Assembly (NCBI GenBank): GCA_913048385.1
Contig: CAJWVZ010000006.1
Span: forward strand, 1 to 64,000
DNA: 64,000 bases
Direction: 5' to 3'
Source of the DNA: an uncultured Gammaproteobacteria bacterium
GTDB taxonomy: Bacteria; Pseudomonadota; Gammaproteobacteria; Pseudomonadales; Pseudohongiellaceae
The notes under the pieces: model-generated
What the model saw: the letters and a program-made list of their open reading frames with translations, nothing else
Told to the model about the DNA's origin: nothing
Database searches by the model: none
In this document: piece by piece, positions 1 through 64,000 of the stretch
How the letters are laid out: every line of letters starts with the position of its first letter
Numbering within the stretch: position 1 is the stretch's first letter
Position numbers and translations under genes: made by a program

Positions 1-154
1 TTAGTGTGCCGCGGTATGTCTCACCTGCGGAGATAGAAATCCCGCCTATCTCAAATTTTTTATCAGCAGCGTTGTTTTTTTCGCTATCATCTTGAGCATA
101 GACAGTACTACCTGAAACCGAGAGCCACATGATTAAAAGAAAAACGTTTTTCAT
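1..154 (-). CDS. Exported protein, N-terminal fragment
   Basis: The first 51 codons of a gene whose remainder lies outside the window. It starts with ATG at 154 and opens with a clear signal peptide (MKNVFLLIMWLSVSGSTVYA, then QDD), so the product is exported to the periplasm. The mature start is polar (Ser, Glu, Lys, Asn) and runs into FEIGGISISAGETYRGTL, which has the flavour of the N-terminal strand of succinylglutamate desuccinylase/aspartoacylase-type M14 proteins. That match is too short to rely on. Function is open. Confidence 0.6.
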   Translation of the reverse strand, partial: MKNVFLLIMWLSVSGSTVYAQDDSEKNNAADKKFEIGGISISAGETYRGTL

Positions 155-298
155 TATAGTAACCTTTACAGATGATTGGATTGCATCAAGTGGCTTCAGC
201 ATTGCTCTGATTTTTAAAACAGGAATTTTTTTCCTATTTGACGAGCAGGCATAGAGCGGTAGTCAGTTTAACGCGTTCTCGGTTTATTCCCTTGATTA

Positions 299-736
299 TT
301 ATGCAGCTGCGATACATTCGATCTCTACTCGGGTGTCCCCACCGAGGCTGATGCCAACGGCCGTGCGGGCCGGTTTATTTTCGGGGAAAAATTCCGCATA
401 AACTTCGTTCATGGCGCTCCACTCTGATATATCTACTAAGAAAACAGTGCACTTCACAACTCTGTCCATAGATGAACCGAACCGCTCTAGCGCGTCCTTA
501 ATAGATTCAAGTGTCCGTCTTGTCTCAGCTTGCACGCCAGGTTCGCCTGCCCCGCCTGTCTTGCCGGCTAGAAAGATAAGCCCGTTGTAGCGAACGCCCT
601 CTGAATATGGTGCCCTTGGGTTTGGATTTATGTACTCTGGCGCGAGAGCCCCCTCAGCTAACGGTGTTTTGGAGGTGCTGGGTTGGCAGGCGAGCAACAT
701 ATTTAAAAGGACGGTGATAGTGATTAATTTGTACAT
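299..736 (-). CDS. Rid-family (YjgF/YER057c/UK114) lipoprotein
   Basis: A 145-residue protein with a lipoprotein signal (LLNMLLAC, Cys about residue 17) followed by a full Rid/YjgF domain. Visible family features are the YNGLIFLAGKTG strand, the helix VQAETRRTLESIKDALE, the VVKCTVFLVDI strand and the C-terminal RTAVGISLGGDTRVEIECIA block. The usual Arg of enamine/imine deaminases is present in PARTAVG. Cytosolic RidA proteins hydrolyse reactive enamines. This one should be anchored in an envelope membrane, so its substrate is probably different. It stands alone, with a short gap to the DUF4149-like gene upstream. Confidence 0.85.
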   Translation of the reverse strand: MYKLITITVLLNMLLACQPSTSKTPLAEGALAPEYINPNPRAPYSEGVRYNGLIFLAGKTGGAGEPGVQAETRRTLESIKDALERFGSSMDRVVKCTVFLVDISEWSAMNEVYAEFFPENKPARTAVGISLGGDTRVEIECIAAA

Positions 737-811
737 AATTTTTCCTGTAAATTTTTATTTTTTTTCAAAGGTTTGGTAAAGGCTTGGCTTTAGTAATCTA
801 AATCATCGACA

Positions 812-1216
812 TTAAATCAAGAACACCCAAAGAATATTAAGCAGTAAAACTATTACGGTAAAGACAACGCTTATACGGTGCAATCGATTAAAAGTGCTCT
901 CGTTTCCTGTATCCTTTGCAGCATTCGTGGCAGGGATAATCGAATAACAAATAAACATAAAAGCTGTAGTAATAATCGAAACCATTTTCGCGACCATTGA
1001 ACCACCGCTAGCAAATAAGATCAGGGTCGAAGTCGCCCCCAAGATCAAAACTAACATGAATAGTTTTGGGAATATCACGCGAAGAAATGGACCAGCCTCT
1101 GCTGACGAAATAGTCTTAAAAAGAGACGGAGCAATGATTCCGGCGTGAAAAAAAATCATACCCACGATTATTCCAGAGAAAAAAACGGGCGTGATAGCTA
1201 ATATATTTGAATCCAT
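812..1216 (-). CDS. Small integral membrane protein, DUF4149/TMEM205-like
   Basis: A 134-residue protein made almost entirely of four hydrophobic segments (about residues 6-28, 48-67, 75-95 and 112-133). A polar loop with NAAKDTGNESTFNRLHRIS precedes the last helix. The Asn/Asp-rich loop and the final helix after an R-LHR motif are typical of DUF4149-type membrane proteins, whose role is unknown. The start is supported by AGGAA about 8 nt upstream of ATG at 1216. It is likely an inner-membrane protein. The family call is by pattern only. Confidence 0.75.
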   Translation of the reverse strand: MDSNILAITPVFFSGIIVGMIFFHAGIIAPSLFKTISSAEAGPFLRVIFPKLFMLVLILGATSTLILFASGGSMVAKMVSIITTAFMFICYSIIPATNAAKDTGNESTFNRLHRISVVFTVIVLLLNILWVFLI

Positions 1217-1252
1217 CTAATTTCCTACGAGCAATGAACTGGTGGGTCGCAC

Positions 1253-1864
1253 TTATGCTTTTGTGCTTCCTCGCGAATCGAGCTGATTAAAGAGATTGGT
1301 TACATTTTTATTATTTGGATTGAGTGGTTGACCCACTTTTATCCCAAATTTTAAAAAGCAGTACAGCATTATGTCTGCTAGCGAAAACCTATCACCGCAA
1401 ATAAATTGTTTGCCTTCCAACTGACCATCTAACCAAGTCAACCTCTCCTGGCAAAGAGTTTTGAGTTCGTCAGCAGCTTGCGGAATCAATCTTAACCGAT
1501 CTTTAAACAAGTCATATCCCTCTGAGTACCTGAAGCCATTGGTAAGAGGTTCTATGATTTGGAGATCTATTCGTCTTACCCACATCCGAGTCTCGGCTCT
1601 TTCCTTGGGTGTCTCTCCGATGAGACTGCCTTGGGAGGAAAGTTCATCTAAATATTCACAAATAGCTGTTATTTCGGCTATAAAATTCCCGTCATCAGTC
1701 TCTAGGGCAGGGCATTGACCTGATGGGTTTCTCTGTAGATGAGCCTCTTTTCGATTTTCGCCGCCCATCAAATCAACTTCTACAGTCTCGATATCCAATT
1801 CTAATTCGGCGATAAACATTCTTACAACGTGTGGATTGGGGCCGACTGAATTAAAGAGTTTCAT
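1253..1864 (-). CDS. Glutathione S-transferase family protein
   Basis: A 203-residue soluble protein with a thioredoxin-like N-terminal half and an all-helical C-terminal half. N-terminal features are MKLFNSVGPNPHVVRMFIAE, the NPSGQCPALETDDG segment with its cis-Pro, and the EITAICEYLDE motif that binds the glutathione gamma-glutamyl group. The C-terminal half carries FICGDRFSLADIMLYCFLKFG, the conserved N-capping box of GSTs. The length is normal. It most likely conjugates glutathione to electrophiles in the cytoplasm. It is monocistronic or weakly linked to the membrane gene 36 nt downstream. Confidence 0.9.
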   Translation of the reverse strand: MKLFNSVGPNPHVVRMFIAELELDIETVEVDLMGGENRKEAHLQRNPSGQCPALETDDGNFIAEITAICEYLDELSSQGSLIGETPKERAETRMWVRRIDLQIIEPLTNGFRYSEGYDLFKDRLRLIPQAADELKTLCQERLTWLDGQLEGKQFICGDRFSLADIMLYCFLKFGIKVGQPLNPNNKNVTNLFNQLDSRGSTKA

Positions 1865-2002
1865 AATATTCTCTGCGCGTTTAAGAGTTGGTTTAATCTA
1901 ATCTTTATTAGTGTCTTCTGCAATTCAAGATCTGTTTGCAAAGTGTTATCACGTCACTATAATCCATAGCGTCTAAAATCAATAATAAAAAAGGTCTTTA
2001 CT

Positions 2003-2395
2003 ATGAATATTCCGTTTTTTATCCGTCAGTTTATAAGTTATTCGTTGTTTATTCTTTCAATAATTGTTCTCGCGGCATGCTCCTCAAACCAAGACAGGTC
2101 AGTAATTGATGGTAAATGGGATTTCTCAATGACCAGTCCGTTTGGTGTCGTGACAGCATCCGTTACAACAATTGGCACGGGCGAAAAGCTCTCTGGTTCG
2201 TTCGACCTCGGCAACGGAAGGGTTTGGCAGATAGAGAATGGCAAAGTCGCAGAGGAAAGCATTAGTTTTAGCATTGATCGGGACGGATCCCCAATGGTCT
2301 ATGAAATGAGTGCGGTTATCGACGGTGATGTTGCGACAGGTGTAGCTCGAGCGATGGGAGCTGAGGCGCCGTGGTCAATGACCCGTGTAGATTAG
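2003..2395 (+). CDS. Small lipoprotein of unknown function
   Basis: A 130-residue protein with a long hydrophobic signal ending in a lipobox (VLAAC, Cys about residue 26). The mature part looks like a single beta-barrel or sandwich domain: GKWDFSMTSPFGVVTASVT, then SGSFDLGNGRVWQIENGKV and SISFSIDRDG, ending in APWSMTRVD. This pattern (a 'total loss of material versus tolerance' type of strand repeat) is common in small secreted proteins of marine bacteria, but I do not recognise a named family. It is divergent from the GST gene. Confidence 0.75.
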   Translation: MNIPFFIRQFISYSLFILSIIVLAACSSNQDRSVIDGKWDFSMTSPFGVVTASVTTIGTGEKLSGSFDLGNGRVWQIENGKVAEESISFSIDRDGSPMVYEMSAVIDGDVATGVARAMGAEAPWSMTRVD

Positions 2396-2596
2396 GTTGA
2401 ACGAAAAAACAGATTAAAAAAGTGAGTTAGTATTTTAAAAAGATCTTTTCGGACGACCGAGAAAAGCATTTCTCAACGTTTTCCAGTGCGATCTATATAA
2501 GGCATTGATAGATAATTGAAATCAGACAGAGGGTGATGCAGTATTGATAATCTGCTAGTGTTTACTAGACAAGCTTATTCTTAGGGAGAAAATGAT

Positions 2597-3034
2597 ATGA
2601 AGAAAATTATTCTATTTGTTTATTTGTTGATCGGTGTTTCTCAGGCACTACATGCGCAAGATTTTGACTTCATCGCGCCCTCATTTGAAGGAGATTTCGA
2701 AATCGACTCAACCTTTACCCGAGATGGCGGAAAGTCGTATGAGGTTTCAGCTTCTGGGATGGCAGGGGAGTACGGGCGTGTTAACTTGTCTTATGTTTTT
2801 ACGGATAAATTGGAGCTTGAGGATGCTGGAGAGTTCACGGCTTTTGCATGGACACAGAACGGCGATGACGTTGTCACGGCCACCCTTCAAGGGACATATG
2901 TAAAACAGGGGCCAATTTTTAAAATTTTCTCTATTGACCTGACCAGCGAGAGAAGAATGAACCTCGTGACTGGTATTGCCAATTTCGTTGAAAGGACAAT
3001 GAAATTTGAAGTCAGAGAATTTTCAACTGATTGA
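2597..3034 (+). CDS. Exported hypothetical protein
   Basis: A 145-residue protein with a clean signal peptide (MKKIILFVYLLIGVSQALHA, cleaved before QDF). The mature domain alternates short polar strands (FEGDFEIDSTFTRDGG, EVSASGMAGEYGRVNLSYVF, DVVTATLQGTYV) and is likely a small beta-sandwich or lipocalin-like fold. There are no cysteines in the mature part and no catalytic motif. The start has AGGGAGAA about 9 nt upstream. It is closed by a factor-independent terminator just after the stop codon. Confidence 0.75.
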   Translation: MKKIILFVYLLIGVSQALHAQDFDFIAPSFEGDFEIDSTFTRDGGKSYEVSASGMAGEYGRVNLSYVFTDKLELEDAGEFTAFAWTQNGDDVVTATLQGTYVKQGPIFKIFSIDLTSERRMNLVTGIANFVERTMKFEVREFSTD

Positions 3035-3042
3035 AGCAGAGC

Positions 3043-3080
3043 AGAGCCCGCCACACCGTGGTTTCGTTGCGGGCTTTTCT
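3043..3080 (+). terminator. Rho-independent terminator after the 2597-3034 gene
   Basis: GCCCGC (3046-3051) pairs with GCGGGC (3069-3074), with two or three more pairs at the base, and is followed by TTTTCT. It starts 11 nt after the upstream stop codon. Confidence 0.8.
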
Positions 3081-3157
3081 AGCTCAGTGCTGGGGCCCAA
3101 TGCTTCATAGCTAGGGTCAACTATTGTCTTTTGGGCAAACCCTAAATTTTAGAGAGG

Positions 3158-3544
3158 TTAACTTTCCTCCGCTTCCCACAAGCGATTTTGGTCACAAAAA
3201 TTGACTTCCGTCAGTGCAGCATTGAGAGCTAGCGCTTCCTCTGAATTTTTTGAGATTTGCTCTTGGTCTTGCCACGCCTCTAAGCTTGGGAAAAAATCGA
3301 TATATGAAAAGGCTTCCGGATCGGAATTGCCCACAACGCTGACTAAGATATGGCTCGTTATTCCCGCATCAACATTTTCTTTCATAAAAGAAACCCAGTT
3401 TGAATTGGCCTCACGCACGTCATCGAGCGTGTGTCCCTCGGTCAAAACGCATGACCAAGTCTCTAGATAGCCGTCATTTGATAAGGCATTTATTGATAGA
3501 AGCAATCCAGTTGAAAAGGCTATTACTTTAATCAGTGTTTTCAT
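3158..3544 (-). CDS. Exported hypothetical protein in the Fur-controlled unit
   Basis: A 128-residue protein. I start it at the internal ATG at 3544 because a signal peptide (MKTLIKVIAFSTGLLLSINALS) begins there and AAGGAT lies about 8 nt upstream; the longer reading has no signal. The mature part contains ETWSCVLTEGHTLDDVREAN, HILVSVVGN and FFPSLEAWQDQ, with two cysteines that could form a disulfide. The layout resembles periplasmic dimeric alpha/beta-barrel proteins. It sits 78 nt downstream of the small membrane gene, so it may share the Fur-controlled promoter. No function is assigned. Confidence 0.7.
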   Translation of the reverse strand: MKTLIKVIAFSTGLLLSINALSNDGYLETWSCVLTEGHTLDDVREANSNWVSFMKENVDAGITSHILVSVVGNSDPEAFSYIDFFPSLEAWQDQEQISKNSEEALALNAALTEVNFCDQNRLWEAEES

Positions 3545-3622
3545 GGTCAAAATCCTTTTTGTGAAAGAGCAATTAAAAAAGTAAATCTTACGTTGCTGCA
3601 TTAGACAAGACAACTGTAAAAG

Positions 3623-3886
3623 TTAACGCCTATTTTTAATTCCCGCGCTGAGTCCGACACACAATAGTGCGGAAAGTGAGGGAAGAGTAATTGCATAAAG
3701 CAGTCCAAACTCCCACCCGCTGAGCCCGATCCAGTTTAGGGCAGCAGCCATAATCAAAGACCAGCCAAGGAGTGCAGTAAGCTCTTTCAACTGCAATGTT
3801 GATTTCCACGAGTAGAAAAGCGCGCCAATGCCACCGAAATTGCATATCAAACCAAAGAGGAGATAGTTATAGGGATAAAAAGCCAT
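3623..3886 (-). CDS. Small Fur-regulated inner-membrane protein, DUF3325-like
   Basis: An 87-residue protein with three hydrophobic stretches (about residues 6-26, 36-52 and 57-81). Its length, helix spacing and GWEFGLLYAITLPSLSALL segment recall the DUF3325 'iron uptake' membrane proteins that accompany siderophore receptors. The likeness is by pattern only. The promoter upstream is a strong Fur target, which supports a role in iron limitation. AAGAG lies before the ATG. Unlike typical iron-uptake operons, no receptor or PepSY gene is adjacent. Confidence 0.7.
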   Translation of the reverse strand: MAFYPYNYLLFGLICNFGGIGALFYSWKSTLQLKELTALLGWSLIMAAALNWIGLSGWEFGLLYAITLPSLSALLCVGLSAGIKNRR

Positions 3887-3908
3887 TGTTAACTCTTTTT
3901 TGATTAAT

Positions 3909-3927
3909 TAATGTTAAGTTAACATTA
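3909..3927. repeat. Perfect 19-bp palindrome over the -10 and start region
   Basis: TAATGTTAACTTAACATTA (minus strand) is a perfect 9-1-9 inverted repeat. It overlaps the last bases of the -10 element and the expected transcription start of the Fur-controlled promoter, where an operator for a second repressor would sit. Confidence 0.6.
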
Positions 3928-3953
3928 TAAATGATAATAATTCTCATTTGCAA
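3924..3953 (-). promoter_or_regulatory. Fur-controlled promoter
   Basis: On the minus strand, -35 TTGCAA (3953-3948), an 18-nt spacer and a perfect -10 TATAAT (3929-3924). The Fur box GCAAATGAGAATTATTATC (3951-3933) matches 15 of 19 bases of the classic GATAATGATAATCATTATC and fills the spacer, so bound Fur would block polymerase. It drives the gene starting at 3886. Confidence 0.85.
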
Positions 3954-4051
3954 ATAGATTGACTGTTTTATTGTCCTTGATTGGATCTTTTTTGGGCATA
4001 TTTTAGGATTGCGACAGAGAAGCTCAATGCCGGTAAACGCTTATGGTTTGA

Positions 4052-6181
4052 TTAGTTGGGAATGGAGAAGACCCAAAGTGATGCCCCGGTGGGAGAGTTC
4101 GTAATACCTGATGTGCGTTCCATGCCGTTGGCAAAGTAGCTTCCGGAGTTTGTTGCTACAGCCACATATTGCCGATCATCGACCTGGTATGTAATTGGAT
4201 AAGAGGTGGGGGCATTATCCAACCGCTGGCTCCATAAGACCCTGCCATTTAACTGATCGACGGCTTCGAACGTTCTATCGATATTACCGCGGAACAATAG
4301 CCCTGTGTCGGTAGTGAGGTGACCACTGGCCGGCGGCGCGACTTGGCGAGTAGTCCAGACAACTTCCTTAGTTTCTAGGTTAACTGCTTTCACTAACCCC
4401 CATAGCCCATCCTGTTCCGGGTTCGGGTATTTTTGCCATCTTTTTCCGGTCAGGTTATTGATACAAGTGTCTTGCAATGGGATGTAAAGCATCTTTGTAA
4501 TCGGATTATAGGACGTGGTTTGCATATTCCTCGCACCAAGGGCATCAGGGCATACACCTATTTTTGCAAGTCCCGGCGTTTCTTCACCTGGTTTGAGTAC
4601 AGCTTCAGGGAACATTGTCTTGTCTCCAGTGCGCGGGTCTATTTCACTGAAGACATTTTGCATATCCATATCTATCGAGAACAAGTACTCTCCGGTTGAT
4701 GCATCCATTGCCTCAAAAATTGCTGCCTTCCCGCCGGTTAAAATGATTTTGCGAATTTCTCCGTTTACGGGAAGGTCGATAATTTGCCGTTCGAATGCCC
4801 AATCTAAATCCAGCAGATCGTTTTTGACGTGCTGATAGTGCCAAATCAGTTCCCCGGTGTCTGCGTCAAGAGCAACAGTCGCGTTGGTGTAAAGGGCGTC
4901 TGATGTCGCGCCGGGGATGTTATTTGATTGCCTCATCGCTACAGTGTCATAGCTTGGAGCTGGACCAAAGTATAAGAGGTTTGTCTCTTGGTCATAGCTG
5001 CCAGGCGTCCAAACCGAACCGCCTGTCCTCTCTTCGAGTTCGAGGCCGTTCCAGGTGTTGCCACCAAATGCATCAGGCCTCGCTATCGTATAAAAACGCC
5101 ACGCTTCTGTTCCTGATTTCAAATCAATGGCTATTATGAAATTGCCCCCAGCAACGGCTAGTTGTCCGACGACACCAAATATTGCCTTCCCGTTAACCAC
5201 CATAGGCGCTGATTTAAATTTATGATCCAGTTCGCCGTGGGTTTCTATCCGGTGTTCCCAGGCAAGTTTTCCCGTTTTGGCCTGTAGCGCAATGAGTTTT
5301 AGGTCGGACGTTCCCACGATGATTTTGTCTTCATAGATCGCAACCCCCTTCTTGGACTCGGAGACATACTCACCTTCAATCTCATGCTGGTATCCCCAAA
5401 GCAAGTCTCCGGTGGCTGCATCGATCGCCTGCACAACGTCCTCGGAGCTTAACGTAAACATCACGCCATCATGGACAATTGGCGTCATCATGTTAGCGCC
5501 TGTCGGCAGGGACCAAGTCCAAGCGAGGCTCAGGTCTTCGACATTTTCTGTGTTAATTTGGTTGAGAGGACTATGGCCCAGATTCGCATGCGTCCGGCGC
5601 CATATTAACCAATCATCTGCTGGGGGATTCAGTAACATTTCATTGCTTACCGGTGTGAGTGTGTTTAATCTGCTGATCGGGGTCACTGGACCATTGGTTG
5701 AGAAGCTTGCGGTCCGCGGAGAGAATCGCCGATTCACGATTTTTTGAGCAGGGATCGTGTAATTTGCAAGAGCTTGGATGTCAATAGGCAGTGGAGTTTC
5801 GCTATTTTCTACCCCGTTCCGGCTCAGCAGATAGGCTAGCACATCGGTTGCTTCAATCTGTGACAAACTCGTTTCATTTGGCGGCATACGACGAACGTTC
5901 AAGGCTAACCTATCTGCGGTTCCTGTTCCCCACCGTCGGGTGAAGAAATTACCGCTCAAGCTTGGAGCCAACTCATAACCTTCGAGGTTGTAACCGTGAC
6001 AGCTTGCACAGCGGGACTCGTATATTTCTTCACCTGCCAGCGCCTGATTTTCGGTATAAGTAACCAAGTTACTTTGCGCATTTGTGGCTGAAGTGGAGAG
6101 GACCATGATCAAAAAAGACAGGACAAGCACATCAAGGTGAATATTTTTAACTGGATCAATTTCGATATTGAATTTTTCCAT
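4052..6181 (-). CDS. PQQ-dependent dehydrogenase with N-terminal cytochrome c domain
   Basis: A 709-residue exported quinohemoprotein. After a signal segment ending near STSATNAQS, a cytochrome c domain carries CASCHG (about residues 58-63) and MPPNE as a candidate axial Met. From about residue 190 an eight-bladed PQQ propeller follows, with repeats such as VVQAIDAATGDLLWGYQ, LIALQAKTGKLAWEHR and VALDADTGELIWHYQ. The NDLLDLDWAFE segment corresponds to the catalytic-Asp region. Most quinohemoprotein alcohol dehydrogenases carry heme at the C-terminus; here it is N-terminal. The adjacent-cysteine pair of methanol/ethanol dehydrogenases is not visible. It should oxidise an alcohol or aldehyde in the periplasm; the substrate is unknown. 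Confidence 0.85.
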   Translation of the reverse strand: MEKFNIEIDPVKNIHLDVLVLSFLIMVLSTSATNAQSNLVTYTENQALAGEEIYESRCASCHGYNLEGYELAPSLSGNFFTRRWGTGTADRLALNVRRMPPNETSLSQIEATDVLAYLLSRNGVENSETPLPIDIQALANYTIPAQKIVNRRFSPRTASFSTNGPVTPISRLNTLTPVSNEMLLNPPADDWLIWRRTHANLGHSPLNQINTENVEDLSLAWTWSLPTGANMMTPIVHDGVMFTLSSEDVVQAIDAATGDLLWGYQHEIEGEYVSESKKGVAIYEDKIIVGTSDLKLIALQAKTGKLAWEHRIETHGELDHKFKSAPMVVNGKAIFGVVGQLAVAGGNFIIAIDLKSGTEAWRFYTIARPDAFGGNTWNGLELEERTGGSVWTPGSYDQETNLLYFGPAPSYDTVAMRQSNNIPGATSDALYTNATVALDADTGELIWHYQHVKNDLLDLDWAFERQIIDLPVNGEIRKIILTGGKAAIFEAMDASTGEYLFSIDMDMQNVFSEIDPRTGDKTMFPEAVLKPGEETPGLAKIGVCPDALGARNMQTTSYNPITKMLYIPLQDTCINNLTGKRWQKYPNPEQDGLWGLVKAVNLETKEVVWTTRQVAPPASGHLTTDTGLLFRGNIDRTFEAVDQLNGRVLWSQRLDNAPTSYPITYQVDDRQYVAVATNSGSYFANGMERTSGITNSPTGASLWVFSIPN

Positions 6182-6330
6182 TTCTTTGCTTTCCTATTAT
6201 TATTTTATCGCGGCGACAACTTCTTTAGTGTTCAGAACTGAATGCGCGAAAGCCTGGGGGATTTACCTCTATTACTTGCTCCATTAAGGAGAAAAAGATA
6301 ACACGCCAAATCGTATCAAAGAAGTTTTGG

Positions 6331-6759
6331 CTACGCTCTTAAGTTTTGATCAAAAGTAGGTAATTCTTCAGACACCGGTGACCAATCTCTTGCCGAGGAT
6401 TTCCAGATATTTGCGGTTACTTCAACCCACGAAGAATCGTCAAGACTTCCTGCCTTAATAAATTTAATTCCTTCCCAATCTTTGGGACCGATGGCTGCGC
6501 TAATTATCGGCGAGCCGCACTTTTCGCAAAAACCACGTTCAATAGTTGCACCATCTGTGCCGACTACAGAATAATATTTTAATTCCCCTTTAGTCTGAAG
6601 ATTTTTTTCTGGAATGACTATTATTGTAGCTTTTCCTGACCCCGTAGATTTTTGACAATCCAGGCAATGGCAGTGAAATGCCGATACTACCGCCTCTTCA
6701 TCCATCGTGTAGGTAAATTGACCACAGAGGCATCCGCCACTTCTCTTCTGATTTGTCAT
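6331..6759 (-). CDS. GFA/CENP-V family zinc protein
   Basis: A 142-residue protein of the glutathione-dependent formaldehyde-activating (GFA) fold. Zinc ligands are visible as GGCLCGQ near the start, HCHCLDCQKSTGS about residue 35, and GFCEKCGSPI about residue 80. I start at the ATG at 6759, because the preceding in-frame ATG is itself followed by GGGAGGGAAAGAC, which makes an excellent ribosome site for the second ATG. Members bind glutathione or other thiols and their roles are mostly unproven. It is soluble and cytoplasmic. Confidence 0.88.
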   Translation of the reverse strand: MTNQKRSGGCLCGQFTYTMDEEAVVSAFHCHCLDCQKSTGSGKATIIVIPEKNLQTKGELKYYSVVGTDGATIERGFCEKCGSPIISAAIGPKDWEGIKFIKAGSLDDSSWVEVTANIWKSSARDWSPVSEELPTFDQNLRA

Positions 6760-6828
6760 GTCTTTCCCTCCCATGCTAAAACATGTTCGTCGAGCTGAAA
6801 TCTTAGTTTAAAAACATTGTTTATGTAT

Positions 6829-8007
6829 TTAAAAATCCCCATTAGGCGACTCGAGGTTGGTGTCCCAGTGAAGGGCGTTATACTTTTCTAAGATAGTTTT
6901 TATGCGCTCAATGGGGACAGCCTTGAGCTCTCCTCGCGCGCTAGTTACGGTCGTTGCTTTAAAAATTGCGTTGTATACAGCTTCCACTGTGGCTTCTGTT
7001 ACAGCAGCAAATAGCGGCGATAACGAATCATTTACAAGCACTTCGGTTGTGACAGGCGTCGCACTTACGCGTGGCTTTCTTACAGATGGGCTCGTAGAAA
7101 AAGCTATAACGTAGTCGCCGGATCCGTTACTCGCAAAGGATCCGGTTCTGCCTAGTCCGAGCATAGGTCGCATGCTCATACGCGCAAGGCCTCGTGATGT
7201 AAGAGGCGCGTCCGTTGCAACGACGACCATAATCGAGCCGTCTTCGCGGTCACCGTTATCGGGTTGAGTTTCCTCATTGAAAGAGTAAGTTCCTAGCTCT
7301 CTTCCAACAGGGGCCCCGTTTATATTCATCATTCCCCCATAATTTGTTTGCACCAACACCCCAACAGTGTAACCTCCCAGCGCTTCCGGTAGCACTCTAG
7401 AGCTTGTCCCAATACCCCCCTTCCAACCGAACGCCTGCGTACCTGTTCCTGCACCAACGCTACCCTCCTCGACACTGCCCCCGCGCGCGGAATCCAGGGC
7501 TTGATATACCTCTTCACGTTGAATAGGGTCAGCCCACATATTATTTACCCGCGCATCGTTTGTTTCGCCTACCACTGGATTGACGGTATGCTCACCCATG
7601 CCTGGTTGAATATACGTCCATTCCTTCAAGGCGTTCGCAGCACTCCAAACACACAAGGTGCATGTCAGTAAGATTGGGGTCTCGATTTCACCGAACTCTC
7701 GCACCTGTGTCTCACCGATAATTTTCCCATAACCATTCCCAACGTGTATCCAAGCAGGAATAGGGTGGGTATAAAGATTTCCCAGCGCTGGAATAATTGC
7801 AGTGACACCCGTTCGGATATCGTTGCCGCGCTTTACTGTAGTGTGACCAACTCTGACGTTACTAACATCGGTAATAGCGTTGTTAACTCCAGGTTCAAAA
7901 ATACCAACAACGACTCCTACATCGCGGGCTCGAGGGCGTTCATTATCCGCTGCAGCTGCAGTAAGTGAGGTCAAGGAAATCGTGATCAGGATTGGGGCAA
8001 GCTTCAT
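6829..8007 (-). CDS. P1 family peptidase (DmpA/BapA-like), exported
   Basis: A 392-residue protein with a signal peptide (start chosen at the ATG at 8007, where MKLAPILITISLTSLTAAAA begins; another in-frame ATG lies at 8043). Family blocks are visible in order: ITDVSNVRVGHTTV, AWIHVGNGYGKIIGE, GAGTGTQAFGWKGGIGTSSR and EDGSIMVVVATDAPL. The Gly-Ser step in the last block (Ser about residue 258) matches the self-cleavage point that frees the N-terminal nucleophile Ser in DmpA. Known members are D-aminopeptidases, D-esterases or beta-peptidyl aminopeptidases. It lies head to tail with the esterase at 8068-9711, which would be co-transcribed upstream of it. Confidence 0.9.
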   Translation of the reverse strand: MKLAPILITISLTSLTAAAADNERPRARDVGVVVGIFEPGVNNAITDVSNVRVGHTTVKRGNDIRTGVTAIIPALGNLYTHPIPAWIHVGNGYGKIIGETQVREFGEIETPILLTCTLCVWSAANALKEWTYIQPGMGEHTVNPVVGETNDARVNNMWADPIQREEVYQALDSARGGSVEEGSVGAGTGTQAFGWKGGIGTSSRVLPEALGGYTVGVLVQTNYGGMMNINGAPVGRELGTYSFNEETQPDNGDREDGSIMVVVATDAPLTSRGLARMSMRPMLGLGRTGSFASNGSGDYVIAFSTSPSVRKPRVSATPVTTEVLVNDSLSPLFAAVTEATVEAVYNAIFKATTVTSARGELKAVPIERIKTILEKYNALHWDTNLESPNGDF

Positions 8008-8067
8008 AAATGGTATCCAACAATTTTTGTTACTGTTTGTCATACAGTTAACTGTGCTGCAGGTCCT

Positions 8068-9711
8068 TTATTGGCACTGAAAATTTTCAGCACGCCAACT
8101 CTGGGGGCTGGAAGCACCACTTGCTGATCCGATGTATTTTGCTTGCTTCGGATAAGCGCACAAGGGTCTCTCATTATCAATTTCCCCATTCGTGGTGTGT
8201 GTGGCTATTATGCTTTCAGGCGCCACCCCATTTTCAACCCAGTCCACAAGAGGTGACAGCTTGTCCCAGGCATTAGGGCCGTCGCCACCCCCGCAATGGT
8301 TCATCCCAGGAGCAAGGAAAAGTCGTGCACTCTCCTTTGCCGCTTCGCTGTCTCCGTTAAAAGTGACGTCGATTAAATCATCGTAGTAGTCGATAGTATC
8401 GCTCGCGACAATTAGTGTGTCCGTCAAGCCATGATAGATAATCATTTTTCCATCTTCATCAAGCAGAAAGGGATTAAGGTCGGGGTCATTGGCATCAGTA
8501 ATAGATTTCATCAAGTCTCCTTTGCTGGAAAAAAAGTCGTCTATATTCCAGTCGATCCAATGAAATTCTGGGTTTGCTCCTGTAGTTTTGGTTTTATAAT
8601 TCGTATCGCGGACATCAGGAACAGCGACCCCCGGATCTTTCTCATAAAACAAATAATTCATGTGATCGCCCGCAACCCCCATCAGCTTTGAGGGCCCCAT
8701 CTTATTCCCCTCCCATGGGATATAGTAACTGGGCCAGCTCAGCTCAGAGCCCAACATTTTGCCAGGATAAACTTGGCGGCCATCCGAGTCTTCAGGGCCG
8801 TTGTAGAGATCTGCTATTGTCTCGATTTGCTCTTCGGTAAAGCAGGTTCCTCCCGCTGGGGTTGCGGGACAAATGGCCTCGGTCAGATCATTTTTAGGAT
8901 CAAAGTTGCAACTTAGGGGGTCGCTTACTAGCCTATCAAGAACTCCGTCGTTTGCGTCACAGCGCTGCAGAACGCTTTCATGTAATAATTGGACTAGCGC
9001 AAGGCTATCGGGACTACCATCGTCATTTGAGTCAACGGCTAAATTTCCAATTAAATTGTCGCGAAACACTCTTTGTAAATTCCAAGTACCAGCAGCGTTA
9101 AGGCCTTGATAGTTAAATGCAGGGGCGCCCGCGGATATACCATCAAAATCTTTCGGGTAACGTTGAGCTGACATGAAGCCCTGCCTGCCACCTTGCGAAC
9201 ACCCTTCAAAGTATGAATAGTCTTGTTCTTTTTCATAATATTCTTGGATGAGATGCTTCCCAGCCTGAACTGTTAGATGTACAGCGCGATATCCAAAATC
9301 GATTTCAGCTTGGCGATTATTTAAGCCAAAAGAAGCACCAGGCTCCACGGCCGAATCATGTCCGAGATTACTGTTTGTTACAGCGTAACCTTGCGCAACC
9401 CGATGGTTGGCGTAATCGAGGTCTCCGTCCTTACCTCCATCGCCCCACTGGAGAAACCGACCATTCCAATTTTTCGGCAGTGGAAGCTGGGCGTGAAAAT
9501 GAATGGCTGGGCTGATAATGCCCCTCACGTAACAATAAGTAGAATCGTTGATAGGATTTGTTTTTATCTCCGCTCGGGTGAGCGTTAGGTTTCTGAGATC
9601 TTCTAGCCCCTCACAAGCTATTTGGTCGATGTCGGTCTGAGAGAGACCACTTTGAGCAGTTGCAAAGCTTAAAAAAAATAAAGCTTTGTATCGTAATGCG
9701 GCAGACTTCAT
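8068..9711 (-). CDS. Tannase/feruloyl esterase family hydrolase
   Basis: A 547-residue exported protein (signal MKSAALRYKALFFLSFATAQSG). The nucleophile motif GCSQGGRQG is near residue 170. The acid is probably the Asp in HGLTDTLIVA, and the His is in PGMNHCGGGDG. The Cys before Ser and the Cys after His form the CS-D-HC disulfide arrangement that defines this family. CDANDGVLDRLVSDP is the usual calcium-binding loop of the lid domain. It should cleave aryl esters such as feruloyl or galloyl esters outside the cytoplasm. Its position beside exported PQQ enzymes suits use of plant or algal aromatics, but the substrate is inferred. Confidence 0.92.
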   Translation of the reverse strand: MKSAALRYKALFFLSFATAQSGLSQTDIDQIACEGLEDLRNLTLTRAEIKTNPINDSTYCYVRGIISPAIHFHAQLPLPKNWNGRFLQWGDGGKDGDLDYANHRVAQGYAVTNSNLGHDSAVEPGASFGLNNRQAEIDFGYRAVHLTVQAGKHLIQEYYEKEQDYSYFEGCSQGGRQGFMSAQRYPKDFDGISAGAPAFNYQGLNAAGTWNLQRVFRDNLIGNLAVDSNDDGSPDSLALVQLLHESVLQRCDANDGVLDRLVSDPLSCNFDPKNDLTEAICPATPAGGTCFTEEQIETIADLYNGPEDSDGRQVYPGKMLGSELSWPSYYIPWEGNKMGPSKLMGVAGDHMNYLFYEKDPGVAVPDVRDTNYKTKTTGANPEFHWIDWNIDDFFSSKGDLMKSITDANDPDLNPFLLDEDGKMIIYHGLTDTLIVASDTIDYYDDLIDVTFNGDSEAAKESARLFLAPGMNHCGGGDGPNAWDKLSPLVDWVENGVAPESIIATHTTNGEIDNERPLCAYPKQAKYIGSASGASSPQSWRAENFQCQ

Positions 9712-9802
9712 ACTGAATCCCTTATTATATTTCGCTTTAAAGTAAAAATTTGTTGCGTAAAGTGATAAGACAAACTGTAACTTTTAATGAGTACTGAAAG
9801 CA

Positions 9803-10477
9803 ATGTGTGGACGCTTTAATACGAAAGATGACTCGAAAATCGCCTCATTATGCGAAGTTCTCTCGGTTACCAATGAGGTTCGACTGCAGAGCAATCTGGC
9901 ACCTGGCGGTGTAATTAATATAATTCATCAATCGGAGGCGGGTAGGGCAGTTTCCGAGGCTCTGTGGTGGCTGCTTCTCGATGAAAATTCTTTAAAACCA
10001 AACTACAAGTATTCCAGCTTTAACTCTCGATCCGACAAGTTGCACAATCGTCAGGGAATCTCGTTTTTTCCGTACAGAGAGTCTCGGTGCATTATTCCAG
10101 CTACTGCATTTGTTGAGGGATTAGGAGATAAGAAAACTTACCATATGATCGAGCTACCGGGTTCAGCGATTGCGTTCGGTGGCCTGTATAAAGAATACAA
10201 AAGTCAGAAAACCGGTGAGGTGGTGTATTCGGCCTCGATAATAACTTTGCCCTCGGTGTCTGTTGCTTGGAACAAGATTTCACCTAAGTCCATGCCGTTA
10301 ATTTTAGACTTTAACGATCAGGTGTTGATGGAGAAATGGATCAACCCAGAATTTTCAGAGATCGATGAGTTTGAAAAACTCTTCAGTGGATGCTTGCCTC
10401 AAGACTTAACTGCCACCCCAATAGCAAAACCTAGCAGGTGGGATCCGATTGGTGAAAGCTTTCATATAAGAGGCTAA
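9803..10477 (+). CDS. SRAP (YedK/HMCES-like) protein with altered active site
   Basis: A 224-residue protein, the usual length of SRAP proteins. It begins MCGRFN, so Cys2 would become the N-terminal nucleophile that cross-links to abasic sites in single-stranded DNA. Asn74 (FNSRSDK) and Glu105 (FVEGLG) are kept. The conserved His of the I-H-D-R-x-P motif is replaced: the segment reads KISPKSMPLIL, placing Ser at position 160, where YedK has His160. That His assists cross-link chemistry in the known enzymes, so this copy may form or release cross-links differently. It is cytoplasmic and transcribed away from the esterase gene. Confidence 0.9.
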   Translation: MCGRFNTKDDSKIASLCEVLSVTNEVRLQSNLAPGGVINIIHQSEAGRAVSEALWWLLLDENSLKPNYKYSSFNSRSDKLHNRQGISFFPYRESRCIIPATAFVEGLGDKKTYHMIELPGSAIAFGGLYKEYKSQKTGEVVYSASIITLPSVSVAWNKISPKSMPLILDFNDQVLMEKWINPEFSEIDEFEKLFSGCLPQDLTATPIAKPSRWDPIGESFHIRG

Positions 10478-10545
10478 CCGCTAGCGGCCAACGGCCAACG
10501 AAAGATCCTGCTGATTATCTTTTTGAGGGTCGGGTTTAGACGCAA

Positions 10546-11523
10546 TCATTTTTCTTTTTCTAGGAAATTTAAAAACAGTCTTACGTCCGCGGCTGAGCGC
10601 TCCGGATCTTCTTCCATCGGAATATGTCCTAGGTCGTCATAAATAATTGTTGTCGTATTAGGGATATTGTCTTCGAATAATGAGACAGTCGAGACGGATA
10701 TGATTGAATCTTGTGCACCCCACATTATTAGGGTGGGTTGCTGGAGAGAGTTTAGATCTGATAACTGGTTAGTCGCTCGGGTTGAAGGCTTTCCGCCACC
10801 CAGAATTGCTGAGCGGGTGCCTTTACGCATGATTAGCTCGTAATAGCGCGCAGCCAATTCGTCATTCACCACTGGAGAGTTATTATAGGCCGAACGCAGG
10901 CCCTGTCCTACAAGGGGCCAGGGATCTATGTATGCGGCTATTGCCCGAAACCAATCCTGTTGAAGTAATCTAAAGGCTAGCGGGCCTGGACCTCGGTCTG
11001 GTTCTAGGTCTGCGTTGTTCCAGTTTCCCGGCGGGACCGAATCGACAAGGATCATGGCGATAACTTTTTCAGGATGCTCCAAGGTATATTGCCATGTTGC
11101 GCCGCCGCCCATCGAGTTGCCACCCAGTACAAATTTTTCGATTCCCACGGCCTTGGTGACAGCATCAATTACCGAAATAAAGGCGGATCCTCCGTAGTCA
11201 CCACTCTGAACGCGTCCGGTAAGCCCATGAGCTGGAAGGTCGAGCGTAATAACTCGATACCTTTGGCCCAGACTACGCACCCAGGGTTCCCAAGTGTGAA
11301 GAGATGCCATAGCGCCATGAATCAGAACGAGTGGGGTGCCAGATGCATTACCCTGATCTCGATAGTGAATTCTTGACCCGTCTTCAGTTGTTAAAAATTT
11401 TGATTGAGCATTGCTGTACTTTGCGTCGACTGTTGCAGCAGGTATATCGCCCTCGAACAAGACAACGCATACTAAGATGATCAAAAAGATCGTTATGATG
11501 CCAACTAATGTGCGACGTTTCAT
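10546..11523 (-). CDS. Alpha/beta hydrolase, membrane-anchored
   Basis: A 325-residue protein with an N-terminal hydrophobic anchor (about residues 6-24) and a complete alpha/beta-hydrolase fold. Visible are VLIHGAMAS (oxyanion HG), the elbow GGNSMGGGATW with its nucleophile Ser, the acid Asp in MWGAQDSIISV and the His in DLGHIPMEEDP. The cap is rich in Trp and Pro (residues about 180-240). It is likely an esterase or C-C hydrolase facing the periplasm. It is divergent from the next hydrolase at 11638. Confidence 0.88.
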   Translation of the reverse strand: MKRRTLVGIITIFLIILVCVVLFEGDIPAATVDAKYSNAQSKFLTTEDGSRIHYRDQGNASGTPLVLIHGAMASLHTWEPWVRSLGQRYRVITLDLPAHGLTGRVQSGDYGGSAFISVIDAVTKAVGIEKFVLGGNSMGGGATWQYTLEHPEKVIAMILVDSVPPGNWNNADLEPDRGPGPLAFRLLQQDWFRAIAAYIDPWPLVGQGLRSAYNNSPVVNDELAARYYELIMRKGTRSAILGGGKPSTRATNQLSDLNSLQQPTLIMWGAQDSIISVSTVSLFEDNIPNTTTIIYDDLGHIPMEEDPERSAADVRLFLNFLEKEK

Positions 11524-11637
11524 TTTCCAGTTCTTTTGATATTTGATTTAATGAGAGCATTAAACCAGAAAAGAGAATGATTTTTAACAATGGCCTATTC
11601 AGTAAGTTTGGCTTCACAAAAAGGAGATTGGACTGAT

Positions 11638-12516
11638 ATGTGGATTGAGTGGAAAAAACATCTGGCAGGCCAAATGGTCTTTTTTCTGTTGCTCTCATGT
11701 TATTCCGTTGGGCAGGAAAGTCGGTTGATAGAGCTTGAACATGCGAGATTAAATGTAGTCGAGTGGTTTCCTGCGGCAGGGAACGGAGAGCTTGTCATTG
11801 CCCTACCCGGGAGCGGCGGCGATCATTCGAGATACAAGCGCATAGCTCCTCTCATCGCAGATGGTGGATATCATATTGTGGTGGTAAATCAGCGAGGGGT
11901 CATGGGTAGTTCTAATAATTTGAATAACCTTAGTATGCAGGACCTCGCTGACGATGTGATTGCTGTTTCACAGGCCTTTGGTGCGGAAAAATTCCACATG
12001 ATGGGATGGGCTTTTGGCAACCGCACTTCGCGGATGGTGGCGACCCTTTATCCGGACCGAATCTCCAGTTTGACACTCATTGCGGCAGGTGGGCTCGTTC
12101 CAGCATTAACTGAACCGGGTGAGTTAGGAGAGCTTCTGGGAAATTCTAAGCTCTCCGAAGCAGAGAAGATCAAGCTTGCCCGCCAGACTCTTTTCTCTTC
12201 AGCTACCGGTGATGAGGTAGTCTTGGATTATGTCACTAACTTAAAGTACTGGCCTGAGGCACGTGCGGCACAACGATTTGCAAATCAAAACACCCCAGTC
12301 GAATTTTGGTCTGCTGGGGGCAGTGGTCCAATGCTTATGGTGATGGGTGAGGATGACCTCACAGCTCCTCTAGAAAATGCATACATAATGAAGGCTGAAC
12401 ACGGGGACCGACTGTCTTTGGCCGTAATTTCAGGCGCTGGCCACGCTGTGGGATTGGAAAAGCCAAAAGAGACGGTTGCAGCCATTCTTCCTTTCCTCAA
12501 AAGTCATCCTTTTTAA
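11638..12516 (+). CDS. Alpha/beta hydrolase-fold protein lacking the nucleophile Ser
   Basis: A 292-residue exported protein. I chose the ATG at 11638, which starts a signal peptide (MWIEWKKHLAGQMVFFLLLSC) and has AAGGAG 11 nt upstream; an earlier in-frame ATG at 11590 has no ribosome site. The fold is clear: VIALPGSGGDHSRY, VVVNQRGVMGSS, MVMGEDDLTAP and SGAGHAVGLEKP with Asp and His in place. The nucleophile elbow reads MGWAFGNRTSR, with Ala about residue 125 where Ser is expected (codon GCT). The protein may be a non-hydrolytic binder or use another residue. Confidence 0.88.
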   Translation: MWIEWKKHLAGQMVFFLLLSCYSVGQESRLIELEHARLNVVEWFPAAGNGELVIALPGSGGDHSRYKRIAPLIADGGYHIVVVNQRGVMGSSNNLNNLSMQDLADDVIAVSQAFGAEKFHMMGWAFGNRTSRMVATLYPDRISSLTLIAAGGLVPALTEPGELGELLGNSKLSEAEKIKLARQTLFSSATGDEVVLDYVTNLKYWPEARAAQRFANQNTPVEFWSAGGSGPMLMVMGEDDLTAPLENAYIMKAEHGDRLSLAVISGAGHAVGLEKPKETVAAILPFLKSHPF

Positions 12517-12654
12517 ACGGGGAAGTCGGTATCAATCGAAATCAGAAAGTTATAATTTTTTGCTCTGCACTTACTTATGAGGTTAGACAACTGTGATAAT
12601 TGGTTTACAAATAGCAGTGCAAGAGTACGCGGATTTTTATCATGGCGAACTCCG

Positions 12655-14319
12655 TTATGGTCGATCTAGTACTACCGAGTGATACGGTTCCAAGGTATCA
12701 ATGGCATCCAGCGACTGACTATTTACATCCCACTTAAAGAGTTTTGCTATTATTTTATCAGTTTCGAAGTCGACAATAGCAAAGCCATGTTCCTCTATCG
12801 GCGGGACTTGTTCCTGAAAGTCCAAATATTGCGATGGGGCTGCGGATACTCCTCGGACCACTGAGGGGAAACCGCGAATCGACGTGCCAATTGGACCACA
12901 AAGGATATTGGTGATCGGGTTGTCGGCAAAACTTAGGTCTCCGGCTCCGTGCATCGTGCCAGTGCCAGTGGCGTGAAGGTCACCGGCAATGATGAGCGGA
13001 TTTCTGTGCCTCATATCTGCCAAGGACTGCATGATCCGATCATGTTGGTCGAGCCAGCCTTGTCGCCAATGTCGTTTGGGGATAAGGGTTGTTAATTGAC
13101 CTGTTTCTGGATGCAAAACATCGGGATACCACTCGCCCCACTTGCCGGCGGTCCAACCTGGAGGGTTAGATGGAACATGCACTAGGTGGCGGGTGTCTCT
13201 TGATCTCGTTCTCTGGATCAACCAATTCTCGACATTTCGGTCAAGAAACGCAGAATTTAGTGCACCAACACTTAAAGTTCGACGGACATCGTAGAGCAAA
13301 ATTTCAAGCAGGTTCCCGTAGCGCAGTGTGCCAAAGCTCTCCGAAAGTTCGCCGCGAATAGAATTCGTTGAGTACGGTAGGCCGGCAGCCCGCTTCGTAT
13401 CGGGAAGGAACTCCGGGTAATAAAGTTGTTGTGTAGCACGAGCGAGTTGTAACTGAAACCAAGGAACGGGGTAAGTCAGCGGCGAATCATTTTCCCAATG
13501 GTCGTGGTCGTCTTGAAGGAAGTACACTGGGGTAGATCGAAATGTTGTGCCGTATAGGGGGGTGATTTGTGGCCCCGCTGCTAATTTCATTGCCTCTTCA
13601 TTTGTTCCACCCATTACTCGGGCCGAGTAATCAAAGTTTGAATTACGGCCTGCTAGGCTTAATTGTCCTGCTTCCTCGCCCTGCCAAGTGTGAAGATCCC
13701 AATAGATGTGGTCACCGTTCGCTACAGCTGCTTGTGGGGTGAATGATAACCCCCTTTTTAGCAGTTTTTGGCGGATGGCGATCGGCAAATTGCCTTGCCT
13801 GTCGCCAATGCCAAAGTATTTGCCTTCAGGCCCTCCGGCGCAGGTGTAAAATAATACACGGACACTTTCGGGTGTTTGCTCAGGTGATGGAAAGGTCGAC
13901 AACGGCCATGTGTCGCATAGCGAGTTTCCAAAGGAGTCTTGGAGAGATAGTTCATATTGTGTGTCGGGCGTCAGTTCGGTTGCGTAAAATTGCCAAAATT
14001 CGCCAATCGTATCGTTCAGATGCCCCTCTATAACTTTTCGATTGTTTCCGACACGAATCTGTAGCTGTGGCTTTTTGTTAAGCGGTCGCTTGAATGAGAC
14101 CTTTATCAGAAAACTTGTTTCATTTACCGCCGGTAACAAGTGTCGCACGATGCCAGAGTCCCAGTCATCGTTCTTACTAAGCAAGGCCTCTTGCGCGGCC
14201 AGTCTCTGCCAAGGCCAAGCGGACAACCAAGTGCCTGCCATGGCCCCTGCGCTGCCACGCAAGAAATCGCGTCGTTTAAAGTGCGGAGTTTGGGCTCTCA
14301 GTTTGTTGTTTTTAGCCAC
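12655..14319 (-). CDS. PhoD-like metallophosphatase, Tat-exported
   Basis: A 554-residue protein starting with a Tat signal (KRRDFLRGSAGAMAGTW). After an N-terminal beta domain (about residues 55-150), the PhoD-like catalytic domain shows VLFYTCAGGPEG, ANGDHIYWDLHTW, QDDHDHWEND and IAGDLHATGTG. These supply the Asp, His and Asn metal ligands of calcium/iron alkaline phosphatases. The Cys after YT matches the iron-binding Cys of PhoD. It should hydrolyse phosphate mono- or diesters in the periplasm. It is convergent with the hydrolase at 11638. No Pho box was identified. Confidence 0.88.
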   Translation of the reverse strand: MAKNNKLRAQTPHFKRRDFLRGSAGAMAGTWLSAWPWQRLAAQEALLSKNDDWDSGIVRHLLPAVNETSFLIKVSFKRPLNKKPQLQIRVGNNRKVIEGHLNDTIGEFWQFYATELTPDTQYELSLQDSFGNSLCDTWPLSTFPSPEQTPESVRVLFYTCAGGPEGKYFGIGDRQGNLPIAIRQKLLKRGLSFTPQAAVANGDHIYWDLHTWQGEEAGQLSLAGRNSNFDYSARVMGGTNEEAMKLAAGPQITPLYGTTFRSTPVYFLQDDHDHWENDSPLTYPVPWFQLQLARATQQLYYPEFLPDTKRAAGLPYSTNSIRGELSESFGTLRYGNLLEILLYDVRRTLSVGALNSAFLDRNVENWLIQRTRSRDTRHLVHVPSNPPGWTAGKWGEWYPDVLHPETGQLTTLIPKRHWRQGWLDQHDRIMQSLADMRHRNPLIIAGDLHATGTGTMHGAGDLSFADNPITNILCGPIGTSIRGFPSVVRGVSAAPSQYLDFQEQVPPIEEHGFAIVDFETDKIIAKLFKWDVNSQSLDAIDTLEPYHSVVLDRP

Positions 14320-14529
14320 AATCTGACGATTCTTTATTGCTTATAGAGATGTCACCATACTTCAAGCATCTTAAAAAGACTATTCCTTGTTGACGGGTTT
14401 GGGTTGGTTTGCCATTTCGCTCGGTAAGAGTAGCGTTAGAGTCAGAAAGTTTTGCACAGTTATACAGTACTGCCTTACATTGATCGATTCTAAAATCGAA
14501 GTAAGTGATCACTTCTTGAGGTTTGGGAC

Positions 14530-14556
14530 AAAAAAAAGCCCCTTATAGAAAGGGGC
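14530..14556 (-). terminator. Rho-independent terminator after the siderophore receptor
   Basis: On the minus strand, GCCCCTT (14556-14550) pairs with AAGGGGC (14544-14538), followed by a run of seven or eight T. It ends the transcript of the TonB receptor at 14629-16704. Confidence 0.85.
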
Positions 14557-14628
14557 AACGAGGAGGCACTTTAGACTTGCATGCTGCGATCAAGTGCTCG
14601 GGAAGGAGCTTTTGATCGCGCCTTAACT

Positions 14629-16704
14629 TTAGAATCGACGAGTGATTGATAGTCTCGCGTTCGCGTCCTTACCAACAGAAGCCTGGTGAGTACTGTGCGA
14701 ATGCGGAAAATATAGCTCGTCCGAAAGATTCTCTATGTTTAGACGGACTTCCGTGTCGTCTGATATGGTCCAGTAGGCGGCAGCATCCCATCGGGTATAG
14801 TCTGGGAGAGCGAGCCCTGGGCTATCATTTTTTATGTTAGAGTCATCTTGATGCGTCATACCAAAACCAAATCCGAAATTATCACTGACTTGGTAATTGG
14901 CCCATAGGTGAGCCGTGAATTCAGGAATCTCCCGCGGTTCACCGCCTTTCCCAGTTGTCCCGTCCATATTTGCATAGCCAGCGGCAATGAACAGCTTGTC
15001 GTTTATTTGTCCTTTAAGCTCAAGTTCGAAACCGTCGACCTGCAAGCCAACGACCTCGCTTTGCTCTCCGGACACGCTGTCACGAACCGCCTGCTCCTGC
15101 TCACTCTCAAAATAAGCGGCAGAAAACGTAAGGCCCGGAATGATATCTACTTTTACACCAACTTCAGTATTCTCGAAAACGTCAGGGTCTAGGCTCGCGG
15201 CTGACGCGTCTAGTTTCTTGAACTGTTCTCCAGATCGCGGAAGGAAACTTTCACTGTAGCTTGCATAAATTGACAAGTTCTCTTGTGGCTTAAAAATTAA
15301 TCCGCCTCTTGGTGAAAACTCATCATCTTCTCTTGATTGCGAAGTACCAGCTTTGACGTCGTTGACTTTAATGTCGAACTTGTCGATCCGGCCGCCTAGC
15401 ATGACAATTAGGTTGTCTGAAACGTCTATCTGATCTTGGACATAAAATGATGTCGTTTCGATCTCAGACGTTGTCGAGCGATTCATCTTTGTTGTGAAGT
15501 CAACTCGAGTTGGGTCTCCTGCTGAGTTAACACTGAAGTTCATCGGGGTAGAAACATTGAACGTCTCTTTGTCTTTACCAGTGGTTGACCAGTATGTGTC
15601 GTACCGATAGTTACTATTATCTGTCTCTATTCTCTGTGCGCCGATCGATAGTGTGTGCTTCACGGATCCAGTATTGATTTCGTTGACCAAGTTCGCATCA
15701 AAGAAAGTGTTCTCTCTTTCGGTCGGGTCTCTGTAACCATCCATAGTGACGAGCGAACCGTCATAGCCGGATACATAAAGGTTTTGATACATTTTTTCAA
15801 ATTCGTCGACTTGCACACTGATTTGGCCTTTGCTCGTCTCGGAGAACTGATGACGTAACGTGCCTTTAAAAATGTCAGCCGTTAAGGTCTGCACATTTGT
15901 GTCTTCGCCTCCAAAGGTGGTACCTGCTAGTGCCTCTACTGGCCGACCATTCTGGGTGGGGCCGCCTCGGTCAATAAAGCGCTCATGATCAGCATGTTCG
16001 TATGAAAGGTCGAGCACTGTCTGGTCGCTGAGCTCTAATTTGAAAGTAGGATTAAACCCGACTCGGTCTCCATCAAAGGAATCTCTATGGTTATCGAGCG
16101 AGTCGCTGTGCACATTGATACGGAGCGCTGAATTTTCGCTGGTCTGAACGTTTATGTCAGCGGCAAGGTCATACGCACCATAGGTATCTGTGCCGATATC
16201 GAACGATCCGAGCTGACCACCAACAACGGCCTGTTTAGTTACTCGGTTAATGACCCCGCCGGTTCCGCCGCGACCGAATAAGAGGGCGTTTGGTCCCCTG
16301 AGGATTTCAACTTGTTCGACATTGTAAAGAGATCTGAAATACTGGACGTCGTCACGAAGTCCATCTCGATAAAAGTCAGCAGTGGATCTTACGCCTCTAA
16401 AGACAACTGAGTCTCGGTGCCCTTCCCCCTGGGAAGTGTTGACGCCAGGAGTGTATCGCACGATGTCACCGAGCTCACGAAAACCTCGCGAGCGTATGTC
16501 CTCAGAGGTCGTGATTGAAACGGACTGAGGCACGTTGAGTATCGGCATGGGAGGTTGAAGTGAATTAACTTGGTTTGACTGGAGAACGTTTCCAATCACT
16601 GTAATTTCCTCAACCTGGCCGAGAGCGTTAACAGCTACAGCAGACGATGAAAGCACTAGCGCGGTGCGAATAGCGGCGCGTAAGACGTTTCTTGATCGGT
16701 TCAT
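14629..16704 (-). CDS. TonB-dependent siderophore receptor
   Basis: A 691-residue outer-membrane receptor. I use the ATG at 16704, preceded by AAAGGAT and starting a signal peptide; an earlier in-frame ATG at 16758 lies inside the promoter. A TonB box (EEITVIG) follows the cleavage site. The plug shows VPQSVSITTSEDIRSRGF, DIVRYTPGVNTSQGEG and LLFGRGGTGGVINRVTK, typical of catecholate/hydroxamate receptors of the Fiu/FhuE type. The barrel ends with LNIENLSDELYF and a C-terminal Phe (ITRRF). It should import an iron-siderophore complex. Regulation by Fur is strongly supported by the box in its promoter. Confidence 0.92.
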   Translation of the reverse strand: MNRSRNVLRAAIRTALVLSSSAVAVNALGQVEEITVIGNVLQSNQVNSLQPPMPILNVPQSVSITTSEDIRSRGFRELGDIVRYTPGVNTSQGEGHRDSVVFRGVRSTADFYRDGLRDDVQYFRSLYNVEQVEILRGPNALLFGRGGTGGVINRVTKQAVVGGQLGSFDIGTDTYGAYDLAADINVQTSENSALRINVHSDSLDNHRDSFDGDRVGFNPTFKLELSDQTVLDLSYEHADHERFIDRGGPTQNGRPVEALAGTTFGGEDTNVQTLTADIFKGTLRHQFSETSKGQISVQVDEFEKMYQNLYVSGYDGSLVTMDGYRDPTERENTFFDANLVNEINTGSVKHTLSIGAQRIETDNSNYRYDTYWSTTGKDKETFNVSTPMNFSVNSAGDPTRVDFTTKMNRSTTSEIETTSFYVQDQIDVSDNLIVMLGGRIDKFDIKVNDVKAGTSQSREDDEFSPRGGLIFKPQENLSIYASYSESFLPRSGEQFKKLDASAASLDPDVFENTEVGVKVDIIPGLTFSAAYFESEQEQAVRDSVSGEQSEVVGLQVDGFELELKGQINDKLFIAAGYANMDGTTGKGGEPREIPEFTAHLWANYQVSDNFGFGFGMTHQDDSNIKNDSPGLALPDYTRWDAAAYWTISDDTEVRLNIENLSDELYFPHSHSTHQASVGKDANARLSITRRF

Positions 16705-17140
16705 AAGATATCCTTTCTGAAAAATAGTAGACTTAAATTCTTTAGCGGGCGGGATCATACACGCAAATGAGAATCATTTGCAATAGCAAATAGTAACAAT
16801 TCTCGTTCTTATTTGCTGTTTTAAGGATATTGTGACACAGCCTTGTCACAAAAATACTGAAAATCTGAGAATATTTTTGCTAGCACTCTGATTTCTATAT
16901 ATAAATTTATAATTTCTAAAGCCTTGGTCTAATTTGATTACAACTTCGATTTATTCTGTGTTGGAAGATTGTTCAGGGAATTGAATAAAATAATCGTCCA
17001 GTGAACCGGTTTTGACCGACGCTTTAAGCTTATGCGTCCATAGAAGGAGTCTCCGCGCGCTCCTTTACAAACAATTTCAGCCGCGCTCAATTGCGAGTAC
17101 ACTGTGGCTTCAAAGTCAAATTAACCATCCGACCAGACTC
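16705..17140. other. 436-nt divergent intergenic region
   Basis: It holds the Fur promoter of the receptor on the minus strand. Further out, around 16786-16817, an AT-rich stretch has GCAAATA and TATTTGC arms that may be a second, weaker Fur site. The rest, up to the hydrolase start at 17141, is AT-rich with no gene I can support. An in-frame extension of the hydrolase back to a TTG at 17012 is possible but unlikely. Confidence 0.5.
16754..16783 (-). promoter_or_regulatory. Fur box inside the siderophore-receptor promoter
   Basis: Minus strand: -35 TTGCAA (16783-16778), 18-nt spacer, -10 TATGAT (16759-16754). The Fur box at 16763-16781, GCAAATGAGAATCATTTGC on the plus strand, has perfect 8-nt arms and fills the spacer. 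The layout is the same as at 3924-3953. Confidence 0.9.
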
Positions 17141-18040
17141 ATGCCTGATAAAGAATCAATGATCGAAGGACCAACCTCACACAATTATTTTTCGCAACGG
17201 CTGCGTCTCAATTATGTAGATTGGGGTAATCCGACTGCACCTCCGATGCTTCTTGTGCACGGAGGGCTCGATCATTGCAGGAACTGGGACTGGGTTGCCA
17301 GTCACTTTCGAGATGAATACCACGTCATTGCCCCAGATTTGCGTGGCCATGGCGACAGTGATTGGATGATTGGAGGAGCTTATAACCAATTAGATTATTT
17401 ATACGATATTACTCAGCTCTTGCATCAAAAGGGAATGGAGCCGGTGACGATTATTGGGCACTCCATGGGCGGTGCAATCTCGTTACTGTATGCTTCACTT
17501 TTTCCACATAAAGTGAGGAGGCTTGTGGTTATCGAAGGGCTCGGTCCTTCCCCTAGCATGGAGGCGACTTACGCGGAAAAAGTTAAAAGCGACCAGATTC
17601 GAAAATGGATGGAGAACTTACGCAAATCGTCAGGACGACTAACTCGTCGGTACCCGACTCTCGAGGATGCGGTTCAGCGTATGAAAAATGAAAACCCTCA
17701 CTTGTCTGATGAACAGGCACGGCACCTCACTACCTTCGGTAGCAATCAAAATGAAGACGGGACTTACAGCTGGAAATTTGATAATTATGCGCGGTTTTTT
17801 GAATTTGGTGGCCGGCCGACCCAAGAGGTTAGGGAGCTGTGGGGAGATATAACTTGTCCTACGCTGCTTGTCCGTGGAGTTGAATCCTGGGCATCTGACC
17901 CAGTCAAAGACGGCAGGGTCAAATACCTAAAATGTCCGATACAGGTTGAGGCTTTTGAGGGCGCGGGTCACTGGGTTCATCACGATAAGCTCGGAGAATT
18001 TGTTCACCGAGTTAAAGAGTTCCTGAAAAATGATGGGTAA
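17141..18040 (+). CDS. Alpha/beta hydrolase
   Basis: A 299-residue cytoplasmic protein with the full catalytic set: LLVHGGLDHCRNW, PDLRGHGDSDW, elbow IIGHSMGGAIS with nucleophile Ser, an acidic residue in the LLVRGVESWASDP strand and His in GAGHWVHHDK. The pattern is close to haloalkane-dehalogenase or epoxide-hydrolase-like relatives of unknown substrate. The start is uncertain: ATG at 17141 and ATG at 17159 both lack a good ribosome site, and an open frame reaches back to a TTG at 17012. Confidence 0.85.
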   Translation: MPDKESMIEGPTSHNYFSQRLRLNYVDWGNPTAPPMLLVHGGLDHCRNWDWVASHFRDEYHVIAPDLRGHGDSDWMIGGAYNQLDYLYDITQLLHQKGMEPVTIIGHSMGGAISLLYASLFPHKVRRLVVIEGLGPSPSMEATYAEKVKSDQIRKWMENLRKSSGRLTRRYPTLEDAVQRMKNENPHLSDEQARHLTTFGSNQNEDGTYSWKFDNYARFFEFGGRPTQEVRELWGDITCPTLLVRGVESWASDPVKDGRVKYLKCPIQVEAFEGAGHWVHHDKLGEFVHRVKEFLKNDG

Positions 18041-18087
18041 AATTAAGAACTTCGACGTTCCCCCATAAGAATAGTAAGAGCCTTTTT

Positions 18088-18219
18088 TTAGTTTGGCAGT
18101 AAGCCATATAAGATCCATGCGAACCAAATAAGCGCGATTACCTTGTAGTACCATTTCCAATGACTCATAACATTCAATAAAGCCTTGACCGGCCGTGTTA
18201 GAAAACTATCAGTGTTCAT
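18088..18219 (-). CDS. Small single-span membrane protein
   Basis: A 43-codon reading frame starting at ATG 18219 and ending at TAA 18088. The product is basic at the N-terminal side (TRPVKALLNVMSHWKWYYK) and then has one transmembrane helix (VIALIWFAWILYGLLP). It starts 33 nt after the stop of the upstream gene on the same strand, so it could be the last cistron of that unit. No clear ribosome site is visible, which lowers confidence. The Trp/Tyr-rich border before the helix is typical of real small membrane proteins. Confidence 0.45.
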   Translation of the reverse strand: MNTDSFLTRPVKALLNVMSHWKWYYKVIALIWFAWILYGLLPN

Positions 18220-18252
18220 GTTTTTTTGCGTAACTGCATCTTGCGTTATGAT

Positions 18253-19227
18253 TTATTGATCGCTTTTAGCTAGCGACTCTTCCACTCTAGCGCCTCTCAA
18301 AATGTTAGCCATGCCATAGTTTCCTTCATGGCATGCGTATTCATAAATTAGGCCGGCAACCTTATAGATTGGAATGATACCCTTAATGTCATGTGTGAAT
18401 GTAGACGGATCGTTGACGGTAAATTCGTAGTCAATTCTATTGTCGCTGGCTCGTGTAAATTTTTCTATAAGGCGTTTATTTTCTGAGCTTCCCACAGATG
18501 AAAAAGAGTTTGTCAGGCCATTAAAATTTTTGGTTTCAACCACCAATGAATCCCCCTCCCAATGCCCGCGGGAGTCCCCGGACCAGAGGCCGATTTCGGA
18601 TGGCGCATGGGCTTGATTTCCGAGCGGAACGATCCGAGCATCGTGAATCATTTCGGTTATGATTACCACGTGGTCTTTGTTCTGAATAATTTGCAAATTA
18701 TTGTTGTAAAAACTTGGTGAGACTGGGGGACCAGAGTTGAAACCAACGATACAGCGATCAGAGAGGGGGCGATCCTCGGGTCCATTGGTCGCAAAATTAA
18801 CGCCGATAGCATTGCGGACTGGACGCTGGCCAAACACGCCTTTTTTTGCGGTCATCTTTGTTGCTGGCATCCTCCCGTCCTCTGGATAAAAGATATGTGA
18901 CGTTAACCGGTTCTGACCTATTCCAGCGCTTTCGATCCAGAAGTCATTATAAGACTCATCAACGCCTGTGCCCGGTATTGCCGCATCGGAGCGTTTGTCT
19001 GACGCCTCAGTTTCAGCTTTGATTTGCGCCAATTCTTCTCCGGTCAAATATTTTCGCACCCCATACTTGGCTGGGCGTTGCATTGGCGTGTCTGACGAAA
19101 AGTTCCAAACCCCCTGAAGATCGGGAAAGCCCCAAGCAGTCCTAGGTGAAACAAAATTATCGGCTGCGTCACCTAAGTTTGGAATTAAGAAAATCAAAAG
19201 AACATATGCTACGTAATTTTTCTTCAT
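18253..19227 (-). CDS. Exported hypothetical protein of the 'PDLQGVW' family
   Basis: A 324-residue protein with a signal peptide (MKKNYVAYVLLIFLIPNLGDA). It contains FPDLQGVWNFSSDTP, LTGEELAQIKAE, HDARIVPLGNQAH and the signature GLWSGDSRGHWEGDSLVVETKNFNG. I recognise this as a widespread but unnamed secreted family that is often multi-copy near TonB receptors and PQQ dehydrogenases in marine Gammaproteobacteria and Acidobacteria. Its biochemical role is unknown. Two late cysteines are present (DRCIVGFN and YACHEGNY). It is in one unit with the gene at 19273-19797, 45 nt apart. Confidence 0.8.
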   Translation of the reverse strand: MKKNYVAYVLLIFLIPNLGDAADNFVSPRTAWGFPDLQGVWNFSSDTPMQRPAKYGVRKYLTGEELAQIKAETEASDKRSDAAIPGTGVDESYNDFWIESAGIGQNRLTSHIFYPEDGRMPATKMTAKKGVFGQRPVRNAIGVNFATNGPEDRPLSDRCIVGFNSGPPVSPSFYNNNLQIIQNKDHVVIITEMIHDARIVPLGNQAHAPSEIGLWSGDSRGHWEGDSLVVETKNFNGLTNSFSSVGSSENKRLIEKFTRASDNRIDYEFTVNDPSTFTHDIKGIIPIYKVAGLIYEYACHEGNYGMANILRGARVEESLAKSDQ

Positions 19228-19272
19228 GTTTTGTTGTTCTCTAGACTCTCAGTTAAAAAATTTGAATCGCTT

Positions 19273-19797
19273 TTAGAAAGCTCTTTGCTCTAAAAACATG
19301 CCTTTAAATTGATTAAATTTTTCTTGCTGTTCCTTAAATAATCCCAGGAAATCTTCTTTTTCATGGGGAGTGCAGGTGCCGGATTGCTTTCCCTCTCTGA
19401 GAGGGCGGTTTGTCTCTTTAATGACAATCTCCCCTGAGGTCCGATTAATTTCAAAGAAGTAGGTATTTGTCATGCCAATGGGCCTAACATAAATAGTATC
19501 GACATTAAAATTTGCTCGGTAGCGTTTATTCGGATTGAGTCCCCAGCCGTTTTCTACGATGTCATTCCAGTCTGGCATGGAGGCGGCAGGTTGGTAAGGA
19601 ATATTTACTGGAAACCAATAAGCTATCTCATTTAATTCGTCTAACTGCATGAATCTGAGGCCGGCGCTGACGTAAGAGAACTCCCATTCCGTTTCCTCGC
19701 AGACTAAAAAAATATCTGCATACGAGATCGCAGAAAACGGAATTAAAAATATGATTGGAAACAAGTTTTTTCTAAAAAATTTTAAAATATTTCTCAT
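19273..19797 (-). CDS. Exported hypothetical protein
   Basis: A 174-residue protein with an N-terminal signal or anchor (about residues 10-27, LFPIIFLIPFSAISYA). The rest has aromatic strands (ETEWEFSYVSAGLRFMQL, ANFNVDTIYVRPIGMTNTYFFEINRTSGEIVIKE, shortened here to its first part) that suggest a small beta-rich periplasmic domain, with Cys residues near both ends (FLVCEETE and GTCTPHE) placed to form a disulfide. I do not recognise the family. It is first in a likely two- or three-gene unit running down to 18088. Confidence 0.65.
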   Translation of the reverse strand: MRNILKFFRKNLFPIIFLIPFSAISYADIFLVCEETEWEFSYVSAGLRFMQLDELNEIAYWFPVNIPYQPAASMPDWNDIVENGWGLNPNKRYRANFNVDTIYVRPIGMTNTYFFEINRTSGEIVIKETNRPLREGKQSGTCTPHEKEDFLGLFKEQQEKFNQFKGMFLEQRAF

Positions 19798-19920
19798 CCC
19801 TTAAATTTATCTTGTAGCTTTTACTTCTCGCTCGGAATTATAGCGCTTACGTCAGCGGGGTAGGTTTTCACTGTCGCATAAAAGTCTGCGACAGTCATTT
19901 CAAATGTTTCCCATAAATAG

Positions 19921-20520
19921 CTATGACTCAGTGGTGTTTATAATACTAGCGACTACAAGGTCAGCAATGTCGGCGATTTTTTTGCTGCTGCTGCCTGCTC
20001 TCGCCTGAGATTTTAAACCGATTATAGTCGTGACTAGGAAATCTGCAACAATAGCCGGATCAAGCGTTTCACTGATCTCGCCTGAGGTTTGCGCGGATGT
20101 TACCGCTTCGGTGAAGATTTTTTTCGTCGATTTTATATTTCTTTTAAAAATACGAGCTACCTTAATATCGCGTTGTGCAAATTCAACGACAGTGTTCATA
20201 ATTAAGCAACCTCTCCTGCCAGAGGGCCTTTGAGCTTCTGCCGATAACTGAGAAAATGTGGTTCTTATGAAATCGATAGCCGAGGGTGCTCCGGCAAGCG
20301 CTTTTTTCATATCTACAACCGACTGCTCGTCGTAGCGAGAGAGGCATTGTTCAAATAGATTTTTTTTCGAGCTAAAGGTTTGGTAAAAGCTACTCTTTGA
20401 TAATTGCATCATGAGGAGCAGCTGGTCTAGTGAGGTTGTTTCATAACCTTGAACCCAAAAGAGGTCTGTTGCGGCATTATAAGCAGCCTCAAGGTTGAAT
20501 TTACGTGGTCGTCCGGCCAT
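19921..20520 (-). CDS. TetR/AcrR family regulator
   Basis: A 199-residue regulator. The N-terminal domain is GRPRKFNLEAAYNAATDLFWVQGY followed by a recognition helix region, TTSLDQLLLMMQLSKSSFYQTF. The ligand domain shows RRGCLIMNTVVEFA, the pattern of the YxaF/LmrA-type C-terminal domain, which responds to hydrophobic or aromatic small molecules. It faces the hydrolase-propeller gene at 20676. The two matched palindromes between them are its most likely operators, giving self-control and control of the neighbour. Confidence 0.92.
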   Translation of the reverse strand: MAGRPRKFNLEAAYNAATDLFWVQGYETTSLDQLLLMMQLSKSSFYQTFSSKKNLFEQCLSRYDEQSVVDMKKALAGAPSAIDFIRTTFSQLSAEAQRPSGRRGCLIMNTVVEFAQRDIKVARIFKRNIKSTKKIFTEAVTSAQTSGEISETLDPAIVADFLVTTIIGLKSQARAGSSSKKIADIADLVVASIINTTES

Positions 20521-20588
20521 AGAAAATCAAATCAACTATTCGCAAGGGTTTCTATGATATCGTAACACGGCGGATTATTCTTGCTTTA

Positions 20589-20604
20589 AGGACTAATCAG
20601 TTCT
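20589..20604. promoter_or_regulatory. Operator 1, probable TetR-family site
   Basis: AGGACTAATCAGTTCT, an imperfect inverted repeat (one mismatch between arms). It shares the pattern AGGACTnnTCrGTyCT with operator 2. Start-to-start distance is 32 bp, about three helical turns. Confidence 0.65.
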
Positions 20605-20614
20605 ATATTCAATT

Positions 20615-20643
20615 TTGATTAGGACTGCTCGGTCCTTTATTAA
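20615..20643 (+). promoter_or_regulatory. Promoter with operator 2 in the spacer
   Basis: -35 TTGATT (20615-20620), 17-nt spacer, -10 TATTAA (20638-20643). The spacer is almost exactly filled by the palindrome AGGACTGCTCGGTCCT (20621-20636). Repressor binding there would block transcription of the gene starting at 20676. Confidence 0.65.
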
Positions 20644-20675
20644 ATTCATAACGATCTCAGCGCTCAGGAGCCTCC

Positions 20676-22514
20676 ATGATCAAAGCGACTACGCTCTCTA
20701 TTTTTTTTGCATTGGCCCTCCTAACTAATTCGGTCATGGCCGCCCAAGAATCAAGGATTAACACTGACCCGAATTTTAATCCGGACCCCACTTTATTTAA
20801 GGGTGCCGCCAATAATATCTGGATCGAAGTTTTGTTTAAGGCGGCTCCTGCTGCAGGTTCGGATAGTGTCAAAGTGGAAAATCTCAGAGTAGATCTGAGG
20901 CCTGACCGCGAGATGACCTTAAACGTGGAAATTTACAACCCAGAGGGAGCGATCCCATTGATTGTCACACCCGGCGGCATGGGAGACATCGAAGGTTTCG
21001 GCGCATTTGCAAAAAATCTGGCCGCTGCCTCGAGTGACTTAAAGGTCATTATCATGGATCGGCGTAATCTTGGGCGGTCAGAGGTCTCTTTTGCAAATGA
21101 CGAACCTTTGGGTGCTGAGGAGGCAGAGGACCTCCATGTCCTGTTACAGCGGTTAAAGATTGAATCTGCAATATTTTATGGGATGTCTTCTGGATCCCGC
21201 TCAAATATGGTTTTAGCAGAGCGGCACCCCGAGCAGGTGGACGCGCTCATCATCGCGCCGCTCACGGGCGGCCCAATCGCTGCGCAGCGCCTGTCGGACG
21301 AATATTTTTTGAGCTTTTTAAGAGATGATAGTTTGACCTCGATGGAAGCAGTAGCTCAAACGCCACTGTGGGAGGCATATTTGGAGCGCAATAGTTCGGA
21401 ACTGAAAGAAATTTTTTTTGAACAAAACGTAGAAGACTTCTTGGCTACAATGAAGATGACTGGAGAGCACCTAGCCTCCTTTCGTGCAAAAACGACGCTC
21501 GGAATGACAGACGAGCAGCTTATATCACTCGATGTACCTGCCACACTCATACTCCATCACGGCGACGAGATCGACTTTTTACACCCAAAGGTGAACTCTA
21601 GGGCTGCGACTACGTTAATCAAAAACTCCTCCTTTAAGATAGCGCCTAGCCTCGAAGCGATTGTAAATGTGGTCTTGCCGTTCGTGAAAAAGCACACCTC
21701 GGCTCTCGAACCAAAGAATATGGGCGAGGTGATAAATTCAGCGGCTAGGGATGCTGAACCTACTTTCACGGCGGATGGTCAGACAATGTATTTCAATTGC
21801 TTCGACCGGCAAGGTGAGAAGGGTTCCGATATCTGTGTTAGCCACCTTCAGGGAACAGAGTGGACCGAGCCGTCGATCGTATGGGAAGTCAGCACAAGAG
21901 ACTATTTGGAGGTCGAGCCTTTACTGTCTCCGGATGGCCAGCAACTTTATATCATGAGTACTAGGCCAGGAGGCAAGGGTGGGATGGATATCTGGGTTAG
22001 TGATCTTGTCGCCGGAAGCTGGACGCCACCTCGCAATTTAGACGGGCCGATAAACTCTGCATACGCCGACCATTGTCTCTATTTTGCAGGAGAGGAATGG
22101 GAAACCGCTTATTGGACTTCGACTCGCCCGGGAGGGTTCGGTGGGAACGATATTTGGACATCCGATCGGATCGATGGTATCTGGCAAGATGCCAGAAACC
22201 TCGGCCCCAACGTTAATTCAGCAGCCACAGAACATCATTCTCTGCCCTCACCCGACGGAAATTCGCTCTACGTTACAAGCATTCGAGAGGGAGGATATGG
22301 CGGAGAAGATATTTTTGTAACTACGCGTAACGCCGATGGGGTCTGGGGTGAATTGGTAAATCTTGGCGAACGAGTTAATTCTGATCAGCACGACCGTTGT
22401 CCTGCCTTTTCTCCAAATTTCAAGACTTTCTTTTTTGACTCTGAGCGCTCCGGCGGTTTCGGCGACAAGGACCTATGGTCTGTGCCATACAGTGCGATCG
22501 AAGATATTCGATAA
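20676..22514 (+). CDS. Exported alpha/beta hydrolase fused to a PD40 beta-propeller
   Basis: A 612-residue protein with a signal peptide (MIKATTLSIFFALALLTNSVMA). Residues about 80-345 form an alpha/beta hydrolase: LIVTPGGMGD, IMDRRNLGRSE, nucleophile elbow YGMSSGSRS and acid region LHHGDEIDFLHP. The final catalytic His is not seen where expected (KIAPSLEAIVNVVLPF). Residues about 355-605 are a WD40/PD40-like propeller with repeats ending in GGKGGMDIWVS, GGFGGNDIWTS, GGYGGEDIFVT and GGFGDKDLWSV. Such propellers bind peptides, glycans or partner proteins. AGGAG precedes the ATG. Control by the divergent TetR gene is likely. Confidence 0.85.
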   Translation: MIKATTLSIFFALALLTNSVMAAQESRINTDPNFNPDPTLFKGAANNIWIEVLFKAAPAAGSDSVKVENLRVDLRPDREMTLNVEIYNPEGAIPLIVTPGGMGDIEGFGAFAKNLAAASSDLKVIIMDRRNLGRSEVSFANDEPLGAEEAEDLHVLLQRLKIESAIFYGMSSGSRSNMVLAERHPEQVDALIIAPLTGGPIAAQRLSDEYFLSFLRDDSLTSMEAVAQTPLWEAYLERNSSELKEIFFEQNVEDFLATMKMTGEHLASFRAKTTLGMTDEQLISLDVPATLILHHGDEIDFLHPKVNSRAATTLIKNSSFKIAPSLEAIVNVVLPFVKKHTSALEPKNMGEVINSAARDAEPTFTADGQTMYFNCFDRQGEKGSDICVSHLQGTEWTEPSIVWEVSTRDYLEVEPLLSPDGQQLYIMSTRPGGKGGMDIWVSDLVAGSWTPPRNLDGPINSAYADHCLYFAGEEWETAYWTSTRPGGFGGNDIWTSDRIDGIWQDARNLGPNVNSAATEHHSLPSPDGNSLYVTSIREGGYGGEDIFVTTRNADGVWGELVNLGERVNSDQHDRCPAFSPNFKTFFFDSERSGGFGDKDLWSVPYSAIEDIR

Positions 22515-22796
22515 CTAAGTTCATAGATCGCTGATTTTGAGGAGCTGTGCGGTTGTATCGTAAAGAATTGATCCTGGTGACACGTTAAGCCCTCTATAAA
22601 AGCGGCAAGCCTTTGCGAGTTATGTAAGCGTTTTTTTTGGACAGCAAGGAATTTAGCTCAGGAAGATATCTGGTGAGATAAAAATGTTGTTAGCTCCTGA
22701 TTCTTAAAGTAGCTTTTTTTCGAGGGATATTATTGCGTGACAGAAGCTACTCTAATCCCTAACATATCGTCCTGATTTTTATATCTCTCACAAAAT

Positions 22797-23936
22797 ATGA
22801 AAGCATTTTACGAAGACTTTAAACTAGGCATTATCGGTGGCGGACAACTCGGTCGTATGCTGTTGCAAGCCTGTTCTAATTTTAATGTGACTTCCTGTGT
22901 GCTTGACCCGAGTGAGGACGGACCTTGCAGTGTCTTAGCGAGTGAGTATACGAAAGGGTCATTGCTTGATTTTGAGGCTGTTTATTCTTTTGGTAAACAG
23001 CTTGATATGCTCACCATTGAGATAGAAAACGTTAACGTTGAAGCCCTCTTTCAACTTGAGAGGGAGGGTGTTGCGGTTTACCCTCAGCCACGTGTGATAC
23101 AAATCATTCAGGATAAACGAGTTCAGAAACAATTTTATATAGATAATGAGATACCGACAGCTGACTTTGTTTTGGTGGAAAACCGCAGCGATATAGAAGC
23201 CCAGGTTGGATTTTTTCCGGCATATAACAAGCTAGGGAAAGGAGGGTATGATGGCGGGGGCGTGCAAAAACTAGAAAGCAAACACGATATACCAAAGGCC
23301 TTCGACGATCGTGGGTTATTAGAGAAGGTTATAAACTTTCAATCTGAAATTTCTGTTATCGCGGCCAGAAATGTTAAGGGCGAAATCAGTGTGTTTCCAG
23401 TGGTTGAATGTGTTTTTCATCCAACGTTAAATTTGGTGGATTACTTGGTCTCTCCGAGTTCGCTGCCCACCGAGATTCAGCAAACTGCAGAGGAGCTTGC
23501 AAAAAAAACCATTGAAAGGCTCGATATGGTTGGAATACTCGCAGTAGAAATGTTTGTCACGACTGACGGTGAAGTCTTAGTCAATGAGGTAGCGCCACGC
23601 CCTCACAACAGCGGTCATCAAACGATTAACGCCAATGATACCTCTCAGTATGAGCAACATCTTCGAGCAATTTTTGGTTTGCCTCTTGGCTCGACAGGGA
23701 TCACAAAGCCTTCAGTAATGGTGAATCTATTGGGAGAAGAGGGATATACCGGCTCGGCAATTTATGAGGGATTAGAAAAACTTTTAGCTATCCGAGGATC
23801 GAATATTTTTCTTTATGGCAAACGCATCACCAAGCCATATCGGAAAATGGGCCATGTTACAGTTCTTGGTGATGATTTGGATGATTTAAAAAGAAAGGTT
23901 CAATTAGTAAAAGAAGCAATAAAAGTAAAGGCGTGA
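22797..23936 (+). CDS. purK: N5-carboxyaminoimidazole ribonucleotide synthase
   Basis: A 379-residue ATP-grasp enzyme that converts AIR, bicarbonate and ATP to N5-CAIR in purine synthesis. Visible are the N-terminal GIIGGGQLGRML, the IEIENVNVEAL block, KLGKGGYDGGGVQ (ATP-grasp loop), VEMFVTTDGEVLVNEVAPRPHNSGH and QYEQHLRAIFGLPLG. The N-terminal extension (MKAFYEDFKLG), DPSEDGPC, LDFEAVYSFGK and the IQDKRVQKQFYIDNEIPTA segment resemble Bacteroidetes PurK much more than the shorter gammaproteobacterial form, as I recall these families. There is no purE beside it. The gene may have been acquired by transfer. Confidence 0.93.
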   Translation: MKAFYEDFKLGIIGGGQLGRMLLQACSNFNVTSCVLDPSEDGPCSVLASEYTKGSLLDFEAVYSFGKQLDMLTIEIENVNVEALFQLEREGVAVYPQPRVIQIIQDKRVQKQFYIDNEIPTADFVLVENRSDIEAQVGFFPAYNKLGKGGYDGGGVQKLESKHDIPKAFDDRGLLEKVINFQSEISVIAARNVKGEISVFPVVECVFHPTLNLVDYLVSPSSLPTEIQQTAEELAKKTIERLDMVGILAVEMFVTTDGEVLVNEVAPRPHNSGHQTINANDTSQYEQHLRAIFGLPLGSTGITKPSVMVNLLGEEGYTGSAIYEGLEKLLAIRGSNIFLYGKRITKPYRKMGHVTVLGDDLDDLKRKVQLVKEAIKVKA

Positions 23937-23970
23937 GTAAAATGACCATTAAATGCTTTCGATATCTCTG

Positions 23971-26034
23971 CTAGAAGTCCAAGTTAAGCGTTATGCCATA
24001 TCGCGCGGGCTCGCCCAATTGCGTATAGCTTTTAGGGTTATAGTTATCTCTCGGATCATTACCAAAGAAAAATCCACGGACTAAGTAGTCCTGGTTATTA
24101 ATATTCCTTCCCCAGATAGTAAGCCTCCAGTCTTTCCGGCTGTATCTCACGCTAGCATTAAGCAAGTTATATTTCTCTGATTGGCCATTGTGGCTATCGG
24201 AGAAATAAAACCTGTCTCTGCCTTGCAAGTTAGCATCAAATTCTATAGCAGAATTGAGCTTAGCGCTGATCCCTAATGTGTATTGATAATTTGGCGCGTG
24301 GGCTTGTTGTCTACCATTTAAGTTTTCACCGGCGGAGTTTATGAAGGTCTTGTATTTGGTTTTTAAAATACCAGCCGAGCTGTAAAGCATCACTCTCTCA
24401 GTCGCATTAAACTCTCCAGATACCTCTAATCCGTAATTGGATCCGCTGGCAGCATTTCCGATATATTCTATAAATTCAGAACTCCCGTTTGAGCGAGTTT
24501 GAACGAGAGAGCTAGAAATTTGGACGTCAACCCTGTCCATAAAAAAGAGTGTTACCTGAGTTCTTATTTTTTCATTGTATTGGGAGCCCTTAAATCCTAG
24601 TTCATAATTCAATAATCTCTCCGCATCAAATTCGCGAAACTCTTTGTCGAGAGTTCCATCAGTATTAAACCCACCGGTTTTATAACCCTGAGAAACGCTC
24701 GCATAAAGAATGTTGTCCTGACCCGTTGTGTAAGTTAATGCAGCTTTTCCGCCAAATAAATTCTTGTTGGGTGCAAAATCAATTTCGTTGGAGTCGTTGT
24801 AGGCCGCGTTGAAGTGCTCTGCACGCACTCCGAGAGTTAAATTCCAATTTTCACCCAACTGCGAGTTTAGTTCTGCATAGGCAGAGGATCGATTGGTTCG
24901 ATACTTGCTGTAGAAATTCTCAGAAAGAAAAGTGTAGTTTCTTTGCAAATGAGACTGTTGCTGTAAAACATAAACGCCGAAAACCCAGTCGGTAGTATCA
25001 GAAAAGATTAAACCGGAATCGGTCGACACAAACCGGATCTCGCCACTTTTTGTTTCTTTTTTACGTAAGTACTGATCGGTCGAGGAGTATTCCCAAGGAT
25101 GAAATCCATCAAAGACCCAGTCCTCATCGTATCCGTAATCAATTTTTGAGTTTGCGTAGCCGAGCAGAGTTTCGACCGTAAATTTTTCGAACTGGGTAAG
25201 TGACAGGTTTGCGCTTAAAGTTTTAGATTTTTGCCGATCTGCGCCAGGTGAGTCTGAGAGTGTGTCGCGTGTGTTGTCTAGGGAGAATGCGTCATAACCA
25301 TTATCAATATTGATAAATGAGGAGATAACATCGATCTGCGTATGTTCCGATGGAGACCACTCGAGTTGGCCTCGCATTATTCTCTCATCTCGAAAACTAG
25401 TATTCTTTCTCAAAAATTGATTGTTGTTGAAACCGTCTGTTGAATGATTTTGAGCTGAAAATCTGTATCGTAATTTTTCAGAGATTGGTCCCGACAGGTA
25501 TCCAGAGAGGCCTTTACTATCATAGTTGGCGTTTTCAAGTTGTAGTCCATAAGTTGCGCTTGATGATGGTGATTTGCTTGCTATATTTATTAGCCCCGCT
25601 AAAGCATTCGATCCGTAGCGGGTCCCCTGGGGCCCGAGCAAGATCTCAACCTGCTCAACGTCGTAAAGTAATGCTGTAGTACCGATACCACTGAAGTCGA
25701 TTCCATCAATAATAACTCCTACTGAGGAATTTAACGGCTCAGAAAATTGACCGCGCTCTCCGATTCCTCTGATTTGATAAAAACGAGCACGAGAAGAGCC
25801 TGAGGATGAATTGACGTTGGGCGCGTTAAGCAAGATTTCCTCAAGGTGGTGGGCGTTTTTTTTCTCAATAATTTCAGAGCCCACGACGCTAATGCTGGAC
25901 GAAATATCCAGTGCGTTCGACTTTCGATAATCTGCTGTAACGATGATTTCGTTTATTGTCGCAGTATTCGATTGCGCAGTAAGGGATGAGTTAGCCAGGA
26001 TGACAGCGGAGAAAGCAATTACAATTCTGAACAT
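23971..26034 (-). CDS. TonB-dependent receptor for thiamine (riboswitch-controlled)
   Basis: A 687-residue outer-membrane receptor. I start it at ATG 26034, with a GGGG ribosome site 5 nt before it and a signal peptide (MFRIVIAFSAVILANSS); the frame is open to a TTG at 26064. A TonB box-like INEIIVTAD precedes the plug, which has LNAPNVNSSSGSSRARFYQIRGIGERGQF (first and last parts), VEQVEILLGPQGTRYGSNALAG and the usual barrel. It ends GITLNLDF with a C-terminal Phe. Its TPP riboswitch and the upstream PnuC-type transporter indicate uptake of thiamine or a precursor. Confidence 0.88.
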   Translation of the reverse strand: MFRIVIAFSAVILANSSLTAQSNTATINEIIVTADYRKSNALDISSSISVVGSEIIEKKNAHHLEEILLNAPNVNSSSGSSRARFYQIRGIGERGQFSEPLNSSVGVIIDGIDFSGIGTTALLYDVEQVEILLGPQGTRYGSNALAGLINIASKSPSSSATYGLQLENANYDSKGLSGYLSGPISEKLRYRFSAQNHSTDGFNNNQFLRKNTSFRDERIMRGQLEWSPSEHTQIDVISSFINIDNGYDAFSLDNTRDTLSDSPGADRQKSKTLSANLSLTQFEKFTVETLLGYANSKIDYGYDEDWVFDGFHPWEYSSTDQYLRKKETKSGEIRFVSTDSGLIFSDTTDWVFGVYVLQQQSHLQRNYTFLSENFYSKYRTNRSSAYAELNSQLGENWNLTLGVRAEHFNAAYNDSNEIDFAPNKNLFGGKAALTYTTGQDNILYASVSQGYKTGGFNTDGTLDKEFREFDAERLLNYELGFKGSQYNEKIRTQVTLFFMDRVDVQISSSLVQTRSNGSSEFIEYIGNAASGSNYGLEVSGEFNATERVMLYSSAGILKTKYKTFINSAGENLNGRQQAHAPNYQYTLGISAKLNSAIEFDANLQGRDRFYFSDSHNGQSEKYNLLNASVRYSRKDWRLTIWGRNINNQDYLVRGFFFGNDPRDNYNPKSYTQLGEPARYGITLNLDF

Positions 26035-26037
26035 AAA

Positions 26038-26075
26038 AACCCCAATAGAATTTACTATTTTCAATTTTTGGGGTT
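26038..26075 (-). promoter_or_regulatory. SD-sequestering hairpin, riboswitch expression platform
   Basis: On the minus strand, AACCCCAA (26075-26068) can pair with TTGGGGTT (26045-26038). The second arm contains the GGGG ribosome site 5 nt before the ATG at 26034. The hairpin would hide that site, so control is probably at translation. The first arm could also pair with the GGGG of riboswitch helix P1. Confidence 0.65.
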
Positions 26076-26108
26076 AACTTTGAACTGCAGAATATATCTT
26101 CGATCGAC

Positions 26109-26190
26109 AGGGGTCGCAGTTACCTATCCCTACGCCAGTACTACCTGGGTCAGGTTCGAAGGGTCATATTCTCAGGCCTAGGCCACCCCT
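26109..26190 (-). ncRNA. TPP riboswitch (THI box)
   Basis: Minus strand. Helix P1 is AGGGGT (26190-26185) with ACCCCT (26114-26109). Between them are the conserved blocks CTGAGA, ACCCTT..GAACCTGA and GGTAGTACTGGCGTAGGGA, which are the diagnostic THI-box elements. It binds thiamine pyrophosphate and should lower expression of the receptor starting at 26034. Confidence 0.95.
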
Positions 26191-26237
26191 TAGGAATCGG
26201 CAATATAATTTAGTTTTTTCTCTTTTACAATATAAAT

Positions 26238-26750
26238 TTAGAATAACAAGATTTTTTCTAGACGTTCTTTTTCTCCACCGGTTACCAAAGAATGAGCTAA
26301 CCCATAATGTTGAAGCTTTTCAGTATAGCGATTGAACAATTCGCTTCGGTTGTTTGGGTTTTCACGCAGACCATCATGTTCCCAAGGAATTTTATAGTCG
26401 CAAAGAAGGTAGTGTCTATCCAACTTATCTCGCTTAAAGTTTTTTTCAAATGTGTCGTAAATCCAAGGGTCGCAGGTCCCATACTTAAACTCACTCCAAA
26501 TCATAATGACAAGTAAATCTGTATCACAAATTATCTTATTCAAGGATTGATTTAGGATCTCCCTCTCCTTTTCATGCTGCAGCTTTGCGATTATTAGCAG
26601 GTCATCTCTGTGGTAATTTGGAGTTTTTTCTAAATAATTTCTTGCGATTTCGGGGACAAGCGGACGGCCCCAGCGTTCAGAAAGCTGTGTTGCTAGAGTG
26701 GTTTTTCCAGAGCATTCAGCTCCGGTGATGACTATAATTGGTGTGTTCAT
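26238..26750 (-). CDS. NadR-like P-loop kinase, probably acting on thiamine or a related vitamin
   Basis: A 170-residue P-loop protein: IIVITGAECSGKTTLA (Walker A), the PEIARNYLE motif typical of NadR-type ribosylnicotinamide kinases, and ICDTDLLVIMIWSE as the Walker B/substrate segment. NadR here has no nucleotidyltransferase or regulator domain. The gene overlaps the end of the PnuC-type gene by 35 nt, so the two are coupled. In the setting of a TPP riboswitch and thiamine receptor, a trapping kinase for imported thiamine is more likely than nicotinamide riboside kinase, but this is inference. Confidence 0.8.
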   Translation of the reverse strand: MNTPIIVITGAECSGKTTLATQLSERWGRPLVPEIARNYLEKTPNYHRDDLLIIAKLQHEKEREILNQSLNKIICDTDLLVIMIWSEFKYGTCDPWIYDTFEKNFKRDKLDRHYLLCDYKIPWEHDGLRENPNNRSELFNRYTEKLQHYGLAHSLVTGGEKERLEKILLF

Positions 26751-27330
26751 GAAGATAACTTTTTTGCCATGTTTTAAATCCTAGCAGTGCCATGCCAATG
26801 TACAGGACGTACAATAGGCTATAAAAAAATATTCCTTTATAAAAATATACCCCAGCGGCAACAATATCGATAAAAAGCCAAAGCCCCCAGCACTCGATCC
26901 TCTTTCGACTTTGTAACCACATAGCGGATAAGCTTAAGATACTTGTTGTACTGTCCCAGTATGGTAAATCCGCATCAGAAAATCTGGACAACAAATATCC
27001 ACTAATAAAGATACAGATTAAGCTCAAGACTGATAAAGCAAGAAGCATCCTCTGTTTTTCCCTGCCAATGTTGGCCTTTAACTTTTTCTCAGTGTCCGTT
27101 TGAAGCCAATAGACCCAGCCATATAGATGCATGAACAAGTAGAAAATATGAAGAGCAAAGTCGGCATACAGTTTGGAGGCATAAAAGATATGGAGTGATA
27201 TAGCAATATAGAAAATACCAAAGGGCCAGGTCCAGATATTTTGTCTTATTAACAACCACACGGCTATCACGCCGAAAAGCACACCAGCCAATTCCAGCGA
27301 ACTAATTGTAAGAAAAATATTGTTTATCAT
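26716..27330 (-). CDS. pnuC: PnuC/PnuT-type vitamin transporter
   Basis: A 204-residue inner-membrane protein with about seven hydrophobic helices and a family signature: WTWPFGIFYIAISLHIFY, then YADFALHIFYLFMHLYGWVYW. After the third helix, PYWDSTTSILSLSAMWLQSRK and ECWGLWLFIDIVAAGVYFYKG match the second half of PnuC proteins. PnuC homologs move nicotinamide riboside; PnuT homologs move thiamine by facilitated diffusion and rely on intracellular phosphorylation. The linked kinase and downstream TPP-controlled receptor favour thiamine. No riboswitch is seen before this gene itself. Confidence 0.88.
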   Translation of the reverse strand: MINNIFLTISSLELAGVLFGVIAVWLLIRQNIWTWPFGIFYIAISLHIFYASKLYADFALHIFYLFMHLYGWVYWLQTDTEKKLKANIGREKQRMLLALSVLSLICIFISGYLLSRFSDADLPYWDSTTSILSLSAMWLQSRKRIECWGLWLFIDIVAAGVYFYKGIFFYSLLYVLYIGMALLGFKTWQKSYLHEHTNYSHHRS

Positions 27331-27562
27331 GGTGTTTTTTTATGGTTAGTAAGCTCATCATTTATTCTAAATAGATTGGTTTGGTCTCCACTTCTTAGAG
27401 CTTGGTTATATTATATCTGGCTAAAAGGGCAAACAACGGTTCAATTCTCTTCAATGTCTGAGCCCGAAATTTTCTTGAATATGTTAAGCTTCACGATGCG
27501 TTTGTCTAATCATATGTTACGTGAGTTTGAATATAAATTCACAAGCCGGCCTTGAGTTGTTA

Positions 27563-27820
27563 ATGAATGAATTTAATATGCGGGAAAAATTTGGATTGAT
27601 AATCCACTGGATTGGATTTGTTTTAGGACTCACACTGTCTGGCGGAGCGGCTCTTGCTTTACGAGGATTCGCGACAGCGTTCGTCTTAGTCCCCTTAGTG
27701 ATGATTTTATTTTTAATCCCAAACACACTCACTTGGGGTATTCGGCGGATGATAGTTGGTGGAAACGGATTTTTTCCATGGCAGGTTTTGAAAAAGATCG
27801 GCGAGCTGCCGAAAACCTAA
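27563..27820 (+). CDS. Small membrane protein preceding cysD
   Basis: An 85-residue protein (start uncertain: GTG 27521, ATG 27563 and ATG 27578 are in frame, none with a strong ribosome site). It has two hydrophobic helices ([18 protein letters not shown] and [19 protein letters not shown]) and a basic C-terminal tail after [10 protein letters not shown]. It ends 7 nt before the cysD start, so it is probably translated with cysD. I do not recognise a family. It could be a membrane partner of the sulfate-activation or transport system, on context only. Confidence 0.65.
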
Positions 27821-27827
27821 GGAATAT

Positions 27828-28736
27828 ATGCATATCTCTTCGTTTTCACATTTGTCTCAGCTTGAAGCTGAAAGCATTCATATTATTCGGGAGGTTGCTG
27901 CCGCATTTGAAAACCCGGTAATGCTTTATTCCGCTGGGAAAGACTCCTCTGTCATGCTGCATTTAGCGATAAAAGCTTTCTATCCGGCATTGCCTCCTTT
28001 TCCGTTGCTCCATGTTGATACGACATGGAAATTTCGTGAAATGATTAAATTCCGCGATGCATTGGGTGCCAAACTAGGCATTAAAATGCTTGTGCATATC
28101 AATCAGGAAGGGATAAAAGACGGGTTGAACCCTTTCTCTAATGACCCCGGTCACTATACTGATGTGATGAAAACAGTGGGCTTAAAGCAGGCGCTCAATC
28201 ATCATGGTTTCGATGCGGCAATGGGAGGAGCTCGGCGAGACGAGGAGAGGTCGCGTGCAAAGGAGCGGGTTTTTTCGTTCCGTAACAACGAGCACATGTG
28301 GAACCCAAGCGATCAGAGGCCGGAGCTTTGGAATATATACAATACGAGAATTAATCCAACGGAGAGTATCAGAGCATTTCCATTGTCAAATTGGACCGAG
28401 CTCGATGTTTGGGAATACATCCTATTCAAAAGAATAGAAGTTGTGTCCTTGTACTTTGCGAAGGCCAGAGCTGTCGTTGACATAGATGGAACTAAAATTT
28501 TAGTCGACGATGAAAGAATGCCAACTGAACTTAGAAAAAAAGCAAAAGAGGAGTTTGTGAGATTTCGGACCCTTGGATGTTATCCCCTCAGTGGGGCCGT
28601 GTCATCGACTGCGAGAAGCGTGTCTGAAGTAATAACAGAAATAAAAGGTGCAAAGAACTCAGAGCGTCAGGGACGACTTATTGACGTTGACTCAATAGGG
28701 TCAATGGAGCAGAAAAAAAGAAAGGGGTACTTTTAG
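27828..28736 (+). CDS. cysD: Sulfate adenylyltransferase subunit 2
   Basis: A 302-residue ATP-pyrophosphatase-fold enzyme that makes adenylylsulfate (APS) from sulfate and ATP, with CysN. Clear blocks are [30 protein letters not shown] (PP-loop), [57 protein letters not shown] and the C-terminal [17 protein letters not shown] lies just before the ATG. Details such as SAGKDSS and [14 protein letters not shown] are the form I associate with sulfation-linked or alphaproteobacterial CysD rather than the E. coli form. Confidence 0.96.
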
Positions 28737-28803
28737 GATCTATAAAACGAACAAATTTTTTCGGTCAGAAGAAAATTAGACAAGTTAAAAAAGTGGACAA
28801 ATT

Positions 28804-30072
28804 TTGGAATATCCCTTAGATAAAAAAAAAGCGCTTCTTCGGATTTTGATTTGTGGAAGTGTTGATCATGGTAAGAGCTCCCTAATTGGTCGGCTCTTGT
28901 ATGATTCCGACGTCGTCTATGAGGATCAAATCGATGCCATAAAGAGTGAAACCTCGGAATTTAGAAACGAAAATACAGCAGACCTGTCTCTCTTGGTTGA
29001 TGGATTACAGTCAGAGAAAGAGTTAGGGATTACTATTGATGTGGCGTATCGATATTTTTCTACAATTAGGAGAAAGTTTATCTTAATTGATACGCCCGGG
29101 CACGAGCAGTACACCCGTAATATGGTAACGGGAGCGTCAAACAGCGATTTGGCGGTAATTTTGATAGATGCAAGATGCGGCTTACAACCACAAACCCGCA
29201 GGCACAGTTTCATTGCCTCTTTGTTGGGAATCAAAAAATTTATACTAGCAATAAATAAGATGGACTTGGTGGGTTTTGATAGAGAAAGTTTTGAAAAAAT
29301 TTGCCTCGACTGCAAAACGTTCTTTAATGGATTGGGTGATATTGAGGTTTCTTGCATTCCAGTGTCTGCCCTGGACGGCGACAACGTCGTTACTTTAAGC
29401 TCAAAAACGCCCTGGTTTCATGCCGGGACACTTATCTCAATGCTAGAAGAGGCGCAAATTTTTAGTAAGAGTAACACCTCTCAGTTTCGATTACCGATCC
29501 AATATGTTAATCACATAAGTTCAAATCTTCGTGGTTTTTGTGGAACGGTCGCGTCAGGTGTTGTTCGAAAAGGTGATGTCGTAAGAATTCTCCCGAGTCA
29601 AAAAAGAGGAACTGTGAAAGCAATTGTTACCTATGAAGGAGAGCTGGATTGTGCAACCGATGGCATGGCGGTCACTTTAATATTTGACTCAGAGATTGAA
29701 GCGAGCAGGGGTGATATTTTTGTTCACGAAGGCCAAGGGATGATGGAGGGAAGAAGAATAGATTGTACCTTAGTTTGGATGATTGATAACCCGCTCGTGG
29801 CGAATGTAACCTATGATGTTAAAATTGGCACAAGGATTTGTTCCGGAAAAGTGTCGACTTTTCACAGTAAAATAGAGTTAGAAAATCTTACTGAACAACC
29901 GACGAATGAGTTGAGTTTAAATGAAATAGGGAAGGTGAGTATTGATTTAGAAGATCTGCTCGTCTTCGACCTTTACGAAGAAAGCCAGGCTCTTGGTGGG
30001 TTTATTTTCATTGACAGAGAAACAAATGAAACTGCTGCTGCAGGCATGATTACCGGCTTAGGAAAATTTTGA
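28804..30072 (+). CDS. cysN: Sulfate adenylyltransferase subunit 1 (GTPase)
   Basis: A 422-residue EF-Tu-like GTPase that drives APS synthesis by CysD. Motifs are GSVDHGKSSLIGRLLYDSD (G1), GITIDVAYRYF (G2), IDTPGHEQYTRNMVTGAS (G3) and AINKMDL (G4), followed by two beta-barrel domains. There is no CysC domain, so it is not a NodQ-type fusion. The only usable start after the upstream stop at 28786 is TTG at 28804, giving a short N-terminus (MEYPLDKKKALLR). The gap from cysD is 67 nt. Confidence 0.95.
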   Translation: MEYPLDKKKALLRILICGSVDHGKSSLIGRLLYDSDVVYEDQIDAIKSETSEFRNENTADLSLLVDGLQSEKELGITIDVAYRYFSTIRRKFILIDTPGHEQYTRNMVTGASNSDLAVILIDARCGLQPQTRRHSFIASLLGIKKFILAINKMDLVGFDRESFEKICLDCKTFFNGLGDIEVSCIPVSALDGDNVVTLSSKTPWFHAGTLISMLEEAQIFSKSNTSQFRLPIQYVNHISSNLRGFCGTVASGVVRKGDVVRILPSQKRGTVKAIVTYEGELDCATDGMAVTLIFDSEIEASRGDIFVHEGQGMMEGRRIDCTLVWMIDNPLVANVTYDVKIGTRICSGKVSTFHSKIELENLTEQPTNELSLNEIGKVSIDLEDLLVFDLYEESQALGGFIFIDRETNETAAAGMITGLGKF

Positions 30073-30096
30073 AACTTTTTAGATTTTCCTTGATTT

Positions 30097-30585
30097 TTAA
30101 AAGGACTGTTGGATTTCGCCGCTCGTTAAAATGGGTGACGCATCAATATTTTTCGCGTCCATCATAGTGGCGATGCGCTCTACTGAACTAATAAGCATTT
30201 GCCGTTCCCATGACTCCAGCTTTCTGTACTCGATTAAAAACTCGGCTTGAAGAGTTTCGGGAGCATCGGCTAGTCGCGTTCTCCCCATCTTAGTTAAGGT
30301 TAGGCATACCGATCGCTTGTCGTCTTCAGCCTTGACGCGTTGCAAAAGTCCTTTCTTCTCCATCCTTATGACTAAGTTAGTGACGGTCCCTTGCGAGAGA
30401 AGGATTTCTCGAGCGACGCTCGATGGTGTTGCTTTATCGAGCTTGTCGATTGCTGTGATGACGAGTAGTTGGGACGTGGTTAACCCCGATTCCTTCAATA
30501 ATCTTTTAGAGTGCAAGTCGATTGCGCGGGTGATCTTCCGCAAAGCAATCAGCAGGTTGTCATAGTCGTTCATTTTTGAGTTCAC
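30097..30585 (-). CDS. MarR family regulator (CosR/EctR-like)
   Basis: A 162-residue winged-helix regulator. The N-terminal helix (DNLLIALRKITRAIDLHSKRL) and ESGLTTSQLLVITAI resemble the EctR/CosR group that controls compatible-solute genes. The recognition helix is SQGTVTNLVIRMEKKGLL and the wing has KAEDDKRSVCLTLT. I start it at GTG 30585, since GGAAGGA lies 7 nt upstream of it; the ATG at 30573 has none. It is divergent from the receptor at 30940, and a BCCT transporter lies in that cluster. The osmolyte link is inferred. Confidence 0.88.
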   Translation of the reverse strand: MNSKMNDYDNLLIALRKITRAIDLHSKRLLKESGLTTSQLLVITAIDKLDKATPSSVAREILLSQGTVTNLVIRMEKKGLLQRVKAEDDKRSVCLTLTKMGRTRLADAPETLQAEFLIEYRKLESWERQMLISSVERIATMMDAKNIDASPILTSGEIQQSF

Positions 30586-30939
30586 GCGCGCGTCCTTCCA
30601 AAGTTCGATGGCATCTTACTAGATAAAGCGTTGCGATTAAATCTGGAATCACCACAATTTATTAAGAAGACAACCCATGTAATCTTAATAAGTGAAAGTA
30701 ACTTATGTTTCCCTTTGAATGATAGCTCAAGTTGTTAAAAGTACCAAAATCGGTATAAATTATTGATATATATAAATTAAAATATATTAAGTTCGAATAA
30801 AAAGCCTTTTTAGCTATAAGCTGGATCTAAAAACTGCTTTCACTTCATAATAAAATAGGGTGAAAAATACTTTCAACTCTATATACTGTCCAAACGGTAG
30901 CCAGATTTAAAAAACTAAATAGACGTCACGGGGAGAGTT
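30586..30939. other. 354-nt AT-rich divergent intergenic region
   Basis: No gene is visible. It should hold the promoters of the MarR gene and the receptor. A weak -10-like TATACT lies at 30882-30887, about 55 nt upstream of the receptor start. One palindrome is listed separately. The stretch 30760-30800 is nearly all A and T. Confidence 0.5.
30688..30706. promoter_or_regulatory. Possible MarR-family operator
   Basis: ATAAGT (30688-30693) and ACTTAT (30701-30706) form an inverted repeat with a 7-bp centre (19 bp in all), a usual size for MarR sites. It lies between the MarR gene and the receptor. No binding evidence. Confidence 0.4.
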
Positions 30940-33417
30940 ATGTTTTCTAAGAAGCCATTGGTGGCAGCGATTGCAATTGGCAGTGTTGCCTCTATGCCAG
31001 CCGTTGCTCAAATCGAAGAAATTTTTGTAACGGCAACAAAGCGTAGACAGAGTATGCAAGATATCCCGGTTGCCGTGTCAGCTATGGAAGAAGAGACACT
31101 CAACCAGCTTGGGATCTCAAATTTCGAGGATTACCTGTTGCAATTGCCGAACGTAACAGCAGGGGGCAGTGGTCCCGGACAAAATACGATATACATTCGA
31201 GGCGTTGCCTCAACCACACCAGGATTAACAACGGCCGGGGTTGCTGGACTGGCGCCGAATGTGGCGCTCTATTTAGATGAGCAGCCGATGGCTCAGCCGG
31301 GACGAAATTTAGACGTCTATGCAGCAGACTTATCAAGAATTGAGGTTCTATCGGGACCACAAGGTACGCTTTTTGGTGCTAGCTCACAGGCAGGGACCGT
31401 TAGGCTGATTACCAACAAGCCTGACCTCTCATCGACGGACGCCAACGTTAAGTTTGGAACCTCTTTTACTAAGAATGGCGAAATGAGCAACAACGTTGAA
31501 GCTGTTGTCAACCTCCCTCTCACAGACAATTTCGCTGTACGGGGTGTCGTTTATGTCGATAATCAAGGAGGATACATCGATAACGTTGCAGGCCGGCTTA
31601 ACGCGAGTGAAAGTGCCCGATTCCGACCAGAGGGAAGCGTGCGTGCCAACGGGTTGCCAGTCAGTTTAGGACGAGCGGGATTCCAGTCAAAATCAGACTT
31701 AACCGGCGTTACGTTTGTTGATGCGGATAATGGGGCGAGAGTTGAAGAGGATTTTAATGACGTCACATACTCAGGTTTTCGTTTAACCGGGCTTTGGGAA
31801 ATCAACTCAGATTGGAGCTTGACGGTAGCTCATTCTCAGCAAGACCTCGAAACCGATGGCGTATTTTTCTCAGATCCGTCGTTATCCGATTACGAGATTC
31901 AGCGTTATCAGGATGACAGCTTAGAGGATTCATTTACCAATACCAATTGGACTTTAGAAGGCAGAGTTGGCGCGCTCGAAGCGATTTACACTGGAGCTTA
32001 TACTGACCGTGAAGCAGATCAAGTGGTCGATTATTCCGACTACCTGTTCGTCGGACAATATTTACCTTATTACGTCTGTGATGCGAGCGTGTCGTATCCC
32101 GGAAGCGCCGATCCGTCTGGTACCTGTCAGTCGCCAGCTTTGTACGTCAATAGTTTAACCGAGTCCGAACTAAATACGCATGAGCTGCGGTTCACAACAG
32201 ATGCTGACCGTTCAATTCGCGCTACGTTCGGCGGTTTTTATAGCAATTTAGAGCTACGCGAGTTTAATAACTTTACTTATCCCGGTTCAACGCAGGCTAT
32301 AGCATTTAATGGGACGAGAGGATTCGGACCGAATTTTTCGGCACAAGGTGCAAACATAAAAGATCAGGGTCAGTGGCCGAGCGGTGTTATTTTCCGAAAT
32401 GATGTTCTCCGGACTGATACACAAAAAGGAGTGTTTGGCGAAGTTACCTTTGATTTGAACGATCAATTCGCAATTGTTGCTGGAGCGCGTTGGTATGATA
32501 TCGAAGTCGATCTGCAAGGAAGTGCTGCCGGGTCGTTCGGAAATTTTGGCGCAACCGAAGATAACAATGCCGGTAACAATTTAGACACTCTTTTTAGCTC
32601 TCCTAATCCAGATACAGCCTCGACTGACGGTTCAATCACAAAGCTGAGTTTGAACTGGACGCCGACCGCGGACTCGTTAGTCTATGCGACTTTTTCTGAG
32701 GGTTTCAGGCCAGGACTCTTAAATCGCCCGGGCGGTAAGACGAATCCTGCTGGGACATTTACGGTTCCATTTAGCGTAGACACAGATGAGCTGACAAATT
32801 ATGAACTCGGTTGGAAGCTCGATTTACTAGATTCAACTTTGCGGTTTAATGCTGCGATTTTCTCCTCTGATATAGAAAACTTACAGACTACGATTTTCGA
32901 TCCTAGTATCACAAATCTATTTTTCTCAGACAATGCGGCAGACGCAGAGGTAAATGGTTTTGAAGGTGATGTTACTTGGGTTCCTCAGAGTATCGACGGG
33001 CTGACGCTTTCCGGCGCTTTTTCCTTCATCGATTCTGAGATTACGCGAGTAATAACCCCAACGAACGATGTTATTTTGGGAGACTCTCTAGCTTTTGCTC
33101 CCGAATTTCAATTCAGTCTTCGGGCGCGTTATGAGTGGGATATTGGTTCTGGAAGAGTTGCTCATTTCATGCCACACCTTTCGTACTCCGACGAGGCCTA
33201 CAGTGATATAATCACGATTAATCGAGACCGAATTGACGACTGGATGATGTTAGGCTTTACCGCTGGCGTGCGACAAGATCAGTGGTCAGCAGAGTTCTTC
33301 GCCGATAATATTACCAACGAGCTCGCGGAAGTATCGCGTTCGTTTGCTTACGATAGGCAAAGGGTAACATACGCGAGGCCTCTCACAGCTGGAGTACGGA
33401 TGACATACGATTTTTAA
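30940..33417 (+). CDS. TonB-dependent receptor of the sulfotransferase cluster
   Basis: An 825-residue outer-membrane receptor. Signal peptide MFSKKPLVAAIAIGSVASMPAVA, TonB box IEEIFVTATKR, then QDIPVAVSAMEEETLNQLG and YLLQLPNVTAGGSGPGQNTI of the plug, and VEVLSGPQGTLFGASSQAGT-like core (here IEVLSGPQGTLFGASSQAG). The barrel ends TAGVRMTYDF with the C-terminal Phe. The type is that of nutrient receptors in marine Gammaproteobacteria and sphingomonads, not a siderophore receptor. GGGGAGAG precedes the ATG. It is followed by a terminator and then the TPR-sulfotransferase, a pairing I know to recur. Confidence 0.92.
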   Translation: MFSKKPLVAAIAIGSVASMPAVAQIEEIFVTATKRRQSMQDIPVAVSAMEEETLNQLGISNFEDYLLQLPNVTAGGSGPGQNTIYIRGVASTTPGLTTAGVAGLAPNVALYLDEQPMAQPGRNLDVYAADLSRIEVLSGPQGTLFGASSQAGTVRLITNKPDLSSTDANVKFGTSFTKNGEMSNNVEAVVNLPLTDNFAVRGVVYVDNQGGYIDNVAGRLNASESARFRPEGSVRANGLPVSLGRAGFQSKSDLTGVTFVDADNGARVEEDFNDVTYSGFRLTGLWEINSDWSLTVAHSQQDLETDGVFFSDPSLSDYEIQRYQDDSLEDSFTNTNWTLEGRVGALEAIYTGAYTDREADQVVDYSDYLFVGQYLPYYVCDASVSYPGSADPSGTCQSPALYVNSLTESELNTHELRFTTDADRSIRATFGGFYSNLELREFNNFTYPGSTQAIAFNGTRGFGPNFSAQGANIKDQGQWPSGVIFRNDVLRTDTQKGVFGEVTFDLNDQFAIVAGARWYDIEVDLQGSAAGSFGNFGATEDNNAGNNLDTLFSSPNPDTASTDGSITKLSLNWTPTADSLVYATFSEGFRPGLLNRPGGKTNPAGTFTVPFSVDTDELTNYELGWKLDLLDSTLRFNAAIFSSDIENLQTTIFDPSITNLFFSDNAADAEVNGFEGDVTWVPQSIDGLTLSGAFSFIDSEITRVITPTNDVILGDSLAFAPEFQFSLRARYEWDIGSGRVAHFMPHLSYSDEAYSDIITINRDRIDDWMMLGFTAGVRQDQWSAEFFADNITNELAEVSRSFAYDRQRVTYARPLTAGVRMTYDF

Positions 33418-33441
33418 TGCGCCGAAATTCGCGAAAGTTCG

Positions 33442-33470
33442 CAGGCACCTTCTGGTGCCTGTTGCATTTT
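33442..33470 (+). terminator. Terminator or attenuator after the TonB receptor
   Basis: CAGGCACC (33442-33449) and GGTGCCTG (33454-33461) form a perfect 8-bp stem with a TTCT loop, followed by TTGCATTTT. It separates the receptor from the sulfotransferase gene 36 nt further on. Confidence 0.8.
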
Positions 33471-33496
33471 AGAGTGTTGAGTTTCTAGGAGTCATC

Positions 33497-35461
33497 GTGG
33501 ACGATATTGCGCAGACTTTGGCTGAAGCTAAGGATAGAATTGTCGCAAAAGAATTTGAAGCGGCTCTGCATTTACTTAATGACTTACCCGCAAAGGTAGA
33601 ACAGAGTTCCGAGATCCTCTACCTGCAAGCAGTATGCAACCGCTACCTCAATCAGCTCGATAACGCCTTAAATTGTTTAGAACAGCTGAAGAGTTTATCG
33701 CCGGATCATGGTCGTGCGCATCAGGAAGAAGGTCACACTTTTCGCGCAAGGGGTAATCTTGACTACGCATTGCGCGCATACGAGCGTGCGAACTTTTATA
33801 ATCCAGCTTTGGAGTCGAGTTTCCGTTCAAGAATCGATATCCTTAGAAAAACCAACCAGACTCACAGAATTGAACAAGTTCAAAATCAACTTGACCGCTT
33901 GTTGAAGCTGCCAAAACCTCTAGTAGCTGTTACTGATCTGATATCGCAGGGCAAATTACTCAAAGCAGAAAACCTATGTCGTCATTTTATGACTCAGGCA
34001 CCGGATCACGTTGAGGGAATGCGGCTTTTAGCGGAGATCGGTATACGTCTTGGTGTATTGGATGACGCCGAGTACTTGCTAGAGACAGCGGTAGCTCTAG
34101 AGCCGAAAAATATTCAAGCGAGAATAGATTATATTGGTGCTTTGAGAAAAAGGCAGAACTATGAAAAAGCGTTAGCTCAATCAAGAGAGCTATTAAAAGG
34201 AGCGCCGAAAAACCAACAGTTTAGATCTATTTTTGCAATTGAATGTATGCAGACAGGAGATTTTGATACGGCCATTGAAGTATTTGATGAGATTCTCAAT
34301 GATTTGCCAGCTGATCCAATAACACATACCGCGAAGGGACATGCTCTTAAAACTAAAGGTCTTTTTGATGATGCTGTTCTCTCTTATAAAATGGCGATTA
34401 AATCAAATCGTGGTCATGGGGAGGCTTATTATGCTCTTGCAAATTTGAAAACCTATCGCTTTGGTCAAACTGAAATGAATCTAATGGCGGAGCTTATCCA
34501 AGATCCTAACCTATCTTTTATGGACAGGGTGTATATGAGTTTTTCTCTTGGTAAAGCTTATGAAGATGGTAAAGATTTTTTTCAGTCCTTTAAGTTTTAT
34601 GAGAAGGGTAATAAGCTCAAGAAGACTCAAAGCCGTTATAGTGCGGAAAAAATGACTGAGGAATTTAGGCTGCAAAAAACTGTTTGTGACCAGACTTTTT
34701 TTTCAGCCAAGAATGGGGTGGGCCATATTTCCAGCGCCCCAATTTTTATCGTAGGGCTTCCTCGCGCCGGTTCTACTTTGCTTGAACAAATACTGTCAAG
34801 CCACAGCCAAGTCGACGGAACCCTAGAGCTACCCAATATTCTGTCCTTATCTCAACAGTTACGTCGAAGATCCATTAATAACGAGACTCCTGGGTATCCA
34901 AGTATTTTAAATAAACTAGAGAGCCAAGAGTTTTGTCGGTTTGGGGAAAAGTTTATTGAAGACACTTTGATTCACAGACAAGGTTCGCCATACTTTATTG
35001 ATAAAATGCCAAATAATTTTAGGCATATCGGCCTTATTAAACTAATTCTTCCGAACGCAAAGATTATCGATGCACGACGTAACGCAATGGACTGCTGTTT
35101 TAGTGGTTTCAAGCAGCTTTTCGCCGAAGGCCAAGAGTTTTCTTATGATCTTTCTGACATTGGTCAATACTACAAAGATTACGTTGAACTGATGGCACAC
35201 TGGAATAAAGTTCTCCCTAATTTCGTCTTGCAAGTTAATAATGAAGATGTAATCGAGGATCTTGAGGGAGAGGTCAGACGGATGTTAGGTTTTTGCGGGC
35301 TTGAGTTTGAAGAAGAATGTTTGTATTTCTATAAGAATAAGCGAAATATAAGAACCCCAAGTGCAGAGCAGGTTCGGCAACCGGTTTCAAAGTCCGGTGT
35401 TGCCCGATGGAAACCGTATGAAGGGTTTTTGTTACCATTGAAAAGTTCTTTGGGTCTTTAA
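33497..35461 (+). CDS. TPR-repeat sulfotransferase
   Basis: A 654-residue protein beginning with GTG, with AGGAG 7 nt upstream. Residues about 1-390 are tetratricopeptide repeats (for example ALNCLEQLKSLSPDHGRAH, YALRAYERANFYNPALES and DTAIEVFDEILNDLPADP). The C-terminal sulfotransferase domain binds PAPS: FIVGLPRAGSTLLEQILSSH about residue 415 is the 5'-phosphosulfate loop, and IDARRNAMDCCFSGFKQ about 523 is the 3'-phosphate block. There is no signal peptide, so it works in the cytoplasm. The acceptor is unknown. The nearby CysD, CysN and APS-kinase-like genes could supply PAPS. Confidence 0.92.
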   Translation: MDDIAQTLAEAKDRIVAKEFEAALHLLNDLPAKVEQSSEILYLQAVCNRYLNQLDNALNCLEQLKSLSPDHGRAHQEEGHTFRARGNLDYALRAYERANFYNPALESSFRSRIDILRKTNQTHRIEQVQNQLDRLLKLPKPLVAVTDLISQGKLLKAENLCRHFMTQAPDHVEGMRLLAEIGIRLGVLDDAEYLLETAVALEPKNIQARIDYIGALRKRQNYEKALAQSRELLKGAPKNQQFRSIFAIECMQTGDFDTAIEVFDEILNDLPADPITHTAKGHALKTKGLFDDAVLSYKMAIKSNRGHGEAYYALANLKTYRFGQTEMNLMAELIQDPNLSFMDRVYMSFSLGKAYEDGKDFFQSFKFYEKGNKLKKTQSRYSAEKMTEEFRLQKTVCDQTFFSAKNGVGHISSAPIFIVGLPRAGSTLLEQILSSHSQVDGTLELPNILSLSQQLRRRSINNETPGYPSILNKLESQEFCRFGEKFIEDTLIHRQGSPYFIDKMPNNFRHIGLIKLILPNAKIIDARRNAMDCCFSGFKQLFAEGQEFSYDLSDIGQYYKDYVELMAHWNKVLPNFVLQVNNEDVIEDLEGEVRRMLGFCGLEFEEECLYFYKNKRNIRTPSAEQVRQPVSKSGVARWKPYEGFLLPLKSSLGL

Positions 35462-35488
35462 GTTGAATGAAAGTTTTGGAGCAGTCGC

Positions 35489-37036
35489 ATGAAAGATGTT
35501 AAAAAACCAATCTCATTCTCTTTTATAAAAAGACACATGAGCTCTATAAACCCACCTGTTTTTTTTATTTCTGCTTTTTTGATTGTTTGTTTCAGTTTTT
35601 ACGGGGGAGTATTTAACGACCATGCTGCGAAAACTTTTGCAGCAGCTGAAACATGGTTGGTAACGAACATGGGATGGTTTTATATGGTCGTTGTCGCTTT
35701 ATTCTTTGTCTTTATTGTCTATCTGGCTTTTAGTCGGTATGGAAACTTAAAGTTAGGTCCCGATAACTCTAACCCGGATTATTCCTACTTAAGTTGGATT
35801 GCGATGCTTTTTAGTGCAGGCGTCGGAATTGGATTGATGTTTTTCGGAGTTGCAGAGCCGATAACGCATTTTATCTCTCCTCCTATCGGGGAGGGGGGCA
35901 CGGTTGAAGCGGCGCAAAATGCGATGCTGATTACATACTTTCACTGGGGCTTGCAAGCTTGGGCTGTTTACATAGTAGTTGGTCTTGCCTTGGCTTACTT
36001 TGCTTTTCGTAAAGGATTGCCTTTAACAATTCGTTCTACCCTCTATCCTCTTATTGGTAATCGAATAAATGGATGGATAGGCCACTCTGTTGATATTTTT
36101 GCTGTTTTGGGGACTATGTTCGGCGTTGCAACGTCGCTTGGCATCGGAGTAATGCAGGTGAATGCAGGGCTAAATTATCTCTTTGATATCAATATTTCAG
36201 CGTCTGTTCAGGTGGTGCTCATTTCAGGGATTACGCTTCTTGCGACTATTTCCGTCGTCGCTGGCCTTGATGCTGGCATTCGACGGCTCAGTGAACTTAA
36301 TCTTTCCTTGGCACTAGTAATGCTCTTATTTGTTCTTTTAGCGGGTCCAACAGCGCTCCTGCTTAATGGGTTTCTACAGAATCTTGGTAATTATTTTAGC
36401 AATGTTGTTTCAATGACTTTCAACGCCTATGCTTATCAACCAGTGGTCGAGTGGATGAGTTCTTGGACTCTGTTTTATTGGGCTTGGTGGATTTCTTGGT
36501 CGCCTTTTGTGGGGATGTTTATTGCACGAATTTCCCGGGGTCGAACGATAAGGGAATTCATTATTGGTGTTCTCTTGGTTCCGGCAGGTATTACTTTTTT
36601 GTGGTTGAGTGTTTTTGGGAATTCCGCACTATTTATCGAGCTTGGCGAGGGAGCTGGGAGTATTTCGCAGGCCACTTTGGAAAGCATGCCTACAGCACTT
36701 TTCATAATGCTTGAGCAGCTGCCAATGACGAAAATAATCTCGGTAATTGCGATCCTCCTTATTGTTACTTTCTTTGTCACTTCATCAGATTCCGGTTCGT
36801 TGGTTATTGATATTATTACTTCTGGAGGAAACAAGGAGCCGCCGGTTTGGCAAAGAGTTTTTTGGGCAGTATCAGAGGGTGTTGTTGCGTCTATACTTTT
36901 AGCGGCTGGTGGATTATCGGCTTTGCAAACGGCGGCAATCTGCAGTGCTTTACCCTTTGCATTCGTCATGTTATTTATTTGCTTCGGTCTGCTCAAAGGG
37001 CTGCAAATGGAAGAAATTGACCTACCCACTTCCTAG
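35489..37036 (+). CDS. BCCT family transporter
   Basis: A 515-residue, twelve-helix inner-membrane transporter of the betaine/carnitine/choline family. The signature is complete: WTLFYWAWWISWSPFVGMFI then ARISRGRTIREF, with GVGIGLMFFGVAEP in helix 3 and FFVTSSDSGSLVID in helix 10. The cluster of Trp in helix 8 forms the quaternary-ammonium site, so substrates are likely betaine, choline, carnitine or DMSP, driven by sodium or protons. The C-terminal tail is short, so an osmosensing tail as in BetP is absent. It starts 27 nt after the sulfotransferase stop. Confidence 0.94.
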   Translation: MKDVKKPISFSFIKRHMSSINPPVFFISAFLIVCFSFYGGVFNDHAAKTFAAAETWLVTNMGWFYMVVVALFFVFIVYLAFSRYGNLKLGPDNSNPDYSYLSWIAMLFSAGVGIGLMFFGVAEPITHFISPPIGEGGTVEAAQNAMLITYFHWGLQAWAVYIVVGLALAYFAFRKGLPLTIRSTLYPLIGNRINGWIGHSVDIFAVLGTMFGVATSLGIGVMQVNAGLNYLFDINISASVQVVLISGITLLATISVVAGLDAGIRRLSELNLSLALVMLLFVLLAGPTALLLNGFLQNLGNYFSNVVSMTFNAYAYQPVVEWMSSWTLFYWAWWISWSPFVGMFIARISRGRTIREFIIGVLLVPAGITFLWLSVFGNSALFIELGEGAGSISQATLESMPTALFIMLEQLPMTKIISVIAILLIVTFFVTSSDSGSLVIDIITSGGNKEPPVWQRVFWAVSEGVVASILLAAGGLSALQTAAICSALPFAFVMLFICFGLLKGLQMEEIDLPTS

Positions 37037-37067
37037 GTCCTCGACGCATTATTGAGAGAAAATCTTT

Positions 37068-37505
37068 ATGAGGTTTTGTGTTTTACTGACGGGCTTATCC
37101 GGAAGCGGAAAAACAACGTTAGCTGAAAATATAGTTTATGAGTTCGGTGGCACTCACTTTAATGCGGACACTATAAGAGCTGAACACAACGACTGGGATT
37201 TTTCGGTTGAAGGTAGAGATCGACAGGTTAAGAGGATGTTTGAGCTAAAGGAGAGGACTGAAGGTCTGGTAATATTAGATTTTATCTGCCCTAAGGAATC
37301 ATCACGAAAATTAATCAATGCAGATCTCACAATTTTCTTGGATACGGTAACAAGTTCAAAACATCATGATACCGATAGAATTTATGAAAAACCCCTCAGT
37401 CCTGATATCTGTGTCAAAGAGTGGTCTGAGACCGACATAGCTTTATCGGCGGTTAAAAGAAAAATAGAGGGTGTAAGGAGGCTGAATTACGACGCAACGT
37501 TATAG
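37068..37505 (+). CDS. Short adenylylsulfate-kinase-like protein
   Basis: A 145-residue P-loop kinase. Walker A is LLTGLSGSGKTTLAENI, then HFNADTIRAEHNDWDFSVEG, which parallels the D-G-D-x-x-R substrate block of CysC, and LVILDFICPKESSR in place of the I-S-P-Y motif. The usual CysC lid segment (E-R-D-P-K-G-L-Y-K-K) is missing and the protein is about 50 residues shorter than CysC. It matches the short CysC-like proteins I associate with phages and marine bacteria. It would phosphorylate APS to PAPS or a related nucleotide. It lies 31 nt after the BCCT gene. Confidence 0.78.
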   Translation: MRFCVLLTGLSGSGKTTLAENIVYEFGGTHFNADTIRAEHNDWDFSVEGRDRQVKRMFELKERTEGLVILDFICPKESSRKLINADLTIFLDTVTSSKHHDTDRIYEKPLSPDICVKEWSETDIALSAVKRKIEGVRRLNYDATL

Positions 37506-37531
37506 CTATGGAGTAAATATTAATCAGAGCA

Positions 37532-37720
37532 TCAGCTTAACATGAATCGTAAAGCCATAACGATTAGCATAATCACCATAAGTGGTGTCATAAATCGAGT
37601 AATTTTGTGGAGCTCTTCAGGCGTCTTTTCGGTGCCGTATTTTTCAAGTATCGGGACTAATATAAACAGACTTGCGAAAACGATACCGATTATACCTATT
37701 AGTACATTCATCTGGTCCAC
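37532..37720 (-). CDS. Small two-span membrane protein
   Basis: A 62-residue protein with two transmembrane helices (VLIGIIGIVFASLFILVPI and TRFMTPLMVIMLIVMALRF) joined by a charged loop (EKYGTEKTPEELHKI). GGTGG lies about 8 nt before the ATG. It is on the opposite strand to the APS-kinase-like gene, tail to tail. No family is recognised. The regular helix-loop-helix design and clean boundaries argue for a real gene. Confidence 0.65.
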   Translation of the reverse strand: MDQMNVLIGIIGIVFASLFILVPILEKYGTEKTPEELHKITRFMTPLMVIMLIVMALRFMLS

Positions 37721-37917
37721 CGTAGTAATTGTTTGGCCGAATAGAACGCTCGTAAATTATTATAAGATGTAAAAAAAATGTTGCAATATTCTTGTTTCTA
37801 AGAGTATGTTGTCGGTTTACCGCTGTCCCTAAAACAATTCAAAGTGTGTTGGTTCATGAAAGTAATCGATGTATTTTTACTAATCTCATATAAATTAAGA
37901 AACAGCTTCTTTGCTTT

Positions 37918-38631
37918 GTGAGTGGCGTGAGTGTAGATGTGAAATTTTGCAAATATATTTTTAGAACAACTATCTTTGTTCTGGCTTTTCTTCTTCACAC
38001 CAACAGTTTCGCCCAGGAAAGAATCACGCTCGAGGATGGGTCTGTTTTAAATGTTTTTATTGTAAAGTCACTGGCAACAGAAGTCGGTCCCAAACCTCTT
38101 ATTATTTTAATGGGTGGGGGACCGGGCAACATCTCTATCTCTCGCGACACCTCCAGATGGCTTGGTTCTGAATTTGCTGACCGAGGATGGTTCGTAGCGG
38201 TGCCGGTGTCACCGAATAACAGGGCGTTTCGGGGCGCCGAAAATAATCAAAAAATCGTTTATTTAATTGACGAGCTAAAAAAAAGGGATGATGTAAGGTC
38301 AGATAAAGTTCTTTTAGCGGGCATTTCAAATGGTGGGATTTCTGCTTTTGAAATTGCGCGAAGAGGGCCAGAAGATTTTTTGGGTGTTGTTGCTGTTCCC
38401 GCACTGACTACTTCTGCATTTGACAACAGGACTTTGCGGGATTTTCCAATTTATCTCCGCATAGGTGGCAACGACGAGTTAGGATGGGCTGAAAGATTTG
38501 AAGAGGTTGTTGGGGCGCTGCGAGAGGCGGGCGTAGTTCTGGACGCCGCAATCATTGATAGTGCTCCTCATATGTTTAGAATGCATTGGCCTTCCTTGGA
38601 TGCTTGGCTGCAGCGATATGCAAATCTATAG
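37918..38631 (+). CDS. Exported alpha/beta hydrolase (dienelactone-hydrolase-like size)
   Basis: A 237-residue protein with a signal peptide (KYIFRTTIFVLAFLLHTNSFA). The start is uncertain: GTG 37918 or GTG 37939. The catalytic set is LIILMGGGPGN (oxyanion side), elbow LAGISNGGISAFEIA with nucleophile Ser, acid Asp in RIGGNDELGW and His in SAPHMFRMHW. It has no cap domain, like small esterases or dienelactone hydrolases. The product acts in the periplasm; the substrate is unknown. It stands between the small membrane gene and an acyltransferase. Confidence 0.82.
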   Translation: MSGVSVDVKFCKYIFRTTIFVLAFLLHTNSFAQERITLEDGSVLNVFIVKSLATEVGPKPLIILMGGGPGNISISRDTSRWLGSEFADRGWFVAVPVSPNNRAFRGAENNQKIVYLIDELKKRDDVRSDKVLLAGISNGGISAFEIARRGPEDFLGVVAVPALTTSAFDNRTLRDFPIYLRIGGNDELGWAERFEEVVGALREAGVVLDAAIIDSAPHMFRMHWPSLDAWLQRYANL

Positions 38632-38735
38632 AGGAGCTAAGTGGAATCAGAGGCTTGCTAAATGCCGATCTGAACTCTTAGGAAAAAAAATTCAGGATTT
38701 TTTGTCCGGCTTGTTCTATCTTGGGGATTCCAGAG

Positions 38736-39617
38736 ATGAAAAGGGTCTTTAGGAATTTTATTGGGATAATTACCATAGTTGATGTTCTTTGCATTCTTTC
38801 TGTGGGCGTTGTTATTCTTGCTCTGATAAGTATGCCTCGCGCCCTTCCAAACAAAAAAATCAAATTAAAATTTACCGCTGTGACAAATGAATTTGGCAAT
38901 TTTATAGTCTGGTTTCTTAAAAAAAATCTTGATTTCATTCATCGCCCGAAGTGGGAAGTAGATTTTCCCGCACGAATCTCAGAAAAAAAATGGTACGTAG
39001 GAATGAGTAACCACCTTTCCTGGGCTGATATTTTTCTTCTTTTGTTCACTACTAATTATAAATTCCCTCTCCTAAAATTCTTTATGAAAAAAGAGTTGAA
39101 ATGGATTCCAATTATTTACTTTGTTCACAAAACTATTGATATGCCATTTTTAAATAGATTTAGGGCGGATGAAATACGTCGCAATCCTGAGCTTCAAAGA
39201 AGAGAAATGGAAAATACGCGTTTAGCGGCGGAAAAATTCATGAAATATCCGACGGTAGCATTTTGTTTTGCTGAGGGGACAAGGTTTACGGATGAAAAAA
39301 GAGCGAAACAGAAATCTCCATATAAAAATTTATTGAAGCCGAAGGTTGGAGCTTTAATGACTTCGCTCTCATGCATGCCGAAAGTCAATGAGCTGATTGA
39401 CTTCACCATAATTTACGAAACGGAGAAAAGGTCCGCATGGAATTTTGCATGTGGTGAGATGAAAGGGGCTAAAGTCATTGCTCGATCTTTTGTAATTCCA
39501 GAAGAGTTACGTAACATTTCGGGACAAAATACTCCGGAAAATAGGGCTAAGTTTAAACAGTTCATTGAGAATATTTGGTTAGAAAAACAGGAGTTAATAA
39601 GTCAGAGATGCTTTTAG
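38736..39617 (+). CDS. PlsC-type acyltransferase (YihG-like)
   Basis: A 293-residue membrane-associated acyltransferase. I start at ATG 38736, with GGGGA about 9 nt upstream; an in-frame TTG lies at 38721. An N-terminal helix (FIGIITIVDVLCILSVGVVI) precedes the catalytic motifs NHLSWADIF (HX4D) and FCFAEGTRFTDEKRA (EGTR). The later basic segments fit the YihG/YihG-like group of lysophosphatidate acyltransferases. It should move a fatty acyl chain to a glycerophospholipid or related acceptor at the inner membrane. The neighbours give no further clue. Confidence 0.87.
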   Translation: MKRVFRNFIGIITIVDVLCILSVGVVILALISMPRALPNKKIKLKFTAVTNEFGNFIVWFLKKNLDFIHRPKWEVDFPARISEKKWYVGMSNHLSWADIFLLLFTTNYKFPLLKFFMKKELKWIPIIYFVHKTIDMPFLNRFRADEIRRNPELQRREMENTRLAAEKFMKYPTVAFCFAEGTRFTDEKRAKQKSPYKNLLKPKVGALMTSLSCMPKVNELIDFTIIYETEKRSAWNFACGEMKGAKVIARSFVIPEELRNISGQNTPENRAKFKQFIENIWLEKQELISQRCF

Positions 39618-39669
39618 ATCCATTGTTAATAGCTGCACAAATAATTGTCTTGAGACATGGAGAGCGGTT

Positions 39670-39852
39670 ATGAAAAGGCTGATTTTCGTCTTTATTTTTG
39701 TGATTGGAGGATGCGTCGCTGGGGAGGGGCAGCGCGGGGATTTATGCATGCCAGCTGCCCAAGGGCCCGCATTAATCCAAAACTGGGGCGACTTGATTAA
39801 AGTTGCACGTTTAGAAAACATTCATGCCCCTAGCGCCTGTACCAATAACTAA
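39670..39852 (+). CDS. Small lipoprotein
   Basis: A 60-residue protein with a short signal and lipobox-like VIGGC (Cys about residue 15). The mature peptide has two more cysteines (DLCMPAAQ near the middle and SACTNN at the end) and no other motif. GGAGAG lies 8 nt before the ATG. No family is recognised. It may be an envelope-anchored small protein. Confidence 0.6.
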   Translation: MKRLIFVFIFVIGGCVAGEGQRGDLCMPAAQGPALIQNWGDLIKVARLENIHAPSACTNN

Positions 39853-39969
39853 TTTTTACATAGTCACTCAACGCAATTAAAAATCATGAGTAGTCGATGA
39901 ATAGCTTCATTCGGCTCGATTTTTGAGTTAATCTCATTAAAAGAATAATAAATCCACTGGAGAAATTGC

Positions 39970-41163
39970 ATGACTCAACGTAGGGAGTTTTTAAAGTTTT
40001 TGGCAGCTAGTCCGTTACTCACTGATTTTTCTGTTTTTGCTCAGGAGGTTGAAGAGTCGTTAGGGTCAAAATTAACCGATCCCAGAGAAGTAATTAATGT
40101 GTTCGAGATGCAAGCGCTGGCCCGGGAGAAGATCCCGCCCGCTCATTACGGGTACCTTGCGACGGGCGTGGACAGTGACGGGACCATCAAAGCCAATCGT
40201 GATGGTTTTTCAAGATTTCAAATAAAACCGAGGAGACTGGTCGATGTCAGTCAGGTAGATACGAATGTAAGTGTCTTGGGGACAGAGGTGAAATCGCCTA
40301 TTTTTCTTTGTCCGGTCGGAAGTCAGGGGGCTTACCACGCTGATGCAGAATTGGGCACTGCGAGGGCGGCAAGAGCCAAGGGTCATCATATGATCCTGTC
40401 GACTGTTTCATCGACAGCGATAGAGGCTGTGGCAGAGGCTAGAGACGCTCCGATTTGGTTCCAGCTATATGCAACCCCCGGATGGGAGATGACGGTAGCG
40501 ATGGTAAAAAGAGCTGAGGCAGCGGGGTGCTCGGCAGTTTGCTTGACCATCGACCTGCCAGGTGGGAGAAATGTAGAAACACAAGCTCTGTTTGCGCGAG
40601 AAGATGAGCGGGACTGTAGTGTTTGTCATAACAGTCAGAGGAAGCCAAAACCAATGCGTCAAACTAGCGTGCCGTCGGGTCAGAATACTGCATGGGACTG
40701 GCGGGCCTGGGATGTAATTGAAAGACTGAAGTCGATTACCAATATGAAGGTGATTCTTAAAGGTATCGAGGCTGAAGAGGATGCTGCGCTCGCTGTAAAG
40801 CATGGAGCAGATGCAATAGTTCTGTCGAATCATGGTGGGCGTGCTGTAGATAGTGAGCGAGGCACAATCGAATGTCTTCCTGACGTTTCTCGAGCGGTAA
40901 ATGGTCGAATACCGATTGTGATCGATGGGGGTTTTAGGCGAGGCACTGATATCTACAAAGCCTTAGCGATGGGAGCTACAGCCGTTGGAATAGGGCGACC
41001 CTATTGTTTCGGACTCGGTGCGTTTGGGCAGCAAGGCGTCGAAAGAGTGTTGGATCTGTTAAATCGAGAGCTTGAAATCACTATGGTAGGAAGTGGTACT
41101 CCAACCCTGGCTTCGATAACCCCGAATCACATTATTGATACGGGTAGTCGGCAGATGACCTAG
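39970..41163 (+). CDS. Exported FMN-dependent alpha-hydroxy-acid oxidase with CxxCH
   Basis: A 397-residue enzyme of the glycolate/lactate oxidase (flavocytochrome b2-type) family. The N-terminus QRREFLKFLAASPLL is Tat-like. FMN and substrate residues are visible: ATGVDSDGTIKANR, FLCPVGSQG, IWFQLYATP, VILKGI (Lys264), VLSNHGGRAVD with catalytic His288, and the phosphate loop IGRPYCFG. Within the normally mobile loop 4, residues 216-220 read CSVCH, a heme-c attachment motif. If the enzyme is exported, heme could be fixed there, giving a flavocytochrome. Otherwise it may bind metal. It would oxidise 2-hydroxy acids to 2-oxo acids in the periplasm. Confidence 0.88.
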   Translation: MTQRREFLKFLAASPLLTDFSVFAQEVEESLGSKLTDPREVINVFEMQALAREKIPPAHYGYLATGVDSDGTIKANRDGFSRFQIKPRRLVDVSQVDTNVSVLGTEVKSPIFLCPVGSQGAYHADAELGTARAARAKGHHMILSTVSSTAIEAVAEARDAPIWFQLYATPGWEMTVAMVKRAEAAGCSAVCLTIDLPGGRNVETQALFAREDERDCSVCHNSQRKPKPMRQTSVPSGQNTAWDWRAWDVIERLKSITNMKVILKGIEAEEDAALAVKHGADAIVLSNHGGRAVDSERGTIECLPDVSRAVNGRIPIVIDGGFRRGTDIYKALAMGATAVGIGRPYCFGLGAFGQQGVERVLDLLNRELEITMVGSGTPTLASITPNHIIDTGSRQMT

Positions 41164-41267
41164 AAATTAAGAATTTGGGTTAAAATTATTGTTGAGTTGA
41201 AGATAGAAATAACTCTATAGGTTTTGGCTCTTAAGGTCTTTAAGATGACCATAAAAAGGTAAGAACT

Positions 41268-42470
41268 ATGAGCGTTTCTCCTACGGAGCTTGCCGAATTT
41301 GAGGTGCAGGCTGATCGATGGTTTGCTGAGAACAAACCTGAAAAGCCCGGATTTATTCTTCCGGAAACTTTTATGGAGGTAGGGACAGATGAGCAATTCA
41401 AGTTCTTGCGTGCATGGCAAAATAAGGTGTATGAGAATGGATATGTAGGTCTGTCATGGCCAAAAGAATTCGGTGGGGGCGGCTTGCCCCAGGTCTATCA
41501 GGACATAGCTACAAAAGCTATGGCAACGCATCGAGTGCCCTTTCTTTTAAACACAATTGGGTTGAACTGGGCTGGACCCTTGATTCTCTCAATGAGTTCT
41601 TCTGAGGACAAAAAGAAATACATCCCTAGTATATTGAGCGCCGAAGAAATTTGGTGTCAAGGTTTCTCTGAACCTGATCATGGATCAGATCTCGGCAACG
41701 CGCAGTGCAAAGGCAGGAAGGACGGTGACGACTATGTCATTAACGGTTCGAAAATTTGGACCAGTCTAGGAATGTATGCAAAGCATATGATCCTGCTTGT
41801 GCGAACATCAACTGAAGCGGAAAGCAAATATTCTGGGTTGAGCTTTTTTCTCGCGCCGATGAAGACAGATGGGATCGAAGTGCAACCGATCAGAAAGTTG
41901 ACTGGAGAGTACGGATTTTGCCAGACTTTTTTTAACGATGCTCGGATTCCGGCTTCCTGCATGATGGGCAAGGAGGGAGACGGTTGGCGGGTAGCAATGG
42001 CAACGCTTATGTTTGAGCGAAGCGCCGAGGGAGGCCAAGCCGGCGGTCTGTCTATGATGGATTTGAGTATTGATGATGTCATAGAACTTGCAAAAAGAGC
42101 GATGCGCAATGGGAAACCCGCTATTGAAGATCCGTTTATCAGAACCGAATTAGTCAAATTGATTGTTGAGGCCAAGGGGAACGTATATATGGCTGATAAA
42201 GCAGAAATACCTGCCTTAGAGGGCGAGTGGCCCGGTGCTGTAACAATGTCCATTAAATTAAGAGCAACAGAGTTCAAGAGGCGGATGTGTCAGTTTGCGA
42301 TATCATTGCAAGGTGCTAATGCGTCTCGGTATATTGATGATAGAGCAGTGGACGAAGGCATGTGGCAACGATCTTATCTGAATGCTTTTTCTGGAACGAT
42401 CGGTGGTGGAACTACCCAAATTCAGCATAACATTATTGGAGAACGTATTCTCGGGCTACCAAAAGATTAA
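41268..42470 (+). CDS. Acyl-CoA dehydrogenase, large (FadE/ChsE-like) subunit
   Basis: A 400-residue FAD enzyme. Visible are GLSWPKEFGGGGLPQVYQ, CQGFSEPDHGSDLGNAQ, INGSKIWTSLGMYA and the C-terminal GTIGGGTTQIQHNIIGERIL. The usual C-terminal catalytic Glu (Y-E-G-T in MCAD) is Gly here. A Glu in MFERSAEGG lies where the base sits in the heteromeric steroid-type dehydrogenases. It is first in a four-gene unit (gaps 36, 35 and 18 nt). The paired unlike subunits suggest an alpha2-beta2 enzyme that introduces a double bond into a CoA-bound side chain. Confidence 0.93.
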   Translation: MSVSPTELAEFEVQADRWFAENKPEKPGFILPETFMEVGTDEQFKFLRAWQNKVYENGYVGLSWPKEFGGGGLPQVYQDIATKAMATHRVPFLLNTIGLNWAGPLILSMSSSEDKKKYIPSILSAEEIWCQGFSEPDHGSDLGNAQCKGRKDGDDYVINGSKIWTSLGMYAKHMILLVRTSTEAESKYSGLSFFLAPMKTDGIEVQPIRKLTGEYGFCQTFFNDARIPASCMMGKEGDGWRVAMATLMFERSAEGGQAGGLSMMDLSIDDVIELAKRAMRNGKPAIEDPFIRTELVKLIVEAKGNVYMADKAEIPALEGEWPGAVTMSIKLRATEFKRRMCQFAISLQGANASRYIDDRAVDEGMWQRSYLNAFSGTIGGGTTQIQHNIIGERILGLPKD

Positions 42471-42506
42471 TATCGATTGTTTAACGCTTCTTAAATAGGC
42501 AAAGAA

Positions 42507-43616
42507 ATGACTGCAATAGAATTTTCAGATGAACAATCGATGATCTTGGAAACCGCCGTAAATTTTTTCCGCGAAAAATTCCCAGTCAACGAAATTCATG
42601 AACGTAACGAAAACTTAGATGGATCCACCGATTTATTTTGGGCCGGAGCTAAGGAGCTCGGGTGGACGGGAATCGTCATTCCAGAAAATTACGGTGGTCT
42701 TTCTCTTTCCTTGTCAGAGGTTGTTCCGATTGTTGAGATGATGGGGCGTCATCTAATAGGTTCCCCTTTTATTCCAACGACGCTTGCGGTAACGGCGATT
42801 GTTTCTGCAGGTAGTGAAGAACAGAAGGCACGTTGGTTGCCTTCAGTAGCGGAAGGGGGCATCGCTTCGGTCGGGTTGACGGAGGAGGATGGAAGCTGGA
42901 ACTTGTCAGATGTGAAAACCAATGGTGAAGTTCGCGATGGCGAACTCATTTTGAAGGGAAAGAAATGTTTTGTTTTGGATGCAAAGCGAGCTGATTTCAT
43001 CGTGGTTTCGGCAATAATTGATCATGTTGTAAGCTTGATTATTGTAACGAGAGAACAGCTAAATAAATGCATCATTAGAAGCGAAGTCGTAATTGACGAA
43101 ACGCGCCAGAGTTTTTCTATTGAGTTTAATGACCTAAAAATACCCCTCACTCAAATTCTAGACAAGCCTGATTTAAATGATTTAGAAAATGCAGCGTTAT
43201 TACTTATAAGCGCGGAGATTTCAGGCGGACTATCTGGAGTGCTTCGCGTTATTTTAAGTTATCTAACAACTCGTAAGCAGTTCGGTAAGTATATCGGTAG
43301 TTATCAGTCTTTAAAGCACCCTGCGGTGCAAATTTTGCTCTCGTTAGAAGCAACCCGATCCCACCTTTATCATGCGGCGGCCTGTTTGTCGGGTGGCGAT
43401 AAAATCAAGACCGAGGTAGCTGCGCGCAGTGCTAAAGCTTATGGTAGTGACGCGTTTGCCTTTGCCGGAGATAGAGCGATTCAGTTTCATGGCGGATTTG
43501 GTTTTACTTATGAGTGTGACGCTCAGCTGTTTTTACGCCGTGCTTTATGGTGTCAATACCAGTTTGGTGATGCGGCATATCATCACTCGTATTTAGCGCC
43601 ATTATTGTTAGATTAA
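42507..43616 (+). CDS. Acyl-CoA dehydrogenase, second (small) subunit
   Basis: A 369-residue acyl-CoA dehydrogenase-like protein. N-terminal features are ELGWTGIVIPENYGGLSLSL and GSPFIPTTLA; later ones are TRKQFGKYIGSYQSLKH and RAIQFHGGFGFTYECDAQLFLRRA (given as its core). It lacks the D-H-G-S-D stretch seen in the first subunit and has TEEDGSWNLSDV instead. This is the partner form of heteromeric acyl-CoA dehydrogenases, which keeps the FAD-binding Q-x-x-G-G-x-G-F block but not the active base. It lies 36 nt downstream of the large subunit. Confidence 0.92.
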   Translation: MTAIEFSDEQSMILETAVNFFREKFPVNEIHERNENLDGSTDLFWAGAKELGWTGIVIPENYGGLSLSLSEVVPIVEMMGRHLIGSPFIPTTLAVTAIVSAGSEEQKARWLPSVAEGGIASVGLTEEDGSWNLSDVKTNGEVRDGELILKGKKCFVLDAKRADFIVVSAIIDHVVSLIIVTREQLNKCIIRSEVVIDETRQSFSIEFNDLKIPLTQILDKPDLNDLENAALLLISAEISGGLSGVLRVILSYLTTRKQFGKYIGSYQSLKHPAVQILLSLEATRSHLYHAAACLSGGDKIKTEVAARSAKAYGSDAFAFAGDRAIQFHGGFGFTYECDAQLFLRRALWCQYQFGDAAYHHSYLAPLLLD

Positions 43617-43651
43617 ATTCAAGAGAGTGTTCTGTATAGGGAGCGACTTTG

Positions 43652-45196
43652 ATGCTAAATAACCTTGGTTTAATGCTGAGCAAACGAGCGCATTTGTCGC
43701 CCGATACGGAAGCTTTTGTTGATAGTAAAACGGGATATCGCCAGAGTTTCTTTCAGCTTGATTGTCGCTCAAACCAGATGGCGAACGCGTTTCTTACTGC
43801 CGGTATAGAAAAAGGGGAACGTGTTGGTTTGCTGTTGATGAACTCAATCGAGTTTATTGAATCCTATTATGCTTTAGCAAAAATTGGCGCTGTTATTGTG
43901 CCTTTAAATTGGCGGTTAGTTGCTGATGAATTAGAGTTCATCTTAAAGGATAGTGGTACAAAACGATTGATTTTTGATTCAGAGTTTCTTGAGGTAGTGA
44001 CCGAGCTTCAGAGACGAGGAGAAAAGACTGAAGTAAAGCAATGGCTTCATGTAGGTGCTCCTAATACTGAGCCGGCCTTTGCGGAGGGCTATGTTGATTT
44101 TCGTGATGCGCAATCTATAGAGCAGCCAACAATATCAGCCGCAGATAAAGATATGCTTTACATTATGTATACCTCGGGTACTACAGGCTTGCCAAAAGGA
44201 GTTGTTCATACTCACTATACTTCAATTTGGGGAATCCTTACGATCGCTGCAACAGCTCAGTACTTTCCACCAGAACGTTATCTCGCGTGTCTGCCAATGT
44301 TTCATGTCGGAGCACTCACACCGCTTGCGGTCAATATATACAACGGAACGACATCTGTGGTGATGCGAAGTTTTGATCCAGTCAGTGCGTGGGAGGTTAT
44401 AGAGCGTGAAAAGATTACCAGTGCCTTGTGCGTACCTGCGATGCTGAATTTCATGCTGCAAGTAGATAACTTTAATCGCTATGATCGGTCTTCTTTGCGC
44501 TGGGTTATGGTCGGTGCTGCGCCTGTGCCGATATCACTTGTTAAAAGATACAATGAGCTAGGAGTTGAACTGCTTCAGGTTTATGGTTTGACGGAGACTT
44601 GTGGGCCCGCGTGTTTGATGGATTCAAAAAATGCGATAGAGAAACCCGGATCCACTGGGCAGGCTTTCTTTCACACAGAAGTTAAGATCATTAATAAGGA
44701 TGGTGAAATTTGTGGGCCAGGCGAGGCGGGAGAAGTATTGGTGAGGGGTGAGCATAATATGGTTGAGTATTGGAACCGCCCAGACGCCACTCGCGAAACG
44801 CTTGTAGATGGTTGGTTGCATACTGGCGATATAGGCACAATTGACGAGAGCGGTTTTGTCTCGATTCAAGATAGAATCAAAGATATGATTATTTCGGGTG
44901 GAGAAAATGTCTATCCCGCGGAAATTGAAGATGTACTTAGTTCTCATCCTTATATTGTTGAGGCTGCCGTTATCGGTCAGAATAGCGCTCAGTGGGGCGA
45001 GTCGCCAGTAGCAATTGTCGTAAAAAACAACGAAGACCTTACCGAGGATATGATTCTTGAATACTGCACGGGCAAGCTTGCAAAATTTAAGCAGCCCGTC
45101 GGTGTCAGATTTATTGAACAAATACCACGTAATCCGAGTGGAAAAATTCTAAAAAGAGTTTTGAGGGAGAGTTTCCCTTCTGCGCTGCCGAAATAA
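43652..45196 (+). CDS. Acyl-CoA synthetase (AMP-forming)
   Basis: A 514-residue ANL-family ligase. Start at ATG 43652 (GGGAG 8 nt upstream), preceded in frame by a TTG. Motifs are IMYTSGTTGLPKGVVHTH (P-loop), ACLPMFHVGALTP, LLQVYGLTETCGP, GWLHTGDIGTI, SIQDRIKDMIISGGENVYP and the catalytic Lys in IPRNPSGKILKR. It resembles medium/long-chain or aromatic acyl-CoA ligases. It should activate the acid substrate as a CoA ester for the two preceding dehydrogenase subunits. Confidence 0.94.
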   Translation: MLNNLGLMLSKRAHLSPDTEAFVDSKTGYRQSFFQLDCRSNQMANAFLTAGIEKGERVGLLLMNSIEFIESYYALAKIGAVIVPLNWRLVADELEFILKDSGTKRLIFDSEFLEVVTELQRRGEKTEVKQWLHVGAPNTEPAFAEGYVDFRDAQSIEQPTISAADKDMLYIMYTSGTTGLPKGVVHTHYTSIWGILTIAATAQYFPPERYLACLPMFHVGALTPLAVNIYNGTTSVVMRSFDPVSAWEVIEREKITSALCVPAMLNFMLQVDNFNRYDRSSLRWVMVGAAPVPISLVKRYNELGVELLQVYGLTETCGPACLMDSKNAIEKPGSTGQAFFHTEVKIINKDGEICGPGEAGEVLVRGEHNMVEYWNRPDATRETLVDGWLHTGDIGTIDESGFVSIQDRIKDMIISGGENVYPAEIEDVLSSHPYIVEAAVIGQNSAQWGESPVAIVVKNNEDLTEDMILEYCTGKLAKFKQPVGVRFIEQIPRNPSGKILKRVLRESFPSALPK

Positions 45197-45214
45197 AGTA
45201 ATTCATGGAGCCTT

Positions 45215-46039
45215 ATGTTTACAGTTAAGCCAATCGCAGGCCCGATAGGTGCCGAGCTACACGGCGTAGATCTTAGACAGGACCTGTCCAACGAGATTTT
45301 GCAGGAAATTCGCTGTCTCTTAGTGGAGCACCAAGTTATTTTTTTTCGAAATCAGGACATTATGCCTGAGCAGCACAAGATTCTGGCCCAAGCTTTCGGT
45401 CCCCTGCAGACTCATCCGGCGTATGATACGGTCGATAATTTTCCCGAAATAACTATTTTAGAGAGCACGCCAGAGAAGCCTAGTAAAATAGAGGCCTGGC
45501 ACGCCGACATGACATTTCGAGCTCATCCTCCGTTGGGCGCAGTTTTAAGGTCAAAGATTTGTCCCCCGAGGGGCGGAGATACGCTTTGGTCTAGCATGAC
45601 TGCGGCGTTTGATGCGCTGTCACCGGATATGCAAAATTTTCTCTGCGGATTATCAGCCGAGCATGATTTTAGCCACGGTTTTAAAGAAAGTCTGGCTGAG
45701 CCAGGTGGGAGAGAGCGCCTAAGAGAAGCTGTCGCGGAGAATCCTCCTGTGCTTCATCCTGTTATTCGAGTTCATCCGGAGAGTGGTAAGAAGGTGATTT
45801 TCGTGAATTCATTGTTCACGACTCGTATCGTTGGTCTTCAAAAAAAGGAGAGTGACGCCTTACTCAATTTTCTCTTTGAGCACATTGTCACCCCTGAGTT
45901 CAGTTGTCGGTTTCAGTGGCAACCAAATGATATTGCAATTTGGGACAACAGAAGCACTCAGCATAAACCGATTAACGATTACTTTCCGGCACATCGAAGG
46001 ATGGAAAGAATAACCATTGATGGTGACTTGCCGTACTAA
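45215..46039 (+). CDS. TauD/TfdA family 2-oxoglutarate dioxygenase
   Basis: A 274-residue Fe(II)/2-oxoglutarate dioxygenase. The iron ligands are in WHADMTFRAHPP (H-x-D) and STQHKPINDY (distal His), with the 2OG Arg in RRMERITIDG. The N-terminal FTVKPIAGPIGAELHGVDL and EHQVIFFRNQDI are typical of the TauD group that hydroxylates taurine, 2,4-D or alkyl sulfates. It ends the acyl-CoA operon and starts 18 nt after the ligase. It may release an oxidised fragment (aldehyde) from a heteroatom-bearing substrate whose acid part is then activated. Confidence 0.93.
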   Translation: MFTVKPIAGPIGAELHGVDLRQDLSNEILQEIRCLLVEHQVIFFRNQDIMPEQHKILAQAFGPLQTHPAYDTVDNFPEITILESTPEKPSKIEAWHADMTFRAHPPLGAVLRSKICPPRGGDTLWSSMTAAFDALSPDMQNFLCGLSAEHDFSHGFKESLAEPGGRERLREAVAENPPVLHPVIRVHPESGKKVIFVNSLFTTRIVGLQKKESDALLNFLFEHIVTPEFSCRFQWQPNDIAIWDNRSTQHKPINDYFPAHRRMERITIDGDLPY

Positions 46040-46051
46040 AATTTTTTGAAT

Positions 46052-46753
46052 TTATCTTGCTATAAACTCTAGAATCCAGGCCGACACTAACGAATTGCTG
46101 GTTTCGATTTCCAATGAATTTATGGCGGCTGAATAAACCGGTTCTCCGAGTATCTCGCGGCGCATGTCCAGTAGGGCTCTAGCGTATTCTTTATTAAATT
46201 CAGGATGGCCCTGAAATGTAAGAATGTGGTTGCCCAATGAAGTCATGGCTATTGGGCAAGCTTCAGTACTCGCCAGTAACGTTGCTCCCTCAGCCATCTT
46301 TGAAACTTGATCTTTATGATTGGAGAGCAGATAAAATTCTTCTCCAGGTGTTTTATAAAAAGCGGCATTCTCATTGAGTTTTGTTTTGTGTGCTCCAACA
46401 CACCAACCATTATCTGCAGCCAGAGTTTTTCCTCCGAGGGCCTCAGCGACTAACTGATGACCAAAACAGATGCCGACTATTTTTTTCTGTATGGTACTTA
46501 GTTTTCTTACGAAATTCTTCAATTCGATAATCCAAGGAATCTCATCGTACACGCTGAGCTTGCTTCCAGTTATCAAATAAGCGTCGCACTCGTCGATAGT
46601 CTTTGGATATTGAAAGTCCACGACGTTATATGTCTGAAGCTTAAGGTCTGGCTTAACGGTTAGTAACAGTCGAGCAAACATGCTCGGATATTCACCATAT
46701 CGGAGAGAGAGCTCGGGCTTTAATTTATCGGTGTTCAGTACTCCTATTTTCAC
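46052..46753 (-). CDS. Class I glutamine amidotransferase-like hydrolase
   Basis: A 233-residue protein starting with GTG. The triad is visible: Cys in GICFGHQLVAEAL, His and Glu in FQGHPEFNKEY. The N-terminal YLITGSKLSVYDEIPWI and GWCVGAHKTKL segments match stand-alone class I amidotransferases related to the domain of GMP synthase and to PuuD-like hydrolases. No synthetase domain is fused, so it probably hydrolyses a gamma-glutamyl amide. It lies 15 nt after the aldehyde dehydrogenase gene on the same strand, which suggests a shared polyamine- or amine-breakdown role. Confidence 0.88.
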   Translation of the reverse strand: MKIGVLNTDKLKPELSLRYGEYPSMFARLLLTVKPDLKLQTYNVVDFQYPKTIDECDAYLITGSKLSVYDEIPWIIELKNFVRKLSTIQKKIVGICFGHQLVAEALGGKTLAADNGWCVGAHKTKLNENAAFYKTPGEEFYLLSNHKDQVSKMAEGATLLASTEACPIAMTSLGNHILTFQGHPEFNKEYARALLDMRREILGEPVYSAAINSLEIETSNSLVSAWILEFIAR

Positions 46754-46768
46754 AGTGTAACGGTCTCT

Positions 46769-48172
46769 TCAGATGATCTTTAGATTAAATGACTTGGGCT
46801 GGCTTAACTGTAAATAACCGAGTCGAGAGAGAGTAACCCCGTGACCAGTATTTTTAACGCCCGTCCAGGCTAGGGCTGGATCAAGGTAATCACAGTGATT
46901 CATGAATACGGTTCCAGTTTCTATTTGATTACCTAGGGCCTCGGCGGCTTTTTGGTCTTGAGTCCAGATAGAGGCAGTCAGACCCAAGTCGCTGTCGTTC
47001 ATTAACTTTATAGCCTCTTGGTCGTCATTCACTGACATTACTCCAACAACTGGTCCAAAGCTCTCGTCCTTCATTATGCTCATGTTGTGATCGACATCAA
47101 TCAGGACTTGAGGGGCTAAATAAGGAGAATCTCCTGTATCTTTAATATATTTAGAGGGATCTATGCATGTTGAAGCTCCTTTTGTTCTGGCTTCTTTTAT
47201 CTGGTTACGCACCCAGTCTGCAGCTGAATTTTTAACGACTGGGCCGAGGGTTGTATCTGTAAGCAAAGGGTCGTCAAGTCTCAACCGCTTAACCTTCTCT
47301 ACAAACGCGTCAACAAATCTTGAGTGTAAAGAGTTGTGGACATAAATTCGTTCAATGCCACAACAAGATTGACCCGAATTAAAAAATGCACCGTCCACCA
47401 GCTCTGCTACACAATTGTCAAAGTTAACATCGGGTCTTACGTACGCAGGATCTTTGCCACCAAGCTCTAACCCCGTGCCGATGAAAGTTCCTGAAGCTGC
47501 GATTTCAATCTTTTTGCCAGCAGAAACGGAGCCGGTGAAACATGTAAAGTTTGTCTTCGATTCATTGATTATTTTTGTTGTGCTGTCATGGCTCAAGAAT
47601 AAACATTGTAATACGCTATCAGGCAGGCCCGCTTCTTTAAACGCCAAGGCAAAATGCTCGCCGCACAACGGAGTTTGAGCGGAGGGTTTTAGGATGACGC
47701 TATTTCCAGCCATTAAAGCAGGAATTACCGAATTAACCGTTGTTAATAGCGGATAATTCCAGGGAGCTACGCAAAAAATAATTCCCAACGGATCACGGCG
47801 GATGAAGCGTGTGAACCCTGATTTTTCTGGAGGGGCCTCATCAGCGAGAGATTCTTCAGCGATCTCTATCATATGTCGAGCACGCTCTGCTAAGCCGTTT
47901 ATCTCTCCTCCGCTCTTCGAGATCGGTCGCCCCATTTGCCACGTGATTTCTTGCGCAATTTGGTCTTTATTCGACTCAAAATATCCGACCGCACGCTCGC
48001 ATATCGAAGCCCTTTCATTGATGCTAAACGACTGCCATTGTTTTTGCGCTGAACGTGATAAGGCAATAGACTGTTCTACTTCTCGATCAGTAGCGAGTCG
48101 GCGTTCAACGTAAATGGAGCCATCGACGGGTGATATTGTTTTAATAGAAGTATCGGTTGGGCTATGTTTCAT
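46769..48172 (-). CDS. NAD(P)-dependent aldehyde dehydrogenase
   Basis: A 467-residue aldehyde dehydrogenase. I use ATG 48172, where the family N-terminus (MKHSPTDTSIKTISPVDGSI) begins; a longer frame opens at 48241. Motifs are FCVAPWNYPLLTTVNSVIPA, FTCFTGSVSAGKKI, GLELGGKDPAYV (Glu base) and FNSGQSCCGIERIYVH (catalytic Cys). ESFGPVVGVM follows near the end. The type is close to succinate-semialdehyde/aminobutyraldehyde dehydrogenases. It is coupled to the amidotransferase downstream, and the start faces the alanine/sodium symporter with almost no space between. Confidence 0.93.
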   Translation of the reverse strand: MKHSPTDTSIKTISPVDGSIYVERRLATDREVEQSIALSRSAQKQWQSFSINERASICERAVGYFESNKDQIAQEITWQMGRPISKSGGEINGLAERARHMIEIAEESLADEAPPEKSGFTRFIRRDPLGIIFCVAPWNYPLLTTVNSVIPALMAGNSVILKPSAQTPLCGEHFALAFKEAGLPDSVLQCLFLSHDSTTKIINESKTNFTCFTGSVSAGKKIEIAASGTFIGTGLELGGKDPAYVRPDVNFDNCVAELVDGAFFNSGQSCCGIERIYVHNSLHSRFVDAFVEKVKRLRLDDPLLTDTTLGPVVKNSAADWVRNQIKEARTKGASTCIDPSKYIKDTGDSPYLAPQVLIDVDHNMSIMKDESFGPVVGVMSVNDDQEAIKLMNDSDLGLTASIWTQDQKAAEALGNQIETGTVFMNHCDYLDPALAWTGVKNTGHGVTLSRLGYLQLSQPKSFNLKII

Positions 48173-48225
48173 GGTGATTGACCGGAGTAAAAAATATTGA
48201 ACACCTAAAGTATATAGATTCTTTG

Positions 48226-49776
48226 ATGAGAGGACACCCACCGTTGAAATTAGTAAGTCAATTACTTGTAATTTTTTTAGTACTTTTAAATTTCTTCTCT
48301 TCGCGCGCGGCCGGCATCGATGAAAGTATAAATTCTATGATGGAACCAATCTCTAGCGCGGTCGCGGGATTCATATTTTTCGAGGCAAATATCCTTGGGG
48401 CGCAGTTGCCGCTGATTATCTTATGGCTGGTCGGTGCCGCCTTCTTTTTTACCGTTTACCTGGGATTCTTGAACTTAACTGGCTTTAGGCATGCCTTCCA
48501 CCTCTTGCGTGGGGATTATGATAACGATGATCATGAAGGTGATGTCAGCCACTTTCAGGCACTGGCAACAGCTGTCGCCGGCACTGTGGGCATTGGCAAT
48601 ATGGGCGGGATTGCTATCGTGATTACAGTCGGTGGCCCGGGCGCAGTTTTTTGGTTGATCATAGCCGGCTTTTTGGGTATGTCGACCAAATTTGCTGAAT
48701 GTGTCGCTGCTGTTAAGTATCGAAAAATTAACCCTGATGGGAGTATCTCTGGCGGACCCATGTATTATTTAGAGCAAGGTCTAAAAGAACGAAATCTTGG
48801 TCTTCTTGGAAAGGGCATGGCCCACTTTTATGCCGTGTCGATTGTTATTGGTTGCCTTGGTATTGGCAACATGTTTCAGTCGAATCAGGCATACCAGCAG
48901 TTTGTGATAGCAACCGGAGGTGAAACCAGTTTCTTTGTTGATAAAGCTTGGTTGTTTGGCAGTATCCTCGCCCTGATAGTAGCTGCTGTGATCATTGGGG
49001 GCATAAAGAGTATAGCGAGGGTCACCAGCAAATTAGTTCCATTTATGGCGATCGCTTATGTTGTTGGTGCCTTGGTGGTTATTCTAATAAATGTTGAGCA
49101 ACTGCCGAGGGCGGTCTATACAATTTTCTCTGAGGCATTTAATCCGCAGGCCGTCTCTGGGGGAGTAATCGGTGTCATTATTCTTGGTTTTCAAAGAGCC
49201 GCTTTTTCCAATGAGGCGGGCCTCGGATCGGCCGCTATAGCTCATTCGGCCGTAAAAACAAAAGAGCCAGTGACTGAGGGCTATGTCGGTCTATTAGAAC
49301 CCTTTATTGATACCGTTGTTATCTCAACGCTTACCGGATTGGTGATCCTCGTAACAATTTATGAACCGGGAATGGCGGGAGGCGGTATTCAGGGCATAGA
49401 GCTTACATCGCAGGCTTTCAAGAGTACGTTAGGCTGGTCGACGATACCCCTATCTTTCATCGCAATTTTATTCACTTTTTCCACAATGTTGTCGTGGTCT
49501 TACTATGGATTAAAAGGCTGGACCTATATAACCGGTGAAAGTAAAAAAATGGCTTTAATTTTTCAACTAATATTCTGTATGTTCGGCGTGCTTGGATGCA
49601 TGATTCAATTAGATGCAGTACTGGATTTTTCGGATGCGTTAATTTTTGTTATTGCTCTGCCAAACATTTTTGGACTTTATGTTTTAGCTCCTACGATTAA
49701 AAAGGAATTAAATGCCTACAAAGACCGGCTAGCAAACGGAGATTTGATAAATCTGAGGCAGCGAGAGGAGAGGTAG
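48226..49776 (+). CDS. Alanine or glycine:cation symporter (AGCS family)
   Basis: A 516-residue inner-membrane symporter. The N-terminus is uncertain: in-frame TTG 48178, ATG 48226 and TTG 48244 (the last with AGAGGA 9 nt before it). Signature segments are TAVAGTVGIGNMGGIAIVIT, FWLIIAGFLGMSTKFAECVA, GPMYYLEQGLKE and FQRAAFSNEAGLGSAAIAHS. Family members bring in alanine or glycine with sodium. A hydrophobic leader (LLVIFLVLLNFFSSRAAG) precedes the core and may be an added helix or signal. It is divergent from the aldehyde dehydrogenase. Confidence 0.92.
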   Translation: MRGHPPLKLVSQLLVIFLVLLNFFSSRAAGIDESINSMMEPISSAVAGFIFFEANILGAQLPLIILWLVGAAFFFTVYLGFLNLTGFRHAFHLLRGDYDNDDHEGDVSHFQALATAVAGTVGIGNMGGIAIVITVGGPGAVFWLIIAGFLGMSTKFAECVAAVKYRKINPDGSISGGPMYYLEQGLKERNLGLLGKGMAHFYAVSIVIGCLGIGNMFQSNQAYQQFVIATGGETSFFVDKAWLFGSILALIVAAVIIGGIKSIARVTSKLVPFMAIAYVVGALVVILINVEQLPRAVYTIFSEAFNPQAVSGGVIGVIILGFQRAAFSNEAGLGSAAIAHSAVKTKEPVTEGYVGLLEPFIDTVVISTLTGLVILVTIYEPGMAGGGIQGIELTSQAFKSTLGWSTIPLSFIAILFTFSTMLSWSYYGLKGWTYITGESKKMALIFQLIFCMFGVLGCMIQLDAVLDFSDALIFVIALPNIFGLYVLAPTIKKELNAYKDRLANGDLINLRQREER

Positions 49777-49884
49777 ATCGAGACTTTTTTAACGTTAAAT
49801 CGGCGTTGAGACAAAGTGTTACATTTTAGTTACGGCTAGACACGCGAGACTCATTTATAATCGGGTTCTCAGATTGGAGAGATC

Positions 49885-49983
49885 ATGCTGATCCCTAGTT
49901 TGAGCGTGTTTAAAAAACAAGTTTATGTTCTTATGTTTTTCGCGACCTATGTTGTATTAACGCAGTATGTTAATTGGTTGTAG
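49885..49983 (+). CDS. Small membrane protein upstream of the DUF6445-like gene
   Basis: A 32-codon frame from ATG 49885 to TAG 49983, with GGAGAG about 4 nt before the ATG. The product is MLIPSLSVFKKQVYVLMFFA followed by one hydrophobic stretch ending in YVNWL, likely a single transmembrane helix. Its stop lies 7 nt before the next ATG (49991), which itself lacks a good ribosome site, so translation of the downstream gene may depend on this short frame. Size keeps confidence moderate. Confidence 0.5.
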   Translation: MLIPSLSVFKKQVYVLMFFATYVVLTQYVNWL

Positions 49984-49990
49984 AGTATTC

Positions 49991-50593
49991 ATGCTAAACC
50001 GCTATTTTATAATCGATGATTTTTATCGAGACCCTGACAGGTTAGTCGAGACTGCATTAAAGTCTCCTAAAGAGAACTCTTCTCGTGGAAAGTACGCCGG
50101 CGTGATGACGCTGGACAGTTTTTTATCCAATGAACAACGACTTTTCTTTGAAAATCTGCTGGATGAAAAACCGATTAACTCGGCCACTCAACTCAATGGC
50201 AGAATTCGTTTTTCGACCCCAGGTGATTATTACAAGCAAAATATTCATTTTGATGGTGGGAAAACTCGCTGGTCTGGCGTAGTTTACTTATCGAAAAATC
50301 ACCCCGAAGTTGAGGGAACCAACTTTTGGGAGAATCGAAAAACGGGACTGGAAGAGATCCCGCGAACAGAGGAAGGTTCGATCAAACACGGGTTGAATAC
50401 CAAGGAAAAGATCAAAAATCTTCTTGAAATAGAGGGTGTTGATGACTCGTATTGGAAGAAAACATTTTCAGTCCCGTATAAATACAATCGACTTGTGTTG
50501 TTTCGCCCCTGGCTTTTTCATTCTCCGGGCCAGGCTTTCGGTGATTCTATTGATTCTTCGAGAATAGTACAGACTCTGTTTCTCGCCCCTTAG
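49991..50593 (+). CDS. DUF6445-like 2OG-Fe(II) oxygenase-fold protein
   Basis: A 200-residue cytoplasmic protein (start at ATG 49991; in-frame ATG 49967 also possible). The NIHFDGGKTRWSGVVYL segment holds the H-x-D pair, and LFRPWLFHSPGQAFG the distal His, with a following Arg (SSRIVQTLFLAP) for 2-oxoglutarate. The opening LNRYFIIDDFYRDPDRL is typical of this group, found near TonB receptors and tryptophan halogenases in marine bacteria. Substrate is unknown. The preceding 32-codon frame may be coupled to it. Confidence 0.8.
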   Translation: MLNRYFIIDDFYRDPDRLVETALKSPKENSSRGKYAGVMTLDSFLSNEQRLFFENLLDEKPINSATQLNGRIRFSTPGDYYKQNIHFDGGKTRWSGVVYLSKNHPEVEGTNFWENRKTGLEEIPRTEEGSIKHGLNTKEKIKNLLEIEGVDDSYWKKTFSVPYKYNRLVLFRPWLFHSPGQAFGDSIDSSRIVQTLFLAP

Positions 50594-50681
50594 TTTTGCT
50601 ACCTCTCTACAACGCGCCCGCGTTTTCCGGTGCTGGTGAAACAAATGTAGAGCCCGCAGATAAGTCATGTGTGTAGCTAAT

Positions 50682-51704
50682 TTAGCCTGAAAGTAGATCG
50701 TTTAATGCAAGATCAATAAATTGGTCGTCTTCGGGTGTGCTAAATCCCGGGCCGCCGGCTCCATGTCCGTGAATCGAATCGATAATTCTAAGTTCAGCGC
50801 GTGGCATCAGGGCGACTTCGTTCTCGCTGTCGGCGGGGACGAAGTACATGTCAGTTTTTCCAGGCATTACTATGGCTCGCGGAGTTATCGCTGATAAACT
50901 TTCGCTGAGGTTCCCATTAAATTTTTGGTTATCACTTATATCTGCGGACTGCCACGTGTTGAGCATTGTGATCAGGTCATTTGCATCATTCTTTGGTGTA
51001 AACATTCCGTGCCAGGCATCCAAAAACTCCTGAGTTGAATTAAATTGTTGGCCTAGCCACGCAAGGTGTAAATTTTTTCTGAAAAAGTCATCAGAGAAGG
51101 CCCATCCCGCATAAATTGTGGTGAACGCTTTTAATCCATTAACGGGCTGGCTCGTGTAGTCCCCATTGTTAAAATTTGGGTCGAGGGTCAATGCCGTTTT
51201 TAAGCTTTCGAGGAATAGCCAGTTGTGGGTTGAGGTTTTAGCGCTGCCGCAGATTGGGGCTATAGCCTTTACAAGGTCAGGAAACAGAGCCCCCCAATGA
51301 AAGGCTTGCTGCGCACTCATTGAAAACCCGACAACTAGCTGGACTTCGGTCACACTAAATTTTTCTGTGATTAATCTGTGTTGGGCTAAAACGTTATCGT
51401 ATGGTGTAACGGCAGGAAACGAGGCGCGGTCGTAAGGGGGAGGAGTATTGCTTGGAGAAGAAGAAAAGCCATTGCCAAACATGTCTGGAACTACAATGAA
51501 GTATTTCTCTGGGTTGAGAGCTCTATCGGAACCGATTGCTGATCGAACGTCCTCATGATTTCCTGAGTACCAAGTTGGATATATGATAACGTTCGATTTT
51601 TCTGCATTGAGGGTTCCGTGGGTCTCATAAGAAATAAAGGCTTGAGGCAATATTTCGCCAGATTGCAATTTCAGGTCGCCAAGGTCATAGGTGCTAATAG
51701 TCAT
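50682..51704 (-). CDS. MetX-like alpha/beta hydrolase
   Basis: A 340-residue cytoplasmic protein of the homoserine O-acetyltransferase-like group. Features are LKLQSGEILPQAFISYETHG, IIYPTWYSGNHEDV, the long PDMFGNGFSSSPSNTPPPYD loop, elbow VVGFSMSAQQAFHWG with nucleophile Ser, acid Asp in MPGKTDMYFV and His in IHGHGAGGP. MetX has G-G-S-M-G-G-M-Q at the elbow, so the change to F-S-M-S-A-Q-Q argues for a different acyl transfer or hydrolysis. Length is slightly shorter than MetX. Function remains open. Confidence 0.85.
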   Translation of the reverse strand: MTISTYDLGDLKLQSGEILPQAFISYETHGTLNAEKSNVIIYPTWYSGNHEDVRSAIGSDRALNPEKYFIVVPDMFGNGFSSSPSNTPPPYDRASFPAVTPYDNVLAQHRLITEKFSVTEVQLVVGFSMSAQQAFHWGALFPDLVKAIAPICGSAKTSTHNWLFLESLKTALTLDPNFNNGDYTSQPVNGLKAFTTIYAGWAFSDDFFRKNLHLAWLGQQFNSTQEFLDAWHGMFTPKNDANDLITMLNTWQSADISDNQKFNGNLSESLSAITPRAIVMPGKTDMYFVPADSENEVALMPRAELRIIDSIHGHGAGGPGFSTPEDDQFIDLALNDLLSG

Positions 51705-51842
51705 GGAAAATTCCTTTTCTCGTGGTGAAAGAAGTTCTGCAAACTCGTGTTAGATAACTAGTTATTGGAGCTATCAATCATGGCTGTTATTATCTAGGAA
51801 TCATGAAAACTCTCTCAAATACCTTAAATGGAGAATCTTAAA

Positions 51843-52109
51843 ATGGCAACGGTTTACTTAACATTTACTATTACCAAGACTTTCGAGGAGTGGAGGGCCG
51901 TCTTTGACGCAGATCAGGATAATTTAGCTTCATCTGGTATACAGACCTTGGCTGTTGGTTATCAACTTGACACACCTAATACCGTAAGAGTTGCTTTTTC
52001 TGCGGACTCGCAAAAAGTTGTTGAAGATTTTACTCAGCAGAACACGACTGATATTGAAAGTTCTGGGCATGTCTTGGAATCGACAATTTGGGAAACTTTT
52101 TCATCATAG
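51843..52109 (+). CDS. Small cytoplasmic protein with ferredoxin-like fold
   Basis: An 88-residue protein. ATG 51843 is preceded by GGAG at a good distance; an in-frame ATG at 51828 has none. The strand-helix-strand pattern (ATVYLTFTITKTFEEWRAVF, then TLAVGYQLDTPNTVRVAFSA and VVEDFTQQN) suggests a dimeric alpha-beta barrel such as DUF3764 or ABM-like proteins. No active-site residues stand out. It precedes an exported protein by 32 nt. Confidence 0.72.
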   Translation: MATVYLTFTITKTFEEWRAVFDADQDNLASSGIQTLAVGYQLDTPNTVRVAFSADSQKVVEDFTQQNTTDIESSGHVLESTIWETFSS

Positions 52110-52141
52110 GCACAAGTTATTTTATTTGTTGAGAGGATTTT

Positions 52142-52696
52142 ATGAGGATTATAACGCTAGTTTGTTTTTGCTTAACGTCGATTATTTCTTTTTCGTCAGC
52201 AGAAGAAAGTTTGTTAATTGATTATACCTATGAGGGTGGCCACGGCGTTGACTTTGGGAAAACGACACGTGGACCGATTAAAGTTGGAGAAATCAATGAC
52301 GCTCGAGACGTAGCATCCCCGGAAATCATTGTGCCAGGGGAGGATGGTTATATTTCTAATAAACCTCTCTCTGAAGTTATTCGAAGTGCTATTATTCAAG
52401 GGCTTGAGAATGGTGATGCGAAACTCGTGGAGGAGGGGCAAAATTTCACGTTAACGGGGGATATAATTTCTTCCGAGGCGCAAGTGATAAGTGGTGAGAA
52501 CGGTGATTCTATTCGGCTCACAATTAGGACGAACTTAGAGCTAAGGGATGCCAATAGAACAGTGTGGAGTACAGTGATTTTTGGGAGAGGGACTGCCTTG
52601 GTTTCTGAAGGCTTTGGGGGTGCGTTAGGTAGAGCCTTGGATAGAACCGTCAACGATTTTATAGGTGATACGTATTTTCAGATAGAAGTTCTTTAA
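52142..52696 (+). CDS. Exported hypothetical protein, YajG-like strands
   Basis: A 184-residue periplasmic protein with signal peptide MRIITLVCFCLTSIISFSSA. The middle has VGEINDARDVASPEIIVPGE and PLSEVIRSAIIQGLENGDA, followed by beta strands ending in a helix (GALGRALDRTVNDFIGD). This is the pattern of YajG-type lipoproteins, but without the lipobox Cys at the right place. GAGAGGA precedes the ATG. Function unknown. Confidence 0.72.
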   Translation: MRIITLVCFCLTSIISFSSAEESLLIDYTYEGGHGVDFGKTTRGPIKVGEINDARDVASPEIIVPGEDGYISNKPLSEVIRSAIIQGLENGDAKLVEEGQNFTLTGDIISSEAQVISGENGDSIRLTIRTNLELRDANRTVWSTVIFGRGTALVSEGFGGALGRALDRTVNDFIGDTYFQIEVL

Positions 52697-52836
52697 CGGA
52701 GTTTGTGCTTTTATCAAGGACAAAAACAGTTTTTGCCTTCGTCTAAAAGGTAATATTTATGAGCTTTGCGGCTTACAGAAAATGATTTAATTTTTTCACA
52801 GGTCGATGGGTATTTAATAAAAAGTTTAGGAATCGA

Positions 52837-53289
52837 GTGAGGATAATTTCCAGAGGTATTATTGTTGGGTTAGGGTTGCTAGGCCTTGTTCCTTTTTTGG
52901 TAATATTGTTGCCTTTCTTCGGGATGGATAGGCTCCTTAGCGTTTCTATTCCGTTTTTATTCACGTGTTACAGCGCAACTATTTTGAGCTTTCTCGCAGG
53001 GGTTCTCTGGGGCAGAGTGCTGGTTGATGATGATTCGTTGCTTACCTTTTCCATTTTAATTTTTAGTAATGCAATGGCGTTATTTAGCTGGGCAGGGCTC
53101 TTGCTTTATGAGGCCTCTCGAGCGTCTTCTCTCTTGCTACTTGTGTTAGGATATTTATTTATTCTGCTGGCGGAACTGCGGTACCGTAGACGCATATTTC
53201 ACAAGCTAGATTCTGGTTATTTTCGCTTACGGGTTCTCTTAACCGGCACAGTTTTAGTGCTCCATGTTTTTGCTCTTTTTCTTCAGTAA
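52837..53289 (+). CDS. DUF3429 family membrane protein
   Basis: A 150-residue protein starting with GTG (AGGAA upstream). It has four to five transmembrane helices, and SATILSFLAGVLWGRVLVDD is the conserved segment of DUF3429/TMEM69 proteins. LAELRYRRRIFHKLDSGYFRLR follows as the basic loop before the final helix. The role of the family is unknown. It is in line with the exported gene upstream but 140 nt away. Confidence 0.85.
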   Translation: MRIISRGIIVGLGLLGLVPFLVILLPFFGMDRLLSVSIPFLFTCYSATILSFLAGVLWGRVLVDDDSLLTFSILIFSNAMALFSWAGLLLYEASRASSLLLLVLGYLFILLAELRYRRRIFHKLDSGYFRLRVLLTGTVLVLHVFALFLQ

Positions 53290-53519
53290 GACACAAGATT
53301 TAAAATCAGTTGTGGTGTCCTTAGATTTTTATGGCTCTGTAAGACGTTGACCTGGAGTATTTCCGGTTTAGAAATGTAGGCTTACGATTTATGCGTGACT
53401 TACTGCCTCCTGTGTAAATTGGAGAAATTTTTAAAAACGGTGTTATAGTTACTGAAGTGCTCTCTTGGAAAGCATCGCCATATCATTATTCCTTCCCCCA
53501 CCAAAAAGAGTTAAACAGG

Positions 53520-53705
53520 ATGGTATTTTTAGAACGGTTAGGGTTTGTTCTTTTCCTTGCGGGGGTTTGTTGGAGCATGCTGGATTTAGCACTTGGTAAT
53601 TCCTTCACTCGAAATTATGAAGGGATGCCTTTTTGGTTGGGGTTTGCAGGAATTGTTATCTGGATCACGTTCCATGCCCTCTCTAGTAAGGGCAGAAAGA
53701 AGTAG
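53520..53705 (+). CDS. Small two-span membrane protein
   Basis: A 61-residue protein. I start at ATG 53520, where a hydrophobic N-terminal helix (LERLGFVLFLAGVCWSMLDL) begins; an open frame reaches back to 53457. A second helix is PFWLGFAGIVIWITFHAL, followed by a basic tail (SSKGRKK) that would stay in the cytoplasm. No family is recognised. Confidence 0.62.
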   Translation: MVFLERLGFVLFLAGVCWSMLDLALGNSFTRNYEGMPFWLGFAGIVIWITFHALSSKGRKK

Positions 53706-53725
53706 GGTCTCGTGCTGCGACCCTA
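53703..53725. terminator. Weak hairpin between convergent genes
   Basis: TAGGGTC (53703-53709) and GACCCTA (53719-53725) make a 7-bp stem that begins at the stop codon of the upstream gene. Neither strand has a clear T-run after it, so it may be a weak or factor-assisted terminator. Confidence 0.35.
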
Positions 53726-53754
53726 TAATAGTGTGGGTTAAAATTTAAAAGTTT

Positions 53755-55599
53755 TTACCACCCCACTGCTTGCCCATCCTTGCGATGGTCCGATCCACCG
53801 CGATAAACCCCGTTGACCGGATGGTCATCAGCTATGCTCTCAGCATCGTAAATAGGTTGTGGAAGGGTTTCGTCTTGAGTGAAAAGGATACCTTGATACC
53901 CTCCAACACTGCTGCCGTTGACTAGCCGCAAGTCATGCCCGAGGGCTTGTAAGGGCTGGGCCATCAAGTGGTAAAGATTGTCTTCAAGCGACAGGCGGTT
54001 GGATCTTTGGCTGTGTGTAAAGCGTGCAGCGTCTGTCGTCATTTGAACGTTCATTCCGTTATCAATGAGATTTATGACATGTTGGGCGTGTGTTTCTGGT
54101 TGTACTGAGCCACCCATATTACCAAAGGCCATTAGAGGCTTATTGTCTTTTGAAATGAAGCCGGCAATAATCGAATGGAAAGGTCGTTTTCGAGGCGCAA
54201 CGACGTTTGGATGTGATGGGTCAAGGGAGAAAGCAGTCCCCCTGTTATGAAGCACCATACCGTATGGCGGAATAGTGATGCCGCTGCCATACACAGAAAA
54301 AACACTGTGTACAAAAGACACCATGTTTCCCCAACGGTCGGCTGTGGCAAGGTAAATAGTGCCCCCGTCTAGCCCCCCCTTGATCGAAGGCTCTGCAGCG
54401 ACATGCATATCGATGCGGTTGCAAAGTGTTTGAGCGTACGATTTCGATAGCAGGGTCTGCAAGGGTATCTCGACGAACAGAGGGTCAGCATTGTAGGCGT
54501 GTAAATCGGAGTAAGCGATTTTTTTTGCTTCAACCAAAAAGTGCCAATATTTTGGGTTTGAGGGGCCGAGATCGCTTAAATTTACCCCATGCGCCGGCGC
54601 GCAGACCTCAAGAATGTTCAGCATCTCTAGAGCGGCAAAACCTTGGCCTGGCGGTGGAAGTTGAAAAATATCGTATCCATGATAGTTCGTCTGGATTGGC
54701 GTGACCCATTCCGACTCAAATTCAGCGAGGTCACTGTGGTCCATGACGCCGCCTTCATCCTGTATTTTCTTAACTATCGCATCAGCGATCGCGCCTTTAT
54801 AAAAGGCGTCACGCCCTTCTTGCTGAATCAATCGCAGTGCGTCGGCTAAACCGGGGTTACGAATTAGATCGTAGAGGGCGGGTACATTTTTGTCGTTTAA
54901 GAATACGCTGGATGAGTCAGGATCTCCGAGCAGTTTTGTTTGGACGCTAACCAAATCCCTATGGCGGCGTTCGGCTTGCCCCCAACCTTCTTCAGCAATC
55001 TTTGCGGCTCTCTCCAATGTCTCTTTAAAACCGAGGGTGCCAAATCGAGTAAGTAAGGCGTCATAACCAGAAACCGCGCCAGGCACTGTCGCAGCATTCA
55101 CGCCCACTGATGGCATGCGTTCCAGATCTAGCCCATTCTTGAAGTACTCCGGCGTCCATTTAGTTGGTGCCCAGCCCGCGGAATTGAGAGCGTAAAGTTG
55201 TTTGTCCTTTGCGCTCCAAACCAGCGCGAATAAGTCGCCGGCGAGTCCTGTGTCATTTTGAGATGTTACGTCGAGCACTGCTGCAGCCGCTACGGCTGCG
55301 TCAATCGCGTTGCCGCCTCTTTGAAGGATCTCAATGCCGGCCTGTGCGGCAAGGGGATCGCTTGTGGCTACCATGCCGTGTCTGGCAAGGACCTCAGATC
55401 GGCCTTGAGCCAGCCAACCCTGCCCGCGTGATCCACTTGCAGCTGGGACCAAAGAAGCTGGATTTGTTCCGCCGCTCGTCGGAATGCCGAAAGGAGTGGA
55501 CGACTGGCTAAAATTGTTGGTGGAAGCCAAAATTAAGCAACCTCCAATGAAAATTTTTATGGGAAAAGTATGCAGGGGATGTGGTTTTTTAACTCTCAT
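53755..55599 (-). CDS. Gamma-glutamyltransferase family protein, exported
   Basis: A 614-residue N-terminal-nucleophile enzyme. Start at ATG 55599 (GGAG 10 nt upstream, signal-like FPIKIFIGGCLILASTNNFS). Blocks are GMVATSDPLAAQAGIEILQR, GGNAIDAAVAAAAVLDVT, the cleavage/nucleophile site DGGTIYLATADRWGNMVSF with the Thr, and FGNMGGSVQPETHAQHV. These cleave gamma-glutamyl peptides such as glutathione, or acylated beta-lactams. It is larger than E. coli Ggt by about 30 residues. It is divergent from the giant exported protein. Confidence 0.91.
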   Translation of the reverse strand: MRVKKPHPLHTFPIKIFIGGCLILASTNNFSQSSTPFGIPTSGGTNPASLVPAASGSRGQGWLAQGRSEVLARHGMVATSDPLAAQAGIEILQRGGNAIDAAVAAAAVLDVTSQNDTGLAGDLFALVWSAKDKQLYALNSAGWAPTKWTPEYFKNGLDLERMPSVGVNAATVPGAVSGYDALLTRFGTLGFKETLERAAKIAEEGWGQAERRHRDLVSVQTKLLGDPDSSSVFLNDKNVPALYDLIRNPGLADALRLIQQEGRDAFYKGAIADAIVKKIQDEGGVMDHSDLAEFESEWVTPIQTNYHGYDIFQLPPPGQGFAALEMLNILEVCAPAHGVNLSDLGPSNPKYWHFLVEAKKIAYSDLHAYNADPLFVEIPLQTLLSKSYAQTLCNRIDMHVAAEPSIKGGLDGGTIYLATADRWGNMVSFVHSVFSVYGSGITIPPYGMVLHNRGTAFSLDPSHPNVVAPRKRPFHSIIAGFISKDNKPLMAFGNMGGSVQPETHAQHVINLIDNGMNVQMTTDAARFTHSQRSNRLSLEDNLYHLMAQPLQALGHDLRLVNGSSVGGYQGILFTQDETLPQPIYDAESIADDHPVNGVYRGGSDHRKDGQAVGW

Positions 55600-55787
55600 G
55601 TTCAAAAGCTCCAGCGCACGGTAATTCAACATCATTTCTTTATATATGACTTTTTAATATTAAGGAACCAAACGAACTGATTTTTTGAAGGCAGCTTCCC
55701 GTAACTGAAATTTTTCGGGGATGATTAAAGGATAGAAACGGATCATTTTAGGTGCTAACTTAATTAATAAAACGTTAGGAGTTTAAG

Positions 55788-58700
55788 ATGGTTTCAAAAG
55801 TAAGGGTTTGGGTTTTTATGCTTTTGCCGTTATTTGCAGCCGAGTTAAGTGCTGTTGAAACGACGATAGAGGTTCACATAGACGGAGAGGCTATTGCTGA
55901 CGCGAGTGTCAATGTTAGGAAGGGGTGGACTACTGAATCTACGCTGAAGACTGACGAATTAGGTCGGGCAGTTTTCGACTGTAACGGCTGCACGGTTATT
56001 GCAGATCATGTTATTTCCGGTGAGTCCTTCGTCTCCCACGAGATAACGCCTAACGCAAGTTTGGCTTTGAATCGAGTAGAGCTCAGAAGGCAAGTTACTC
56101 TGAGCGGTACGGTAAGTGTCCCAAAAATGTGCAACTGCAATTTTAGTTTTAATAATTTAGATACAGGACACAGTATAGGGGATGGATCCGGTCTGTTTGC
56201 GAATTTGGAGGTGCCTTTCGAGAAAATGGTTCCAGCAGGGCGCTATCGTATCGTGATAGAGACAGTGACTTGGGATCGAGATCTTAACAGAGTAGCACCT
56301 CAAGACAGGTATCTTGCTTCCGTGGGAGTCGATGCCCGTGAAGAATCGGTTTCGGGCATAATTATTTCGGCAGTGCCCTCCCCGGGCAGTCCAAGGTTCT
56401 CGAAAACTCCACCAAACGGGCTTTTAATTAGCGGGTCACCTCCGGCGGAGCGAGGCTACTCAAAAATTTCTGGGTTACCGGGTTCGGTGGAACCGCTAGT
56501 CAGTTTAAAAGTTCAAAACCTTCAGACGGGTCAGGTTGCCGAGGGAGCTTCAGAGCCTGACGGTAGCTTTGAAGTGAGGTTAATAGCGCCGCCCGGGTCT
56601 TCGGTGTTGGTGGCGCAAGATCGTCATGCGATTGACAACTATAATGATCCAGCGAATCTGCCTGGTACTGTCATACGGATACCTATTGAGAACGAGAGGC
56701 TAGCCATCTCGACCGGGCAAAGGCTTAACGGTCGGAATCAGAACGGTATAGGAGCAAAATCGGAGGTTTATGGTGGAACTGACCCGGGCGTCGCCTGGTT
56801 ATCCGGAACGCTCGAGACAAACAACTGGTCGCAGGGCGATAAAGGTAAGATTGGGGGTGAACTGAGCATTTACTCTCGCAACGTCGACGAGGTGTCGCTG
56901 CCGACTTTTGGCACGGCGGACGCATACTTAGAGCTGATTATTGATGAGGAAGGGCGCCAAAAGGCAGCTGGCCCTGAGAATAGTTCGAGTGACATGACGC
57001 CTTCCGGTTTACCGATAGACAGATCTGAGCCTAGCTGGCGTGAGATGATCTTTGTTGGGACAATTAATTTTTCTGGGTATGAAAAAATTTCTGAGGGTGT
57101 TGCCAAGGGTTCTTGGGAGCTCGATTACAGGGTGCCCGAGGGAACGCCAGATGGAATCTACCAGCTTGTCTTGATGGGTCAAGGCGGGTCAATGGACCCA
57201 TGGGTACAAGGGTTGGATACGGGTAAGTTGTATTACTCTGATATTTTTGGAGAGCCATCTTTTCACGTATCGACAATTCATGGCGCTGCTCGTATAAACG
57301 TGGGCCAAGTATCATCGCCAAGGCTTTATTCAACCTTGTTGATGAATACATTTAGTAACGGGGTAAGGGGAGTAGTTGCCCAAGAAGACATCGGAAAATT
57401 TGGAATCTCTGGGCACCTCATTACTAACACCGAGCGCCTGATTGTTCCGCTGATGAATGAAAGTCGGACAGCGACGGCCGAATATAATCTTGAGCCGTTC
57501 ATCCCGTTAACCGCATACAGCAATAAAGATTGGCTGCACCCGCCAAAAACGCCCTTTAAGTTTCCCTCGGGGTCACTGAGTATGACTTTAACTTACCCCG
57601 ACGGTTCGAAAAAAATAATGGGGCCCCATCCCATCGTCGGCAGTTACCAGCAGAAAGCTAAAAATCATCTTGGGGAGAATATGCACCGCAACAGCAACGC
57701 GCCGGCGATACACCTCGGTCTGACAACGGGGTCGTCTGATTTTTTAACAAGCTTTAATCAATACGGCGAGCATGAGATTGTCATGAGCGGAAGCGTGGAG
57801 GATGTCTATGGACACGCCTATGAGCTCTCGGGTACTTACAAGATAGATGTTGCGGAAACCCTTGATTTCGAAACTGGAGTTTTTCCGAGCACACCATTCG
57901 AGGTCAACGACGTATTCTCGTCCGCGGTGATTATCCAGCCGGGCGTTCCGGCCGATGTTGAAATTGCTGTTTCACTTCTTCCTAAATCGTCGAAAGCCAA
58001 TGAAATCAAAAAGACGTTCCGTGGAAGAGCTAACCGATTCGGTTATTTTGTGAGTGATGAGACTGATTTTGTGTTCTCGGAAGACGGTGAGTATCGGGTT
58101 GACTATAACATCTCCTACACAGCGCCAGACGGGACTTTATGGATGGGGGCTCGGACCTGGGGCTCCGTCGTCGAGACCCCAGGGAGTGCAATTATTGCCC
58201 ACGGTAGTCGGGGTAGTGAGAGCAATCAAGAGCAAAGGCAATGGTACCTTTTTAACGATACGGCATCGGATCGAAACGCACATTTCTTTTTCCCCTACCA
58301 ATCGGGCGACGTTATGTGGACAGAAAATTTCACCGAGTGGAATGCGGCGATGACAAATATTGTCACGCTCGAGGATGGGGACGGGTCGTTGGCGGAGATT
58401 ATTGGTAACAGAGATACAACAAATTTAGATGTTGATTCCATGAGACTATATTCGACTTCGGGCGACAATGGGAACAACTTCACCCGCCGAGCAATCCCTC
58501 CCTTCGTTGACCCGAAAAATATAAATAATCACTGGGCCTATTATTATTCCGGTTCGGGTCGTCCGGGAGTGAGCGTGAGAGAATTTGTTGGAACAGATAC
58601 GAGTAGTAACGGTTACTGGCGTTTTAATACGCCCTATGCGTATCAGCTCGGCAACGGATATCAGGGCGACCAGGTTGGGGATTTTAAGTTTTTGTTTGGG

Positions 58701-59963
58701 GGTGCGGTTTATCGTGCTCCGAATGAGGATTTTCATTACTACGGGGCTTACGGCGCGATGTGGGCAATGATCCCTGCAAGCGATGCGCAAGGTGGTCGGG
58801 TTATGCCGCCCTTTCAAGGGGCGGCAGGAGGCCCGTCAGGAGGCCCGCTGTTCAAGATTAATGGCGAGGACGTCGATCTTTTTTTACATCCGCAGGGAGT
58901 GAGACCGGGGTCTATCCTTGAGGTTGGTGATACTTTTAGTTTTTCAGGCCAGGTCGGGCCGACCCTAGCGTCGAAGGTTGCTGTGACCGTCACCGCGCCA
59001 AGTGGTCAAGTTACAAGTTTTAGTGGTAACGCGAATAAGATAGGTTACTTCTACAGACCCAGTAGTAATTTCACAGTTGAGGAGACTGGGGTCTATACGG
59101 TCAAAGTGGACGTGACCCATGAGGGAGGGACCTCAGCCGGTGTGGTAGAGACGCCCTTTCCGACGGGAGGCGTTTTGGGGGCGCCTGATGGACAGTTTTC
59201 CTTCTACGTCGTTGATGCCAAGTCCAAGACGGCGAGGCTGACCGGGGATGTGCCAAGTCTTTTATCAGATGCGGCGATCGTAGACTTTGATTTGTCCGCG
59301 GAATCGGCATTCGATGTGGCTACGGTACACCAGACGACCTCGATGCCCGGAGTGATCTTAGAACAGCGAACGATGTCCAAGCCGTCATATCGATATGATG
59401 CGCTTTCCCTCAACAAAACTTTTCCGAACTTAGATATTCCGGACGGAGAGTTTGAGAAGCGAAATGGTGCCGATACGGTAACGGTAAGTTTCCTTATCGA
59501 GGGAATAGATAAGCTTGGAAATAAAACCTTTGAGGGTCGACAAGTTCTGATTCAAGGTGAGCAAATTATTAATTTGAATCACAAGTCTGCGCTTACCGGT
59601 GGAATGGAAATAAGGCTAGCTAAATCGGACTTAAAATCTGGCGAAAACTTAAAAGCAGATCTTTTCTTTGAAGGTAGAGGTGAGGCTGATATTTACGTTG
59701 CGCTCGTTTTGTTAGACGGGTCTTTTGTGACACTTGGGTCGCCTTTATCGATTAGTGCGGTGGGTGAGGTTTTAACCTTTGCTAATGCGCTTGATATTGA
59801 GAGACAACCGGAGCTTGCTGTTATTGACCTTCCTCTATCCTCACAGACACCGGAAGGTGTGTATAAGTTTTTTGTTGTAGCAACGCGAGCAGGTCAAGCG
59901 CTTGCTGATAGTACGAAATGGCTCGGGAGCTCTGAGGCCAGTTTTTCATTCAAAAGTGAGTGA
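55788..59963 (+). CDS. Giant exported protein of unknown function (1391 residues)
   Basis: A signal peptide (MVSKVRVWVFMLLPLFAAELSA) is followed by about 1370 residues with no transmembrane segment. The first 300 residues look like two or three beta-sandwich (carboxypeptidase-regulatory or CNA-B-like) domains: IADASVNVRKGWTT, TLSGTVSVP, VSLKVQNLQTGQVAEGASEPDG. The central part has repeated sandwich-like stretches (FEVNDVFSSAVIIQPGVPAD and ILEVGDTFSFSGQVGP) and an aromatic, Asn/Gly-rich part (about 880-1010, HWAYYYSGSGRPG). The end is again beta-rich. An early CNCNFSF and a CNGC pair could form disulfides. No catalytic motif is seen. AGGAG precedes the ATG. The next gene starts 53 nt later on the same strand. 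Confidence 0.85.
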   Translation: MVSKVRVWVFMLLPLFAAELSAVETTIEVHIDGEAIADASVNVRKGWTTESTLKTDELGRAVFDCNGCTVIADHVISGESFVSHEITPNASLALNRVELRRQVTLSGTVSVPKMCNCNFSFNNLDTGHSIGDGSGLFANLEVPFEKMVPAGRYRIVIETVTWDRDLNRVAPQDRYLASVGVDAREESVSGIIISAVPSPGSPRFSKTPPNGLLISGSPPAERGYSKISGLPGSVEPLVSLKVQNLQTGQVAEGASEPDGSFEVRLIAPPGSSVLVAQDRHAIDNYNDPANLPGTVIRIPIENERLAISTGQRLNGRNQNGIGAKSEVYGGTDPGVAWLSGTLETNNWSQGDKGKIGGELSIYSRNVDEVSLPTFGTADAYLELIIDEEGRQKAAGPENSSSDMTPSGLPIDRSEPSWREMIFVGTINFSGYEKISEGVAKGSWELDYRVPEGTPDGIYQLVLMGQGGSMDPWVQGLDTGKLYYSDIFGEPSFHVSTIHGAARINVGQVSSPRLYSTLLMNTFSNGVRGVVAQEDIGKFGISGHLITNTERLIVPLMNESRTATAEYNLEPFIPLTAYSNKDWLHPPKTPFKFPSGSLSMTLTYPDGSKKIMGPHPIVGSYQQKAKNHLGENMHRNSNAPAIHLGLTTGSSDFLTSFNQYGEHEIVMSGSVEDVYGHAYELSGTYKIDVAETLDFETGVFPSTPFEVNDVFSSAVIIQPGVPADVEIAVSLLPKSSKANEIKKTFRGRANRFGYFVSDETDFVFSEDGEYRVDYNISYTAPDGTLWMGARTWGSVVETPGSAIIAHGSRGSESNQEQRQWYLFNDTASDRNAHFFFPYQSGDVMWTENFTEWNAAMTNIVTLEDGDGSLAEIIGNRDTTNLDVDSMRLYSTSGDNGNNFTRRAIPPFVDPKNINNHWAYYYSGSGRPGVSVREFVGTDTSSNGYWRFNTPYAYQLGNGYQGDQVGDFKFLFGGAVYRAPNEDFHYYGAYGAMWAMIPASDAQGGRVMPPFQGAAGGPSGGPLFKINGEDVDLFLHPQGVRPGSILEVGDTFSFSGQVGPTLASKVAVTVTAPSGQVTSFSGNANKIGYFYRPSSNFTVEETGVYTVKVDVTHEGGTSAGVVETPFPTGGVLGAPDGQFSFYVVDAKSKTARLTGDVPSLLSDAAIVDFDLSAESAFDVATVHQTTSMPGVILEQRTMSKPSYRYDALSLNKTFPNLDIPDGEFEKRNGADTVTVSFLIEGIDKLGNKTFEGRQVLIQGEQIINLNHKSALTGGMEIRLAKSDLKSGENLKADLFFEGRGEADIYVALVLLDGSFVTLGSPLSISAVGEVLTFANALDIERQPELAVIDLPLSSQTPEGVYKFFVVATRAGQALADSTKWLGSSEASFSFKSE

Positions 59964-60016
59964 AACGCATGAGTTGTTTTAACTAAAATAGTAAACAAGG
60001 TACCTGGGGATGGTTT

Positions 60017-61258
60017 ATGAATAATAATTCAATTACAAGGCGCAATTTTATGAAGGCAGGCGGTGCCGCTGCTATTTGGATACCGGCTGCGGCCCGGGGC
60101 TACACAGCTTCAGAAATGAAAGATTTTTACTCTACCGGGGAGATGTCGATCGATGTCTCAAAATGGGAGCTTGATACACCGGCGCTTTGCGTTGATCTTG
60201 ATCTATTGGAAGCTAATCTGGATAAGATGGCGGAGACGATGTCAAAAAATGGAATCCAAAGTCGGCCCCATGCCAAGACACATAAGTGCCCGACTATCGC
60301 GCACATGCAAATGGACCGGGGATCTGTCGGCGTCTGCACTGCGAAGGTCAGTGAAGCTGAGGTTATGTTTCGTAATGGTATTGACCAAATTTTGTGTACT
60401 ACGGGCAATGTTACCCCTACTAAAATAGCGCGTGCGATGAGACTACGACAACAGTGTCCAGGCTTTATCCAAGCAACCGATTCGCAAGCAAATGCAAGGT
60501 TGCTTTCAGAGGCTGCGGTCGCTTTTGGAGTCATCGCTGATGTTGTCGTTGATGTCGATCCGGGGATTAAGAGAACTGGAACCCCGTTTGGCAAGCCGGC
60601 CCTTGAATTGGCCCAGTTGGTAGACCAATTACCCGGGCTGCGATTTAAGGGCATGTTGTGTTACGACGCTGCAGCACAGCACGTAGTTGGTTTTCAAACT
60701 CGCAGGGATCAAACACTAGAACGAATGATTGCAGCAACAGAAACATTTGAGGCGATGCGGAGTGCCGGATTAGATACAGAAATTTTTAGTGGAGGAGGGA
60801 CTGGGACTTATAATATCGATCACGAAATAGAGCATCTGACTGACGTTCAGGTGGGAAGTTATGTATTTATGGACGCTCAATATATCGCAATAGGCGGTGA
60901 AAACGATTCTGATTTGTACTCGGACTTTTCGACTTCGCTTACCATTATGACGACTGTGTTAAATGACCAGTATGCTGGGAAAGTCACTTCAGATGCCGGC
61001 GCGAAGGCCTGCTCCATTAACCAGCCGTGGCCAATCATTAAAGGCGAAAGCGGAATGACGTACCGATCAGGGTCCGATGAGTTTGGAACTATCACTTACG
61101 GGGAATCCCCGTCAAAGTCGTATAGAGTTGGAGATAAGCTTGAGGTGGTTGTCTCGCATTGTGATCCTGTAGTGAATCTTTATGACCAGGTTTATGCGAT
61201 TCGTAATGATAAGGTTGAGGCTGTATGGCCAATCTCTGCAAGAGGGATGTCAGCCTAG
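60017..61258 (+). CDS. Tat-exported PLP enzyme, D-threonine aldolase/D-serine dehydratase fold
   Basis: A 413-residue fold-type III PLP enzyme with a Tat signal (ITRRNFMKAGGAAAIWIP). Family features are LDTPALCVDLDLLEANL, SRPHAKTHKCPTIA with PLP-lysine Lys87, VDVDPGIKRTG, the phosphate site GGGTGTYNIDHE and VGSYVFMDAQY. The metal pair near residue 379 reads VSHCDPVVNLYD, so His and Asp are two apart (H-x-D), the D-threonine aldolase arrangement; D-serine dehydratases have H-x-C. It probably cleaves D-threonine-type hydroxy amino acids in the periplasm. Confidence 0.9.
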   Translation: MNNNSITRRNFMKAGGAAAIWIPAAARGYTASEMKDFYSTGEMSIDVSKWELDTPALCVDLDLLEANLDKMAETMSKNGIQSRPHAKTHKCPTIAHMQMDRGSVGVCTAKVSEAEVMFRNGIDQILCTTGNVTPTKIARAMRLRQQCPGFIQATDSQANARLLSEAAVAFGVIADVVVDVDPGIKRTGTPFGKPALELAQLVDQLPGLRFKGMLCYDAAAQHVVGFQTRRDQTLERMIAATETFEAMRSAGLDTEIFSGGGTGTYNIDHEIEHLTDVQVGSYVFMDAQYIAIGGENDSDLYSDFSTSLTIMTTVLNDQYAGKVTSDAGAKACSINQPWPIIKGESGMTYRSGSDEFGTITYGESPSKSYRVGDKLEVVVSHCDPVVNLYDQVYAIRNDKVEAVWPISARGMSA

Positions 61259-61266
61259 ATGGCAGC

Positions 61267-63126
61267 TCATTCGCTGAGCTTGTAAGCGAGCAAAACTTCG
61301 GTTGCGGCGATGATTACATACTGGTTATTGTCCTCGCCTTGATATGTCATCGGATTGGCATTCCCGCGATGCCCAAGGTCGGACGACCAAAGTTGTTCGC
61401 CGGTCGATGACCTCAGTGCACGAAACTGATTGTCGTCAGTCGAAGCAATGAATAATAAGTCGCTTGCCGTTACTATCGCCGCCGCTCTGCCTGGTCTGCC
61501 TGTTTGTTGTCTCCCTTTAGGAAGTTGGGTGGTTAACCCAATGGGTTTCCGCCACGCGATAGTTCCTGTCGCTGAGTCAACTGCCGTCAGATGACCCCAG
61601 GGTGGTCTTTGGCAAGGCATTCGTTGGCCATTCAATGTAACCTCAAAATTCCGAGATTTTGGGGTCTTTAGAGCGTACGGGACGTTTGATTGAGCGACTG
61701 ATTCTTCCATCCAGCCAAGCGATCCTAAATTTGTAGCGTAGACAAAGATAAGTCCCGAGTCTTTGTCGAAAGCCGGGCCGCCCCAGTTTGGACCGCCGGT
61801 AAGTCCGGGAAAAAGAAGTGTCGTTTCTCCACCGGTCCCGCCCGGACGGTATGACCATGGAGTGAATGGACCTTGGTTATTAATCTTACCAATTTGGCTT
61901 ATGAGCTGCGAACAAGCAGTAGCATGTGCTCGCGAAGTATCTTCTTCCGTGACAAGATCGTCTGTGTCAAAGCTGACCTTGGCCATTGGGGGAGTCACGA
62001 TAGGAATGGGCTGAGTAGCTGATGTGCTCTCGCCAGGAACTTCACTCTGCGGCACCGCTCTTTCTGCTACGCCATGAATGGGCGTGCCGTCTTCTCTATT
62101 TAAGATATAGAGGTATCCCGATTTTGTGGTTACGGCTAACGCGGGAATAGTTCCGGAATTAGACGGTATGTCGAATAGGACGGGAGGGGCGGGGGGGTCG
62201 TGATCCCAGAGATCATGGTGAATGGTCTGGAAGTGCCAATGATATTTTCCAGTAAAAACATTTACTGCTACCACGGAGTTCGCGTAGAGGTTCGAGCCGG
62301 CGCGATCCCCACCGTAAGCAAATGGGATTGGGGAAGCAAGTGGAATAAAGAGGAGGTCACGTGCTTCGTCGACGGTGAAGTAAAAAGGCCAAGCATTAGC
62401 GCCGAGACGCCCCATCCAGCTTTTGGCCTCCCAAGTTTCGTTGCCGGGATTGCTAGGCTGAGGAACCGACTCGAATTCCCAAATTTTTTCTCCATCGACA
62501 GCGCTGAATGCACGGGCGTTTCCGATGCCGCCATCTGCTCCCCTGGGAGTATTAGCACCGACAACAATTACATTCTTATAGATGAGCGGAACAGAGAGGT
62601 AGGGAGTGATTAAATCAATTTCACCTTGCTGACCGAAGTTTTTGTCAATTTTGCCAGTAGCTGCGTTCAGGGCAACCAGACGCCGGCGTGATGTATAGAA
62701 TATCCTTGGTAAATTGTTTTCATCACCAGGCCAGAAAGCGATACCTCGCCTTGAAGGTCTGTCACTCCCCAGAACGTGTTCCCATATTTCTTCACCAGAG
62801 GTTGGATCCAGCGCAACAACGCGGTCAGCAGCAGGAACATATAAAACATCGTCTACAAAAATTGGTGTCGCTTGAGAATTCGCTTGCGATGATCCCTCTG
62901 TGTCTTGGCTCGCAAGTGGGTAGCTCCACGATAATGAAAGTTGATCGACATTACTGTCATTGATTTGTGTCAGTGGGGAGTACCCTGTTCCCTCAAAGTT
63001 CCCGCGATAGCTTTCCCAAGCCTGTGCCTGGCTGTGTGCAGGTAAAAGTGTTTCCGTTAAAGAACAAAAAAAAATGAGACCGAGAAAGAAGCGTCTGGTT
63101 TGGCTGATAACTCTTATTTGTTTCAT
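61267..63126 (-). CDS. PQQ-dependent glucose-dehydrogenase-like enzyme, exported
   Basis: A 619-residue exported quinoprotein. Start at ATG 63126 (a TTG precedes it). The signal region is TRRFFLGLIFFCSLTETLLPAHSQA, with twin Arg. Propeller repeats include VVALDPTSGEEIWEH, LVALNAATGKIDKNFG and LTAVDSATGTIAWRKP. TIHHDLWDHDPPAPPVLFD is the catalytic segment of the GCD family. No heme or transmembrane domain, so it is soluble and hands electrons to a separate acceptor. Sugar or alcohol substrate unknown. Convergent with the PLP-enzyme gene, 8 nt apart. Confidence 0.9.
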   Translation of the reverse strand: MKQIRVISQTRRFFLGLIFFCSLTETLLPAHSQAQAWESYRGNFEGTGYSPLTQINDSNVDQLSLSWSYPLASQDTEGSSQANSQATPIFVDDVLYVPAADRVVALDPTSGEEIWEHVLGSDRPSRRGIAFWPGDENNLPRIFYTSRRRLVALNAATGKIDKNFGQQGEIDLITPYLSVPLIYKNVIVVGANTPRGADGGIGNARAFSAVDGEKIWEFESVPQPSNPGNETWEAKSWMGRLGANAWPFYFTVDEARDLLFIPLASPIPFAYGGDRAGSNLYANSVVAVNVFTGKYHWHFQTIHHDLWDHDPPAPPVLFDIPSNSGTIPALAVTTKSGYLYILNREDGTPIHGVAERAVPQSEVPGESTSATQPIPIVTPPMAKVSFDTDDLVTEEDTSRAHATACSQLISQIGKINNQGPFTPWSYRPGGTGGETTLLFPGLTGGPNWGGPAFDKDSGLIFVYATNLGSLGWMEESVAQSNVPYALKTPKSRNFEVTLNGQRMPCQRPPWGHLTAVDSATGTIAWRKPIGLTTQLPKGRQQTGRPGRAAAIVTASDLLFIASTDDNQFRALRSSTGEQLWSSDLGHRGNANPMTYQGEDNNQYVIIAATEVLLAYKLSE

Positions 63127-63355
63127 CAAAACTCTTAGAATGTAAAACTCAAGGTTAAAAAATATTCTTAAAAGCGATCGTTAGATCATATTGCGAGAGA
63201 TTAAGTTTTTAAGCAATATTTTTTTGGGAATGGAAAAGTGGTGAACGAAACCACAAGGCAGAGAAAAAACGAGCAATAAATACGAGTTTTATAGCGATGC
63301 ACCTCTTTAAAAATAGGTTTAGCTATAAATCGTGCAACATCAGTTTTTGAATTTC

Positions 63356-64000
63356 TCAGCTCAGTATTTTTTTAAATACCTTAATTGCCTGGGTCATCTC
63401 TTCACGACTTCCTAATGAAATTCGGCAGTGTGAATTCTCCATGGGGGGAAAATCCCTGCCGACCGCGATTTTTTCACTTAGACAAGCTTCGCGAAATTCA
63501 CTAGCCGGTCTCTTTAAGTTGACGAAAAGATGATTGGTGTGGGACTTCGGTACCTCAAAGCCCATATCTTCAAATGTTTTGGTGACAAGGGCTTTAATCT
63601 CGGCATTCTCTTTTCGTTCCCATTCAATGTGGGCTTTATCCTTGAAAGAGGTCAATGCGCCGACCGCACCCAGCATAGTGACATCACCCATGCCCCATGA
63701 GTTATCGATCGCTGATATGGTATCTGCGTGCCCCAGAGCATATCCAATTCTTAATCCGGCCATCGCATGCGCCTTCGAAAATGAGCGGGTAATGAATACA
63801 TTTTTAAATTCATTAACGAGTGGGAGTGCAGTTTCCATAGCGCCTGGGTCGGCATAATCTATGTACGCCTCATCGATGTGAATGATTGTCCCGGGAGAGG
63901 TTTGCATTACCTGGCGGACAAATTTTTCAATCGCGGCTGGCCCATGTATGGTCCCCGAGGGATTATTTGGATTGCATAGGTAAACCATTCCAGCGCCGGG
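63356..64000 (-). CDS. Class I/II aminotransferase, C-terminal part (HisC-like)
   Basis: The gene runs off the right end of the window; 214 codons are visible. Features are VYLCNPNNPSGTIHG, IHIDEAYIDYADPGAME, the PLP-lysine segment TRSFSKAHAMAGLRIGYALG and the C-terminal RISLGSREEMTQAIKVFKK with its substrate Arg. This is the histidinol-phosphate aminotransferase-like group of fold-type I. The missing N-terminus decides whether it is exported, as some relatives in this bacterial group are. Nearby genes do not belong to a histidine operon. Confidence 0.88.
   Translation of the reverse strand, partial: PGAGMVYLCNPNNPSGTIHGPAAIEKFVRQVMQTSPGTIIHIDEAYIDYADPGAMETALPLVNEFKNVFITRSFSKAHAMAGLRIGYALGHADTISAIDNSWGMGDVTMLGAVGALTSFKDKAHIEWERKENAEIKALVTKTFEDMGFEVPKSHTNHLFVNLKRPASEFREACLSEKIAVGRDFPPMENSHCRISLGSREEMTQAIKVFKKILS

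Follow-up and report, generated by a model that had tools for sequence, protein, structure and literature searches.

With high probability, a locus on the minus strand of the window provides a thiamine auxotroph with a complete route for salvaging the vitamin, in which a TonB-dependent receptor, the carrier PnuT, and a NadR-derived kinase act together with ThiL, and in which a riboswitch governs the receptor only. The window is the whole stretch of DNA analyzed, 64,000 nucleotides of an uncultured gammaproteobacterium (GenBank assembly GCA_913048385.1, contig CAJWVZ010000006.1, positions 1 to 64,000). The kinase of this locus very probably traps imported thiamine and fills the missing thiamine-kinase step, an activity predicted from its sequence and genomic context. 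It is also probable, with somewhat less confidence, that the NadR-derived family forms an additional, undescribed type of bacterial thiamine kinase in the Gammaproteobacteria and Bacteroidota, one that replaces ThiK and thiamine pyrophosphokinase and stands outside TPP-riboswitch control, such that uptake alone is switched.

In the proposed mechanism, the TonB receptor would carry thiamine across the outer membrane, an energized and costly step, and PnuT would let it pass the inner membrane by facilitated diffusion. The kinase would trap it as thiamine monophosphate (TMP), and ThiL, encoded elsewhere, would convert TMP into TPP. Once formed, TPP would bind the riboswitch in the receptor leader, a hairpin before the start codon would hide the Shine-Dalgarno sequence, and receptor synthesis would stop. 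PnuT and the kinase would be expressed from a separate upstream unit lacking a riboswitch, so that trapping capacity stays on. From the evidence presented below we infer the substrates of the three proteins, the TMP product, the translational mechanism, and the constitutive expression of the kinase.

Pfam and Rfam searches place the four elements in the minus-strand order, and at the coordinates, given in a preliminary description of this DNA: a PnuC/PnuT-family carrier, a NadR-like kinase, a TPP riboswitch, and a TonB receptor. The carrier, PnuT (26716-27330; 204 aa; PF04973, E=2.4e-49), is an inner-membrane protein with thiamine as its predicted substrate, and is encoded by the only PnuC-family gene in the window genome. 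The kinase gene (26238-26750; PF13521, AAA_28, E=4.2e-28) encodes a 170-aa ribosylnicotinamide-kinase-like protein and overlaps pnuT by 35 nt (26716-26750). The overlap is not a chance feature because it recurs in relatives of the same layout (type A, defined below), five with a PnuT that is just 47-57% identical and one at 97%. Downstream lie a sigma-70-like promoter motif (26202-26230) adjoining the aptamer, the aptamer itself (26110-26200; RF00059), and the hairpin AACCCCAA/TTGGGGTT (26038-26075), a putative expression platform that encloses the Shine-Dalgarno sequence of the receptor and has equivalents in relatives. The OMthi-like TonB-dependent receptor (23971-26034), which contains plug and barrel domains (PF00593, E=2.4e-25; PF07715, E=1.6e-17), lies directly 3' of the TPP riboswitch, as its counterparts in relatives do, and is predicted to import thiamine. 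Its start is the ATG at 26034, as the preliminary description implied; the TTG at 26064 that is listed mechanically as a start falls within the pre-start hairpin and was rejected.

Two layouts of the locus were found among 37 genomes of the genus-level sample (Pseudohongiella/OM182 clade). In type A (the window and seven relatives), pnuT and the kinase gene are followed by the riboswitch and receptor, all on one strand, with about 3 kb inserted in one of them. In type B (eight relatives), the riboswitch, receptor, and PnuT run in one direction and the kinase is divergent. Type A and type B kinases are intermixed in the kinase tree, which does not place the origin of the window kinase. The PnuT tree contains two separate lineages: type A carriers group with those of Cyclobacteriaceae and one gammaproteobacterial PnuT, and type B carriers with those of other Pseudomonadales. 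Judged from these trees, the clade has one kinase and two carriers.

Beyond the genus, a search of 84,980 GTDB species genomes yielded 536 kinase-related stretches, of which the best 80 loci were examined. A TPP aptamer is present in 53 of these 80 (model built in this analysis; Gammaproteobacteria and Bacteroidota). None was detected within reach in the remaining 27, which counts against the thiamine assignment. Together with the TPP riboswitch carried, one each, by all 16 genus genomes that encode the kinase, these counts bear out the co-occurrence of the kinase with THI boxes that had been proposed as a check. Many Bacteroidota loci display the order of the window (pnuT, kinase, riboswitch, receptor). 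In other gammaproteobacteria the kinase, at times another gene, the riboswitch, and the receptor follow one another, and PnuT is not nearby. With respect to the aptamer, the kinase is upstream on the same strand in 34 of 52 scored loci, divergent in 18, and downstream in none.

The aptamer scores 65.8 bits against a gathering cut-off of 54.3 over the full model length, and it is the sole TPP riboswitch of the window genome, which is 98.9% complete. Searches for other RNA families near the locus returned only chance matches (E<=5), with nothing better upstream of pnuT, and the idea that pnuT is preceded by another riboswitch, or by one for NAD, was discarded on this basis. The promoter motif in the window (TTGTAA-17-TATATT) is by itself no better than chance, yet its position is conserved in relatives. 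The TTG occupies the same position in 8/8 type-A leaders, type-B leaders harbor TGnTATACT (TACACT in one) before the aptamer, and a TAnnTTTG element lies 9-10 bases upstream of the aptamer in 9/16 Bacteroidota leaders, the background rate being 0.075 per 94 bases. Given this conserved motif at the aptamer, transcription probably starts there, and the riboswitch and receptor probably form a separately transcribed unit whose promoter lies after the kinase stop and before the aptamer; the cluster is thus probably not one operon. A less likely arrangement, though one that retains an appreciable share of the probability, is a single transcript of pnuT, kinase, and receptor on which the riboswitch tunes the last gene alone, by translation. 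The gap of just 37 nt between kinase stop and aptamer and the translational appearance of the control favor such a transcript, but the promoter motif ends beside the aptamer in both phyla and the kinase is divergent in 18 loci. Read-through may occur in addition to the separate promoter. The preliminary description had put the riboswitch in the middle of one unit, before the receptor only; the latter part stands, whereas the middle is better understood as the space between two transcription units.

A hairpin containing the Shine-Dalgarno sequence precedes the receptor start codon in nearly all of 15 leaders (the window and 14 relatives), and its sequence varies among them (CCCC/GGGG, CUCCG/CGGAG, GUCUCU/AGAGAC). 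The Shine-Dalgarno sequence is 57-100% paired when the aptamer is sealed off in folding. Because the unconstrained fold of the window leader hides it too, equilibrium folding does not account for the ON state. The AACCCC/GGGGTTTTT hairpin was considered as a terminator and rejected: the equivalent hairpins of relatives have no T-run and contain the Shine-Dalgarno sequence, and translational control is preferred for this reason. The receptor is therefore likely under a translational switch operated by predicted TPP binding. Separate control of the outer-membrane step is well supported: the receptor comes after the riboswitch, in no scored locus is the kinase downstream of the aptamer, the promoter motif recurs in both phyla, and the Shine-Dalgarno hairpin is conserved. 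The earlier claim that this step is regulated apart from both the inner-membrane and the trapping steps is supported with an amendment, since PnuT is outside the riboswitch unit in type A but under the riboswitch with the receptor in type B, that is, in half of the genus genomes with the kinase. Only the kinase is consistently outside.

The supply of dissolved vitamin B1 limits the growth of many marine bacteria, and in many auxotrophs no enzyme is recognized that would phosphorylate imported thiamine. The window bacterium, a marine member of the Pseudohongiella clade, can no longer synthesize vitamin B1; its genome lacks true thiE and thiG, and thiG pieces are present in the incomplete genomes G001 and G034. 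Across the 37 genomes, 16 encode only the kinase, 16 only thiC, none both, and five neither (Fisher p=1.6e-6, uncorrected for kinship, with shared ancestry making the counts non-independent). None of the genus members with thiC (L080, for example) has a detected TPP riboswitch, which suggests that no canonical THI element controls thiC there. The PnuC family within the genus is confined to the kinase genomes and G027; it is absent from one kinase genome, G001, where the contig ends beside the kinase. ThiL, the TMP kinase, is above cut-off in the window genome and is kept in auxotrophs and nearly everywhere else. Thiamine pyrophosphokinase (TIGR01378) has no match in the window genome or in any of 58 relatives (0/58), nor in 50 kinase-bearing genomes outside the genus (0/50; a count of kinase-bearing genomes only, with a positive Bacteroides control). 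With thiC, thiE, and thiG lost, ThiL kept, and the pyrophosphokinase absent, imported thiamine must become TMP via some kinase. The conversion of thiamine into TMP is a pathway hole that the NadR-like kinase is predicted to fit. Four genus members (G004, G010, G015, and G016) are without thiC, kinase, and TPP riboswitch, and are either incomplete or supplied by another thiamine source.

The complete genome among the five without kinase and thiC, G027, carries an APH-type kinase instead, in the order riboswitch, receptor, PnuT, APH-type kinase. Its best curated family is ThiK (TIGR02721, E=6e-26, below the family cut-off). The same order is found in G039 and G046, and a ThiK-like match adjoins PnuT in G044 and G048, so that an APH/ThiK-like kinase takes the place of the NadR-like kinase next to PnuT in one species and in four other families. 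This non-orthologous displacement, in which the NadR-like kinase stands where others have a ThiK-like one, is the strongest single functional hint. Generic APH proteins (28-38 bits) were rejected as thiamine kinases because they are present alike in thiC-positive and thiC-negative genomes; the window genome has one such weak match, at 35.5 bits.

The kinase has the fold and catalytic residues of the NadR ribosylnicotinamide-kinase (RNK) domain, as judged from its confident AlphaFold2 model (pLDDT 89.9; best PDB match NadR 8x7f, TM 0.82, 21% identity). Shared with the NadR RNK domain (1LW7, 6GYF, 8X7F) are the fold, Walker A, Glu34, Arg37, Asp76-Thr77, Trp123, Asp126, and Arg129. In contrast to NadR, the kinase is stand-alone, with no NMN adenylyltransferase or HTH domain, and it matches only the RNK part of TIGR01526 (57 of 341 bits required) besides AAA_28. 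There is no match to TIGR02721, APH, or TIGR01378 (thiamine pyrophosphokinase/ThiN/Tnr3). A Trp85-Ser86-Glu87 segment, Cys117, and Arg129-Glu130-x-Pro132 form a signature that sets it apart from E. coli NadR, with which it shares the catalytic residues. In the carrier tree PnuT does not group with E. coli PnuC and 4QTN, and it differs from them at Asp155 and Trp35, with Asp155 in 53/56 THI-linked PnuTs versus Asn in these two references only; it is linked to the TPP riboswitch and thiamine genes, and thiamine is its predicted substrate.

These names and folds also suggest a nicotinamide riboside salvage unit, PnuC plus nicotinamide riboside kinase, that is a mere neighbor of the riboswitch-controlled receptor. 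Curated families do name both proteins PnuC and NadR, and the only kinase relatives of characterized function are NadR domains, at about 20% identity. However, this explanation is improbable. The presence of the pair tracks thiC loss and the TPP riboswitch and not NAD synthesis; nadA is retained in 56/58 relatives, so NAD is made de novo and nicotinamide riboside uptake is not needed for it. ThiK-like kinases replace the NadR-like one, and PnuT departs from both references at the residues above. An association of the pair mainly with NAD riboswitches had been named as grounds for abandoning the thiamine assignment, and Rfam detects none in the 27 aptamer-less loci or in the genus loci scanned. 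Least probable of all is a pyrophosphokinase that converts thiamine directly into TPP, which would suit the absence of thiamine pyrophosphokinase wherever the kinase was tested, but RNK relatives transfer one phosphate and the retention of ThiL without TMP synthesis by ThiE is sensible only if TMP arises in the cell. The preliminary suggestion of a NadR-derived thiamine kinase is thus retained as a prediction.

The THI-box/PnuT/OMthi salvage locus is already known, and the kinase assignment is the predicted new part. Bacteroides thetaiotaomicron salvages thiamine via OMthi, pnuT-tnr3, and TPP riboswitches (PMC5613172), in agreement with the earlier statement that PnuT and TonB receptors with THI boxes occur in Bacteroidetes. 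Both systems combine a TonB receptor with PnuT and an enzyme that phosphorylates thiamine, and in both these genes stand under or next to TPP riboswitches. The Bacteroides enzyme is Tnr3, of pyrophosphokinase type and downstream of pnuT (PMC5613172), whereas the window enzyme is NadR-like, would need ThiL, and is not part of the riboswitch unit. E. coli ThiK (YcfN; TIGR02721, APH fold) shares with the window kinase the predicted conversion of thiamine into TMP, followed by ThiL, but has an unrelated fold. ThiK and thiamine pyrophosphokinase are the known salvage enzymes (referenced in PMC8552899), and PnuT from Shewanella woodyi has been proven to act as a thiamine facilitator (cited in PMC7749635). 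No report of a NadR-like thiamine kinase was found in the open-licence literature. If the assignment is true, a gene that hundreds of genomes now list as NadR or 'AAA family ATPase' becomes a marker of thiamine salvage, the PnuC/NadR annotations in kinase-bearing genomes point to the wrong vitamin, and predictions of auxotrophy have to be revised. That the receptor belongs to the riboswitch unit and the trapping kinase does not is a directly testable rule.

Several other features were observed in the window and related loci. A type-A relative (G036; L063:7310-9667) has a 785-aa ORF inserted between kinase and riboswitch, consistent with two separate transcription units. In G056 (L078:7176-8260), a PnuC-family gene and then a 31%-identical NadR-like kinase come right after a metH-like gene; that genome has thiC and, elsewhere, a TPP riboswitch, and its PnuC carries the same Asp and Trp as THI-linked carriers. 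The L121 kinase groups with environmental gammaproteobacteria, and the contig title, a Klebsiella pneumoniae MAG, is probably wrong. In the window, purK (22797-23971) directly follows the receptor gene; purE, which is between purK and the receptor in type-A L063 and L071, is not found there. Further along (20676-22514), an unusual fusion combines an alpha/beta-hydrolase domain with PD40 propeller repeats.
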